Assembly (NCBI RefSeq): GCF_023973825.1
Contig: NC_090123.1
Span: forward strand, 1,471,501 to 1,535,500
Source: Plasmodium brasilianum
Lineage: Eukaryota > Apicomplexa > Aconoidasida > Haemosporida > Plasmodiidae
DNA length: 64,000 nt
Direction: 5' to 3'
In this document: positions 1 through 64,000 of the stretch, piece by piece
How positions within the stretch are numbered: the stretch's first letter is position 1
How the letters are laid out: each line of letters starts with the position of its first letter
The notes under the pieces: generated by a model
Databases searched by the model: none
Seen by the model: only the letters and a program-made list of their open reading frames with translations
What the model was told of the DNA's origin: nothing
Made by a program: the position numbers and the translations under genes

Positions 1-1094
1 CTATTGTCATTATTACATTTAAAACTCGAAGTGCATTTTTGGACAGAGGAGGAACAATGGGTTTCGTCTTGCGCATTCTGCCCATTTTCCCGTCCCTGCT
101 ATTTGCGCCGTCTATTAATAGTTTTCTAATATGTGCTTCGTTCCTTTTACTATTTATTTTCTTTCTCGTTTTCGCTGTCTCGTTTTCTGTCTCTTTTGCT
201 GTCTCTTTTGCTGTCTCTTTTGCTGTCTCGTTTTCTGTCTCGTTTTCTGTCTCGTTTTCTGTCTCTTTTGCTGTCTTTTTCGTTGACTTTTTTTTTTTTC
301 TTTTTTTGTAAAAAACGAAATGCACTATTTTTCCCCCCTTTATGCGTTACTGGCGACACGCATATTTTGGCTCGTTTTTACGTGTTGCTACGTATTATTA
401 CGTATTCAACTGAGTTAATGAGGTATCAACATATATATATACGTGCATACAAAAAGCAGACTTGTGCATGCGTGCTCTCCTTATTTCTTATGTATCGTGC
501 GCTTTGGGATTTCACTCGCCTATACTTGTATAGGTGAATATATATATATATATATATATATGTATAGGTATAATATATATATGTACAAACGTGTGGCGGT
601 AAATATTGGTGTATATACGAAAGTGCATATGTATATACAGGCAGAAGCAAAAGAACTATTTTGAATGCACTCCTGAACACACTTCTGTTTTTGCACTCGG
701 GAGAGCACTATATTTATATGACCCTTTCTATGTACACTTATTGAACGATATGTTATATATTCTTAAGAGAATTATATTTTAAAAATGTACACGACGTGGA
801 AACTCGAAAATGCCATATTTATGAAAAAACGAGAAAATATTATACATATGTGTGTGTGTATTTGAATTATGCACATATTATGTGCGTATTGTATGTATGT
901 ATGTATGTATGGGGATGCGTATTTGTGTCCACACACCTGGAACTGCAATATGTTTATATAATATTTTATTTTTCTTTCGAAATGATGTGTATAACCATTT
1001 GCTAAAACTGTATTTAACCCCTTATTATTAAACACATAGCAATGTTTTAAAATGTGCATGCACTACAAAAAAAAAAGAAAAAAAAAGAAAGAAA

Positions 1095-1134
<40 letters not shown>

Positions 1135-2181
1135 GTACAAAATGTATACATTTATATGTGTAATAAAAAAATTACTCTCCCATGGTTTAAAAAAAAAAAA
1201 AAAAATAGTAACACCAACTCGTCTTCTACATTTTTTCATAAAATAAAAAAAAAGAAAATTTTTTTTTTAAAAGTTGTGTTTTATATTTAAAGTTATTCTG
1301 TTATCCTGTTACTTCTTATTTTGTTTTGACTATTATTTTTTTTTTTTTTTTTTTTCCTCGAAGAACAAACAACATACGTCTTTTTTTTCCTCTTTTGGGA
1401 TGAACGTACAAACGCACTTAAATTTTTTAACCTTTCGCAAATGGAGCTAAATGAAGCATTTTATTTTTTTTAAATTTGCTTCAACATTTTGAACTCTTAG
1501 AAAGTACAATATTATACCAGAAAAAAAAAAAAAAAAAGTTAACTTGAGTTGTTTTGAAAAAAAATCAAGAGTGAATTTGTTTATTTTTTTCAGTCTTTAT
1601 TATTTTTTATTTTATTATTTATTATTTTTATTTTATTTTTTTTGCAGTCAGATTTTGTTGCATGCATATTATATACTGCTTAACACTAAATTTGTGTATA
1701 CCTGTGTGAATGGATTGAGCGAAAAGACAAAAGTTGATAAAAATGTTGTAATTAGGGAAAAATGAAATAAAACGAAATGAAATAAGATTAAATAAGTAAA
1801 TTGGGTAAGGTTGAACGCCAAAAAAAAAAAAAAGAAAAAAAAGAAAAAAAAGAAAAAAAAAAAAAAAAAAGTAACTGTTAACAATTAACAGTTAAAATAA
1901 CTAAAACTGCTGCACCATACAATACACATGAAACGAAACCTATTTTTTCTATTTTATTTTTATGCTGTTAATTCAGCCTACACCCCATGTAACTCTGTAG
2001 AAGGAATGTTTTCCTCTACATGAGCTCCTCTTAAAATGTGTACTCGAAAAATATTAATATGTATGTACGGCGTATGTGTGAATGTATGATGTATGTATGG
2101 CATATACTAATATACATACAATCCATACGACACCATAAGCACAAAGGTACAAAAAAAGAAAAAAAAAAAAAAAATTGAAGA
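1..2181. other. Intergenic, no supportable gene
   Basis: I see no credible coding region here. The open frames are products of simple sequence: a 12-bp minisatellite near the left edge, (TA)n around 540-560 and 1103-1130, and long A or T runs (for example 1803-1870). It lies downstream of the minus-strand gene that starts at 5762, so part of it is probably that gene's 3' untranslated region. Confidence 0.7.
169..282. repeat. 12-bp minisatellite, two alternating unit types
   Basis: About nine 12-bp units of two kinds, TTTTGCTGTCTC and GTTTTCTGTCTC, are interspersed in tandem. Read on the minus strand the units contain AAAACGAGACAG. Open frames through it (KRDRKRDS on the minus strand, SFAVSFSV on the plus strand) are periodic artefacts. 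Confidence 0.85.
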
Positions 2182-2276
2182 CTAATATTTGACGCCTCTC
2201 CTAGAAGCCAATATACGCTGAACTCTCTCCCGAGCATTTTTGTGAATCGACTTATTATCGAAGGACATATTCCACA

Positions 2277-2307
<31 letters not shown>

Positions 2308-5300
2308 TCGTCTTCTATTTCATAAGACAGGTCAAATTTTACATTATTATAATAATAATTATTATAATTTTTATTCTGATCATTTGTATATATGTAATCA
2401 TTTGTTAAATACATTTTGTTATCCTTACCCTCTGTTGTACTGTTAAAAATTTCCTCCTTATTAATAATATCATATGTTTTACTGTTGTAACTCTGAATGG
2501 TATTATTTTTGTTGCAGTGATGGTGAAATTCTGTACTACTTACATAGTCTTTATTAGTTTTGCTCCTAGTGTAATATTCATATGCATCAGTACGTGAGGA
2601 GGAGGTCATCATGCCATGGGTTACTGACTGATGCGGAAAAGGGTTTGTTTCATTTTCTTTATTAATGCTAAGATAATTATTCGAGTTTCTACTATTACTG
2701 CTATTATTACTGCTGGTATTATTGCAAGTATTACTGTTATTATTACTGCTGGCATTATTGCAAGTATTACTGCTAGTATTATTGCTAGTATTATTGCTAG
2801 CAGTAGCAGCAGTAGCAGTAGTAGCAGTAGTAGCAGCCGAAGTAGGATTATATAATTTATATGTTTTATGTTCACTTGTTTTTTTAAAAACATTTCTGTA
2901 ACTATGGTAATACGCGATCCCACTTTTATGATGTGCGCATGCTTTGTCTACATTGTTACCACCGTTACTATTACTGATATGATTACTACAACTATTACTA
3001 CTGATACTATTTATGTTAATGTATTTGTTGTTGTCGTAACCCGCTGCTTTACCGAAAGAGGGTGTTGTAATGAAATGACTGCTCTTACCCTCTACATTAT
3101 TTCCATTATTTTTATGCTTATCGAGTTGTTCACCATATGATGCATTCATTATACGTACGTTATTAGCTGAGTAATCTACTGCACTATTTGCTACGTCATT
3201 CGCTAAGCTATTCTTAGTACCATTAAGCAAAGAATACTGTGCATTATTAATTTCATTACAATTTTCCAATTGACTCAAATAAGAGCAGCTCTTTTGGGGG
3301 TTGCTACCACTGTTCGTATTTTGCTCGGTCAAACCACCGCAGACCACACTACAACTACCAGCACTACTATTATCAACATTATTATTGCTATGGTAATTCA
3401 TAGAACTATTCTCGGACAGTCTTTTGCTTTTATTACTAGCGTCATCCTTGTTACCATCTTCTCCGCAGGTATGACTTATTATCACATTGCTACATTTATT
3501 TTCTAAACCGTACATGTCACTGTTATTATAACTTCCGCAGTTGTTATTATAAATACTTCCACTTTTTTCATCAACAACGTTACTATTATTATTTCTGTTG
3601 TCAGAACAATGAGTTCTGATATTAATTTTAATTGCTTTATTATCATTTTCATAATAATTATTATTTTTTTTACCATTTTTTACTGGTGCAAAATGCACTC
3701 TACGTTTATGTGAATGCCCATAATTGTTATTATTATTTTTTTTGCATGACCAAGTCATATTTTTTTTTTTATTTTTTTTTTTTGTTGCTTTTTTAGCTAG
3801 CTGGTGATAAGTATTATTATGGTGATTAATGAGGTTATTACAGTACCCCCCATTATTGAACACATTACTGTGTGCATTATTAATATTATTACTGTTAGTG
3901 TTGTTTAAAAAATTTTTGTTTATTTTTTCGAACTGCCCACCATTTGTTGTAGAACTATTTTTATTATTATAAAATTTTTTTAAGTTGCCATTATTATTAT
4001 TGTAGCTGTTGCAATTGTATGGATTATTTTTTGTACCTCTGGTATCATTCTTTTCATTATACTTACAATTGCCATCTATATGCATAGTTGCTATTGTGTT
4101 ATCAGACATGTTATCCTCATTACTGCTTAATTTCATGTAATAATTGGAACAAATTTTATTATATTTCCCTTTTTTTTTACCTATAAAATATTTTTCTAAA
4201 TTTTTTGTTTTCGTCCTTGTTTCGTTCTTTAACTGAATCGTATTCATCATATTCGTATGCTTCGTTCTTCCCCCCTTTTTCATATTTTTCATATTTTTCA
4301 TATTTTTTATATTTTTCAAATTTTTCATATTTTTTATATTTTTCAAATTTTTCAAATTTTTCATATTTTTCAAATTTTTCATATTTTTCATATTTTTCAT
4401 ATTTTTCATATTTTTCATATTTTTCATACTTTTCATACTTTTCATATTTTTCAAATTTTTTATACTTTTCATATATTTCATATTTTCCATTTTTTTCCTC
4501 CTTTTATTTTTATTATTTAAACTATTAATAAAAACGTCTTCCCCAGTACTACTTTTCAGCCCATACCACATATCACAAGGATTTTCACACATGTTAATGT
4601 TAACTTTGCATTTTTTGTTAACAAATACTTTGGTGGACTCATCACTGAATAAAGAGTTGCTATCATTGAAAGTTTTGTAAGTTTCATGTTTGTGTGCAAA
4701 CTCGTTGTTACTGCTAATTATGCCTTTATGGTTATTAGCCAAGTAGTTGTCCCTTTTCTTTTGATCATTCTCGTGATTACAATCATGATTACATTTACGA
4801 TTACAATCAAGATCATTCTGTTCATTATAATAATTACTGAGCCTCCTCTTTTTTGCTTCCTTTTTTTCCTCTATTTTTTTCTTAACATATATTAAAAAAT
4901 TTTCATTTTCGCTATCTCTATCGCACTCTTCCTCCCGAAGGTTCTGGTTTCTCTTATCCAGGTCATTAAGTAACTCCTTGGTTAGTCTTAAACCATCACT
5001 GAAGCTGTTGTTGTTGTGGCCACTGCTATTATTTTTTCCGTTCTTATTCTCATAAAATACATGTTTCCCATTCTTATTATTAAATGGGTTTATATTACGG
5101 GTATATTTATTAACACTGTAAGACACATTAATATTATTACTGTTACTGTTATCGTTACAGTTATTGTCATTGCTATTGTTACTGCCATTACTGTTGCGCA
5201 AGTGATGGTAAAATTTATTTATTCCATAATTATTGGAAGTATATGCACAACTCGCACAGTTATCTTTACAGCTGTCTTCATTTATTTTTACGGCATGGTC

Positions 5301-5762
5301 AGAAGGAGAACTATTTTTAACAGATTGCACATTATTTTTATTTTTATTATTACTATTACTACTATTACTGTAATTATTATTACCGCTATTATTACCGCTA
5401 TTATTACCGCTACTATTACCGCTATTATTACCGCTATTATTACTGCTATTATTAACATTATTATTATTATTATAATCGCGTAAAAAAATATAGTTGTTAC
5501 ATTTTTCACCATCAAGAAATAGCTTCTTATCATTTTTCACACACTGTTGTTCTTTTTTAATATGATTATAGTAACCTATGTTTAAATCGCTATTTTTTTT
5601 TATGTGTTTTCCCCTGGTGCTCTTAGCACCTTTTCTATCATGATTTTTTCCCTTTTCATTTTTATTTAATTTTATATCTTCATAGGAAAATGTTATGCTA
5701 TCATTATTCGATGATGTTGTTTGGTAATACGTCGTGTGACTTTGACTTTCGCTCTTCTCCAT
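2182..5762 (-). CDS. Asn-rich protein of unknown function, frame broken near C-terminus
   Basis: Large single-exon minus-strand gene starting at the ATG at 5760-5762. It is dominated by Asn/Ser/Lys low complexity. Residues about 424-497 are a Lys-Asn-Met/Leu tandem repeat (KNMKNMKNLKNM type), and a Thr/Ala/Asn/Ser-rich block lies in the last third. The uninterrupted frame runs to 2031, but after a 28-base A run (plus-strand T run 2277-2304) it turns into non-biological sequence. The neighbouring frame instead reads MWNMSFDNKSIHKNARE and then a basic tail ending GVKY with TAG at 2182-2184, which looks like a real conserved C-terminus. I therefore place the end at 2182 (about 1193 aa if one A is missing). 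Residues 687-691 (RRVHF) fit the RVxF docking motif of protein phosphatase 1. I do not recognise the family. Confidence 0.8.
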
Positions 5763-7661
5763 TATTTCTGATGGATGCGAATTATACCTGAACAGTGCAG
5801 GAAGTAAGCCAGTCTGTCAAATGTACGTAAACATGTGTATGTGCATGTGTGCATGGGCAACTTTACGGTGTTATTTTAAACTCATACAAATAGGACATAT
5901 ATTTCTTTTTTCTTTTTTTTAAATACATATAACGTAGATTAAAAAATCGACGCGAGCACTGTATGAAAATATGCACATGGTTCATTAAAAAGACAAAATG
6001 GAATAATGCATAACGAATTAGTTCCAATATAAATATATATATATATATATATATTTATATACATATATGCATATATATATGCATATGAATTTTCAGTAAA
6101 TCAGTTCAACGTTTTCGTTTAAAGTAATGAACTAGTAACTCCCACTCATACTTATGTATATAAAATTTGATACAAATGGGAGTTCATTATTCATATATAA
6201 AAATCTTTTTAAATTTAATTTAACATTAATTGAGTAATAATACTTTATACTAATTCCTCGCGTGGAGTAATGCAACTACTGCTCTTATACAATGAACGCA
6301 GCAACGATCAAGTAAAGCGAAATAATAGTATATGCATATATATATATATATGCACACATACGTATGTCAAGGTTAAAAACAGAGAAATAAAATGTGCTCG
6401 AAATTGTACTAACACAGTTAATACAAAACAAACTCTATTCATACTAAAAATGAAAATTATTTTAGATATACTTTTTACTATATTACCAAAGTGTTCATAA
6501 AGAGCCTCAACAAGAATGTCAGCCAATGAATTATACTCAACTAATACAATATAATACAATTCTGGTAAAATGTTAATCGTTCTATATAGTTATTTATGAT
6601 CGAAAAGGTTTGAAGTGGTATATTCAATTTTCCCCCCCTCTTCTTAAGTGAGTTATCGCAAAAAAAAAAAAAAATATTATTAAAAAAGGATGGTGTATGT
6701 ATTCAATTTTAATATAACTCATACACACTATACTTTTTTGTTTGTTGACCTACGTCAGCTCTAAAATTATATATCAATGTTTCTACATGTCTATCTATGT
6801 AGCTATCTACTACCTATCTACGCACTAATCTACGTATGTATCTATTTATTTATTTCTATATATTTCTTCTTTTTAAGAACCCTTTTCTCCACCTATTATA
6901 TTTTCTTTCCAGAATACATAAACTGTAGCTCATTTTTTCACTGTAAAACTTATCGACATAAAATTAAAAAGCTAATATGGCTGCAATTAATATCTTGCAT
7001 TTGTTCATACAAAAATAACTCATACACACACACTAGTACATATATATAATTCGTGTATATACTCCTCTGTGTATATGTATACACAAAACGTGTGCATAAC
7101 TGATACTGTGGAATTTGTTATTTCCCCCTTTTTAGTGCGGTATATATTTTCGCTTTCAGAAATATTAGATATTTACATATATGCATATATATATATGTCC
7201 ATATATATGTATGTATATAATATGTATGCACATATATATATATATATTCTTCAATTAATTACACATCAAAGAGATTTTAAAATTTGGTTACACTATTCTC
7301 AATTACATTTATACATAAACTATAAAATATGTGTTTTCTTTGTTAACTATATTTTTGTGGATTCGAGAAAAAAAAAAAAAAAAAATCAACAAAACTTTTC
7401 TATCAATTTAACAAGCAGGTATAATATCTGTCATACTATATGATTACTTTCATAAATATGTGGAAGTTTTTTTTTTTTTTTTTTCTTTCTTTCTTATCTC
7501 TTAATTTATTTCATTGAATTCCCTTGAAATATTTATGAAATAAATGAAAATGTCCAAAATGTTCTTTTATTTATGCACTACACTATAGTAGCAAATATAC
7601 CTAAATATGACACATACGAAATAACAACATAAAGGTAACGTCTATTTATATAATATTATAT

Positions 7662-7702
7662 GGGGATGTGGGATAGCAGTCGCGTGGCGGGGGTGGGGGT
7701 GG
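7662..7702 (+). other. G-rich island with G-quadruplex potential
   Basis: Four G runs of three or more (7662-7665, 7670-7672, 7689-7693, 7695-7699) sit inside DNA that is otherwise very AT-rich. The tight 17-base core 7686-7702 (GGCGGGGGTGGGGGTGG) can form at least a two-tier quadruplex with one-base loops. A three-tier form would need a 16-base middle loop. Confidence 0.6.
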
Positions 7703-8026
7703 TTTACCTCCTATTTATACATACACACGTATAATTAAATATTATCCTATATTTATTTAATTTAAAAAAAAAAATATATATATATATATATTTTGTGTGT
7801 GTGTGCTGTAAAAAACTATACAACTTTGATTAATGTTAATATAATATATTTTTTAATTTTCTCAAAATTTCTTATTCAAAATGTAAAAAGTTTATGATTT
7901 TTCTGCTTTACATAATAATGCACTGCTTTTTAATCTTTAATTTTTTTTTTTTTTAAACTTTTTCAGGAAAAGCTCTTTTATACAAGTTGTTCGTTTGTTA
8001 GGAGGTGAGATGTGTTAGTTTGCTAA

Positions 8027-8054
8027 TTCGTTCGTTCGTTCGTTCGTTCGTTCG

Positions 8055-8055
<1 letters not shown>
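8027..8055. repeat. TTCG tetranucleotide microsatellite
   Basis: About seven TTCG copies, followed directly by a long T run (8059-8085). No coding meaning is apparent. Confidence 0.9.
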
Positions 8056-8085
<30 letters not shown>

Positions 8086-9386
8086 CTCTTTCCCCTATGT
8101 TTCAGTTTATCTCTAATTGTACATATGCTTCCAATGGCGCTAGTTATTGACAATTAACAACTACAATTTTGGTTTGAGTTCATTACAACACTTCAAGTCA
8201 ATGTGCAAGAGCTTATTTCGTTTAGACACTACTTGGGATCACAAGTTAGCTTTAAATATTGAGCATTCATATGAAAAAAAAAAAAAAAGCTTTTATTTGT
8301 TTCTTTTGCATTCATATTTTTATCTTTTCTTTATTTTTATGTTTTCTTTATTTTTATATTTTCTTTATTTTTATGTTTTCTTTATTTTTATCTTCTTTTT
8401 ATTTAATATTTTATTTTATTTTTTTGTATAAATCTTATTACTTTCAAGTCACTTTACTGGACGGTAAATACTGAAACGATTTTGTCTTCCAACTTTGAAT
8501 ATTTATGTATAAAGTTTGGGGAGATGAGATGAGGGAATAATATGTCAAAATTTTTTAGAAATAAAAAAATGGTATTAACGGAAAGCGATACGAACAGGTA
8601 TAATTAAATATATATACAAACTGTACATATAATATTAATAATACTCGGAGTCTTTTTGTACAATACAAATAAAATCAACTTAAATAAATTTGATCAAATG
8701 GCAATTAGACAATACTCTGGTAGTTCTATCATACACGGGAAGTTTTAATAAGGTATAAAAGTTACAAGAAAAGGAGTATATACATTTAAAAAAAAAAAAG
8801 TAACCTTATATAACAGAAAAAAGTAACAATAATATTAACACGTACATATATATATATATATATAACTGTTATTCACTACATTAAATAAACGTAGCTATGT
8901 AATATATATATATATAATATACATATATATATAATATATTATGTGTATTTTTGCATCATAATTTAATTTAATCGCAATATATATTTATAAGTTATACGTT
9001 TTAATTATTTACATAAATATTATATAAATATTGCAACACAAAAAATATGATGTTATTGTAATTATAAAAGTTGACACTACATTTTTGCACGAGGCTAATT
9101 CAAGCATTTCATGAAATATTACAATTACAGTTTTTTTTCATTTATTTATTAATATATTCGTTTATAGGTATATTCGTTTATTTTCTTTTTTTTTTTTTCA
9201 CGATACAATATTTCCAAAATTACTACAACTTATTTTTCGTTGCATATAACAGCTTTCACAAAATAATTGCTACTGTTGTGTGTGTGTGTGTTAATTTTTT
9301 TTTTTTTTTTTTAAGCTTTTTCAAAAATATACAGATAGTAAAAATGTACAAATGATATATATGCTTATAATATACTATATGATATT

Positions 9387-9425
<39 letters not shown>

Positions 9426-9736
9426 TTTGCATAAATGTATATAAAAAATATATATGCGTTTTAGTATCTCCCCTGCTTCAATACAAGGAGGTATAATATA
9501 TTTTATACATATACCACACGTAACTATACGAGTGTAAAGATAAAAATAAAAAGTACAAAATAAAAAGAAGTATACAAATAGAAGTTAACAAATATAAAAA
9601 AAAAAAAAAAAATCAACAATATATATATATTTATGCATTATTTTTTCTTCCTTTTTTCCTTTTTACTTACTAAAAGCATAAGAAAAGGTTTTAAAACGGC
9701 AAATAATGATAAATACATTTATATTGTTGTATTAAA

Positions 9737-9774
<38 letters not shown>

Positions 9775-9935
9775 ATAAAAAAGTACGTAAATATATAATA
9801 AATAAATATAAATATATATTTATATTTATTTACTTACTCGATTGTTACTTTTTTATTTTACTTTAATGTGATTTTAAAGCATAAACAAAATTTATTATGC
9901 TTTTTTTGTTAAATGTAAAAAAAAAAAAAAAAAAA

Positions 9936-9994
9936 AAATTAAAATTAAAATTAAAATTAAAATTAAAATTAAAATTAAAATTAAAATTAAAATA
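9936..9994. repeat. AAAATT hexanucleotide array
   Basis: About nine perfect AAAATT units follow a 22-base A run and lead into AAAAAT-type repeats to about 10025. This is one of the most GC-poor points of the window. Confidence 0.9.
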
Positions 9995-11323
9995 AAAAAT
10001 AAAAATAAAAATAAAAACAAAAATATAAATAGAAAATATTGAAAATATTTTTACCCTTCAAATTTTTTTTGTTTTATTTAAATATATTTTTATTTTAATA
10101 TTTAAATTTTTTTTTCTTTTTTTTTTTTTTAATATAAATATTTTAATGCAGTACTATTATAAAAGTACAAAATATATATAATTATACATGTACATTATAT
10201 AATTACTCGTATTATTATATATTTATACGATACCCATATATGTAGTATAAATGAACACGACTATTATAAGCAATGAAAAAAACATGTTAGCTCAAAATGA
10301 GTTAAAAGGAAAAAAGGAAGCATAAAGGTAAAATAAAATAAATAGTATGTAAAGCTTTGATTAGCAAAAACAGGTTTTTTTGAGGTAAAAAATTGCAGTT
10401 TTTTGTTCTTTAAACGGCATAATTTATATTATATATATTATATATATATATATATAATATGTATATAAATAATATATAAATTTATTTTAATATATTCAAC
10501 TGTTTTTTATATGTTTATGTTTAGTAAAGTTTATTGCAATTTTTAACTTGATGAATTTTCTGTTTTTTTCTTTTTTAAATTTTATTGTTTTTTTAATAAA
10601 AGTTTTCTGTGAATGGAAAAAATGAAGTACTTATTTTGTTTATATATAATATAATGTATGTATATATATTTATATATGCAAATAATATAATGTATATGTA
10701 TATATATATATATTTATACGTACAAATATAATGTATATATATATTTATACGTACAAATAATATATATAAATTTATATATATGAGGGAAGAAAAGTTAAAT
10801 ATTGTATGGAGGTACAAAAAAAGATTATAAAATGAAATTTTAAAAAAAGAATAAAACAAGTGTTGAAATGAAATAAAAATTATGAACAAAAAAAAAAAAA
10901 AAAAATTAAACCATTGTTCTTATATTATTTATGAATAATTAACTTTGTTCATATATTATTTATGAATAATTAAAAACACAAAATTTATCCATCAACTGTT
11001 GTACTGTTATATCAAACCCCCCATATAATAAAATGCAGAAAAAAATAGTATAGTAATAAATTTATTATCTATCTTAGCATTATTGGCTATAATTCACAGC
11101 GAAAAATGAAGCGTATAAATAAGAAAAAAAATTTATTTGCCAAAAGTGCACTTTGTTTTCCCATTTTATTAACTTTTATTTTGTTTTTATTTATTCGATA
11201 AATATTTTAACCAAAAAAATGCGTATACTTAAAACGACTTTTTTTATGTTTTAGGTTGTAATATTTTATTGAAAAAAAAAAAATTTATTTTTTGGTAAAA
11301 AGCGAACTATATTTATCAATGAT

Positions 11324-11354
<31 letters not shown>

Positions 11355-11499
11355 GTAATTATGTGTTTTTGTACATATATGTGTATAAAATGAGAAATAA
11401 CATATATGCATATATAACATTCTTGCTCACAGAAGTACCTTTTAAATTTATGCACCAAGAATGAACATGTTCATAAAATAATCGTTTTTTAAAGAACTA

Positions 11500-11536
<37 letters not shown>

Positions 11537-11923
11537 TATTTTTTTTTTTTATGTACATATAAGGTGGTGAATAATGAAAAAACTAGGTTAGTTCTTGAAA
11601 ATTTACTTGTACTGCATTTTGAAAAACATAAAATTTTTAGCAATATAAAGGTAAATTGGTTTATTTGAACCATGTTATACGCAAAATTATATAGTAGAAG
11701 GAATAAGTTGATAGCCGTTACAATACAGCAGCTGAATATATATATATATATATATATGTATTATATATTTATGTACACGTATTAATTACACTTATGAGAA
11801 ACGCAAAAATAAGTGAACGTGTAACGTAATGTAGCGTTAGGGTTGCTGTTAATGATTTATGCTATGATATGACATATGTTATATTAAGCATGCAAAAAAA
11901 AAAATGCCCCTAAGCGAAAAATT

Positions 11924-12626
11924 TTAAATGTAAGAATCTTTTGACACGTCGATATGTGATAGTTTTACGCATAGCTTATTTTTACATTTCATATATAATG
12001 GAATAGTTATATATAAGAATTTGTGGTTGTTTAAAAAGTCCCCTATTTGAAGGCATTTTGTTTTTTGAAATAAAAAGAATACGAGCCTATTTACATAAGT
12101 ATAATATTCTTGATAAATAAAAGGAGAAAAAATTTTCACGGCTGCATACCCATTTGCTTCATTAACAAACCCAAGCCATTCTACACAAGAAGAAGGATTT
12201 GTTTTATTTATTTCTTTTTTTTCATTTTCTCCTTCTAACTTAATAAAATTCTTAGATTTAATTTTTTTATCACGTCCATCATATAACCTTACATCATCAA
12301 ACCTATTATCATTGCTCCAACTATCTGCATCAGAATCTGTGAACTCCAAAAATATATCTGAGTTATAAGACTTAATTCTTTTAGTCTTTTCCAATATATC
12401 TTTATCATTTGGTATACACTTACACAAATTGAAAAGAATTTGATCTAACATATCATCATTGGGGAAAAAATAATTTGCTCTATTTATTAATTCTTCACTC
12501 TCTGATAAAATATGCATAAGAAATAATAACTCAGTTGTATAAATTTTATATTCGACCAAAAAGTATAATATATTTTGCAAGTAACAAGTAAAGAAAATTG
12601 GTGTTCCACGTGTGCATAACTATTGC

Positions 12627-12658
<32 letters not shown>

Positions 12659-12991
12659 GTGCATAACTTTGTCGCTTGTCGCCTTATTTAACTTTTAAGT
12701 TAACGACATGTTTGCTCGTGGAGTTCGCTTAGAATTTAGCGCAGCGTAAGTGCACTATAATTATGTGAATAGCGCAAATGCGCAAATAGGCACTAGTTAA
12801 CACAAACATTACCCCCTTAAAGGACAATTTCGAAATATTTACATAAAAATGAAAGCCCCTTTTAACACTGAACTGAGTACATCCGAAATAATAATAAAGG
12901 GAAAAAGCTTTTTTTTAAAAGCATACATTTTTCATGTAAAAGTAACCATAAATATTGTAAATATTTACACATTTATCAGAAAATAGTAGGT

Positions 12992-13032
<41 letters not shown>

Positions 13033-13227
13033 GTATATACGTATTACTCTATTCATGCGTCTTTTTTTTTTTTTATGTAAATTATCACACAAAATTAAGA
13101 GCCTACTTTTTATATTTTTCTTCAAGGAATAAACCAACGATTCTATTTGTTTTTTGCTTCTCTTTTGAATTTTGTTTGCTCTTATGTTACTCTCTTGGTC
13201 ATAATGTAAACTATCACCTGTTTCCAT
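11924..13227 (-). CDS. Conserved-looking two-exon protein of unknown function
   Basis: Two minus-strand coding blocks are joined here into one gene. Exon 1 (13048-13227) starts at the ATG 13225-13227 and encodes 60 residues, ending KKRRMNR just before a GTAATA donor. The block 11924-12619 is open after an upstream TAG. An acceptor at 12620-12621 gives a phase-0 join, a 428-base intron full of (TA)n, and a 291-residue protein. The second block is clearly coding: it has no low complexity apart from an acidic/basic hinge, with features such as CVEWLGFVNEANGYAAVKIF and a C-terminal CKNKLC. Its conventional open frame starts with TTG, not ATG, which supports an upstream exon. The acceptor is weak; a better pyrimidine-rich AG lies further in (LSES region) but would need a phase-1 donor that I did not find. 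Family not recognised. Confidence 0.6.
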
Positions 13228-14655
13228 TTTGTTGTAAAAGAAGTTCTTTACTTCTTACAGTATAAATATGTAAATAAATAAATATATATATATGGCTCCA
13301 AAACGGCTTAGCATTAATTTTGGGAAAATTTGTGTGCAATATTTTAAATAAAAATATGAAAAAAAAATAAAAAATAAAATAAAAAAAAAAACAAAAAATA
13401 AAATAAAAAAAATAATGAAAAAAATAATGAAAAAAATAATGAAAAAAATAATAAAATTAAATAAAATAAAAAATAGAAAAATAAAAAAGTAAGGACGTGC
13501 TGACCTTTTGCAATATATGGAGATCAATACAAGAACAACATATGGGACAGTAAGATTATTTTCTAAATATTGTGCAACCAGACGATTTTATTTTTATAAA
13601 ATGAAACTTGAATTAAATATAATAATACAGATCTAGCAAGAGTTTTACTGTACCTGCCCACGAATTACAGGTAGAATGACTTAAAATGTCATTTGATAAA
13701 AAAGTAAAAAAAAAAAAAAGTAAAAAAAAAAAAAAAGAAAAAAAAAATAAAATAAAATACAATACAATAAAATAAAATACAATACAATAAAATAAAATAT
13801 AAAAACAGAAAAATTATGAAGTATAAACATGTGCATACACATAAGCTTTTTCACGTCATTTCGCACAAAAATGTCTCATTTTATTTTATTATATATATAT
13901 ATGTGTTTATATATGTATGTACATGTATACATATAATGACTAGTACCCACGTGGCTTTGGAGTATAAAGTAATATTTTTTTGAACCTATTTTCGTAAAAA
14001 CTGCTTATCATTTTCAGGGTGCAGTACTATTTTACAAAAGATTGTTAACATGATACTTTTATTTAAGTTAGGAGAGATGTAATAAAATGGACATGTTAAA
14101 ATGTAAATGTGCGTACTTGTAATACCCGTAAGCTAGGGGCTTTTTGTGTGTACCACTTTACGTTTTTATTGTTATTGGTTAAGTTGCATGTATAAAACTT
14201 TTTTCTTATTTCTGCTGTTCACTTGGAAGAAGCACCTTTCCCAGCACCAATAGTCTTCCCAGCACTACCTAATTTTCATCAACATTATATAATGAGTGGA
14301 CATTAATACTGCATATATTAGTACGATGGAAAGGTGAACAGAGGGGGGGATATTTATTATCTTTCAAATGTATTATGCGTTTGTCCTGTCAAGATGGCAT
14401 AAAAATGCGTACATTTGTGTGTATGTGTTGGATGTACATTTGTGTATGCCTTTTAATGTAGACCATATATAAAGGAGGACCTAGTATAAAATATTACTCA
14501 TTTATTTTTATGATGTTTGCGTTTGATGGTAATTTACACAAGAGACGCTTACGTAGAATAACGATGAACCATTTGAAAATAATTATTCATGGCCTTACAG
14601 CGTCCTACTGTATTGTATTATGTTATATTTATTTAATTATTTGGTAAATTAGTTA

Positions 14656-14912
14656 ACCGGTTAACATGTTAATTGGTTAATTGGTTAATTGGTTAATTGG
14701 TTAATTGGTTAATTGGTTAATTGGTTAATTGGTTAATTGGTTAATTGATTAATTGGTTAATTGATTAATTGGTTAATTGGTTAATTGGTTAATTGGTTAA
14801 ATGGTTAAATGGTTAATTGGTTAATTGGTTAATTGATTAATTGGTTAATTGATTAATTGGTTAATTGGTTAATTGGTTAAATGGTTAATTGGTTAAATGG
14901 TTAATGAGTTAA
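14656..14912. repeat. 8-bp minisatellite TTGGTTAA
   Basis: About 30 tandem copies of an 8-bp unit (GGTTAATT), with single-base variants GATTAATT and GGTTAAAT scattered in runs. The unit length does not divide by three and all frames contain stops, so the array is non-coding. Confidence 0.95.
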
Positions 14913-15275
14913 TATATTTTTTTTTCTTCCCGGTGTAGCGCACTTTGTAATGCAAGTTACTTTTGCACCTTAATAGTGAGATATATGTAGCTCTAATTTT
15001 TACGTGCACTTTCTCGTTTTTACAAGAGTTTTGTTCTATCAGAGGTCCTACACATATAAGCTCATTTGAACACTAGAATAATCAATTATCATTTTATAAT
15101 TTTTTATCTATCATTTTATTAGTGTAATTGTACATTCCTATATTGTTAAGAATAGTTGTGCTTATTTTACTTCATTTCGTTGTATTATTATTCTTCTCTA
15201 CTATCACAAAATGGCCAAGGATACGTAATTAACGATCATTTATATTTTCTTTTTCTCTAATCCCTTAACTCTTTT

Positions 15276-15470
15276 TTTCATATCTCTTTATTTATTATCT
15301 CTTAATTTATTATCTCTTTATTTATTATCTCTTAATTTATTATCTCTTTATTTATTATCTCTTAATTTATTATCTCTTTTTTTCATATCTCTTTATTTAT
15401 TATCTCTTTATTTATTATCTCTTAATTTATTATCTCTTTTTTTCATATCTCTTTATTTATTATCTCTTTT
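15276..15470. repeat. 15-bp minisatellite TTTATTATCTCTTAA
   Basis: About 13 units of 15 bp alternate between TTTATTATCTCTTAA and TTTATTATCTCTTTA, with a third type containing TTTTTTCATATCTC inserted about every fourth unit. This gives a higher-order pattern. Confidence 0.9.
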
Positions 15471-15519
15471 TTCTAAATTTTATTAACACCTCAATTGGGA
15501 AAAATTAAAACAAAAAATT

Positions 15520-15893
15520 TCAATCGACTGGAACATTCGTATATATATATATATACTGTTCATACGTACATAATGAAGAGGAAAAGAATTTTAATTTTCC
15601 TCGTTTAAAAAAATAAAGTGCTTTCACGAGGTATTTACTGCGTACATAAAAAATAAAAAAAAGAAAAAAAAGAAAAAAAAGAAAAAAAAGAAAAAAAAAA
15701 ATAAACAACCGAGTTCTTCCTTTTCTGAAAGAGATTTAAGAAATTTCCCTTTTTTCCCGTTTTTTTTTTTTTTATTTTTTTTTCTTGCGACTATTTTAAA
15801 TTCATGTGTATTATTAATACATATTTCTTCGTTGTGCATATTTTTAAGTATACTTAAATTTCGGCATTTTACAGACTCCAAAAAAAAGTTCAT
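15520..15893 (-). CDS. Possible small spliced gene (candidate only)
   Basis: On the minus strand, an ATG at 15891-15893 opens a frame of about 60 residues that reads like protein (NMHNEEICINNTHEF, then a Lys-rich stretch, then FLKSLSEKEEL). It runs into a pyrimidine tract that looks like an intron 3' end (tract plus ACGCAG at about 15640). After that AG another protein-like stretch follows (KYLVKALYFFKRGKLKFF) and ends at 15520. The available donors are phase 1 while the second block needs phase 2, so no clean join exists as written. A missing base in one of the A runs could explain this. The basic linker followed by a Lys-rich helix faintly recalls the middle of IF-3, but this is too weak to name. 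Confidence 0.3.
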
Positions 15894-16058
15894 ATTCAGC
15901 TGCCATTTATTTTAAATTATGATACTTATGTTCATACTTTTATACGATAGCTCTTTCACTTGAATGATAAGAAATGCATAAAAATGAAGAAAAATGTTTA
16001 TGGAACACTGATGGTTTCTCAGTAAGGCATGCATAACAATATATAAAAATATATATCT

Positions 16059-16089
<31 letters not shown>

Positions 16090-16662
16090 TATATATATAT
16101 GTACAATCGCGCGTAAAGGAAGAAATAGTAAGAAATTTATTTATTAAAAAATGAATCCTCACTGCATATGCTCACAATAGTATATTGCAAAAGACGATTG
16201 ATTAGCTCGAACAGTTTTTTCCCCCTTAATTTTATCACGCTACCTATATTTGGGTGAAAACAAAAAAAAATATATACACGCGGCAAAAAAATAAAAAAGC
16301 TACAAAACGAAATAACTCAGAACGGAAAAGCGAAAAAACAAAATAGCGGAAAACGAAAGGAAAATTCTTTTTTTTTTTTAAGAATATATATCTAAATTTA
16401 ACAGCACTGGGAACAGCAGTTGTATGCTTGGTGAATAACTGAATAAGCGGTATACTTGGTACTTCAAGCTAGAGGGAAAAAGCAAACCGAACGCAGGAGC
16501 ATGATTACGTGCGCACAAGGCGTAGGAACGCATATATGTTGGTATGTTAAACATAGTTGAAAGAGCATCAAGATTGGAGTATAACTCATCGGAAGGCAGC
16601 TACGTAGTATATTATAATCTTGCTTGGGCGAATAAGGAACTAATTCGGGATTAGAAGAAAGG

Positions 16663-17838
16663 ATGACAACGGCGGTCGAGGAAATTAATAGTTTGTTGAA
16701 TGAAAACGAGGATACACTAGTTAGTGAGTTACAAGGAAAGTATGACTTTATAAATTTTAACGAAATAAAGAATTACAAAGAGAAAAAATTTCATCATGAA
16801 TTAACATTAGAAATACAGAAATTTGTTAATAATAAAAATGTACATGTTAAGGATAAATTTCGTTTATTTTTTACATATTTATCTCCACTAATAAGTAAGT
16901 TGAAGAAGACTATATATGCAGAGTTGTTATACATGGTAACGGTTCAAATGGATACGACTTGGACAATAAACTATATAAAAGAAACAGAAAAAAATTTAGA
17001 AAATGATAAGGATGCTATTATAATATATAGGTGTATATTAATACTGAAATATATAGATGTAGGGGACTTTAAAAATTGTGAAGATGAAATAGAAAATACA
17101 AAAAATATGTTACAAGGGGTTATAGGACTAAATGTAGTAGCACATAAATTTTATAATTTTGCTTTAATGAATTATTATAAAATTTTAAATAAATCAGATC
17201 TGTATGTTAAGTATGCACTTTTATATTTAGCATATACACCATTAAACAATTTAGATGAAACGGAAATATTAGATATAGGTATATATATATGCATGCATTC
17301 AATAATTAGTGAGGATGTATACAATATAGGGGAAATTATACAATTACCACTTATAAATGTGTGCATAAAAAATAATGAACAAACGAATTGGCTCTATCAG
17401 CTAATATACATATATAATGAAGGTAATATTGATTCCTTTAATCAACTAGTACATAAATATGAAGCAAATATAAAAAATTCATTATTGAAAGAATATGAAA
17501 AAAGTATGTTCAAAAAAATTAGACTTCTAGCATTAATGGATCTGGCTTTTAAAAAAAAGAAACAAAGATCAGATATATCCTTTGTAGAGATTGCTGAACA
17601 TTGTAAAATTGATATAAAAGAAGTTGAGAAAATGTTAATTACAGCTAAAAGTAAAAATATATTAACATGTATAATTGATGAAATTGAACAATCTGTTAAA
17701 ATAACGTGGGTAAAACCTAGAGTTCTTAATGATGAAAAAATTTTTTTTATGAAAGAGAGCATAGATAAGTGGATTAGTCATTCTAAGAGCCTCCTTACCT
17801 ATATAGAGGACCTATCTGTAGAGTTGCTCATATCGTAG
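16663..17838 (+). CDS. RPN9: 26S proteasome lid subunit RPN9 (PSMD13)
   Basis: Non-ATPase subunit of the proteasome regulatory particle lid; it helps hold the lid together through its PCI domain. The single exon encodes 391 residues, the usual size of RPN9/PSMD13. The first ~270 residues are helical repeat-like (blocks HHELTLEIQKFV and KFYNFALMNYYKIL). Residues ~290-365 form the PCI winged helix, with the strongly family-like segment SFVEIAEHCKIDIKEVEKML followed by VKITWVKPRVL. A C-terminal helix follows. Unlike most neighbours it has no Asn-rich insertions. The start is the first ATG after in-frame stops, preceded by a relatively GC-rich leader. It points away from the gene on its left and towards the minus-strand Kae1 gene, from which it is separated by a minisatellite. 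Confidence 0.93.
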   Translation: MTTAVEEINSLLNENEDTLVSELQGKYDFINFNEIKNYKEKKFHHELTLEIQKFVNNKNVHVKDKFRLFFTYLSPLISKLKKTIYAELLYMVTVQMDTTWTINYIKETEKNLENDKDAIIIYRCILILKYIDVGDFKNCEDEIENTKNMLQGVIGLNVVAHKFYNFALMNYYKILNKSDLYVKYALLYLAYTPLNNLDETEILDIGIYICMHSIISEDVYNIGEIIQLPLINVCIKNNEQTNWLYQLIYIYNEGNIDSFNQLVHKYEANIKNSLLKEYEKSMFKKIRLLALMDLAFKKKKQRSDISFVEIAEHCKIDIKEVEKMLITAKSKNILTCIIDEIEQSVKITWVKPRVLNDEKIFFMKESIDKWISHSKSLLTYIEDLSVELLIS

Positions 17839-17900
17839 CTAGGTAGCGGCCCACCTTGTCACCAGCAAAGAAAATGTTGGAAAGGGAATACAGAAATGGA

Positions 17901-18163
17901 GAAGTAAAACGAAGCTGTAAAACGAAGATGTAAAACGAAGATGTAAAACGAAGCTGTAAAACGAAGATGTAAAACGAAGCTGTAAAACGAAGATGTAAAA
18001 CGAAGCTGTAAAACGAAGCTGTAAAACGAAGCTGTAAAACGAAGATGTAAAACGAAGATGTAAAACGAAGCTGTAAAACGAAGATGTAAAACGAAGCTGT
18101 AAAACGAAGCTGTAAAACGAAGCTGTAAAACGAAGATGTAAAACGAAGATGTAAAACGAAGAA
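17901..18163. repeat. 13-bp minisatellite with two unit variants
   Basis: It begins 63 bases after the RPN9 stop. There are 19 full units of 13 bp, either CTGTAAAACGAAG (C) or ATGTAAAACGAAG (A). The order is CAACACACCCAACACCCAA, so a larger block AACAC(AC)CC is itself repeated. Open minus-strand frames through it are periodic artefacts. Confidence 0.95.
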
Positions 18164-18355
18164 ATAAAGCTGCCTACGCAAAATGGAAAAATGATTGAAA
18201 TATGGAAAATATTGAAAATAGGCATATTAAATGAAGTTAAAATTATGCTTCTTTATTTTTCCCGTAGTGTCGTCCGTTTTTTGCACACATGTAAACACAT
18301 CTACATCTACATCTACATCTACATGTGCATGTGTGTGTGCTCATTTTAATGTAAC

Positions 18356-18386
<31 letters not shown>

Positions 18387-18825
18387 GTCAACTCTTTTCA
18401 TGCAATTTTTCCTTTTAATGCATTTTCATGAGGAGTCGTTGTGTGCTTAGCGCGCATATATGCATATTACGTGTACATATATGTGTACATGTATGCATAT
18501 ATGTATATATATGTACATGTGTACCTTTGCGCACCTTTCTCTTTTTATAACTCTTACCAACTGGTTAACCTTTTTAAAAGTTCCAAAGAAGTGAAGCTGA
18601 TCTATCCACATGCTTTTTCAAAAAAATTAAAATCCACATATGTGTAGGGGCAAATAAGATTCATTACTCCGTTTTAACTGTTCACAAGGGGAATAATCCG
18701 TGGGTGCATTAAAAAAAGAAAAAAAGGCGTAAAAATTGTCAAAATGGTTGAAATGGTCAAAAAACAGATCAATATATCACCTCCAAATTATCTGACGTGC
18801 AGGTCCCCTCTCCCACGAGTTGATG

Positions 18826-20621
18826 CTATCTCCACGTTACTAAAACGTCGTCCGTTCTATACCTTTGATGAATACTTATATTTTCAAAATTGTAGACAGT
18901 TTTATCTTTCGCGTGTAAATATTCTAGATAACCCGTATATGCAATCATAGCCCCATTGTCAACACAATAGCTATGATCCATAAATCCAATTTTAATATTT
19001 TTCTGTTTTGCCATTTTTTTCATCATATTTTGGAGAAACAAATTACATCCAACTCCTCCGACAATTATAACCTCTTTACTATTGGTGAACGAAATAGCTC
19101 GTTCAGTAATTTCAATGAGCATGCTAAATATATGATGTTGTAAACTGTAGCATATTTGAATTTTTCTTTTTTCCTCATCAGTTAAATTTATTACTTCTTT
19201 TTCCGCTTCTTTTAAATCTTTTTCGTAGAAATCGCTATCAGTCTCTATAGAACAGTCATCCGTTACGTACGTATCACCATCATCGTTACCTCCATAATTT
19301 TTTTTATTTTTGCTTTTATATATAATGTTATCTTCATAATACGAGTTTCCTTTCATTCCAGAATGGAGGCTTGAATTATAATGCAAGCATTTATGGGCAT
19401 CCTCTGAGAGGTCATTCGCTCCTCTACCCTTTTCTATATTTCCTCGTTTATCAGATTCTTTACATTCGTGTAATTCAGTTACATTTTTCATATCCTCCGA
19501 TTGATGCTCATCGCTGGTTTGTGTGTCTTCTCCACCTAATGCATTATTCTCGCTTTTGGCCTTCTTCTTAACATTTTGGTTTAATTTATCTGTTCCCCCT
19601 GCTCTATTTTTCATCCCGCCTCTTTCCTTTTTGTGGGCCTTTTTATTAGTGATATATTTTGCAAAGTACTTACTAATATAAAAGTCATATCCACTAAAGG
19701 ATATGTCCATACCTTTTATCGTATAAGGAAAGAATAGCAGTTCAGTGAAATCACACGTATCATCATAATTTTTTTTTTTTTTTTTTTTTTTTTTCTGAGC
19801 TCATTTGGTACATTCGACTGATTATTTTGCACATGTTGAACATCCGTAAGAATGCTTATGTCATCGTCCCATTTGCTATCTCCCGTGTTTTCCTTACCTG
19901 AATGAGAAGCAAATTCATCATGACTATGGTCATTATGTTTTGTATGATACCCGTTTATCTCTTTTGCATTATTATTAATCGTTTGCTTTTTCTTAATGTT
20001 AAGTAAATATTTTTGTCTAGCTAAAAGTTCAACATTATAACCAGGTGAAGGTGAGTTGGATATTTTAAGAATTCTAGCTGACCTGTCAATAACATTTCCT
20101 ATGGCAATATCTAAAGTCTCACCAATAATTTCATATCTTTTTTTATGATTATTATAATATATTATTTGTGTATTCCCACCACTTACATAAAGAATAATAG
20201 GATGGTATAGCTTCGTTATATATATACCCATTTCAATATGAGCAATACAATGATTTACCCCTATTACTGGTATATTAAAAAGTAGGGAAAAAATTTTACA
20301 TATATTGTAAGCTATATATAGTGCTGATCCTATACCTGGTCCTCTTGTATAACATATTAATGATATATCCCTTATATTTATACTTAATTTATTTAAACAA
20401 TTTTTTATCATATCTATTATATAGTATTTGTGATGTGCATTAATTTCTCTAGGTATAAATCCACATCCTATCTCAGATATATATGTTCTTCTCATATTTA
20501 CTAAAATTTTGTTTTCTTCATTTATTATGCTTACACCTAATTTATTGGCACTTCCTTCTATTCCTAACACATACTGTTTGCATCTCTTCTGCTGTACTCC
20601 TTTTTCTTTCTCTATCGCCAT
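18826..20621 (-). CDS. KAE1: KEOPS tRNA N6-adenosine threonylcarbamoyltransferase Kae1, frame broken at poly-A
   Basis: Catalytic subunit of the cytosolic KEOPS complex, which makes t6A37 in ANN-decoding tRNAs. The start is the ATG at 20619-20621. Visible signatures: ASKHA-fold start VLGIEGSANKLG; metal-binding HxxxH at H124/H128 (VNHCIAHIEMG); phosphate loop VSGGNTQ; GETLDIAIGN; and in the second half KGMDISFSG, IIVGGVGCN, CVDNGAMIAYTG and the eukaryotic ending QRYRTDDVLVTWR. The ending marks the cytosolic Kae1 type rather than the organellar Qri7 type. The reading frame is interrupted: at a 26-base A run (plus-strand T run 19769-19794) the first frame goes off into IMMIRV and stops at 19716. 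The conserved continuation (FFPYTIKGMDISFSG) lies in another frame. One extra A restores about 598 residues. A ~90-residue Asn/His/Asp-rich insertion before the run and another ~150-residue one after KAHKKE make it much longer than the ~335-residue family norm. Confidence 0.92.
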
Positions 20622-21310
20622 GTTAAAACATCTAATTATGGGAAAAGATCCGAGTAAGGACCAGGAGAGACTTGGAAGGCAAAGAGTAAAAATCGAAAAG
20701 CCAAAATGATATATCCTTATTGGGCTCTCTTTTATATAAAAGGAAAGTAAACCTGGACTCTTTCACCACGTAATGACCGCAAGAAAGTAACCCAATGGTT
20801 AGAGCATTCCTGTACACACACGAATGAACATACTTTACTCATAAATGCACAAAAATATACCTATACATACATGTATATATATGTGTGCGTGTATTTTTAC
20901 GTTGAGCTAGCTACATCTAAAAAAAAAGTAATACCAAGCTGAAGATAGCACAACGGGAAGTTATTTTGTTTACTTCCTCATTTGAGCAAATAAAAAAAAA
21001 AAAAAAAAAAAAATTACAACTCGTGTATTATCGATATGCAATTATATTGTTATTTGCCCCTTTCGAGAGGAGAAGTTACCCGGAAAAGTTCATATAGGCA
21101 GAAATATAACAAACAAAAAGAGGAAAAAGAACGGAGAAAAAAGCTGAAAAACGACATAAAAATGACGGGAAAAACGTACTTCGTTGTTTCTTCCCTTTTT
21201 GATTAAAAAAAAAAAAAAAAAAAATATATATATATGTTGGTTCAATAGATTTGTATTTTACTTATGATCTACTAATAGATGTAGTGAATACTGTTTTTCT
21301 TTAAACAAAT
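20622..21310. promoter_or_regulatory. Divergent intergenic/promoter region
   Basis: Lies between the start of Kae1 (minus) and the small plus-strand gene at 21311, so it must hold both upstream regions. It contains long A runs (20992-21013, 21206-21223) and no convincing ORF. A tRNA D-arm-like string at 20794-20812 was considered and rejected. Confidence 0.5.
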
Positions 21311-21565
21311 ATGCTCAGAATGAGAGCCTCTGCCGGTATTCCTATAAAGGGACTCTCATCACTGCACATAAATTCCTTTCGAGGAAACATCATCTCTAAA
21401 GAAGAGGCCATAAGTAATTACGTTATATATAAGCAAGTGTATGTATATATATATATATATATGTATATGCATATGCAGTTTTTATCTCCCTTAAGATTCA
21501 TATATTCGCAATATGAGCAATACGAATTAAAAGAAAAAAAAAAAGAAAAACGTGAAATAAGATGA
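21311..21565 (+). CDS. Small protein of unknown function
   Basis: A true ATG start opens a stretch of about 42 residues with balanced composition (MLRMRASAGIPIKGLSSLHI, then ISKEEAISNYVIYK) and unusually high GC for this genome, followed by a (TA)n segment. A second coding-like block (FLSPLRFIYSQYEQYEL, then a Lys/Glu tail) ends at 21565. The frame is continuous, but the middle looks like a short intron: GT at 21437 to AG at 21478, 42 bases, a multiple of three. Both spliced (70 aa) and unspliced (84 aa) products are therefore possible. The Arg-containing, acid-free N-terminus would suit a mitochondrial protein; this is only an inference. It lies 357 bases upstream of the methyltransferase start on the same strand and ends in its own stop, so it is not that gene's first exon as written. 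Confidence 0.55.
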   Translation: MLRMRASAGIPIKGLSSLHINSFRGNIISKEEAISNYVIYKQVYVYIYIYMYMHMQFLSPLRFIYSQYEQYELKEKKKEKREIR

Positions 21566-21704
21566 TGCTCGTTAATGTATATTTGTGACAATTTTAATAG
21601 GCATGATGCAAAATCAACAAAGGATAGCTAATTAGTGGAGGGGGGAAAAATATTGCCTGTTCATATTTTTTTTGTAATTTCAGTTAAAATTTTTCTTTAT
21701 CACA

Positions 21705-21795
21705 TTCTTGTCATTTTGTTGTCATTTTGTTGTCATTTTTTTGTCATTTTGTTGTCATTTTTTTGTCATTTTGTTGTCATTTTTTTCTTCTTTTT
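21705..21795. repeat. T-rich minisatellite (TTGTCATTT units)
   Basis: Tandem TTTTGTTGTCATTT / TTTTTTTGTCATTT units directly upstream of the methyltransferase. The frame through it lacks an ATG and is hydrophobic only because of the T-richness, so I treat it as untranslated. Confidence 0.8.
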
Positions 21796-21922
21796 TTTCT
21801 CCAATTTTTCTCCTTTTTTTCTCCTTTTTTTTTCCTATTTATTTGTCATTTTTTTGCAATGTAGTTGGAGATATAAAACCCATTTTGCATTTTTAAGCAG
21901 CAGAGTAGTACTTGACAACGAA

Positions 21923-22645
21923 ATGGACATAGCTGACTGTGAAGGTGTTGAAGCAAATACCGTTGCAGTAAATGCGGGAAATGACAAAATAAAAATGTAC
22001 GTGGTTATTTACAATATAGGTAAAAAGAAAAATGTTGGAAGCATTATAAGAAGCTGTGTTGCTTTTAATGTTAATAAAATATTTTTGGTTGGTCGAAGAA
22101 AAAATGAAATTAATTTTTTTGGAAACATGGGGACGTACAAATATATAAGAATTGAACATTTTAATAGTATGACAGAATTAAAAAATTATTTAAATGATAA
22201 TAATATATTATTATATGGTTGTGAAATAACATCTGACTCTGTTTCAGTTACTACCAAACCGTTTCTTAAAAAAGATACAGCGTTTATATTTGGAAATGAA
22301 GGCACAGGCATTGAAGACAGTATTTTGAATTTATGCGATAAAATTATATATATTCCTCAGTATGGAAATGGAACAGCTTCTTTGAACGTATCCGTTTCAT
22401 GTTCAATAATTTTACATAATTTTGCTGTTTGGGCAAATTACAAAGAATTGAAAGTAAAAGATAAAAAATTTATTTTTGAAAAATGTAAAAGTAAACTAGA
22501 TAGGTATTTACATCCTTCAGACCATTTACTAAAAGAAATAAATGATAAAAGAAGCACCCGAGCTGAGAAGAAAAAGAAAAACAACAACAACAATACAAAT
22601 AATTTTTATTTGAATGACTTTACCGGACTGAGCACTTTATTGTGA
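21923..22645 (+). CDS. SpoU/TrmH-family RNA 2'-O-methyltransferase
   Basis: SPOUT-fold methyltransferase that would methylate a ribose 2'-OH of tRNA or rRNA with S-adenosylmethionine. I start at the ATG 21923 (240 aa) because the longer frame begins with GTG and reads through a T-rich repeat. All three SpoU motifs are visible. Motif 1 is around N37-R43 (KKKNVGSIIRSCVAFNV, with the catalytic Arg at 43). Motif 2 is residues 121-131 (FIFGNEGTGIE). Motif 3 is residues 143-157 (YIPQYGNGTASLNVS), forming the trefoil-knot cofactor pocket. The C-terminal ~50 residues are basic and end in an Asn-rich linker plus FYLNDFTGLSTLL. It lacks the extra N-terminal domain of bacterial rRNA SpoU enzymes. The substrate cannot be read from the sequence. 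Confidence 0.88.
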   Translation: MDIADCEGVEANTVAVNAGNDKIKMYVVIYNIGKKKNVGSIIRSCVAFNVNKIFLVGRRKNEINFFGNMGTYKYIRIEHFNSMTELKNYLNDNNILLYGCEITSDSVSVTTKPFLKKDTAFIFGNEGTGIEDSILNLCDKIIYIPQYGNGTASLNVSVSCSIILHNFAVWANYKELKVKDKKFIFEKCKSKLDRYLHPSDHLLKEINDKRSTRAEKKKKNNNNNTNNFYLNDFTGLSTLL

Positions 22646-23217
22646 AAGCATACTAATTTTGTATTTTATCAAAAAAAAAAAAAAAAAAATGGTGAATATT
22701 ATATGAACACGTTAATGCGTTATTTTTATTTTTGAATTTAAAGGGAGAGGGGAAAACGTCGATGTGCGATTTTGAAAAAAAATATACATTTCTCTGAACA
22801 CTAGTGTTGCGTGTATACAACCATATGCAGATGTGTTTATACAAGCATGTGGATGTGTGTGTATGTATGAACATGTGCATATATGCATATTTGCAACTTG
22901 GCAATTTTCCATCTTTTTTTTCCCTGTTTACAAGTACTGCTAATATGTCATATGTGCAGTTAAGGATAACTGTTTCAAAAGTAACGTATTTTATTTTTTA
23001 TTTCCCTTACACATATACACGTATATACCTCAAACCTTAAACAGTTATGGGTACCCATTTTAAATGTACATCCATATGTACAGTTTTATCAGTGCATTAT
23101 AAAGAAGGAAACATTTGGAAGGTATAACAAAACATTGTTTGTTCAGAGCAGCTCCCATTTTACCCTTCTTCGTTCTTTGAAACCATCTCGGGCATTTTCC
23201 ATTTCGTGTATATCACT

Positions 23218-23440
23218 TTTTTTTTATTGCCCATTTTTGTTCTTTTTTATTTCATTTTTTTCATTTTTTTCTTTTTTATCTTTTTTATCTTTTTTTTCAT
23301 TTTTTTCATTTTTTTCTTTTTTATCTTTTTTATCTTTTTTTTCATTTTTATCGTTTTTATCTTTTTTATCTTTTTTATCTTTTTTATCTTTTTTATCTTT
23401 TTTCTTTTTTATCTTTTTTTTCTTTTTTTTTTTGTGTGCT
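23218..23440. repeat. Pyrimidine-rich TTTTTTATC / TTTTTTCAT minisatellite
   Basis: Alternating 9-bp units, TTTTTTATC and TTTTTTCAT, in blocks. Both strands have open frames because the unit divides by three (KKDKKDKNEK on the minus strand), but there is no flanking coding sequence, so I regard it as non-coding. Confidence 0.85.
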
Positions 23441-23677
23441 TTTTTGTTCTCCAAATGCTCACATTTATCAAAATTTCACAGACAGCATAAACAAGCAAAT
23501 AGGTAAAAGGACGCGTGTGTGCATAATACTTGTATATTTTTATGTATGTATGCACGTATGTACACATTTACTAAACCTGGAATACGCGGAGTTGAAACAT
23601 TCGTTGCTTTTTTAAAATGCAGTTACAACTGCAAAAATTAAAATCCTAAAAAGGTTAGACGTTTGCATAATATATAC

Positions 23678-23780
23678 GTATACTGCCACATACGTGTACT
23701 GCCACATACGTGTACTGCCACATACGTATCCGGCTACATACGTATCCGGCCACATACGTATACTCCCATATACGCATACA
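23678..23780. repeat. 16-bp tandem array just upstream of EF-hand gene
   Basis: About six 15-17-bp units around CCACATACGTGTACTG, with variants GGCTACATACGTATCC. It ends about 45 bases before the EF-hand ATG, so it lies in the leader or core promoter. Each unit contains the palindrome TACGTA or CACATACGTGT. Confidence 0.75.
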
Positions 23781-23822
23781 TACATAGACACGCACACACA
23801 CACATATATATATATATATGCG

Positions 23823-24523
23823 ATGCGTGGAGTAATTCCGGAAGATAAAATTCATTTAATACAAAAAAATTTCAACATAGTTGATAGTAATCGAGATAAT
23901 AAAATTGATGAACATGAATTTAAAACATTATTGCGGTTACTAGGACAAACCAAGACGGAAAAGGAAATAGAGGAAATTATTGAAAAGCATTTTGAGGATG
24001 ATAATGATGAAGATAAGGAGGACAAAAGGGAAGAAGATGGAAAGAACAAAAAAGATGAAGAGGATAACAAAAATTATAAAAGTAAAAATTATATTAAGAA
24101 AAATACAGTAAAAGGTATAGCAAACCATGAACGTATAAAAAGTTTAATTGCAAAATTAAATAATTTTAGTGAAAATAATAAAAAAGAAGATGGCATAACA
24201 AATATAGGAAATAATTCCCTATTAAATAATAAACTGATAAAAAAAAAAAAAAAAAACCTATTAATTTTGAAACGTTTATGAATATATTTATGAACACTTA
24301 TACTGAACCAATATCATTAAATGAGTTAGTTAGATGCTTTGAAGTGTTCGACAATGAAAAAAGTGGTTATATGGATGAAGAAAAATTAAGATATATTCTG
24401 ATGAATTCAAATGAAAGGTTAATTGATGAAGATATAAAATTTTTTTTAAAATCTTTAAATCTGAAAGACATAAATAAAATAGACTATGTTTTACTGTCCA
24501 AAAAGTTAAAAAATATTTCTTAA
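23823..24523 (+). CDS. EF-hand (calmodulin-like) protein, frame broken at poly-A
   Basis: Probable calcium-binding protein of the calmodulin/centrin/light-chain superfamily. The likely start is the ATG at 23823 (MRGVIPEDKIHLIQ); upstream codons are repeat and (TA)n. The first EF-hand is canonical, with loop DSNRDNKIDEHE having all acidic ligands including Glu12. A ~95-residue Asp/Glu/Lys/Asn-rich insertion follows. The frame then breaks at an 18-base A run (24239-24256): the first frame ends at 24281, while the continuation INFETFMNIFMNTY, an EF-hand exit helix, is in another frame. A third hand (FDNEKSGYMDEEK) has Lys at position 12, so is probably poor at binding calcium. A degenerate fourth follows. 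With one extra A the protein is about 233 aa. It is convergent with P28. Confidence 0.8.
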
Positions 24524-24691
24524 CATAAAAAATTATTGTGTTTTGAAAAAAGAGAAAGCGTGAAAATATGATATCATTTTTGTGGACTATTTCTGGAGTA
24601 GGAAATTTATTTTGTATTTCCTGAATTGGGATTGCACCTTTGTTGTTGGGCCATGCGGGTTTGCATCCATGAAGGTGTATGTATTTGTACG

Positions 24692-24925
24692 TGTGTTTGT
24701 GTTTGTGTTTGTGTTTGTGTTTGTGTTTGTATTTTTGTTTGTTTTTGTGCTTATGTTTGTGTTTGTATTTTTGTTTGTTTTTGTGCTTATGTTTGTGTTT
24801 GTATTTGTGTTTGTTTTTGTGCTTATGTTTGTGTTTGTATTTGTGTTTGTTTTTGTGCTTATGTTTGTGTTTGTTTTTGTGCTTATGTTTGTGTTTGTAT
24901 TTGCGTTTGTGCTTGTGTTTTGTTT
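24692..24925. repeat. 6-bp (GTGTTT)n array with higher-order unit
   Basis: GTGTTT hexamers with GTATTT, TTGTTT and GTGCTTAT variants form a repeated ~42-bp block (TTTTTGTGCTTATGTTTGTG core). All plus frames stay open (FVFVFV, VCVCVC, LCLCLC), as does a minus frame of His/Lys. This shows it is composition, not coding. Confidence 0.85.
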
Positions 24926-25108
24926 TCATTTCTGTTTGCATTTCCCCCCCTTTTTTCGTGGGAAAGCACAGTATATTTTATTACTTTTTCCTTGAAAACA
25001 TAGCTATTTATTTTTCCACAAAATTATATCGTACATTAGCATTAAATGACGTTGCATTATGTTTCTGATTACTTGCTTATTTGTAAATTATTTTTTTGAA
25101 CAATTATT

Positions 25109-25136
25109 AATCAAATCAAATCGATTTGATTTGATT
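25109..25136. other. Perfect 28-bp palindrome between convergent genes
   Basis: AATCAAATCAAATC is followed at once by its exact reverse complement. It lies in the gap between the convergent EF-hand gene and P28. A further inverted repeat (ATGGTAA ... TTACCAT) lies at 25228-25255. Possible RNA hairpins at transcript ends on both strands. Confidence 0.8.
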
Positions 25137-25994
25137 TGATTTATTTTATTGTGTGGTACCTTTATTGGAGAAACAAAACCCGAACATGTACATAATTATT
25201 GTTCGATCTTTTGTTTTCGTTTCCTTAATGGTAAGTAATTAACAGTAATTACCATCATGAATGTCATATGCATGATAGCAAAAGGAAATGCATATTTTTA
25301 ATAGCTCTGTACAAAAAACAAAAAAAAAAAAAAAAAAATAAAAAAAAAAAAATAAAAAAATAAAAAAAAAAAAATAATAATTTTACCCTTGTGACATTTC
25401 TTTTTTCCCTAAAATTTGATATAATTAGAATTTAGTTTAAATCGTTGGTTGTGATACTGGAAACAAAAAAACAAAAAAACAAAAAACAAAAAACAAAAAA
25501 CAAAAAACAAAAAAAAAATACGAAAAAACTACATATATACTAACAAAAAAAAAAAGTTGTGATTATGATAACAATAGTAATGAAAATTATTATAACAACG
25601 GAAACAAATGAATCATAAAAAAAAAAAAAAAAAAAAAAGACATAACAAGGAACGAATTTAAAATGAATAGGAGGAAAATAAAGCATAAACTAAAAAATAA
25701 AAAAAAAACTCCTTATTATACTCTTTGTGCAACTACGTCTTTACATGCTTTGGTGTAATTTTGCATATATATATATATATATATATGCACATATACACAT
25801 ATGTATGTACGTATATGTATGGGCTCATTCCTTTAAAATTTCTCTTTAAAAACCATTTTATACAATGATGACAAAAATGTTTGGAAAATAGAAAAAAAAA
25901 ATTCTAATCATTTTTATGAAGCTTGTCCATAATACAATTGTGCAATAAACGAGGGTTCAAAAATTGCTGCTTTTTTTTTTTTTTTTTTTTTTTT
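25137..25994. other. A-rich intergenic stretch
   Basis: Several A-rich simple-sequence tracts (25315-25378, 25463-25520 with CAAAAAA units, 25616-25638), (TA)n at 25767-25786, and a T run of about 25 ending at 25994. I see nothing coding. Confidence 0.7.
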
Positions 25995-26150
25995 CTATAA
26001 TAATAGTAATAATAATTGTAGTAATAATTGTAGTAATAATTGTAGTAATAATTGTAGTAATAATTGTAGTAATAATTGTAGTAATAATTGTAGTAATAAT
26101 AGTAGTAATAATAGTAGTTATAATGGTAATAATTATTATTATTATTGTTA
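25995..26150. repeat. 12-bp minisatellite TAATAATTGTAG in P28 3' flank
   Basis: About ten units of TAATAATTGTAG decay into TAATAATAGTAG. The array starts about 50 bases beyond the P28 stop and is probably in its 3' untranslated region. Confidence 0.9.
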
Positions 26151-26202
26151 TCACTATGATTATAATTATTACACGTGTTTATATCCAGCTAAATGATGCA
26201 AA

Positions 26203-26892
26203 CTATAATGCTGCCATCATATAGACTGCAAGTATAACTAAAAGGCTGAACATGGACATTTCATTCATTACACTGTAGCCTGTACTTCCATTTTCACCAC
26301 TACCTTCACCACCGCTGCCCTCACCTCCGTCACCTTCACCTCCACTACCTGCTCCTCCATCATCTATCTTAGCACATTCATAAAATGTTCCTTGTAATTT
26401 GCATTCTTTATCTTCTTTACATTTCAGTGTACATTTGGTTTTTCCGGGTTTTTCACACTTTTTATTTTCATCATGTACTATGCCTACATGACAAGCACAT
26501 TTTGTAATATTTGCATTATAGGGGTCAACTATACATTTTCCTTGTCCACATACAACCTTATCACATATACTTGGAATACATTGATCATTTACTGGTATAT
26601 AGCCTCTGTTGCAGGTACATGCTAATTTCTTTGGGTCTGATGCTGATGAGATATTTGTGCATGTAGCATAGTGATCACAGAAATTATTTAAATGTTCAAT
26701 TTTTTCGCATTGTCCTTTTTTTTCACAAATACTTTCATATGTTAAAACAAATCCTTCATTGCACCGACATTCAAAATGGTTACTCATTTGAACTAAATCT
26801 CCATTTATGCATACTGTGGACTCATTGACTATTGCATTACTATATTTTATTACAAGTTGGATGAAAAATAAAAGAAATACACTGTAATTCAT
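26203..26892 (-). CDS. P28: Ookinete surface protein P28
   Basis: GPI-anchored zygote/ookinete surface antigen, partner of P25 in coating the parasite during mosquito midgut passage; a transmission-blocking vaccine target. The 229-aa protein has a signal peptide (residues 1-20, ending YSNA), four EGF-like modules with 20 cysteines, and the family landmark QMSNHFECRC. The last EGF module is incomplete, as is usual for P28. It is followed by a Gly/Ser/Glu tandem repeat (GSGGEG type, residues ~185-205) and a hydrophobic GPI-signal tail ending VILAVYMMAAL. The GSGGE-type repeat recalls Pvs28, while the AT content does not. It has a single exon and is co-oriented with P25, 2.1 kb away. P28 and P25 transcripts are known to be stored and translationally repressed in female gametocytes. 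The ATG at 26890-26892 directly precedes the signal peptide. Confidence 0.96.
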   Translation of the reverse strand: MNYSVFLLFFIQLVIKYSNAIVNESTVCINGDLVQMSNHFECRCNEGFVLTYESICEKKGQCEKIEHLNNFCDHYATCTNISSASDPKKLACTCNRGYIPVNDQCIPSICDKVVCGQGKCIVDPYNANITKCACHVGIVHDENKKCEKPGKTKCTLKCKEDKECKLQGTFYECAKIDDGGAGSGGEGDGGEGSGGEGSGENGSTGYSVMNEMSMFSLLVILAVYMMAAL

Positions 26893-27279
26893 TTTTATTT
26901 TTAAGAAGGTTCAATGTGTTTTATTTTTTTATTTTTAAGACAATACAGCATAAAAAATTTTACAAAACTTTTGTGCTAGGTGAATATACAGAGAAATCAA
27001 ATTTGAACAAATTGAACAAGAAAGAAAAAAACGATAAAATGATAAAATGTAAAACGATTAAATGAAAAATGATAAAATGGAAAAATGGTGAAACGATTAA
27101 ATGAAAAATGATAAAATGAAAAATGGTAAAATGGTAAAATGATTAAATAGCAAAATAACAAAATAGCAAATAACTGAAAAAAAAAATGTAGAAAGTATTA
27201 AATTTTATTATATTATGTTTTATTTCTTTATTCATTCATGTATATTTATGTCTATGTATTTTTTTTTTCTTTCTTTCTT

Positions 27280-27325
<46 letters not shown>

Positions 27326-27422
27326 TGTTGTTGTATCTACATGTCCGTTCAGAATTTTTTCAAAAAAAAAAAAAAAAGGTCTTTGTGAGCTTTTATAAAA
27401 TATTCATTAAAATTAAAAATTA

Positions 27423-28362
27423 TAGCTAGCACATATGTTACTTGAGTTTTCTGTTAGTAATAAATCATACGCAAATTACACACCTTTTTGTTAAGATTAT
27501 ATGAAGAAATATATTTTTATACTTATCAATTAAATTAATATCGGAAATATGATCACTTTTTTTTTTCTTCAAAACTTTTTGATTAGCTAGAATTATATCT
27601 GTAGAACATTTGTACGTAAGAATTTATTTTATGAAAATGAAAACAAATCATAAATTTTGAACATGCGCAATTTTATACAAATTATTTTTTTTGATTTATA
27701 ACCATCGGTTAAGGACATAATGTAGGCGATGTAACCATTTATTGACGAAGTATTCCCATTTTGATATTTTCACTCTAATGTAGAAATAACATAGTGATTA
27801 AGCACAAAAATGTATTTTCTTTGTAAGTGCAATATTTTTATAAGTGCACCTCCTTATAAATGCACTTTCTCAAAAAATACATTTCCCATAACCACACTGA
27901 GTATGCAATTTGCTGAAGTCCAAAACATAGGAATCGCTTGAAAAAAAATTAATTTTTTATGAACAAATGACTTATCAGTAGCTATAAAAAAAAAAAAAAA
28001 ATTATAAATTCTTTAGAAATATTAACAAGTTATCATGTGCTCATGACTTCATGCGGAAATATATGTTTCATTGTAAAAATAATAAATTATTATATGAACA
28101 TGCAAGCACGTCAGGAAAACTGTGTTAAAATTTTGTTTTAACAGTACAAAGAACAAATGCTCAACAAGATGTGCATATGAATAACTTATTGTATGCCCAA
28201 CGCCAAAAAAAATAACAATTAACTACGAATAAAAAAAAAAACCACAAATACAAACAAAATAGCTACAAATAAAAAAAAAAAAAAAAAGCCACATATATGA
28301 ACAAAATAGCTACAAATAAAAAATAAAAAAAAAAGATGCCACATATACGAACAAAATAGCTA
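27423..28362. promoter_or_regulatory. Cluster of six TAGCTA hexamers upstream of P28
   Basis: TAGCTA occurs at 27423-27428, 27584-27589, 27979-27984, 28260-28265, 28307-28312 and 28357-28362. From memory, TAGCTA is the core site reported for the ookinete regulator AP2-O in rodent malaria. At roughly 80% AT, only about one copy would be expected in 2.1 kb. The last three lie in consecutive ~48-bp repeat units. Function is inferred. Confidence 0.4.
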
Positions 28363-28480
28363 CACAAAAATATAAAACAAGAAGCCATATATAGTAATAA
28401 ATTAGCAAAATATAAATAAACAAAAAGAAGCCAGATATTCTAACAAAATTACTATATATAAATAAAAAAAATAAGCATAA
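28225..28480. repeat. Degenerate ~48-bp tandem repeat
   Basis: Four to five copies of a unit built from GCCACATATACGAACAAAAT, then AGCTAC and an A-rich spacer. Copies decay to the right (GCCATATATAGTAATAAATT, GCCAGATATTCTAACAAAAT). The unit carries TAGCTA in three copies. Confidence 0.75.
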
Positions 28481-29015
28481 ATAAGATCAAAAAACAAAAA
28501 AATAAAAATATGCAGAAAAGGAAACGAATGGAGAATACTGACATGATGACAAGGTGTTCTCAGTTAAGTGCACTTTACCACTAGTCTAGTTCTATTCTGA
28601 ACATCTGTTTTTTGTACTTTTTTAGAAATATTTTGGATGAAAGTTGATTTTGTAGTAATAAGTTTTTTTTTTTTTCTTTTCTTTTCTATCTTTCCCTTTT
28701 TTTTTTTTTTTTTTTTTTTGGCATAATTTATATTTTTTCAAATAAAGGAAAACTTACTGTTTTATTTCTTTATCTTTCTCGTAATTATTTTTGCTTTGTG
28801 AAAAACAAATTTTTTGACTGTTCAAGATGAATTTGGAGTATTGAAAAAAACATACATACGTGCATACATTATATATATATTATATATATCATATATAAAG
28901 ATACAAATGATTAATTTACGATAAAGTATTAAAAAAAAAAAAAAAAGAAAAAAAAAAAAATTTTATTGTAAGCAAAAAGTGTTTTAACTTTACAAATATA
29001 TCCAATGTACTCATA

Positions 29016-29023
29016 AATTTACA
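29016..29023 (-). promoter_or_regulatory. Pumilio-like element TGTAAATT next to the P25 stop
   Basis: On the transcript strand, UGUAAAUU begins one base after the UGA stop of P25. Pumilio-family proteins bind UGUANAU-type sites, and Plasmodium PUF2 has been linked to repression of P25/P28 mRNAs in gametocytes (recalled, not checked). Position and match are seen; function is inferred. Confidence 0.35.
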
Positions 29024-29024
29024 T

Positions 29025-29675
29025 TCAAATAATATATAAATAGGTTAAAGCTATAATGAAAATGATACTTAAATTTACAATGTTAAATACTGAATAGGCA
29101 GTACATATACCTTCTTCTTTATCAAAAGAAAAACCATCTTCACAGTCACATTTATAACGTCCTTCTACAACTTTGCAAGTTTCGTTGCTCTTTAAGCATT
29201 TTAATGTACATTTAGTTTCCCCATCTTTTGTACACATGTTTTTGTTATTTGGATCTGGAACTTTGCCTATATCACAAGAACATATGGCAGTTTTAACATC
29301 TTCATTATTTGGGTCTAAAATACATTTTCCTTTATCACAAGATACATTTTTACATACAGACGGAACACAAACATCTTTTACATTAGTATATCCTACAGCA
29401 CACATACAAGTATATTTATTTGGCGTGTTAGCCAAAACACATGTAGAAAAATCAGCACAAGGTTTAGATTTAGTTCCTTCTTTGCATTCTTGTTTCTGTT
29501 CACACACATCGTCCTTTACATGTACATGTCCATCATCACATACACACTCAAAATGATTGCTCATTTGAATCAGATACCCATTTTTACATACCGTGTCTAT
29601 GGTGACCTTTGCTTTATTATGTTTTATTGCAAGTTGCATTAAAAAGAAAAGAATCGCACTGTAATAGGTATTCAT
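29025..29675 (-). CDS. P25: Ookinete surface protein P25
   Basis: GPI-anchored ookinete surface protein and leading transmission-blocking vaccine antigen. The single exon encodes 216 residues, the family length. Signal peptide residues 1-22 (MNTYYSAILFFLMQLAIKH start). Four EGF-like modules contain 22 cysteines (11 disulfides), as in Pvs25, with landmarks QMSNHFECVCDDG, CMCAVGYT, CSCDIGKVPDP and CDCEDGFSFDKE. The tail after YSVFNIVN is hydrophobic and ends TYLYII, as expected for GPI attachment. The ATG at 29673-29675 is followed directly by the signal peptide. P25 and P28 are tandem paralogues on the same strand. A UGUAAAUU element follows the stop and a TGTACGTACA palindrome lies about 580 bases upstream, both plausible parts of female-gametocyte regulation. 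Confidence 0.97.
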   Translation of the reverse strand: MNTYYSAILFFLMQLAIKHNKAKVTIDTVCKNGYLIQMSNHFECVCDDGHVHVKDDVCEQKQECKEGTKSKPCADFSTCVLANTPNKYTCMCAVGYTNVKDVCVPSVCKNVSCDKGKCILDPNNEDVKTAICSCDIGKVPDPNNKNMCTKDGETKCTLKCLKSNETCKVVEGRYKCDCEDGFSFDKEEGICTAYSVFNIVNLSIIFIIALTYLYII

Positions 29676-30767
29676 ATTGAAATAATATGTATATGTAAGT
29701 AGTAGTAATAGTAATAATAATAATAATAGGAGAGAACAAAAAAAAAAAAAAAAAATGAACTGTTCTTACAAAATTTATGATATTTTATCAATTTGTTGAT
29801 ATGATTTGTTAAGGTAATATTAATTTTTGCACAAAATTAAAACAACTCTACAAAAAACAAAAAAAGAAAAAAAAAGTAGCAAATAAACGAGGAAACAAAA
29901 CAGACAAATTCAATTAATATTGAAATGAGGTTAATTATGAACTGAGGAAAATAAGGTAAATTTTGACGTAATAAAACAAATAAAAACTTAAATTATACAA
30001 AATAATATAAAAAAAAAATATATATTTTTTTATTAATATATGCGTACTACTTTATTTTATTGTCCTTGTTTTTTGAACTTGATTTTTTTTTTTTTTACTC
30101 GAATTTTGGTGTGACATTTTGAGGAAGCGTGGATTTTTATTGCTAATGCATGGAAAAAAAAAAAAAAAAAAAAAAGCAAAGTGCTCAAGATAGTTTGCAA
30201 TGCACATATATATATATATGCTTGAGTGCGTGTATATGTGTACGTACTTTCTGTACGTACATCATATGATGTTGTATGCAGGGGAATGTAAAACGCTTTT
30301 GTGGTTTCCTTCAAACGTGTCGCAATGCCGTCCGCATAACTTTCAAGGCATACATATATATGTACTCGCCCTCTCCTATTAAAGTTTAAGTTAGACAACT
30401 GGTTTTTAATAAGAAGTTTTATTAGTCTTACAATAGTCCTACTCTGGTGGTAGTTTTTTTATTTTTATTTTTATTCCTTTATTATTATTATTTTTTTGTT
30501 TGTTTGAGGGAAACACACATTGATATATATATATATGTATAAATATTCCAATATTGTATGATACAATTTTAATCTTTAATTAAAAAAAGTATAGAGTGCA
30601 TGAAGGAGAATGTTCCTTCTTAAGAATACAAATATTATTTTAATATTTTTAAAAAGTTATGAAATAAATTGGAATTTATGATATCCTTATTAAAATGCAT
30701 ATATAACGCTAATGTTGTTTTTTCAAAATGGGGACATATAAATAAATATGTAAATACATACACACAC

Positions 30768-30813
<46 letters not shown>

Positions 30814-30899
30814 CATAACTGTTCACTGAAAAAGGAATAAAAATATGAACACAATGTACGCAAGTATTATGTATGTATTCCATATGATTATGCCATAAT
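29676..30899. promoter_or_regulatory. P25 upstream region
   Basis: Contains (TAA)n-like repeats at 29700-29730 close to the start, A/T runs, a moderately GC-rich stretch 30180-30400 and (TA)n at 30780-30812. Frames through it are low-complexity or lack an ATG. Probable P25 5' untranslated region and promoter, plus the 3' flank of the gene at 30900. Confidence 0.6.
30252..30261. promoter_or_regulatory. TGTACGTACA palindrome upstream of P25
   Basis: A perfect 10-bp palindrome 577 bases upstream of the P25 ATG. It matches TGTRNNYACA, which I recall as the female-gametocyte cis-element associated with AP2-FG in rodent malaria. P25 is a female-gametocyte transcript, so location and motif agree; function is inferred. 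Confidence 0.45.
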
Positions 30900-31453
30900 T
30901 TAGATCTGCGTATACTCCATAATTAATTTGTTAACATTATACTTTTGAAATATTAAGAATAAAAAAGGGGATTCTTTCCACATCAACTTTATTCTGTTTA
31001 ATTCATCTTCACATGTACCATCAACATGAACAAGTGTTTCATGTATCTTTTCTTTTAATTTATAATCTTGACTAAAATATGTCATTGTGTTGTTAAAGAA
31101 GACGTCCAAGGAATGTAATAAAGTAGTACTGGCAGTAGTAGCAGTAGTAGTGGTAGCGTTTTTATCTTTACACTCTTTAATACATCTTTGCAGTGCTTTC
31201 ATTCTTTCAACACACTCTTTCATATGGACTAGTAGTGATTTTAATGACTCGAATATTTTTATAAACTCATATGTTAATTCACTTTTCAGAAGAGTATGCA
31301 ACTCTGCTGCTTTGTGGAGCCCTTTACCAGGGGTCGAGCTAAAATGAAATTGAAAGAAAAGAGGAGTGAGGGTGTAGAAAAAAATCAAACATAAACCTTA
31401 TTTTCGTTATGTATGCACATGTTTTTAAGACGTAGAAAAGTAATATTATTTTA

Positions 31454-31492
<39 letters not shown>

Positions 31493-31645
31493 AGCGTATG
31501 TATAATATAATATGTACCTTTTATTTAAAATGATCTGAGTGAGTTGATTTATCGAAACAACAGTAGAATCATGTAAAGTGAAATACTTTTTAATATAAAT
31601 AATACTTTCATTTGCAATATTTTTTTCATTTTTCCTTTCGCTCAT
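30900..31645 (-). CDS. Two-exon conserved-looking protein of unknown function (188 aa)
   Basis: Exon 1 is 31518-31645 (ATG at 31643-31645, 128 bases, phase 2, donor GTACAT). Exon 2 is 30900-31338, after a strong pyrimidine-rich acceptor TTTCATTTTAG. The join (codon AG+C = Ser) restores one 188-residue frame. The 179-base intron carries a long A-run (plus-strand T run). The protein is mainly helical and amphipathic (SELTYEFIKIFESLKSLLVH, MKECVERMKALQRCIKEC), has a Thr/Ala run (TTTTATTASTTL), and ends in a well-ordered segment (DELNRIKLMWKESPFL). No membrane segment or signal is visible once the intron-derived hydrophobic start of the exon 2 frame is removed. I do not recognise the family; the helical pattern suggests a structural or scaffold role, which is inference. 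It is co-oriented with P25, 1.2 kb upstream of it. Confidence 0.75.
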
Positions 31646-32951
31646 TATGATTATACGCAAATTTATTTAAGCTTTTCCTTCGCTTTAAAAATGTTAAAAT
31701 AAAAAATATATATATAAATAAATATATATATATATACAGCATACCACATTAACATTATTCGCATATTAAGTATTCCCCTCTTTTTTGACAAATATAGCTA
31801 TGTACAATAAATAATTTACATTTAAGAAAAAAATAAATAAATAAAAGTGAAAATAATAGGTGCTGAACATCATCATATATACTATGCTGACATGTTTAAT
31901 TCATTTTGTCATTAATTGAAATAGAGTTAATGCTTCATCAATGTTTTGAAGTAGCAAAAAATGGCAAAAAGGAAAGGAGAAAAAAAGAGAAATAAAAGAA
32001 ATAAGGAAGAGCAAAATTGTTTTGTAATTTGTAAATAATATATATTCCGTTTTATTTAATTGCCTTTTCAAGTTTATTTTACTTAATCCCTATTTATTTA
32101 ATACTCCCCTGCCCCCCCCCCAACCGAATATTTCTTCGTTTCTGTTTTGCAAGCAAATTGTAATGCGCCAAAAGTTTAACAGATTGGATTAGTACACAGT
32201 TTATGATTATTTAGAGATGCATATTTTTACCTTTACGTAATTACACATATATAAATATATGGTACGAAATACCGATTGCCTAAATGAGCGAATTGCACTG
32301 TTACGCGATGCTTTTAAATTTCATCATTTGTCCGCAGTGTTGACAAAAATAATTTAGTTTTTAAAAAGGCTAAATGTGATATAAATATTCCCCCACAGCT
32401 CTAATTTTTTTTTAAAATATTTGTATACCATTATATATATATATATATATATGCATAATGTTCTGCGTTGTGTGCACAAAAACAAACTCTAAAATGTTGA
32501 ATATTGTGCTTTTTTAATATGAGAAACGGACTTTATATTTATGAATGTTTATTTTTTTTTTTTAAATTGAAGACAGTACAAGAACGAACGAAATATATTT
32601 ACATACAACATTATTTTATATTTAAAACTTTCTTATTTACATAATCTCTCTCATATGAAGCAGCCTATTTTATTATACATGTTTCATTTCATTAAGATAA
32701 GGAACATACTTTAACATGATTGTAAAATAAATACACGTAATGTAGAACGAATATTTTGATCATTCATTTTAACGTCAACATGTTAAAGTATTTGTTATTA
32801 GTACATTAAAATGAATATCTTTATTTTTAAAAGATGAATAATTAATATATATGTATAGTTATATTTTATTTTATTTTTTTATGAACTGTTCAGGTAATTT
32901 TGTTTTTGGTAAATATTTACCATGTCACACTATTTTTACGACAAAAAAAAA

Positions 32952-32987
<36 letters not shown>

Positions 32988-33579
32988 ATATATTTTTTTT
33001 TGTCCTGTATGAAGACCCTCATTTCGCGCTTTACCTACTGAGGTGGAATAGAAAAAGAGAAAATACAAAATAAAACGAAAAAAAGTACCATCGATATGCT
33101 ATTGTTAGATTTAAAAAAAAAAAAAAAAAAGAATTTTTGTGCCACTGCAGTGTAGCAGTTCACGTCGTTTTATATACCTGTTTGAAGTACATAGAATGGT
33201 GTGAAGAAAAAACAAATAAATGAAATAGAAATAAATTAAAATTAAATGAAAGTAAAATAAAAATCAGTGCAATATTAGAGTAAAATCAGTGTAAAATTAT
33301 TGTAAAATTATTGTAAAATTAGAGTAAAATGTAGCAATGGTAAAGAGACACGTGTGTTTTCTATTTGTTCTCTGTTCGTTAATACTGGTGTAAATTGTTC
33401 ATTTTAATTTAAAAAAATGAGTACATATATTTTAAACATTTCTTACATCAGCAATGATTTTAATTTTTCTAGAATTGCATTAAAAATGTATTTGTACCAA
33501 ATCTTGCAACATGAAAAATTATAGTACACGAATGTGTACACAGTTCACATATGTGGAAATTAAAATATATTTATTATGT

Positions 33580-33760
33580 TGTTTTGTGTTATGTTAATTT
33601 GTGTTATGTTAATTTGTGTTATGTTAATTTGTGTTATGTTAATTTGTGTTATGTTAATTTGTGTTATGTTAATTTGTGTTATGTTAATTTGTGTTATGTT
33701 AATTTGTGTTATGTTGATTTGTGTTATGTTAGTTTGTGTTATGTTAATTTGTGTTAGTGT
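33580..33760. repeat. 15-bp minisatellite TGTGTTATGTTAATT
   Basis: About twelve near-perfect 15-bp units with sporadic GATTT and AGTTT variants. Because 15 divides by three, two plus frames stay open (CYVNL, MLICV), which is an artefact. Confidence 0.95.
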
Positions 33761-33835
33761 TATTGTGTGTTATTGTTATTTTTTTTTGTTGTTGTTGTTT
33801 CATTTTTCTCTATTTGGTTTTATTTGTTTTCATTT

Positions 33836-33837
<2 letters not shown>

Positions 33838-33896
<59 letters not shown>
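33838..33896. repeat. 59-base T homopolymer
   Basis: Uninterrupted T run, among the longest homopolymers of the window. Its length is probably inexact, since other long homopolymers here disrupt genes. Confidence 0.9.
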
Positions 33897-33897
<1 letters not shown>

Positions 33898-34116
33898 TTT
33901 TCCCGTTTGTACAAATTATCACGTGAACGTAATTGTGTTCATATGCGTCTAGACAAAAGTGTATACATGCAGGTAGGGGTAAATTTACATATATGGACAT
34001 GTGTTTAAGCAAAACTTTGAGTTCAAGAAGGAAAAAAAAAAAAAATATCATATATAAATATATTTAATTATATATATATGTTTAGTTATATATATTTGTT
34101 TAATTGTATATACACG

Positions 34117-34153
<37 letters not shown>

Positions 34154-34204
34154 TTATTTATTTAATTTTGTATATGTATGTATAAATATATTTGCACATA
34201 TATA

Positions 34205-34292
34205 TATGCATGTACATATTTGCATGTACATATTTGCATGTACATATTTGCATGTACATACTTGCATGTACATACTTGCATGTACATATTTG
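34205..34292. repeat. 14-bp tandem array in the MORN1 leader
   Basis: Six copies of TTTGCATGTACATA-type units end just before (TA)n and the MORN1 start. Each unit contains GCATGTAC. The frame through it (HVHTCMYILACTYL) is open to the MORN1 ATG but is a repeat artefact. Confidence 0.85.
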
Positions 34293-34313
34293 CATAAATA
34301 TATATATATATAT

Positions 34314-35450
34314 ATGTCAGTACCCGCGAGCACAGTTACCGCCTACCCCTCGACAATGACCGAGGAGGCACACTGTTACAACGGAAATATTAAAGACGGA
34401 TTGTTTCACGGGCATGGCGTTTTGATTTATTCAAAAGATGAGAAATATGAAGGGGATTTTATGTATGGAAAAAGAGAGGGAAAAGGAAAATTTACGTATG
34501 CTGATGGTGCAACATATGAAGGAGAATGGATTGATGACAAAATTCATGGAAAAGGGATAGCAAAATTTGTAAGTGGTAATATATATGAAGGAGAATGGAA
34601 AAATGGGAAAATAAATGGATATGGTATTTTAAATTATAACAATGGCGATAAATATGAAGGAGAATGGGTTGAAGGGAAAATGGATGGTAGAGGTACATAT
34701 ACATATGAAGACGGCGATGTATATGTAGGGGAATGGAAAAATGATAAAAGACATGGGAAAGGATGTGTTATATATAAAGGAAATGAAAATAAAATTGCAG
34801 AAACATATGAAGGAGATTGGTTTGAAGGGAAAATCCAAGGAAAAGGTACATACTTCTTTGCCGATGGAGGAGTATATGAAGGAGATTGGGTAGATGGTAA
34901 AATGGAAGGAAAAGGATTATATAAATATTTAAATGGTAATAAATATGAAGGGGATTGGTCTAACGACATGAAAAATGGTTATGGGGTTTTAACTTATGTT
35001 AATGGAGAAATGTATGAAGGATATTGGAAAGATGATAAAGTACATGGTAAAGGTACATTAACATATACTAAGGGGGATAAATATATAGGTGAATGGAAAT
35101 TTGCTAGGAAATCAGGGGAAGGGGAATTAATTTATGCTTCTGGTGATAAATTTAAAGGAGAATGGAAAAATGATAAGGCTAATGGGTTTGGAATACTTTT
35201 ATATTCAAATGGAAATAAATATGAAGGAGAATGGGTAGATGACCAAAGGCATGGATTTGGTACTTTTACATGTAAAGAAGATGGATCTATTTATTCTGGT
35301 AATTATGCCTTTAATAGAAGGGAAGGACAAGGTACCTTAATATTTCTTGATGGTATTATTATTGAAGGTTTATGGAATTCAGGTGTTTTAACCAAAGTTA
35401 CAAAATTTCAGTTAGCTCCATCTTCCCCTTGGAATGATCCAGACTTGTGA
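34314..35450 (+). CDS. MORN1: MORN repeat protein MORN1
   Basis: Membrane-associated ring protein of the apicomplexan basal complex; it marks and helps constrict the base of budding daughter cells at the inner membrane complex. The protein is almost entirely MORN repeats: I count about 14-15 units of ~23 residues (pattern YEGEW..GK..G.G...Y), for example YEGEWIDDKIHGKG and YEGDWVDGKMEGKG, some degenerate at the C-terminus. There is one exon and no low-complexity insertion, which is unusual here and fits a repeat rod under strong constraint. Two starts are possible: ATG 34314 (378 aa) or ATG 34356 (MTEEAHCYNG, 364 aa). The latter is nearest to the ~363-residue length I recall for MORN1 orthologues. 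Everything upstream of 34314 is repeat and (TA)n. Confidence 0.93.
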   Translation: MSVPASTVTAYPSTMTEEAHCYNGNIKDGLFHGHGVLIYSKDEKYEGDFMYGKREGKGKFTYADGATYEGEWIDDKIHGKGIAKFVSGNIYEGEWKNGKINGYGILNYNNGDKYEGEWVEGKMDGRGTYTYEDGDVYVGEWKNDKRHGKGCVIYKGNENKIAETYEGDWFEGKIQGKGTYFFADGGVYEGDWVDGKMEGKGLYKYLNGNKYEGDWSNDMKNGYGVLTYVNGEMYEGYWKDDKVHGKGTLTYTKGDKYIGEWKFARKSGEGELIYASGDKFKGEWKNDKANGFGILLYSNGNKYEGEWVDDQRHGFGTFTCKEDGSIYSGNYAFNRREGQGTLIFLDGIIIEGLWNSGVLTKVTKFQLAPSSPWNDPDL

Positions 35451-35852
35451 ACAGTCATTGCTTACACGGAAAAATTGTTCCAAAAAAAAAAAAAATAGAA
35501 GCACAATGAGGACCAATATACGTGCAGAGTAAAGCATATAGGGCTCTCATAACGTATGAATGGGTGCACAAACATATGAGAGGCAGAAGAACAAAAAATG
35601 AAAGACAAGTAAAATATATACATATATGTATGTGTTTATACATATGTGTATATATATGTGTATATATGTTTGTATATATGTGTGTGTCTATGTATGTATA
35701 TGTGTATGTGTGTATGTATGTATGTATGTATGTATGTATGTATGTGTATGTGTATATGACGAATTTACAGAGGCAAATATGCGCCGTTGCCCACGTCGAA
35801 TAATGTTGAACAGTGGGGAAAAATACATGTCTGATAACAGGACTTATAAATT

Positions 35853-36092
35853 ATGATTATCTTTTTACGAAATACCATAAAAAGGAACAAAAGAGTACGG
35901 ACAGCTCGGATGAAAGAAGGGGTAAATGTTTATACAGTGTGCTTGATTTATCAAGGAATACTCATAAGCAAAAGTGTACGAACATCTTACACATTAGGGT
36001 ACCATACTTATAATAAAGAAGGATTGTGTGAAAAGCATAAAACTAGTTATTGTTTTCTTAATAAAAATGGGCAAAAATGTACGCAGCATTGA
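35853..36092 (+). CDS. Possible small Cys-containing protein (79 aa)
   Basis: An ATG-initiated 79-codon frame with balanced composition: KRNKRVRTARMKEGVNVYTV, then YTLGYHTYNKEGLCEKHK and a C-terminal half with Cys/His (LCEKH, SYCF, QKC). It sits in a local stretch of higher GC between MORN1 and the minisatellites. An overlapping frame (NTCLITGLINYDYLFTKYHK, then DSSDERRGKC) is also open and protein-like, so the region may be a small spliced gene whose exons I cannot order. No family recognised. Confidence 0.3.
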   Translation: MIIFLRNTIKRNKRVRTARMKEGVNVYTVCLIYQGILISKSVRTSYTLGYHTYNKEGLCEKHKTSYCFLNKNGQKCTQH

Positions 36093-36414
36093 AATTAACT
36101 AGAAACTTAAGCCTTTTCTTGTCCAATAAGTCTATTCGTTGACGGAATGAAAAAGAAAAAATTAACAAATGTATTTTAACAGATAAATAAACAAATAAAT
36201 TAACTACTATATTAACAAAAAAATGAATTAACGAGTTAACACATAAATAAACAGGAGCAGTTGTTTGTTTATATTTTTGGCTAATATAAACCTTTTTCCG
36301 CTTTTAGCGTCAACCGTTATAAAATGTATTTTCTTGAACTAATTTTTCATTTGTTAGTTTTTCTTAAGTCTTTTGTTAATAATTATTTTTTGTAATAATT
36401 CGTGTTATTTATTG

Positions 36415-36560
36415 CTTTTGTTTTTGTTTTTGTTCTTGTTTTTATAGTTGTTCTTGTTCTTGTTTTTATTGTTGTTCTTGTTCTTGTTTTTATCGTTGTT
36501 TTTGTTCTTGTTTTTATAGTTGTTTTTGTTCTTGTTTTTATAGTTGTTCTTGTTTTTGAT
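36415..36560. repeat. GTTCTTGTTTTTAT minisatellite
   Basis: Units of TTGTTCTTGTTTTTATAG and TTTTTATCGTTG type, 18-24 bp, six to seven copies. Open plus frame (VFIVVLVL) is an artefact. Confidence 0.8.
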
Positions 36561-36774
36561 TTTGTTTTTGATTTCTTTTCTACTTTGTTTTCATTTTTCC
36601 CTTTTTTTTTTTTGCTTTTGCCCGTTTATTCTTGCATATTTTAGAATTTGCTCCTTTGTTTTTTTACATTTTAAGCCATTTTTTTTTATGTAATTTTTTT
36701 TTTCTTTTCCTTAAATTCTTAATTATATTAAACGTTGAGTAGACTGAACAAATGAAAGAAGAGAAAATCAAATG

Positions 36775-36885
36775 AAAAAATAAATGCGAAAATAAATGCG
36801 AAAATAAATGCGAAAATAAATGCGAAAATAAATGTGAAAATAAGTGCGAAAATAAGTGCGAAAATAAGTGTGAAAACAAAAACGA
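36775..36885. repeat. 12-bp minisatellite AAATAAATGCGA
   Basis: Nine units of AAATAAATGCGA / AAATAAGTGCGA / AAATAAGTGTGA. Variant types are clustered from left to right. Confidence 0.9.
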
Positions 36886-37164
36886 AAAAGCCGTGTTAAT
36901 AGTTTCCCTTTTATGAATTTTTATCAAAAAAAAAAAAAAAAAAGGAAAATGAAAATACAAAAAATGATGCTACTTCACTATAGCAAATATATTATCTTTT
37001 ATTTTTAAGATAAAATGCACAGTAAGAGTTACAATGTTGTGATACGCCAATTTATGGAGCCATTTTATTTTCTCGTACGTTCATAAGTCATAAGGTGTTT
37101 TAATGCATGATCTCATATGTCCTTACCCGTAAATAAATTGCCTTAAGGGTTTATATATTACCTT

Positions 37165-37390
37165 ACGCGTTCATGTATTTCCTTACGTGTTCATGTATTT
37201 CCTTACGTGTTCATGTATTTCCTTACGTGTTCATGTATTTCCTTACGTGTTCATGTATTTCCTTACGTGTTCATGTATTTCCTTACGCGTTCATACATTT
37301 TGTCACACGTTTATGCATTTTGTTACACGTTAATACATTTTGTTACACGTTAATACATTTTGTCACAAGTTCATACATTTTGTCAGACCT
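37165..37390. repeat. 20-bp minisatellite CCTTACGTGTTCATGTATTT
   Basis: Six almost perfect 20-bp units (CCTTACGTGTTCATGTATTT) are followed by five diverged ones (TGTCACACGTTTATGCATTT type). The array ends about 140 bases before the next start codon. Unit length is not a multiple of three. Confidence 0.9.
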
Positions 37391-37526
37391 GTTCTCCAAT
37401 TTTATTAGAAGATAATACATATTTGTATATTATCTTTAAATTTCGCTTAACATCCTGTAAAATATTTTTTTTTTTTTCGTTTTAATTTTGTCCTTCCTTA
37501 GCATTAGATACACGAATGTTATAAAA

Positions 37527-39722
37527 ATGGCTACTTTTAAAAAATTATGTGAGGATACACTGAATGAAAAAGAAAGATATGTAGGTATTGAAACGGTATT
37601 AGAGAGAATATTTGACGAACTAATATTTGACTTTAAAAAAAAATTCATAGAAAAGATATCGACACTAATTGAGGAAGTAAAAGATAGTGCATCAATTTTC
37701 GAAATTGATAAAAAGGGATATGACTTAAAAGGTAATAAGGAAAATGAGGAGAAAAAAAAAAAAAAGGAGGAAAATTTATATAATGATAGTTCTCTAGGTG
37801 TGTACTTAAATGATTTTAAAGACAGTAATAAAAAAAGTTTATTGAAAAAAATTCAAAAAGAAATGGATGAACTTAAAATGGGAGAACGAAGGATGGATGA
37901 ACTTAAAATGGGAGAACGAAGGATGGATGAACGTAAAATGGGAGATCGAAGGATGGATGAACGTAAAACGAGTGAACGAAGGATGGATGAACTAAAAGTT
38001 GAAGAATTGCATAAAAAATGGAATAATGAAAATGATCTTGACGAGGATAAAATGGAATTTCTTCATTTGGTCAAGGGGAAAAGTGAAGATGGAAATTGGT
38101 CTAGTAAAAAGGTTTGTACAAATGGTTGTACAAATGGTTGTACAAAGGGTAGTATAAAGGGTAGTATAAAGGGTAGTATAAAGGACAGTAACATATATAA
38201 CTCGCGAAATGAATTTTCTGGTATATTAAGTAAAGAAATAAACAACAAGTCCGATAAATATAAAGGAGATAGCAATTTTTTAACTTTATTACCATCAAAT
38301 AATTATAATTATGAACAAACAAAAAAAAATTCAAATATTGATCAAAGCATAAATGAGTTTGTAATCTCTAGTAAGTTAAATAACAATGTAGAAGACTCAA
38401 ATACACCGAGTGATGAAAGTAAAAAAAATGATAGGGGGGATGTATATTCTAATATAATCAGCAAATACACTATGAAACGTCTTTTTTCGAATAGATTTTA
38501 CACAAAGGAGTATAACAGCGATGATCATGAGAATGCTGATCGAACGAATGTTGATCGAACGAATGTTGATCGAACGAATACTGATCTAACGAATGTTGAT
38601 CTCTATTCTGATAGGAATAGTGAGAAATTCCACAGCTCTTTTGTTAGTAAACTGGACAAGTATGGAATTGCGCGCAGTGAGAAGGGTGCAAAGGAGGGCA
38701 GCAAGAATGGAAAAAAGGATGATACGCATAGTGATGAACTTAACGATGAACGCAGTGATGAAGAGCAAGACGAATCTAACGGTAAGGAGGATAACCAAAA
38801 GGAGAAGATAAAAATCGCTTCAACCAATAAATCATACCGTATGAGAATCAATGATAAGGTAAATTCAGAAAGAGATCATGATCAAAGTTTGAAAGAAGGT
38901 GCTAAATCTAAGGCAAATTCTTTAAATTATGAAAAGGAAGATACCCAGAGTTTGTTATCAGCAGAATTAAATGAACGGAATAAAATTTTAAAAAATTACT
39001 CGCATGTTGAATTATTACCAAATAAGCGTAATACAAATGATATAAGAGAAAATGAAGAAAAAAAAAGTAAAGACTTATTTTTTGAAGTTATCAGGGGGAA
39101 AAGAAGAAAACATTTAAGGGGTTTCGATTGTGAAGATTGTAAATCATTTTATAATGAAATATATTCTGATAATTTAGAATATGAAAATTTTAAAAAAGGA
39201 GAAAAAAAAAAATATATAAATAAACCAAATATGATGGATCATATTACGAATATGCAAATGAATAAAAATTCTCTTAATGATATATTAATTAAGCATGAAC
39301 AAGTTAATAAAAAAGCAGAGGATAATATATATCAAAATTCTATCAAAAATTGTGAAAATAAAAAAGAATTAAATGAAAATGCCTTAATGGAAAATACTTT
39401 AAATGAAAAGTATGTTCATAACATTCAAAAGGACAGACATAAAACTTTTTTTAATTCTTCGTTACAATGTAGTTCAGACAGTTATAAGTATGTTGATAAA
39501 TATGCAATAAACAAAAAGAATTGTTATTACAATAATTTAGTTAAACCAAATGAAATACAGGAAGAAAAGTTTTACGAAATTGACGATGAACAGGAAGAAA
39601 AAATAGCGAAAAAAAAAGAAAATAAAAAAAATAAAATTATTCAGTCTTTTTCACGCCATAGGTATCATAGAAAAGTTAATGATTCTCCTCAAAATTTCTG
39701 GAGTTTCGATTTTTTTAAATAA
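37527..39722 (+). CDS. CtIP/Sae2/Ctp1-like DNA-end-resection factor
   Basis: 731-aa hydrophilic protein that would usually be called unknown. Its C-terminus carries the signature of the Sae2/CtIP/Ctp1/Com1 family, which stimulates the MRE11-RAD50 nuclease at DNA breaks. Residues 523-538 (RGKRRKHLRGFDCEDC, then KSFY) match the basic-Gly-CxxC-xxFY block. The last 23 residues contain SRHRY (709-713) and DSPQNFWSFDFF (719-730), matching the SRHR...(S/T)P.(N/G)FW...F ending. Ser720-Pro is at the position of the CDK site in Sae2/CtIP. The N-terminus (residues ~3-50) is a helical segment suited to the family's oligomerisation coiled coil. Oddities: 171 residues separate CxxC from SRHR, against a few tens in other species. 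There are also internal tandem repeats (MDELKMGERR-like, 37863-38010; CTNG/SIKG; DRTNV). Start: first ATG after TTG-led codons (MATFKKLCEDTLNEKE). The middle is Asn/Lys/Asp-rich filler. Confidence 0.78.
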   Translation: MATFKKLCEDTLNEKERYVGIETVLERIFDELIFDFKKKFIEKISTLIEEVKDSASIFEIDKKGYDLKGNKENEEKKKKKEENLYNDSSLGVYLNDFKDSNKKSLLKKIQKEMDELKMGERRMDELKMGERRMDERKMGDRRMDERKTSERRMDELKVEELHKKWNNENDLDEDKMEFLHLVKGKSEDGNWSSKKVCTNGCTNGCTKGSIKGSIKGSIKDSNIYNSRNEFSGILSKEINNKSDKYKGDSNFLTLLPSNNYNYEQTKKNSNIDQSINEFVISSKLNNNVEDSNTPSDESKKNDRGDVYSNIISKYTMKRLFSNRFYTKEYNSDDHENADRTNVDRTNVDRTNTDLTNVDLYSDRNSEKFHSSFVSKLDKYGIARSEKGAKEGSKNGKKDDTHSDELNDERSDEEQDESNGKEDNQKEKIKIASTNKSYRMRINDKVNSERDHDQSLKEGAKSKANSLNYEKEDTQSLLSAELNERNKILKNYSHVELLPNKRNTNDIRENEEKKSKDLFFEVIRGKRRKHLRGFDCEDCKSFYNEIYSDNLEYENFKKGEKKKYINKPNMMDHITNMQMNKNSLNDILIKHEQVNKKAEDNIYQNSIKNCENKKELNENALMENTLNEKYVHNIQKDRHKTFFNSSLQCSSDSYKYVDKYAINKKNCYYNNLVKPNEIQEEKFYEIDDEQEEKIAKKKENKKNKIIQSFSRHRYHRKVNDSPQNFWSFDFFK

Positions 39723-41005
39723 GAAATATTTACGCGTATGTACATTCGCATATACATATATATTTGTATATATATGTATATGTGCATTTTTATCTGTACA
39801 TACGCGCATATTTGGAATTCATAAATTTTGTTTTGAAGTGGGTGAAGCGTTATTTGCTTTTTGTGTTATGGCGCGTATTTATTTGAATTACGTATTTATT
39901 TGAATTACGTATTTATTTGAATTACGTATTTATTTGAATTACGTATTTATTTGTACTATGTATTTATTTGTGCTGCTTATTTATTTATGCTGCAAAATTG
40001 TTTATAATAATATTTGGCCATGTTGCATAATTGTTTACATTATTGTGTATTTGCGTATGTTACACGTTCGCACATATTTCGCCTTATTTTTTTTATTTTA
40101 TTTTGTTAATTACACTTTTGAATTATTGCACGCTTTGTTATGTAAACGAAAAATTCTTTACGTGTAATAAAAAAAATTGTTCGCTTCACTTTTATATCAT
40201 TAAATCATTTTTTTTTAATGTCTAATTCCTTTTTTTTTTTTTTTTTTTTTTTTATTACCTTTTTTACTTTGTTTTTTCCTTTTTATTTTTGTGTCATATG
40301 TTGTTAACAAGATGTATATATATCATTAAACTTCGTAGTTAATTTTTTTTTTTTTTTTTTTTTTTCCCATTTATTTAAATTTTTTATGGTATTTAGAATA
40401 CCACAAATATAATATAATTTACACTATTACAGTTGTAAGTGAAAACAAAGAGGAAAGCGCGAAATAAAATAAATTGTATAAAATCATATCTGTTCATAAT
40501 GCCTTACCATAACTGTTAAGTTTTGAAACGATTGGATCCAGTGCTTTTGCTAAAACAAGTAATATGCACGCATGTGTATGAAAATGTAAGTATATATTGA
40601 TATATTATGTATGTATAAATAAAAAAAGGAATGAAACTTAAATTATTTATCATGAACATATGCAACTGTCATATCTGTATTGCTTTTAGAATTGTTAAAT
40701 GTATACATGTATGTATGTATGTATATATATGTGTGTATATTTATGGGTATATATACGCATGTACACTTGTGTGTATTTATAAACACAATTTATTGCAGTA
40801 TTATAATACCAAGTAATACAACTTTTAAGTTTTTTTTTTTTTTTTTCATTTATATATATATATATATATATACATATTGTGAACTGAAATTTTCTCTTTG
40901 CTATATTTATTTTTAAAAAAGCTTATAATCATCGTTTGCATTTATTTTTTTAAGAAATCAGACAATTATCATTATTCATTTAAAAGTATTAAATTTAAAA
41001 ATGTT

Positions 41006-41036
<31 letters not shown>

Positions 41037-41645
41037 GCTTTAGTTTGAAATAAGGCCACTATAAAATTTTGTAAATTTTTTCTACGTACCGTTTTATGTT
41101 TTTAAAGAATGACCAAAACGTGTATTGACGACTGACGAGTTTTACGCATATTCACATATGTAGTACATGCATGTGTATTTCTGTATGTATGCATTTCTTT
41201 ATGTATATATGTATATTTATGTTTGCACATATACACAATATTCAGCGATTTAAGCACTAGACATGTATATAAAAATTACAGTTAAAAAAGAAAAAGAAAA
41301 AGTGATACAGTACAGTTCAATGTAGCATTTTAAATGATTATGATTTTTTTACGTACCGACTGATTTTTATTCGTTATTTTCTTTTATTTTGCTTTATTTT
41401 GCTATATTTTGCTATATTTTTCCAAATTTGCCTTATTTTTCTTTATTTTATTTAGTTGGCATTTTTCCAGTGTTCATACAAAAACACCTTCCGTTGTGCT
41501 GTGATTACTTGCACCTACTTTTTTTCTGTACACCGCTAGAATACAGTTCAAGAAAAAAAAGGCAGATTGTAATTAGAAGAATTTTGTTTTACGTACTTTT
41601 GGTTTTAATCATTTAAATGAGGATTATTAAATAATTTATAAAAAT
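39723..41645. other. Intergenic region
   Basis: Contains an 18-bp minisatellite (39875-39965), two long T runs (40229-40253, 40341-40365), (TA)n tracts (40855-40871, 41010-41035), and the presumed promoter of the OTU gene. Nothing coding is supported. Confidence 0.65.
39875..39965. repeat. 18-bp repeat TTGAATTACGTATTTATT
   Basis: Five units, the last ones diverging to TTGTACTATGTATTTATT. Downstream of the CtIP-like gene, probably in its 3' flank. Confidence 0.85.
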
Positions 41646-42069
41646 ATGAAAAAACAAAAGAGGAATAGTCCGCAAAGGAGGAAAAAAATTAAGGAAAAAA
41701 ACAACATAGTAAGGGCGGTAAAATAAAAAAAAGAAAGGAAAAGAAATAAAAGGAAAAAATGTATATGATAAGATATATACACAACTACACATATATGTAA
41801 TTTACGTATAAATATAATATGTTTATATATTTCGATTTATATCATTTTAACTTTTAGGATTACGAAGAAAGTAAAGCACCTAATGGGGGAATTACATATT
41901 CACTGGTAAACTCTTAAAAAAAAAAAAAGAATCAATTCAAAATAATTATAAAAATAGTTTTTTTTTTTTTTTTTTTTTTTCTAGCTAGCCATTTTAGTGG
42001 TTTATTATGTTCATTACTATTTTAATATTATTATGACGTGTTAATACGTTATTATAAAAGTAGTCGTTA

Positions 42070-42100
<31 letters not shown>

Positions 42101-45100
42101 TCATTCATTCATTCATTCATTCATTCATTTTTATCTCTTTTTTTCTATCAATTAACATAGATAAATGATTATCATGACAGTAATTTTAAAAAAAATTTTT
42201 ATATAAAAAGCATAAGAACAGATGGAAACTGTTTATTTAGAGCAGTTTCGGATCAGTTATATAACTACGAGGAGAACTATAAAGAAATTAGAAAACGAGT
42301 GGTTAGTTGTCTTTCTTTGTTTGAAGTGCGATTTTTGCGCCGTTAATTAATTTGGTTTTTTGCTTCATGTTTGTTTGTATACCTTCGTGTTTACTTGTCT
42401 GCATGTGTGCATATGTACCTGTTTGTTTGTCTTCATGTCTGACTGTATGCTTGTCTGTATGACTGTATTTATGACCTATTACGCACGCGATATGGAAAGT
42501 GGCAGGTTTTATAATTAACAAGAAGGACATACATGCTTATATTTTTATGCCCCCTTTTTTTTCTTTTTTTTTTTTTTTTTTTCTTTCCAGGTTGAACATT
42601 TATTAAAAAACGAAGAAAAGTATAAGAATTTCTTGGAATATGATGAAAGCTTTAAATCTTATATAGAAAGGTAAGCTATTAAAATTTGTGGAAGATCGGT
42701 GTAAGTATCATTTTATATACATTCCCGTTGTGTGCTTCCATATAATTTGCCTGTATGTAGATATACAGACATCCTATTGTGTGTGTATATATGTGCATAT
42801 ATAAATATATATGTTTCTTGACCCTTGTTATTGCATGTGTTCATTTACTGTGTGTGTTATTCTTTTTTAAGAATAAGCCTGGATGGTACATGGGGAGGGC
42901 AGTTAGAACTTCAAGCCGTGGGAGAATTATTCAAAGTAAACAAATAGAAAGATACAAAAAATTAAGTATGAACCGTCAAATGTTATGCATATAACGTAAA
43001 GTTTGAAGCAATAAAAATGAATGTTAATTTTTTTTTTTTTTTTTTTTTTTTATTTATTTATTTTTTGTGAACTGTAATAACATGTATGATTTATTCCTTT
43101 TATATCTCTTCACTAATGAGTTATTTTTTTATTCCCTGCATTATCTACCCACTCCTCATCTGTATTTCACTGTATGACATATGAAAAAATGTAATAATAA
43201 TGAACAAAATTAATATATATGTGATTACCTTTTGTATATGAACAGGTTAATATATTAATATACCAGGAAAATGGGTGCATCCTAGAAATAAAAAATCATA
43301 GCGATGACAACAAGTGCATACAGTTACACTATGCCTCTAGCGTATGTCTTTTTTTCTTTTTTTTCTTTTTAATATATACATATGGAATTGTATACGTGCC
43401 AAATTTTTATCTATAAGATGTTGAAGGTGGTTTTTTCCCCCCTATTCATGCTTTTCCATTCGTTATTCATTTCACCGTACTCCGTTAACTGTTAACCGAG
43501 CTGTTCATTTCTTTTATCTTTTTTTTTTTTTTTTTTCCTCTTAATGGCTTCCTTATTTTGACTGTATATTTTTTCCGTCATACAAATTTTCAGGAGCATT
43601 ATAACAGTGTGAGGTTCAAGAACAGGGCTCTAGAAAATGAACTCAAGTGTATATTAGACTTAAGAGAAATAGTAATTATAAAAAATAAAAAATTACTACA
43701 AAATTTGCACGATGTTTATGCGCCTATGCATACACGTGTTTGTATATCTTCATGAATGTAGACATATACACCCTACATATGTTCCGTCTTTATGTTGAGT
43801 TAATACCATATTAAATAGTAGATGCATTTTTTTGATAAACGCTCTGATAATGTCATTACATATGATATAATTTTTAGATGAAGAGAAAATTTTTTTTTTT
43901 TTTTGTAATTTGTATTATGAGTGCGTTTTTATAAAACTGTGCGTATAAGTAGCTCCAATCTGCACGGTGTGTAATTAGGTTTATTTGGAAAGTTTATTAC
44001 ATATATGCGTATGTATGTATGTATGTACATGTATGTATATATATGTGTGTATATATATGTGTGTATATATACTCATATATATGTATATGTGATTTCCTTT
44101 TCTGCCTGATCGTGCGTGCACACAGCTGAACGACAAGGACGAGAACGATTCGACGAAAACTTTCTATGAGACGACGGAAAACGAGCTAACGGATGAGAAT
44201 GAGGATTGCAGTTCAAGTCATATAAAAGAGAACAGGAAAATGAATGATAGTTTAGGGGATAAATCAAATTGCTTTAGTAGATTAATGGAGGAACAATATG
44301 GATTAGGTGAATATATAAATGATAAGGATGAACCATATATTTTTTTTGTAAGTGAGGATGAGAATACACCAAATGCTTTTGATATATTACAAAGTATTAG
44401 TAATGGGATAAGACGTAAAAAAGCAAGGAGTAGGAGTATGCCAGGGATTAATGAAAAATTTCTTTATTTTTTTTCGAAAAATCAACTAAATGAAAAAATA
44501 GAAAGTGATAGTACAATTGATAACTTAAATGAAAAGAAAAATATAGAAAAAAAAAAGCAAAAAAAAAATGAAAAAAGGAAAATTAATTTTCTCAAATGCA
44601 ATTATATAGGACACGAAAATGAAGATATTTTGAATGAGTATTTGTCTAGCATTGGTAATAATAGCAGTGATTTGGGGAAGGCTACTATTCGTATATGTTA
44701 TAATAAAACATTCCACAAGTATTTGCGCTTATCCAAAATGATGGGGGAAATTGAGGGGGAACCAGAGGGGAGACTTGCCGTGGAGGATAACAACCAGGTT
44801 AGGCACAACACCCAGGTTAGGAAGAACAATCGAGTTAAGCAGAATGACCAAGTGGAAAGGAACAATCAGCTGGATGAGATTCATGAGGGGGATGATACAA
44901 ATGACAGGGTTGAGTTGGAGAATGAGAAATACCGTAATAAGGGAAATACCAATTTATGGCATAATGATAATTGCGCTATGCAAACATGTTCAAATGGAAT
45001 CAGCATGGTTAACAATCAATATGAAGATAAGGAAAACAGAAAGAGTAATACTTCAAATGCACAAAAAGACAACAACAGTAGTAGTACTAATAGCAGTAGT

Positions 45101-46366
45101 ACAGGTAGGAAGGGATATATATCGAACTATGAAATAGAAAATAATTTTAACGAGAGTAAAAAAAAAGAATTTGATGACTTAATACATCTATATAGTGAAA
45201 AGATATCAGAAAATAAAAATTATTTTAATAATTATAAAAATGTATATAATTGTAATTCCAAGTCTAGTATAGTGATACCAAAATATGCACACACAAATAA
45301 TGAAGACCTTAAATATTATTATTTAAATTCTGAAAATGCAAGAAGTTCATCTATTTATAAATGTAGTAGTAACGAAGAAATAACAGGGAGCTCTTTATAT
45401 TTGGATAAAGGTTTGAACAGTTTTGAGATGAAAAATAATTTGTTTAGTAAAAATGAGTATACTAATATATCATTAGGGGATAAGGAACCATTGACCAGTA
45501 GTAATAACTTCCTATCTGATAACAATAAATGTATTAGGAATAACAACAACTATTATTCGAGTAAGAAGATATATAATTTTAAAAATACTGTATCTCATAT
45601 ATTTGACATCATTATTCATAAGTATGTAATCAGTATAGATAGTAATTTATTATATTCATATGGTAGCAATAAATATGATGTAGATGATAAAATGAATAAA
45701 GAAGGGAGTTCTACTTCCTTATTTAGGAAAAATAGCTGTAATTATGATATTATTAACAATAACTCGTACAGACCCAGTTCATGTATGACGCTTAATTATT
45801 CTAATGGTATAGATAACGAAATGAGAAGGAGCAATAAAACGAGGAGTAATGAAAATATTTCGCACGTAAATTCTTCTACCAGTATCAGAAATAATAATGA
45901 CAGCAGTGTTAATAATAACAAATGTATTGATAAGAAACGATCAGATTGTAATCATTTAAACATGAGAGATATGTTAGTGAAAAGAAAATATTATAATAAA
46001 AAATTTATAAATATGTTTTCAAAAGACATTATTTCAAAAAGTCTATTTCATTATTTAAATGCTGATTTTTTGATAAATGAGGATAAAATTAAATATATTA
46101 TTCCATTCCTTTTCCATAGTAGAAATGTAAATATATTTAAAAATAACCTGAACAAGAAAGATTTTTATTTCTATGAATATATTGCCTTTTCTTTCAATTT
46201 AAATAGACAAAAATTACGAAAAAAAATTGAATGCTCCAAGGTATCCTATGAAGAATTTCTCCTAAAAGGGAAGCATAAATATAATAAACTCAAAAAGGGG
46301 TATAACAAAAAGTTGTTATCCTTAGATACACAACAGGATAGCGGCGTAAAGATTATTTCGCTTTAG
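41646..46366 (+). CDS. OTU: OTU-family cysteine protease (deubiquitinase-like), eight exons
   Basis: Exons 41646-41717, 41858-41905, 42161-42301, 42591-42670, 42872-42935, 43246-43341, 43594-43713 and 44126-46366. All introns are GT-AG and all phases agree, giving 953 aa. The catalytic domain is in the first ~210 residues: RTDGNCLFRAVSDQLY with Asp61 and Cys64, DGTWGGQLELQAVGELF (118-134), and EHYNSV with His169. These form the OTU Cys/His protease site that cleaves ubiquitin or ubiquitin-like chains. From residue ~208 a 740-residue Asn/Ser-rich tail follows (one exon), ending in a more ordered Lys-rich region. I recall a P. falciparum OTU from the same chromosomal neighbourhood linked to apicoplast/autophagy function. 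No transit peptide is obvious: the N-terminus (MKKQKRNSPQRRKKIKEK) is basic and looks nuclear or cytosolic. The join after RKRV could also be one codon shorter. Confidence 0.9.
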
Positions 46367-46656
46367 AGTATGTTCACTTGGTTTGACAGCAGGGTACCAC
46401 ACAAGTATGCCATTTGGTGTGCCCAGTTGGTCTTTGCTAACTCGGGTATTGCTTTCCGCGTATTGCTTCCACCTTGCCACACGCCATTGTGGGTACGTTT
46501 TAGACAAAATTGTTAGTCATCTCGTTTTGAGGAAGAGAAGTGGGGGAATATGAAAAGTAGTTCCTACTTCCGCAAGTACAGTTTGACGTGATGGTATTTT
46601 TAAGAGAAAGTAAAAAAAAAAAAAAAAATAATAATAATAAAATAAAAGGTGCAACA

Positions 46657-48613
<1,957 letters not shown>

Positions 48614-48692
48614 AAAAAAAAAATTTCTTTCATTTTACAGTTTTTATGAATGTTCAATATGCATCATTTTAACCTGACCTTTTACACTTAAT

Positions 48693-48730
<38 letters not shown>

Positions 48731-49978
48731 TTGAAAACAAAATGACAAAAATTCGATATTGCTAAGATGACCAAGTGTCATGTATTATATATATATATAT
48801 ATATATATATGGATATATGTATATATGTATATATATATATATGTGGATATATGTATATGTACATGTACATGTATATATACGTTTATGTGTAGAATGTGTA
48901 TGTATACATATATGCATTGGGATATGTACATATGTGTACACATGCTGGAATAGCAAGTGATGTTTTCAATTTTTATTTTTTTTCTCTTCATTTTGATAAA
49001 ATAATACACTTTACGAAAATAGTCAGCATGTATATTTTTTTTTTTTTTTTTTTTACTTTTTTATAAAATTATGTATATTGTTAAAAGGCGTAGATAACAA
49101 TATAATCACTAGAAGTGAGTTTTTAAAAATTCGTGTTTGTAAGAAGTTTATATATGTGGGTGAAAGATATACATATTGAATATACGTACGTGTACTCACA
49201 TAAACGTATTAAATGAATGTTTGTACGAGTGTACGTTTGAGTAAGTATGCAGGTATATAAGTATGAATATGTTCGTATATGAGTACATATATATATATAT
49301 ATATATGGATGTGCATAATGTATATACATTTGCATATTGCGTATACGCATTCATATGACATATACGCATACATATCTCATATACGTATACATATCTCATA
49401 TACGCATACATATCTCATATACGCATACATATCTCATATACGTATAGATTCTTTTAACAAACTTCGATAACTACTTAATGACAATTTCTCAAAAGCGCTA
49501 GTGCAAATAAAATGGGGGAAAATTATATTTTATGAACAAAATCAGGTAAATGAGTGAAGAAAAAAAAAAAAAAAAAAAAAAGTTTATCATTCAATCAAAT
49601 AAAATATTTAGTAACATTATTAATTTAATTAAATATAAAAGTATTTACGGAACAATAATTGTAGTGTGGAAGTCAGTAAAAGGGAAAATGAAAAGTACTG
49701 TATTTGTGAATACATTTCTTTTCGAAGAAAGTACAAATAGTTTTAGTGTCGAAGAAAGCTAAATTTTATAAGTGCTTCCGTATTTTATATAACTAAAGTG
49801 GTAGGAAGTGTGTTAGGAATTGATACAAGTATTAAGAAGCTTCATAAATAGCACCAGTAGGTAAAGACTGTAATTAACCGAAAGTGCGAAAATAAGCAAT
49901 AGAGTTCTTTACAACTTCATCATGAAAAAACAACTTTGCAAATATATCAGCAAGTGAGTTTTTCCTCATTTGTGCGTT

Positions 49979-50017
<39 letters not shown>

Positions 50018-50149
50018 GTACACAATTATGATATAATAAGATAAGTGTGATATATCTAAATATATATATATATATATATATCCATATACATACATATATT
50101 ATAATCATAGTGGAAGCATTTTTTTTTTCTTTTTTATTAATCGAAAATA
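48614..50149. other. Intergenic region before the helicase
   Basis: T runs (48692-48727, 49029-49053, 49982-50015), (TA)n tracts, a 19-bp repeat, and two tiny protein-like frames: ATG 49550 plus strand (71 aa, Lys/Phe-rich) and ATG 49969 minus strand (MRKNSLADIFAKLFF, 31 aa). Neither can be supported as a gene alone. The final ~100 bases are the helicase leader. Confidence 0.55.
49340..49448. repeat. 19-bp repeat TATCTCATATACGCATACA
   Basis: About five 19-bp units with CGCATA/CGTATA variants. Confidence 0.85.
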
Positions 50150-53100
50150 ATGAGTGAAAATAAAGAAGGAATTGAAAAAAGTGCTATAAATAGGTACGAT
50201 CTTGATAAGAACGATTGTAATGAAATAGTTGATAATAACGAAAATTTTAAAAATTATAAGGATCTGAATAATGGTGTAATTACATTTGAACATGATACAA
50301 GTCATCTTAACGAAGGTAATTGTGATAGTGCATATTTAAATGATAGTATTGGTAAAGATAATGAAAATTGTTCATTAAACGATGTGATAAATAAATATCT
50401 GATGACCCTCGAGAATAAAGAAAAGAATAATGGAGAAGAGGGAGATTATCAAAACTATGTCGAATGCGCATTCAATTGTGCTGTTTATGCGAGTGATGTG
50501 AGTAACGCTAACCATGGGAATGGTGTGAATATACATGTTGACGAAAACGTTTATAGTTGGGAAAATATTTCAAATAATCCTAATAATTGTAATATTTCTA
50601 ATAATCCTAATAATTGTAATATTTCAAATAATCCTAATAATTGTAATATTCCTAATAATCCTAATAATTGTAATATTTCTAATATTTCTAATATTTCTAA
50701 TATTCCTAATATTTCTAATATTTCTAATATTCCTAATGATGAATATTATATGAACAATTTTTACGCTAATAATGATGAGGGAAACTATTGGGCTCATTGG
50801 GACAGCAGTAACATGCCCACCCAGAAAAACCTTGCCAACAATTACGGAAGCATAAATGACAATGATAATGATGTGAAGGACAATTATAGTGGCCTGAATG
50901 ATAATTATAGGAATTACAGTAGTAGTAATAGGAATATTAATGATAAAAATAATAGTAACATTAATAATAATTGTAGCCCTAGTGATAACGTTCCTTTTAC
51001 GCACCCTGTTGGCGCAAATGACGGGAAGTGCAAAAATTATTCTAAAGACCCCTATAATATATCAATTGGAAATATGGAAAATACGAATAACTACAGGGAT
51101 TTCATGAAGATAAGAAATAACTCGATTGAGAAGTACTCATCATATACCTCTGCTATCTCAAATAGTAACAACAATAATGGAAAGCGATTATTTTTTTCGA
51201 AAAATGCTCAAGGTCGTCCATGCAGTAACAATAGTAGTAACAATAATAATATTAATAGTACTGATAGAATTAGTAGTTTACATAATGAAACTGATAACTA
51301 TCGAAGGTTACCATATGTGAGCCATAATAATTACGTATATAATATTAATAATAATAAAAAGAATAATAGTAAAAATGATAACAGTAATAGTTATAGCAAT
51401 AAAAATGGCAGTGATAACACACATCAGATGGAAATGGCGTATGATGAAAAAAGAAAATATTCATATGAAAGAAAAAAAAATTTATATAAAAGTAATTATG
51501 AATATAAAACTAAGGAGAATGTCCATTTTTCACCCACAGAGAACAAACATGATTATCTGAGGTACAAGAAGTACGAAAGTAAATGGGATAATCAAGGTGA
51601 TTGTACGAATGTTAAGAACTTTGATGATAAGATGTATATGCAATATGATGATAGGCAGCATATGCAATATGATGATAGGCGGCATATGCAATATGATGAT
51701 AGGCGGCATGTGCAATATGATGATAGGCGGCATATGCAATATAGTGATGAGAGGCATACACATTATAATGAGGGGCAAACTGATCGACACGATAATATGA
51801 TATTAAACAAATATGCTGATAACAGATTTATCCAGTATGATGAAAAAAGCATGAATAAAGTAGACAAAAAATACGAATGCAATATATTCGATGATGAATG
51901 TTATTTTGTTCAATGTAGAAGTTATGGAAAGGAAAAAATTGTAATTCCTAGTCCGTTAAGCAGCTTAGAAGACTTAAGGTAATATATGCTTCCATACGAA
52001 ATGACTCATACATGTACATGCCATATGTGGGAATAACGTTATATATGTGTAGAAAACTGTTCATAAATATATGTTTATATGTGTCTTTATATGTCTATAT
52101 ATGTATATATATATATTATATGAATATGCTTGTGCCACTCCTTGTGCGTAATTCTTCCCATCCTTTTTCCCGTTTTACTTGTTCTCCGTACACTATGTAC
52201 ATATTTGCCGTATTCATCTTTATTTTCTTTTTTTTTTTTTTAAAAGCACATTATGTGGAGATATTTTATATAAAAATATTTGTATGAAGGGGTACAACCA
52301 AATGACTACTGTTCAGAAATATTCAATACCGATAATAAAAAAAAAAATGAACCTTATTGCTTCTTCACAAACAGGAAGTGGAAAAACCTTTTCTTTTCTA
52401 TGTCCTATAATTTCAAATCTTAAAAAAGATAATGAAATTCTTCGGCCTCATTTTCCTGGAGCATATGCATGCATTTCTCCGTTGTGTCTGGTCCTCTGTC
52501 CAACAAGGGAGCTGGTTATTCAAATACAAAAGGAGGTAAATTTTTTTTTTTTTTTTTTAATTTGCAAAATTGTCATTTTTTGGCTAGCCGTTAAGAAGAG
52601 AACTATAATAAGGCGTAGAATTATTTTATTGCTGAATCATAATATTATGGATGGGGAAAAAAAAAAAAAATGCACACATATGTATATATATATGTATGTA
52701 TATATAGGATTAAATATTTGTGCTTTTTTAGGTAAATAGTCTAACAAAAGGCATGGACATTGTGTGTATGGCCTTTTACGGGGGGGAAACGATGAAAGAC
52801 CAGGTATTTTTATTTTATTTTTTTTTTTATTGCATGTTCATGTGGTTATGAATATATGTATGTGGGTATACATGTGTACATATTAATGTGTGTAAACATA
52901 AAAAAATGAGAATGTTCCTTATTTCCAAGTAGATAGTACAAATAAATGAAAGGCAAGCCGAAATAATAGTATCAACCCCAGGGAGGTTACTAGACTTACT
53001 AAACAATTGCAAAGTTAGTCTTTCTTTTATTAAATATTTAATTTTTGACGAAGCTGATGAAATGATATCTCTTGGTTTGAAAAATCAGATGGATGAAATA

Positions 53101-53474
53101 ATTTTTCAAAAGGATTTATGCCCAAGTGAAACAAGGCAAACCATATTTTTCACTGCTACCTTGTCTGATAATTTGAGAGATGATATTGAAAAGTTTATAG
53201 CTACCCCTTATATTTATTTAAATATAAAACAAAAAAAGGATGTTAAAAATTCCATCAAGCAGGTAGGACTGTGTGCAGATGATTATTTTAGGAACATGCT
53301 CAGTGAGATGTACCTACACCTGCGCTCACGTAATATATATGCGCATGTTTGTACGAATGTGTGTCTGTATTATTTGCATTTACGTATATATAATGCTGAA
53401 AGAAAGTATTTATTTTTTTTATTTTATTCTTTTATTTTTTTCGTTTGTTGTTATTGTTATTGTTATTGTTATTA

Positions 53475-53505
<31 letters not shown>

Positions 53506-53794
53506 CTTTTTTTTTTCCCGTTTTATCGATGATTTTCCCCATTTGACGTGCCCGCCTTTTCGCAGATTGTCAAATACGTACCGGTGAAATCAAAGTTGAA
53601 TGAACTTTTTCGAGACATTCGAACCTTACAAGGTCAGGCGATAATATTTGTGGAATTGAGAACTTCTATTAATCACATCTTTAACTTTTTGAAGTCGAAA
53701 GGCTTTAACGTGAACTATTTACATGGGAAGATGAATCAGGTGAAGCGCGATTTATGCATGCACGAGTGTATATGTAAGCATGTGTGTGTATGTA

Positions 53795-53832
<38 letters not shown>

Positions 53833-54354
53833 AGAGAAACGTGGTACCATTAAATATTGCTTGCATGTTATGTCCTTAACTATATTCTTACGTATTTCAA
53901 TTTATTTCCCCCACTGAAAATGTCAACATGTGGGCTGTGTTTGCATGGGCAAGGACGTTTCGTAATGCATGTTACATAATCTTAATGAGGGATAACATTT
54001 GCATGTATACTCACCTTTGCTCATACCACTATTTGCGTGTATAAATCGCTGCAGGCTCGGAGGGAATTAGTTTTTGAAAAGTTTAGGAACAAATCTTTTC
54101 AAATATTAATAGCTACATCCATAGCAGCAAGAGGCTTAGATTTCCCAGATCTCGAATTAGTAATAAATTATGATTTGCCTTCCGAATTTGAACAATACAT
54201 GCACAGGATAGGAAGAACAGGGAGAATTGGAAAAACAGGAATAGCAATAAATTACTTTAATAGTTCAAACAAGAAAATAATTGACAAGCTAATTGAACAT
54301 TTAAAGAAACACGATCAAATAGTTCCTAATTGGCTTCTTAATTTTAATAAGTGA
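50150..54354 (+). CDS. DEAD-box RNA helicase (Ded1/DDX3-like), six exons
   Basis: Exons 50150-51978, 52247-52535, 52732-52803, 52933-53262, 53566-53739 and 54055-54354; GT-AG and in phase, 997 aa. The first ~600 residues are an Asn-rich extension with tandem repeats (NNPNNCNIS, NISNIP, and MQYDDRRH at 51640-51760). The ATP-dependent RNA helicase core begins at the exon 1/2 join. It has a Q motif region (LYKNICMKGYNQMTTVQKYS), motif I ASSQTGSGKT, Ia PTRELVIQ, GG in FYGGETM, Ib STPGRLLD, II DEAD, III TAT (usually SAT), IV IIFVE, V ARGLDFPD and VI HRIGRTGRIG. The ending VPNWLLNFNK resembles the Ded1/DDX3/Vasa ending (VPSWL). The ORF of exon 1 alone looks like an independent Asn-rich gene, but its last codon (AG) joins perfectly with exon 2. 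Likely roles are translation initiation or mRNP remodelling, by family inference. Confidence 0.9.
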
Positions 54355-56977
54355 CAAGTATGAAAACGTATGTGCCTTTTTTTTCTTTTTTATATTTACA
54401 TACATTTTAGAGGGGGAAAAAAAACCACGTCTGATTACGTACCATGTGCAAAAGTGTTAGCAGTAGCAGTTGTAATGAAGGGCGGAACGAATGAAGGAGT
54501 TCACGTCAAGTACCACCCATAGTATACATACACATATGTATAAGCATATTTGCACACATATGTATAAGCATATATATACGCATATATGTATATGGCTATG
54601 TATACAGATATGCATACATAATGCAGATTTTAAAGAGCGTAAGCCCACTTTCTCCGCAAAAAGGACGTACTTTCCTTTTACATATATACTTTTAGATTTT
54701 ATATTACTTTATTTTATTTTTTATTATTATTATTATTTTTTTTTTTTTTTTTTGTTTTGTTTTGTTTTATTCCCTACGGGTTAAATTTTTTCTTTTAATT
54801 TTGAAACAGAATTAATGGGTCTAATTATCCTCAGTGTGTATATATTAGTATGTTTATATATGTATGTACATAAATGTATGTATGTATGCCCTATTTTTTC
54901 CTTTTCATTTTTTTTGTTTTGTTTTAATGTCAACCACATGTTTAGTGCGTTTCTTTCATACGTTGCTATTAATTAAAAAAAGATGTACTCTGAAAATATG
55001 TAACATGTATATTTACGTTATATATATAGAAAGACATATGTGTACTTTACATTTTCTTATATCTTCGTGCAAGTGATACATATTGTTTTTAAATCTTTTA
55101 TCTCAAAATTTTTGGATACGTACATATTTCCATTCGTATATATGTATATGTACTTAGTTCATATACCTGTACATGTACATATAATCGTATGTGCTCATAT
55201 ATGGTGTGTATATATATGCAATATGTAGCATCATACTCCTTTGATGGTACATACAAACATATATACACAAATGTACATTTATGCACAGCCTTCCATATTC
55301 TTTTAAACTTCAATTTCAGAATAAAAAGTTTATATGTTAAAATTTTTAAAAATTTTTCCCCAAATTTTTTAATCTTTTTTTAAATGCATTTTTTATCGCA
55401 TTTTAAGTGCAATTTTTTCCCTTTTCTCTTTTCGTATGTTTTCTTTTTTTTTTTCCTTTTTCTCCTTTCCTTTTGCTATTTCGTTTTTGCTATTTCGTTT
55501 TTGCTATTTCGTTTTTGCTATTTCGTTTTTGCTATTTCGTTTTTGCTTATTCGTTTTTGCTTTTTCGTTTTTGCTATTTCGTTTTTGCTATTTCGTTTTT
55601 GCTTTTTCGTTTTTGCTATTTCGTTTTTGCTTTTTCGTTTTTGCTTTTTCGTTTTTGCTTTTTCGTTTTTGCTATTTCGTTTTTGCTTTTTCGTTTTTGC
55701 TTTTTCGTTTTTGCTTTTTCGTTTTTGCTTTTTCGTTTTTGCTTTTTCTATTTTCCTATATTTTTTCTCTTTTCTCTTAAAGATTAACTGTTAAAAATAT
55801 CCTTCTTAATTAATTTGTAAATTTTATAGTATACTTATTCCTCAGTTATCCATTCTTCGCTCTTCTTCTTTTATCTATATGTAAGGTACGATATATATGT
55901 ATAATGAAATGACCTATGTCCTGTTTGTTTTTTGACTTTTTTTTTTTTTTTTTTTCATATGCCGTTGTTAAAAAAACAAGAATTCTTTTTTTTCTTTTTG
56001 TTTTTTATATACATACATATATATGAAGCTACAAATAATATTTTTTTTTTGTAGCTATGTAATGTGGGGTATTTATTATTTTATATTTTTTTATTTTTTT
56101 TCATATTGTACCATATTATATGGCCGAACATTTTGAAATTCAAAAAAACACAAACCGCATAAAAATATATAACTATATATTCTTCTTATTTTGTTATGTA
56201 AATGTGAGAGGGGATTTTTTTGCGTTTTAATATATATCATCAGTATGTTTTAATATACATTTTATTTTTTATTTTTATTTTTTATATTTATTTTTTATAT
56301 TTATTTTTTATTTTATTATTTTTTTTTTTCCCATTCGCTTTTATTCCTAGCTCTTTTTTTACGTATTTTTGTTCCTTATTCGCTTTTCAGCTGTATCGAA
56401 AACTATTTATTTATTTTTTTTTATTTGAAAAAATCATTCCAGCTGCAAAATATAAAAATAGATGTTTACAAATAAATCGAAACGTTTGTAATGTATTTGG
56501 ATAACTGCTCAATTAGTAGTAATAAATATTAAGTTCAGCATATACTTATGTATGTATGTATGTATGTATGTATGTATATATGTATGTATGTATATATGTA
56601 TGTATGTATGTATATATGTATGTATGCACATGTATGTAAATATTTATATGAAAATATTTTTATATTTTGAAGCGGAGAACATGATAAACATTACATTTTT
56701 ATGTATAAGCATTGTTGTTACCTTTTTTGTTTTCTTCTAATTGTGTTTGTAAAATTTGCACAAGCAGAGCAGAATAAGCAATTCTTAGTAGTACATACGG
56801 CTCTGATAAGTCCGCATAAGCATCTGTATATATCATATATGCGTACAGGTAAACAGGTGTTTATATAAGCATATATAAATATATATATATATTTATATAT
56901 ATATATATGAATTTGCATATTCACATTTGTATACGTACAATATACGCAATTCTCGAAGTATAATATATATGTACACA

Positions 56978-57014
<37 letters not shown>

Positions 57015-57059
57015 TCGTACACATTCGAACGCGCTATCCCCTCGTGAGTGCCCCAAAAA
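54355..57059. other. Intergenic region
   Basis: Contains a T-rich stretch 54690-54775, a 14-bp minisatellite, TTTTATATTTATT repeats (56255-56325), and (TATG)n at 56545-56635. (TA)n tracts lie just before the GYF gene (56880-57015). No coding region is supported. Confidence 0.65.
55474..55750. repeat. 14-bp minisatellite GCTATTTCGTTTTT / GCTTTTTCGTTTTT
   Basis: About 20 units of 14 bp. The A-variant (GCTATTTCG) dominates on the left and the T-variant (GCTTTTTCG) on the right, with mixing in the middle. Three plus frames stay open (RFCYFVFAISFLLF), an artefact. Confidence 0.95.
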
Positions 57060-59741
57060 ATGCTGAATGAGGACAGCATAGAGGTTGATCTAGTGAAAAT
57101 AGAAAATGAGCTAAAGAAAAACCAAGACGATATTGAAAAAAAAAAAAAAAAAAAAGTGCAATTTTCTGATAAAAATGAAACCATATATTATGAAAAAGAT
57201 GAAAATGAAAATAATTATTTTAATTTTGCCTTAAACAATTTTAATTATATTGAATGTTTTTACAATGAAATGTATAACATTGATTTTAATGAAGGGGAAT
57301 ATAAAAATGAAGATACAATTTTAAATGTAGAAGACAGAACTGCAGCTTACGATAATAATGATGAACCTTTTGAAAACAGTAAGGAGGCTGATGAGGACTA
57401 TAAGGAAGGGGAGCAGTCAAAAAAACAATTAGGAAAAAAGGGTATGAATGATAGCACCAGTGCTGATGATATTGGTAACAACAACAGCAGCAACAACAGC
57501 AGTAATGGTGTGAAAGACTATGTAACTAAAAGAGAAAGATTTAATCAAACGTTCAATGAGGACTGTTCCTTCGAAATTGACGATATACAAAAAGCATTAA
57601 TAAATGCGGAGGAGCGAACGACAAACTATAGTAAAGATTATTTCGGATATGATATTGAGCCATTTAATATGAAAAATGAATTAAAAGAAGGATATATAGA
57701 CAAACATGGTAATTACATTTATAATGATTATGATTATGAGGATGTTGAAGAGGCATGGTTAAAAGCAGTAGATGAAGAGGATCCATTTACGACATTTTCC
57801 AATCATAAATTAAAGTCAAAAATACATAATGCAGCTATGTCCACGATTGGTGATAATAACAGTAACGGCAGTGGTAACCGTAACTGTAATAGTAGAACTA
57901 ATATCAGTAGTAATGGCAGTAGTAATGGCAGTAGTAATATAAGTAGTAATAGCAGTAGTAATATCAGTAGTAATAGCAGTAGTAATATCAGTAGTAATAG
58001 CAGTAGTAATATCAGTAGTAATAGCAGTAGTAATAATTTAAATAATTATATGCGCACTGTGAATATATACGATGCGCTATACTCTCTGTCCTGTTTATTA
58101 ATTGACAAAGAGACACCAATTAAAGCGATGATAAGATATAAGAATGATTTAAAATTATGTAAAAATTATTTAAACGAGTGTAAACTGAAATTACAGAAAT
58201 TTAATTCTTTTGTTACATCAGATGCAGAAAAGTCTACATTGCTTGACGACCATACGGTTGTAATTGATGGTCAGTCATTTAACGATATGCATTCAGATAG
58301 ACCTCCCTCAAATTATGGAGGACAAAATAAAAGAAATATATTGCAAGTTAATATTAAAAGGAGCAGGAGGTGGAAGAAGGACTACTCTGATAGTGGGGGG
58401 AAGAGGCAAAATACTCAGGACAACAACCTCGAGGGGGATGATATTAATGAACAACATGAGGAGGAAGTAAAGGTGGACAAGGTGAAGGTAGATAACACGA
58501 ATGAAGTGAATGGGAAGGAGGACCGAGCAGATGATGAGAAACACGATGAAGAGCAAATGGTGGGGAAGCCCCCACCAAGGGAAGATGTCAAAGAGGAGAA
58601 GGTGAAGGATAAAGAAGTGAAGCAAGAACTGAAAGAGGAGGATTCTAACGAGGCAACTGCTAATGAGACAACTACTAACGAGGCAACTGCTAATGAGACA
58701 ACTACTAACGAGGCAACTGCTAACGAGGCAACTGCTAACGAGGCAACTGCTAACGAGGCAACTGCTAACGAGGCAACTGCTAACGAGGCAACTGCTAATG
58801 AGACAACTACTAACGAGGCAACTGCTAATGAGACAACTACTAACGAGGCAACTGCTAATGAGACAACTACTAACGAGGCAACTGCTAATGAGACAACTAC
58901 TAACGAGGCAACTACTAACGAGGCAACTACTAACGAGGCAACTACTAACGAGGCAACTGCAAATGAGGAAAATATTAACGAAGTTATCAAAGTGAACATT
59001 GACACATGCTGGGAGTCGATGAATGGTGAAGAATGCATAACTACTAATAAAGAAGAAAATGAGACAGGAGTATTGGATGATGAAAAATTAAAAGAATTGC
59101 AAAAATTAGAAGAGGCATATCAAAAGATAACTCTCGATTACAAAACAATAGAAAGACGGTTTAACAATTTAATTGATTTAACACAAAAATTAACGAATGA
59201 ATATAAGAATGTGTACTTTTTAACAAAAAATGAATTTGAATCCTTATGTAAAAAATTAGAACAATACAAGGAAAATATAGAAATACAATGGCAATTTAAA
59301 TGGAATTGTGATAGTAACAATAATATTTATGGTCCTTATAATTATTATGATATATATAATTTCATATCAGTTGGAATTGTATCTGCAGTAAATCCTATAC
59401 AACTAAGAAGAATAAATAATGAAAACAAAGTTATAGAAAACATTTGGCAAATGTATGATGCTGTTAACTACTTAACTTTTGTTAGTAATGAAAATATTAA
59501 GAAAAAAAGAAAACTTGATGAAACCCACATTTTTGATTATGCAGAGGATGGAAATGAGAAAGGAGAAGAAAATGATGATGATGATAATGATGATAATTCT
59601 GTAGATGACAATTATGAAATAAAAAAAAAAAGAAGGAAAAAAAAAAAGGGGTTAATTCAAATATCCAAAAAAAAGGAAAAATTGCAAGATGAGGAGGACA
59701 GTGATGATAATGAAGATGATTATGAAAGTTACGAAATTTGA
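57060..59741 (+). CDS. GYF-domain protein, CD2BP2/Lin1 (U5-52K) type
   Basis: 893-aa protein starting at ATG 57060 (MLNEDSIEVDLVKIENEL); the longer frame begins with GTG. Three elements match the spliceosomal U5 snRNP factor CD2BP2/Lin1/Snu40. An early VQFSDKNETIYY strand is followed at residues ~180-250 by the conserved block EPFNMKNELKEGYIDKHGNY, then a Trp-containing DVEEAWLKAVDEEDP. A C-terminal GYF domain lies at residues ~744-807 (W744, FKW, NIYGPYNYYDIYNFI). The GYF core is degenerate: GPY replaces GPF, the usual Trp is Phe, and GYF itself reads GIV. Proline-peptide binding may therefore be altered. Between these lie tandem repeats: NISSNSSS (57900-58030) and about 22 five-residue units ANEAT/ANETT/TNEAT (58650-58965). 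The C-terminus is acidic/basic. The expected role is in pre-mRNA splicing (tri-snRNP assembly). Confidence 0.85.
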   Translation: MLNEDSIEVDLVKIENELKKNQDDIEKKKKKKVQFSDKNETIYYEKDENENNYFNFALNNFNYIECFYNEMYNIDFNEGEYKNEDTILNVEDRTAAYDNNDEPFENSKEADEDYKEGEQSKKQLGKKGMNDSTSADDIGNNNSSNNSSNGVKDYVTKRERFNQTFNEDCSFEIDDIQKALINAEERTTNYSKDYFGYDIEPFNMKNELKEGYIDKHGNYIYNDYDYEDVEEAWLKAVDEEDPFTTFSNHKLKSKIHNAAMSTIGDNNSNGSGNRNCNSRTNISSNGSSNGSSNISSNSSSNISSNSSSNISSNSSSNISSNSSSNNLNNYMRTVNIYDALYSLSCLLIDKETPIKAMIRYKNDLKLCKNYLNECKLKLQKFNSFVTSDAEKSTLLDDHTVVIDGQSFNDMHSDRPPSNYGGQNKRNILQVNIKRSRRWKKDYSDSGGKRQNTQDNNLEGDDINEQHEEEVKVDKVKVDNTNEVNGKEDRADDEKHDEEQMVGKPPPREDVKEEKVKDKEVKQELKEEDSNEATANETTTNEATANETTTNEATANEATANEATANEATANEATANEATANETTTNEATANETTTNEATANETTTNEATANETTTNEATTNEATTNEATTNEATANEENINEVIKVNIDTCWESMNGEECITTNKEENETGVLDDEKLKELQKLEEAYQKITLDYKTIERRFNNLIDLTQKLTNEYKNVYFLTKNEFESLCKKLEQYKENIEIQWQFKWNCDSNNNIYGPYNYYDIYNFISVGIVSAVNPIQLRRINNENKVIENIWQMYDAVNYLTFVSNENIKKKRKLDETHIFDYAEDGNEKGEENDDDDNDDNSVDDNYEIKKKRRKKKKGLIQISKKKEKLQDEEDSDDNEDDYESYEI

Positions 59742-61331
59742 TCATATATATATATGTGTATGTATATATGTGTACATGTATATTTATAGCTATATATATG
59801 CATTTATATACAAGAAATAGGAAAAGATATATGTTTTTATCCCCCTTTTAGCATTTGATGTGTAGGAGGTTGGTTTGGGGATTTTTACGTAATTTGAGTA
59901 TTCGGATAGATTGCAGATATTTGAATTTGTAAAAACAGGTAAAAAAAAAAAAATATAATAAAAATAATATTAAAATTAATAATAGTAGTAATAGGAATGG
60001 TAATAATAATGATAATCGTATTGGTATTAGTAATGGTAGTAATTAAACTGCAAAGAAATGTTACAGCATCAATTTAAAATTAAAATAAGCGAAGATGCAA
60101 ATGTAGTTTGAGCTCAGAACAAATAAAAATTCTCCTGAACTGTTAAGCTGAAATTTTAATTGATTCGTTTAATGTCCCCTTTTTTTCTTTTTCTTCTTTT
60201 TTTTTTTTTAATTATTTACCAAATATTCTTTTTGTTTTTAAGACTATTTTAATTGGCGCATATATATATATATAATGCACCGGTTGGCATTTGCTTTACA
60301 GTTATATGTAAGAATTTAATTTTACAAAATGTAATTACTTTCAAATGGATATTTGAGGCCAGATGAGAAGGAAATATAGAAAATTATAAGTTGCACCAAG
60401 GTATTCATAAAATTCCCATTACGCATGTACAACCATCATGTACGTATTGTATGTATGCCATCGTATGTGTGCCACTGTATATGTGGCATACGAGTTGTCA
60501 TATGTATATGATCTTCATATTGTGGTACAAAAAAAAAAAAAAAAATGAGAAGAATATGTGTTATTATGCAAGATGAGAACAACATAGTTTAATAAATAAT
60601 TGCACAAATGCATATTTGTAAAGGCTTTAAAATACTAAAGGCATAATAAATAAATGATTATATTTTATTTCATGAACACCTGAGATAATATTTTTATTAG
60701 TGGAACTTAACACAATGTTGTAAGAGGTGTCCCATGATGTGTGTAGGTTAACACACACACACACACGCGCGCAGACACATATGTATATATACGCGTGCAT
60801 ATATACATATATATAAATATATAGATATAGATATGATTGTAATAAGTTGCAACCACTTAAATAAAATATAACATATTTTAATTTTTCATAAACCCTTTGC
60901 AATCCTTCATTTATTATGATGATAGTACATTGACCTCATTCCATCCTATTTCGTTTTACTTCATTTAATTTCGTTTTACTTCATTTAATTTCGTTTTACT
61001 TCATTCAATTTCGTTTTACTTCATTCAACTTCGTTTTACTTCATTCAATTTCGTTTTACTTCATTCAATTTCGTTATACTTTTTGATTTTACTTTATTAT
61101 ATTATATCTTTTTTTTTGTTATTTTTTCCATTTCTCACCACTTATTTGTAATATATGCAACATAAGCATGTTATGAAAATTTATATTAAGATAAAAATAT
61201 GACATATGTTTAAACACGTATATAATATGTAAAAATGTACATGTATACGTGTTTATACATTCATACATTTTTCTACATATATACGCTTTACATTATTATT
61301 ATTATGAACTGTTCATACAATTTTAATAAAG

Positions 61332-61362
<31 letters not shown>

Positions 61363-62464
61363 CATAATTTAAAAATATACAGTGAAAATAAAAACATAAA
61401 TTAAGGAATTATTCAACAAGTTTTTTTTTCTTCTCATTTTACAGATATTATTTTTCTCAGTGTACTTTTTACATATACTTAATATATATAAGAATATGCA
61501 TATGTATATTTATATATATATATATATATATTATACGCATTAACCATGTATATGTAAAAAGTTGAAAAATAATATTCATAAAATAACCATTTTTTTATCG
61601 AATTTTTTTTTTTTTTTTTCTGAACATGATATAAAAAAAAAAAAAAAAAAGGAAAAGGAAAAATGGCTGATTGACAATATGTTTATCGAAAAGCAAAAAA
61701 AAAAAAAAAAAATTATGAATTCTGAACATAGTAATATTTATTAAAAAGCTTAAAATCCATCTCCTTTAAAATAAAATTACGCGTAGAGATTACTATAAAA
61801 AAGAAGCGTAAATATATGTGCAAGTAATTATGTATCAATTGTATGTATATATATAACTGTGCATATATACAGAAGTATATTTTTTTTTAATTGGAACATG
61901 TACAAAATGTGATAACATATAAATTCTATTTTTCCAAAAAATGATGTTTTTTTAATACATTGGAAGAAATAAATATTTTTTGCTTTTTATAAAATTATAA
62001 AAAGAGGGTATTACCTGCTCTTAATTTTTTTTTCCTCATTTACATTTGAAAAAATGAGAAATATTATTGTCACTCATTAAATGTATGTATTATATATACA
62101 TATTTGACTGTTAAATATTATTATATATCTATTTGTAAATTTGTTTATATTTTTTTCATTTCCATTTTCATGCACCACATAGCGAAAGGAGGAGTGTATA
62201 GTATTAATAAGACTGTTAAAGTTGTTGGTTACCATTTTTCATTTAATTCTTTTTATCGTATTGTATTCCTTTTCCGTGCTTCTCTAATGAAGTTTATTTG
62301 ATGGCATTTTTAGCTGCATATAAATATACATATATGTTATCTATATTTGTATATGTGTACATGTTTGCATTTACGAATTTGTACATATATACATATTATA
62401 CATATATATATACATATTATACATATATATATATATAAAGTGCATATACGTACATATTTCTATA
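59742..62464. other. Intergenic region
   Basis: AAT/GTA-type short repeats (59945-60045), (CA)n/(CG)n at 60752-60772, a 20-bp minisatellite (60949-61080), long A and T runs (61329-61362, 61634-61652, 61699-61714) and (TA)n near the inhibitor-3 start. No supportable gene. Confidence 0.65.
60949..61080. repeat. 20-bp minisatellite TTCGTTTTACTTCATTTAAT
   Basis: Six to seven units of TTCGTTTTACTTCATTTAAT / ...ATTCAAT. The reverse complement contains GTAAAACGAA, also the core of the 13-bp array at 17901. Confidence 0.92.
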
Positions 62465-63486
62465 ATGTCTCATGTTCACTCGTCATCAACAACGACGACT
62501 ACGTATGTTCAAGAAACCAATACGAGGAATGACCAAAATGGAAATCAAAACACAATCGTACGAATTTTAAAGTTATCACCTCAAAAAATGGTTAGGTGGG
62601 ATGATAGCACTGTGGATAATGAAAATGCGCAAAAGAAGTCATCAAAAGGTAAGTTTATAAAGATGGTCAAAAAGAGAAATAGGAAAGAGAAAGAGATATA
62701 AAAAAGTGATAGAGAATGAGAATGTAAATTAAGAGTGACGAGTAGAAAAAAGGTAGTTACATGGAGAGAAAGAAATATAAAATGTTATGTACATGCAAAA
62801 ATTGCACAAATAACATGAAAATTCTTGCATTTAAAGTGTATGCACAAATGCGATATTCGAAGAGGCATTTTGTATTTATTATTTACCATTTAGTGCTTAT
62901 GTACTTATGTACTCATGTACGCATGTATAGTATCTGTACACATAATTATTTTCCGCTTTTTTTTCAAACACATCGTCAAAATAGTATGTTGTATATACCA
63001 CAAGCCAAAAAACTTTGGTGAAAGTTCGGACTCCGACTCGGACTCATTTTCATCCAGCAGTGAAAGTAAACATTTTAAAAGAGAAAGGAAAAAAAAAAAA
63101 TGAAAAATGAAAAAAAGAAGTACAATTTTAATGTAAAAATTTGCCCATATATATATAAATGACGTTTGTCCATTTATACCAGGGGAGTGTAAGTCTTTTC
63201 CAAAAAACGAGAACAAAAAGGATGAGCGGTAAAATTTTTTATTTTTTTTTACACGCTCTGAGCTCAATATGTGTGTAAATGTACAAATATATGTACATGT
63301 ATATAATATGGACTTATAGATAATATGCCTATTTCGGTTTTATATGTAACTGTGTCATATGGTCATACAAAAATTGTAATAAAATATTTTTTGTTATTTA
63401 CACTGTTTGCTACATAAAATTTTTGAATTTTTTTTTTTTTTTTTTTCAAATATAATAGGACCGAAGAAGAAGGGATAAAGAAATAG
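62465..63486 (+). CDS. I3: Protein phosphatase 1 inhibitor-3 (PPP1R11/Ypi1), four exons
   Basis: Small, probably disordered regulator of PP1. Exons 62465-62648, 62985-63065, 63183-63228 and 63459-63486; all GT-AG, phases 1/1/2, total 112 aa. Recognition is by three motifs in order: an RVxF-type PP1 docking site KMVRW (family KxVxW), followed by DDSTVDNENAQKKSSK (family WTxDTVDNExxxxxSSK); then CCIYHKPKNFGESS (family CCIYxKPxxFGESS); then an acidic Ser/Asp run (SDSDSDSFSSSS). Exons 3 and 4 add a short charged tail (ECKSFPKNENKK ... EEEGIKK). Reading on through exon 2 without splicing would end at 63103 with a Lys run; this shorter alternative cannot be excluded. P. falciparum has a characterised nuclear inhibitor-3 that acts on PP1 (recalled). 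The N-terminus is Thr/Ser-rich (SSSTTTTTYVQET). Confidence 0.88.
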
Positions 63487-64000
63487 GCAATTGGATCCTT
63501 CGATATATAACATTCAACTTTGTTATGACTCTTATTTTTTTTTTTTTCCCCTAAGCATATTTGTAACTCTCAAAATTTTACTATTACTCATTATTTATTC
63601 GTTCTCTTGTTTATTTCTATTTTTTAATGTATATGTTTTTTTCTTATTATAATTAATTATTTAAAAAAGAAGCGATAAATTAAAAATTTTTAGCGCCCAA
63701 GAAAAAGTGTTCACCTATACACGGATTTCTACATATATGTATGTATGTTTATGTGTATGCGTATATATGAGTGTGGCTGTATAGGCATGTGTATACTTAT
63801 GCGCTATTAACACGCATAACAAATTCCCATTGCAGTTTCCATTTTTTGAATACGCAAAGTAGTGTTAAGCTATTTTGTGTTTATAATTTTTTTACGTTTT
63901 ACAGTTCATTGCTGTAAATAATAATAATAATAGTTACCCTTATTATTATTACTATTATTATTATTATTACTATTATTATTATTATTACTATTATTATTAT
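63487..64000. other. Intergenic right edge with ATT microsatellite
   Basis: Begins with the 3' flank of inhibitor-3. From about 63917 to the window end it is an ATT/ACT trinucleotide microsatellite that continues beyond the window. Confidence 0.8.

What the first reader, a model, noticed from the sequence alone, without database searches (positions are those of the whole stretch)
37527..39722. A CtIP/Sae2/Ctp1-type resection factor in a malaria parasite
Most of this 731-aa protein is filler, but its end carries the family signature in the right order: RGKRRKHLRGFDCEDC-KSFY at 523-542, then SRHRY at 709-713 and DSPQNFWSFDFF at 719-730. Human CtIP and yeast Sae2/Ctp1 end in the same SRHR...(S/T)P.xFW...F arrangement after a CxxC block. 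Sae2/CtIP activates MRE11-RAD50 endonuclease at breaks. Plasmodium lacks classical NHEJ, so such a factor would be central to repair and perhaps to schizogony or meiosis. I am not aware of it being described.
Basis: partly seen in the sequence, partly recalled or inferred. Interest (0 to 1): 0.85.

Follow-up and report, generated by a model that had tools for sequence, protein, structure and literature searches.

The report
Malaria parasite CtIP/Sae2-type DNA-break repair protein
This gene very probably encodes the malaria parasite's version of CtIP/Sae2, the protein that in yeast and humans switches on the Mre11-Rad50 nuclease at broken DNA; databases already flag the domain, but its function appears unstudied, and its key domain is split by a long insert and lacks one residue expected to bind zinc.

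Summary
The 731-residue frame (37527-39722, +) carries C535-x2-C538, SRHR at 709-712 and DSPQNFW at 719-725. Pfam SAE2/CtIP (PF08573) matches at E 8.1e-8, 33.7 bits, cut-off 19.8. The window protein and the 10 Plasmodium orthologues recovered all match (11 of 11) and keep C535, C538, SRHR, H714 and DSPxNFW. It is the only SAE2 locus found in its genome, which also encodes Mre11 and a Rad50-like protein; Ku and Nbs1_C gave no match.

Most likely it is the parasite's CDK-gated activator of Mre11-Rad50 end clipping. Function is inferred, not shown. Placing R712 on human R839 puts S720 on the phosphosite T847.

Three features differ from human CtIP: 147-205 residues separate CxxC from SRHR; zinc ligand C835 is Phe or Tyr in 11 of 11, with an invariant His (H714) nearby; the chain ends before T859.

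It is not wholly undescribed: UniRef names for 9 of 10 orthologues begin 'DNA endonu...', and a 2024 paper calls PF3D7_1031300, by synteny the orthologue, an SAE2-domain repair protein. New member of a known kind.

The parts
37527..39722 (+). coding sequence, 731 aa, probably single-exon, SAE2/CtIP/Ctp1 family
   Evidence: translation; Pfam PF08573; 10 Plasmodium orthologues, with the N-terminal Met aligned in 11 of 11
37584..37679 (+). residues 20-51, conserved N-terminal helix, proposed oligomerisation module
   Evidence: mean pairwise identity 0.68 against 0.35 overall; AlphaFold helix 21-56, pLDDT 73-82 for residues 21-50; no relevant match to a solved structure
37785..37868 (+). residues 87-114, second conserved block (LGVYL...KKSL), start of a predicted long helix
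   Evidence: identity 0.54; helix 99-167 in the model
37861..37997 (+). in-frame 15/30-bp tandem repeat (MDELKMGERR-type), variable between species
   Evidence: mostly gaps or different letters in the orthologues
38439..38498 (+). residues 305-324, conserved SNIISKYTxKRLFSNR block of unknown role, weak in the two avian species
   Evidence: identity 0.63; alignment
39069..39161 (+). residues 515-545, LFFEVIRGKRRKHLxGFxCxDCKSFY: first half of the SAE2 domain; C535 at 39129-39131, C538 at 39138-39140
   Evidence: profile 2-45, 18.1 bits alone; identity 0.85
39162..39614 (+). residues 546-696, low-conservation insert splitting the SAE2 domain
   Evidence: identity 0.28; C538-to-SRHR distance 147-205 residues in 11 of 11
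39615..39719 (+). residues 697-731, second half of the SAE2 domain: SRHR (39651-39662), H714 (39666-39668), S720-P721 (39684-39689), NFWSFDFFK end
   Evidence: profile 64-105, 41.4 bits for residues 683-731 alone; identity 0.85

Best explanation
The gene encodes the Plasmodium member of the CtIP/Sae2/Ctp1 family, the co-factor that switches on the Mre11-Rad50 endonuclease. Proposed mechanism: (1) the conserved N-terminal helices assemble the protein into an oligomer (inferred); (2) the long middle, modelled with low confidence and so probably disordered, spaces out the C-terminal domains (inferred); (3) the CxxC and SRHR halves come together to bind DNA at or near a break (inferred from human CtIP and fission-yeast Ctp1); (4) S720, in S-P context, is phosphorylated by a CDK-type kinase when the parasite replicates or enters meiosis (inferred from exact register with human T847); (5) the phosphorylated tail contacts Mre11-Rad50, and Mre11 nicks the 5' strand next to the break or next to covalently bound Spo11, committing the end to Rad51/Dmc1 recombination or, failing that, microhomology joining (inferred). 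Shown here: the conserved motifs and their order, family membership by profile, one SAE2 locus found in the genome, presence of Mre11 and of a Rad50-like protein, and no match for Ku or Nbs1_C at the sensitivity used.
For: PF08573 at 33.7 bits, cut-off 19.8; 41.4 bits for the tail alone; 11 of 11 proteins match; 0 of 3 shuffled or reversed controls match. C535, C538, S709-R712, H714, N718-P721, N723-W725 and F727-K731 are invariant in 11 of 11. Register: human RHR is R837-R839, and T847 and T859 are phosphosites important for CtIP function (PMC6344080 passages); R839 to T847 is 8 residues and R712 to S720 is 8 residues. C813/C816 spacing equals C535/C538 (PMC11317151 passages). Partners in the same genome: Mre11 (L002; TIGR00583 E 2.1e-65, 221 bits against a cut-off of 435) and a Rad50-like protein (L004; TIGR00606 E 4.5e-46, 157 bits against 454), both scored on partial frames; L004 also matches solved RAD50 chains. 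Rad51-family and Spo11/TopoVIA-type (TP6A_N) matches are present. P. falciparum Mre11 interacts with PfRad50 and its nuclease domain complements yeast Mre11 nuclease function (PMC4418825 passages). Alveolate precedent: Tetrahymena COM1/SAE2 acts in meiotic break processing (PMC8282021 passages).
Against: No functional, interaction or expression data. The CxxC piece alone is below the Pfam cut-off (18.1 bits, E 0.0059), with two unrelated families close behind, and in the whole-protein match HMMER lays the first half of the profile on the insert (635-729 to profile 10-105), not on CxxC. The third zinc ligand of human CtIP is missing in 11 of 11. The N-terminal helix shows no sequence-level similarity to any solved chain, although CtIP and Ctp1 N-terminal structures exist, and the structure model is poor overall (mean pLDDT 42). 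Human CtIP activation goes through NBS1 (PMC7260605 passages), for which no counterpart was detected here. Orthologues from P. falciparum or outside Plasmodium were not recovered.
Confidence: 0.8

Rival explanations
1. The protein is a true family descendant, but in Plasmodium it works mainly as a DNA-binding and end-bridging scaffold and no longer triggers Mre11.
For: Nbs1 is not detected (neither search had a good positive control), and NBS1 is reported to sense CtIP phosphorylation and activate human MRE11 (PMC7260605 passages). The zinc site is altered in 11 of 11 and the domain is split by 147-205 residues.
Against: The tail that carries the S-P site and NFW motif is, with the CxxC block, the most conserved of the stretches measured (0.85 identity against 0.35 overall), which fits kept nuclease activation. 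In budding yeast phosphorylated Sae2 contacts Rad50 directly; the Xrs2 FHA link is described as partially dispensable (PMC7260605 passages) or unimportant for resection initiation (PMC6315862 passages).
Confidence: 0.12
2. The SAE2-like tail was captured by an unrelated Plasmodium protein and serves another nuclear role, for example at telomeres or in transcription.
For: The middle of the protein has no family match above cut-off, and 305-324 is a conserved block without a known family.
Against: The overall layout (conserved helical N terminus, poorly conserved middle, C-terminal SAE2 motif) is that of CtIP/Ctp1 (PMC8205527, PMC6315862 passages), and this is the only SAE2 locus detected in a genome with Mre11 and a Rad50-like protein.
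Confidence: 0.06
3. Chance or composition-driven resemblance in a Lys/Asn/Glu-rich protein.
For: Low complexity and tandem repeats in the frame; weak matches to unrelated families for the CxxC piece.
Against: 0 of 3 shuffled or reversed controls match SAE2; motifs invariant in 11 proteins whose middle regions share only 20-30% identity.
Confidence: 0.01

Closest known systems
Human CtIP (RBBP8), C-terminal Sae2-like domain
   Same: CxxC spacing; RHR motif; phospho-T847 position aligned on S720 with identical 8-residue spacing; helical conserved N terminus and a long middle without recognised fold
   Different: C816 to H838 is 22 residues in human and C538 to H711 is 173 here; ligand C835 is Phe/Tyr in 11 of 11; the chain ends at 731, so there is no T859 equivalent (would be 732); no conserved Cys pair like the N-terminal C89/C92 zinc hinge among the invariant columns
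Schizosaccharomyces pombe Ctp1 and Saccharomyces cerevisiae Sae2
   Same: C-terminal DNA-binding RHR/RNR motif, and in Sae2 a critical CDK site; phosphorylated Sae2 binds Rad50 directly, as would be needed in a parasite without visible Nbs1 (PMC6315862, PMC7260605 passages)
   Different: Ctp1 is held at breaks by Nbs1, and no Nbs1_C match was found here; Sae2 lacks the CxxC pair (recalled)
Alveolate relatives: Tetrahymena COM1/SAE2, a Paramecium orthologue, a dinoflagellate CtIP candidate
   Same: family members reported in the wider group; Tetrahymena COM1 acts in meiotic break processing (PMC8282021 passages); Paramecium known here only as a cited title (Godau 2019, in PMC11317151); Symbiodinium candidate at 3e-6 in a table (PMC6680887 passages)
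   Different: sequences could not be compared here
PF3D7_1031300, P. [quoted passage not shown]
   Same: probably the orthologue: P25/P28-type pair and a MORN gene are the neighbours here, and P. falciparum MORN1 is PF10_0306 (PMC4760376 passages)
   Different: its sequence was not recovered in the protein searches, so orthology rests on synteny with recalled gene numbers and on the paper's domain name

Membership tests
SAE2/CtIP/Ctp1 (PF08573) | Profile match above the curated cut-off | tested here: met
   33.7 bits against 19.8; 11 of 11 proteins match at E<=0.001
SAE2/CtIP/Ctp1 (PF08573) | C-terminal RHR motif followed by S/T-P and FW | tested here: met
   SRHR, DSP, NFW invariant in 11 of 11; spacing R to S/T-P same as human
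SAE2/CtIP/Ctp1 (PF08573) | CxxC block upstream of RHR | tested here: met
   C535/C538 invariant in 11 of 11; block alone 18.1 bits, below the cut-off, right profile position; distance to RHR far longer than in human
CtIP-type C3H1 zinc site (C813, C816, C835, H838) | All four ligands present | tested here: not met
   C535, C538, H711 present; the C835 position is F708 (Phe in 9, Tyr in 2 of 11). H714, invariant, is a possible substitute. In human CtIP the site itself is only proposed from mass data (PMC11317151 passages)
SAE2/CtIP/Ctp1 (PF08573) | N-terminal tetramerisation helix | tested here: inconclusive
   conserved predicted helix 21-56; no match to solved chains; oligomeric state not testable
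SAE2/CtIP/Ctp1 (PF08573) | Phosphorylation-dependent stimulation of Mre11-Rad50 endonuclease | not testable with these tools
   partners present in the genome
SAE2/CtIP/Ctp1 (PF08573) | Interaction with Nbs1/Xrs2 FHA-BRCT | tested here: inconclusive
   presence of Nbs1 only: Nbs1_C no match (its one control match was an archaeon below the cut-off) and NIBRIN_BRCT_II no match (rang in no control genome). Papers report no NBS1 in Plasmodium (PMC7761864, PMC4418825 passages)

The most novel reading that the evidence does not exclude
Plasmodium runs a pared-down resection switch: Mre11-Rad50 plus a CtIP gated by CDK alone, without Nbs1 and without the T859-type tail, in which the CtIP zinc/DNA-binding domain has been rebuilt. 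Its CxxC half and SRHR half are held apart by 147-205 poorly conserved residues, and the C3H1 zinc site is replaced by C2H2 using SRHRxH.
Probability: 0.35. Interest if true: 0.65.

Novelty: new member of a known kind. Interest (0 to 1): 0.45.

Why it matters
Plasmodium lacks classical end joining (PMC6635534 passages), so how a break is processed rests on recombination and alternative joining. I found no studied activator of the first resection step in malaria parasites, and two Toxoplasma papers, the second resting on the first, list CtIP as missing there (PMC4853372, PMC7325978 passages). A named, conserved candidate with a mapped likely phosphosite makes that step testable, and the published need for MRE11 in parasite transmission (PMC7761864 title and passages) gives a clear prediction. 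It would also show how Mre11-Rad50 is licensed where Nbs1 is not visible.

Tried and rejected
Chance resemblance: set aside on controls and orthologue conservation. No fold comparison was made: the AlphaFold model has mean pLDDT 42 and pTM 0.19, so matches would mean little. Searches of solved structures with the protein, the 11-row alignment, the tail and a 7-row tail alignment gave nothing relevant: 0, 1 (E 0.18), 0 and 2 (E 0.71 and 0.93) matches. NCBIfam: 0 families for the protein. Nbs1 by two Pfam models: no match, without a good positive control in either; the controls are all prokaryotes, so the SAE2 and Mre11 models rang in none of them either. Rad50 zinc hook: one marginal match (24.4 bits, cut-off 24.3) on another contig from the Rad50-like head (C9 against C11), not followed. 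A third protein search aimed at longer relatives (Laverania, Toxoplasma) returned nothing at E<=1 among 2053 candidates. Since PF3D7_1031300 is in print, this, and the absence of P. falciparum, speaks of the search and not of the species. Literature: 10 of 10 searches used; bear on whether the Plasmodium protein is described. The identifiers other than PF3D7_1031300 were guesses from memory. Of the 15 papers opened (passages only in each), PMC11237754 alone speaks of this gene. The 2014 review of Plasmodium repair, the Paramecium CtIP paper, the Ctp1-peptide paper and a CtIP/Ctp1/Sae2 review are not held.

Full report
What is there. The frame at 37527-39722 on the + strand gives a 731-residue protein. 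It starts at an ATG whose N terminus (MATFK) is shared with five of the ten orthologues, and the starting Met aligns in 11 of 11, so a single-exon gene is likely. The window lies in a 31.4-Mb assembly of 43 contigs. The organism is a Plasmodium by its P25/P28-type genes (Pvs28 EGF domain) and by the orthologues. The closest orthologue recovered is from P. ovale curtisi at 45% identity, so the species itself is not among the ones found.

Is it an SAE2 protein? Pfam PF08573 matches at E 8.1e-8 and 33.7 bits, cut-off 19.8. Cut into pieces, the last 49 residues score 41.4 bits on profile positions 64-105. The 67-residue CxxC piece scores 18.1 bits (E 0.0059) on positions 2-45, slightly below the cut-off, with DUF5816 (E 0.011) and TMEM252 (E 0.031) close behind. 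In the whole protein HMMER lays profile 10-105 on residues 635-729, that is, partly on the insert and not on CxxC. The family call therefore rests mainly on the tail, and the CxxC block on its conservation and order. Two shuffles and the reversed sequence give no SAE2 match, 0 of 3. Ten orthologues were recovered, and all 11 proteins, the window's included, match PF08573 at E<=0.001. A search of the whole genome in six frames finds one SAE2 locus, this one.

Conservation. Across the 11 proteins mean pairwise identity is 0.35 over the whole length, 0.85 in residues 515-545, 0.85 in 697-731, 0.68 in 20-51, 0.54 in 87-114, 0.63 in 305-324, and only 0.28 in 546-696. C535, C538, S709-R712, H714, N718-P721, N723-W725 and F727-K731 are invariant. 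This is the pattern of CtIP and Ctp1: conserved ends, disordered middle (PMC6315862, PMC8205527, passages).

Register with human CtIP. Human RHR is R837-R839, and T847 and T859 are phosphosites important for function (PMC6344080 passages); the proposed zinc ligands are C813, C816, C835 and H838 (PMC11317151 passages). Setting R712 on R839 puts S720 on T847, in S-P context, and C535/C538 show the spacing of C813/C816. Three things differ. First, C816 to H838 is 22 residues in human and C538 to H711 is 173 here; the C538-to-SRHR stretch is 147-205 residues in 11 of 11. Second, C835 falls on F708, which is Phe in 9 and Tyr in 2 of 11; H714 is invariant and could serve as the fourth ligand. That is a hypothesis. 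Third, T859 would fall on residue 732, one beyond the end; all 11 chains end six residues after the NFW.

Partners and pathway. The same genome has Mre11 and a Rad50-like protein, whose first 400 or so residues match TIGR00606 and solved RAD50 chains. Rad51-family and Spo11/TopoVIA-type matches are present. Ku gives no match, with one control genome ringing. Nbs1_C gives none, its only control match being an archaeon below the cut-off, and NIBRIN_BRCT_II gives none but rang nowhere. The absence of Nbs1 thus rests largely on papers (PMC4418825, PMC7761864, passages). P. falciparum Mre11 interacts with PfRad50, and MRE11 is reported as crucial for parasite transmission (PMC7761864: title and start of abstract, passages; that the species was P. 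berghei is recalled).

How it most likely works. By analogy with CtIP, Ctp1 and Sae2, the protein forms an oligomer through its N-terminal helix, binds DNA with its split C-terminal domain and, once S720 is phosphorylated, makes Mre11-Rad50 nick the 5' strand near a blocked or broken end. In budding yeast the phosphorylated Sae2 C-terminal domain binds Rad50 directly, and the Xrs2 FHA link is partially dispensable or unimportant for resection initiation (PMC7260605, PMC6315862, passages). That is the closest model for a parasite in which Nbs1 is not visible. The AlphaFold model gives moderate confidence mainly to the helices 21-56 and 99-167 and is otherwise poor.

What is known. UniRef names for 9 of the 10 orthologues begin 'DNA endonu...' (cut in the listing; 'Ctp1 C' is visible in two), while NCBI names call them uncharacterized, hypothetical or of unknown function. 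One paper names PF3D7_1031300 an SAE2-domain double-strand-break repair protein among HDAC1 targets under drug stress (PMC11237754 passages). The link to this gene is synteny: two P25/P28-type genes, a MORN-repeat gene as the next large frame upstream and an OTU protease exon downstream surround it here, and MORN1 is PF10_0306 (PMC4760376 passages). The matching PF3D7 numbers of the neighbours are recalled. Two Toxoplasma papers list CtIP as missing there, the second citing the first (PMC4853372, PMC7325978, passages); the first notes an annotated TGVEG_252280 without BLASTP support. No study of the protein's function was found in the searches, which cover one open-licence library only.

Verdict. 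It is a new member of a known kind whose domain was already flagged by automatic annotation. The insert, the missing zinc ligand and the apparent lack of Nbs1 are the parts that could surprise a specialist.

Noticed in passing
18826-20621 (-): A TsaD/Kae1-type gene spread over two frames: the N-terminal part (19716-20621) and the C-terminal part (18826-19710) match PF00814 at successive profile positions. An intron, low-complexity insert or assembly frameshift could explain it.
   Followed up: partly
26203-26892 (-) and 29025-29675 (-): Two neighbouring P25/P28-type surface protein genes (Pvs28 EGF domain), used here as synteny anchors.
   Followed up: partly
38439-38498 (+): Residues 305-324 (SNIISKYTxKRLFSNR) form a conserved block of no known family in nine of the 11 proteins and degrade in the two avian Plasmodium (P0006, P0010).
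   Followed up: no
P0002-P0005 and P0008 (vivax-group orthologues), start of the insert: Four of five vivax-group proteins have a Cys-x-x-His (such as CNRH or CSRH) whose Cys lies 27 residues after CxxC; P. knowlesi P0008 has Trp in place of the Cys. Possibly an alternative zinc-ligand pair in that clade.
   Followed up: no
L016 (G000 C9:967403-967504): The only Rad50 zinc-hook match in the genome (24.4 bits, cut-off 24.3) is not on the contig of the Rad50-like head (C11), so the true hook may have diverged.
   Followed up: no
42161-42343 (+): Start of an OTU-type cysteine protease match downstream (PF02338, E 1.9e-5), probably one exon of several.
   Followed up: no
16663-17838 (+): Proteasome lid subunit of the PSD13/Rpn9 type (PF22037 and PCI).
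   Followed up: no
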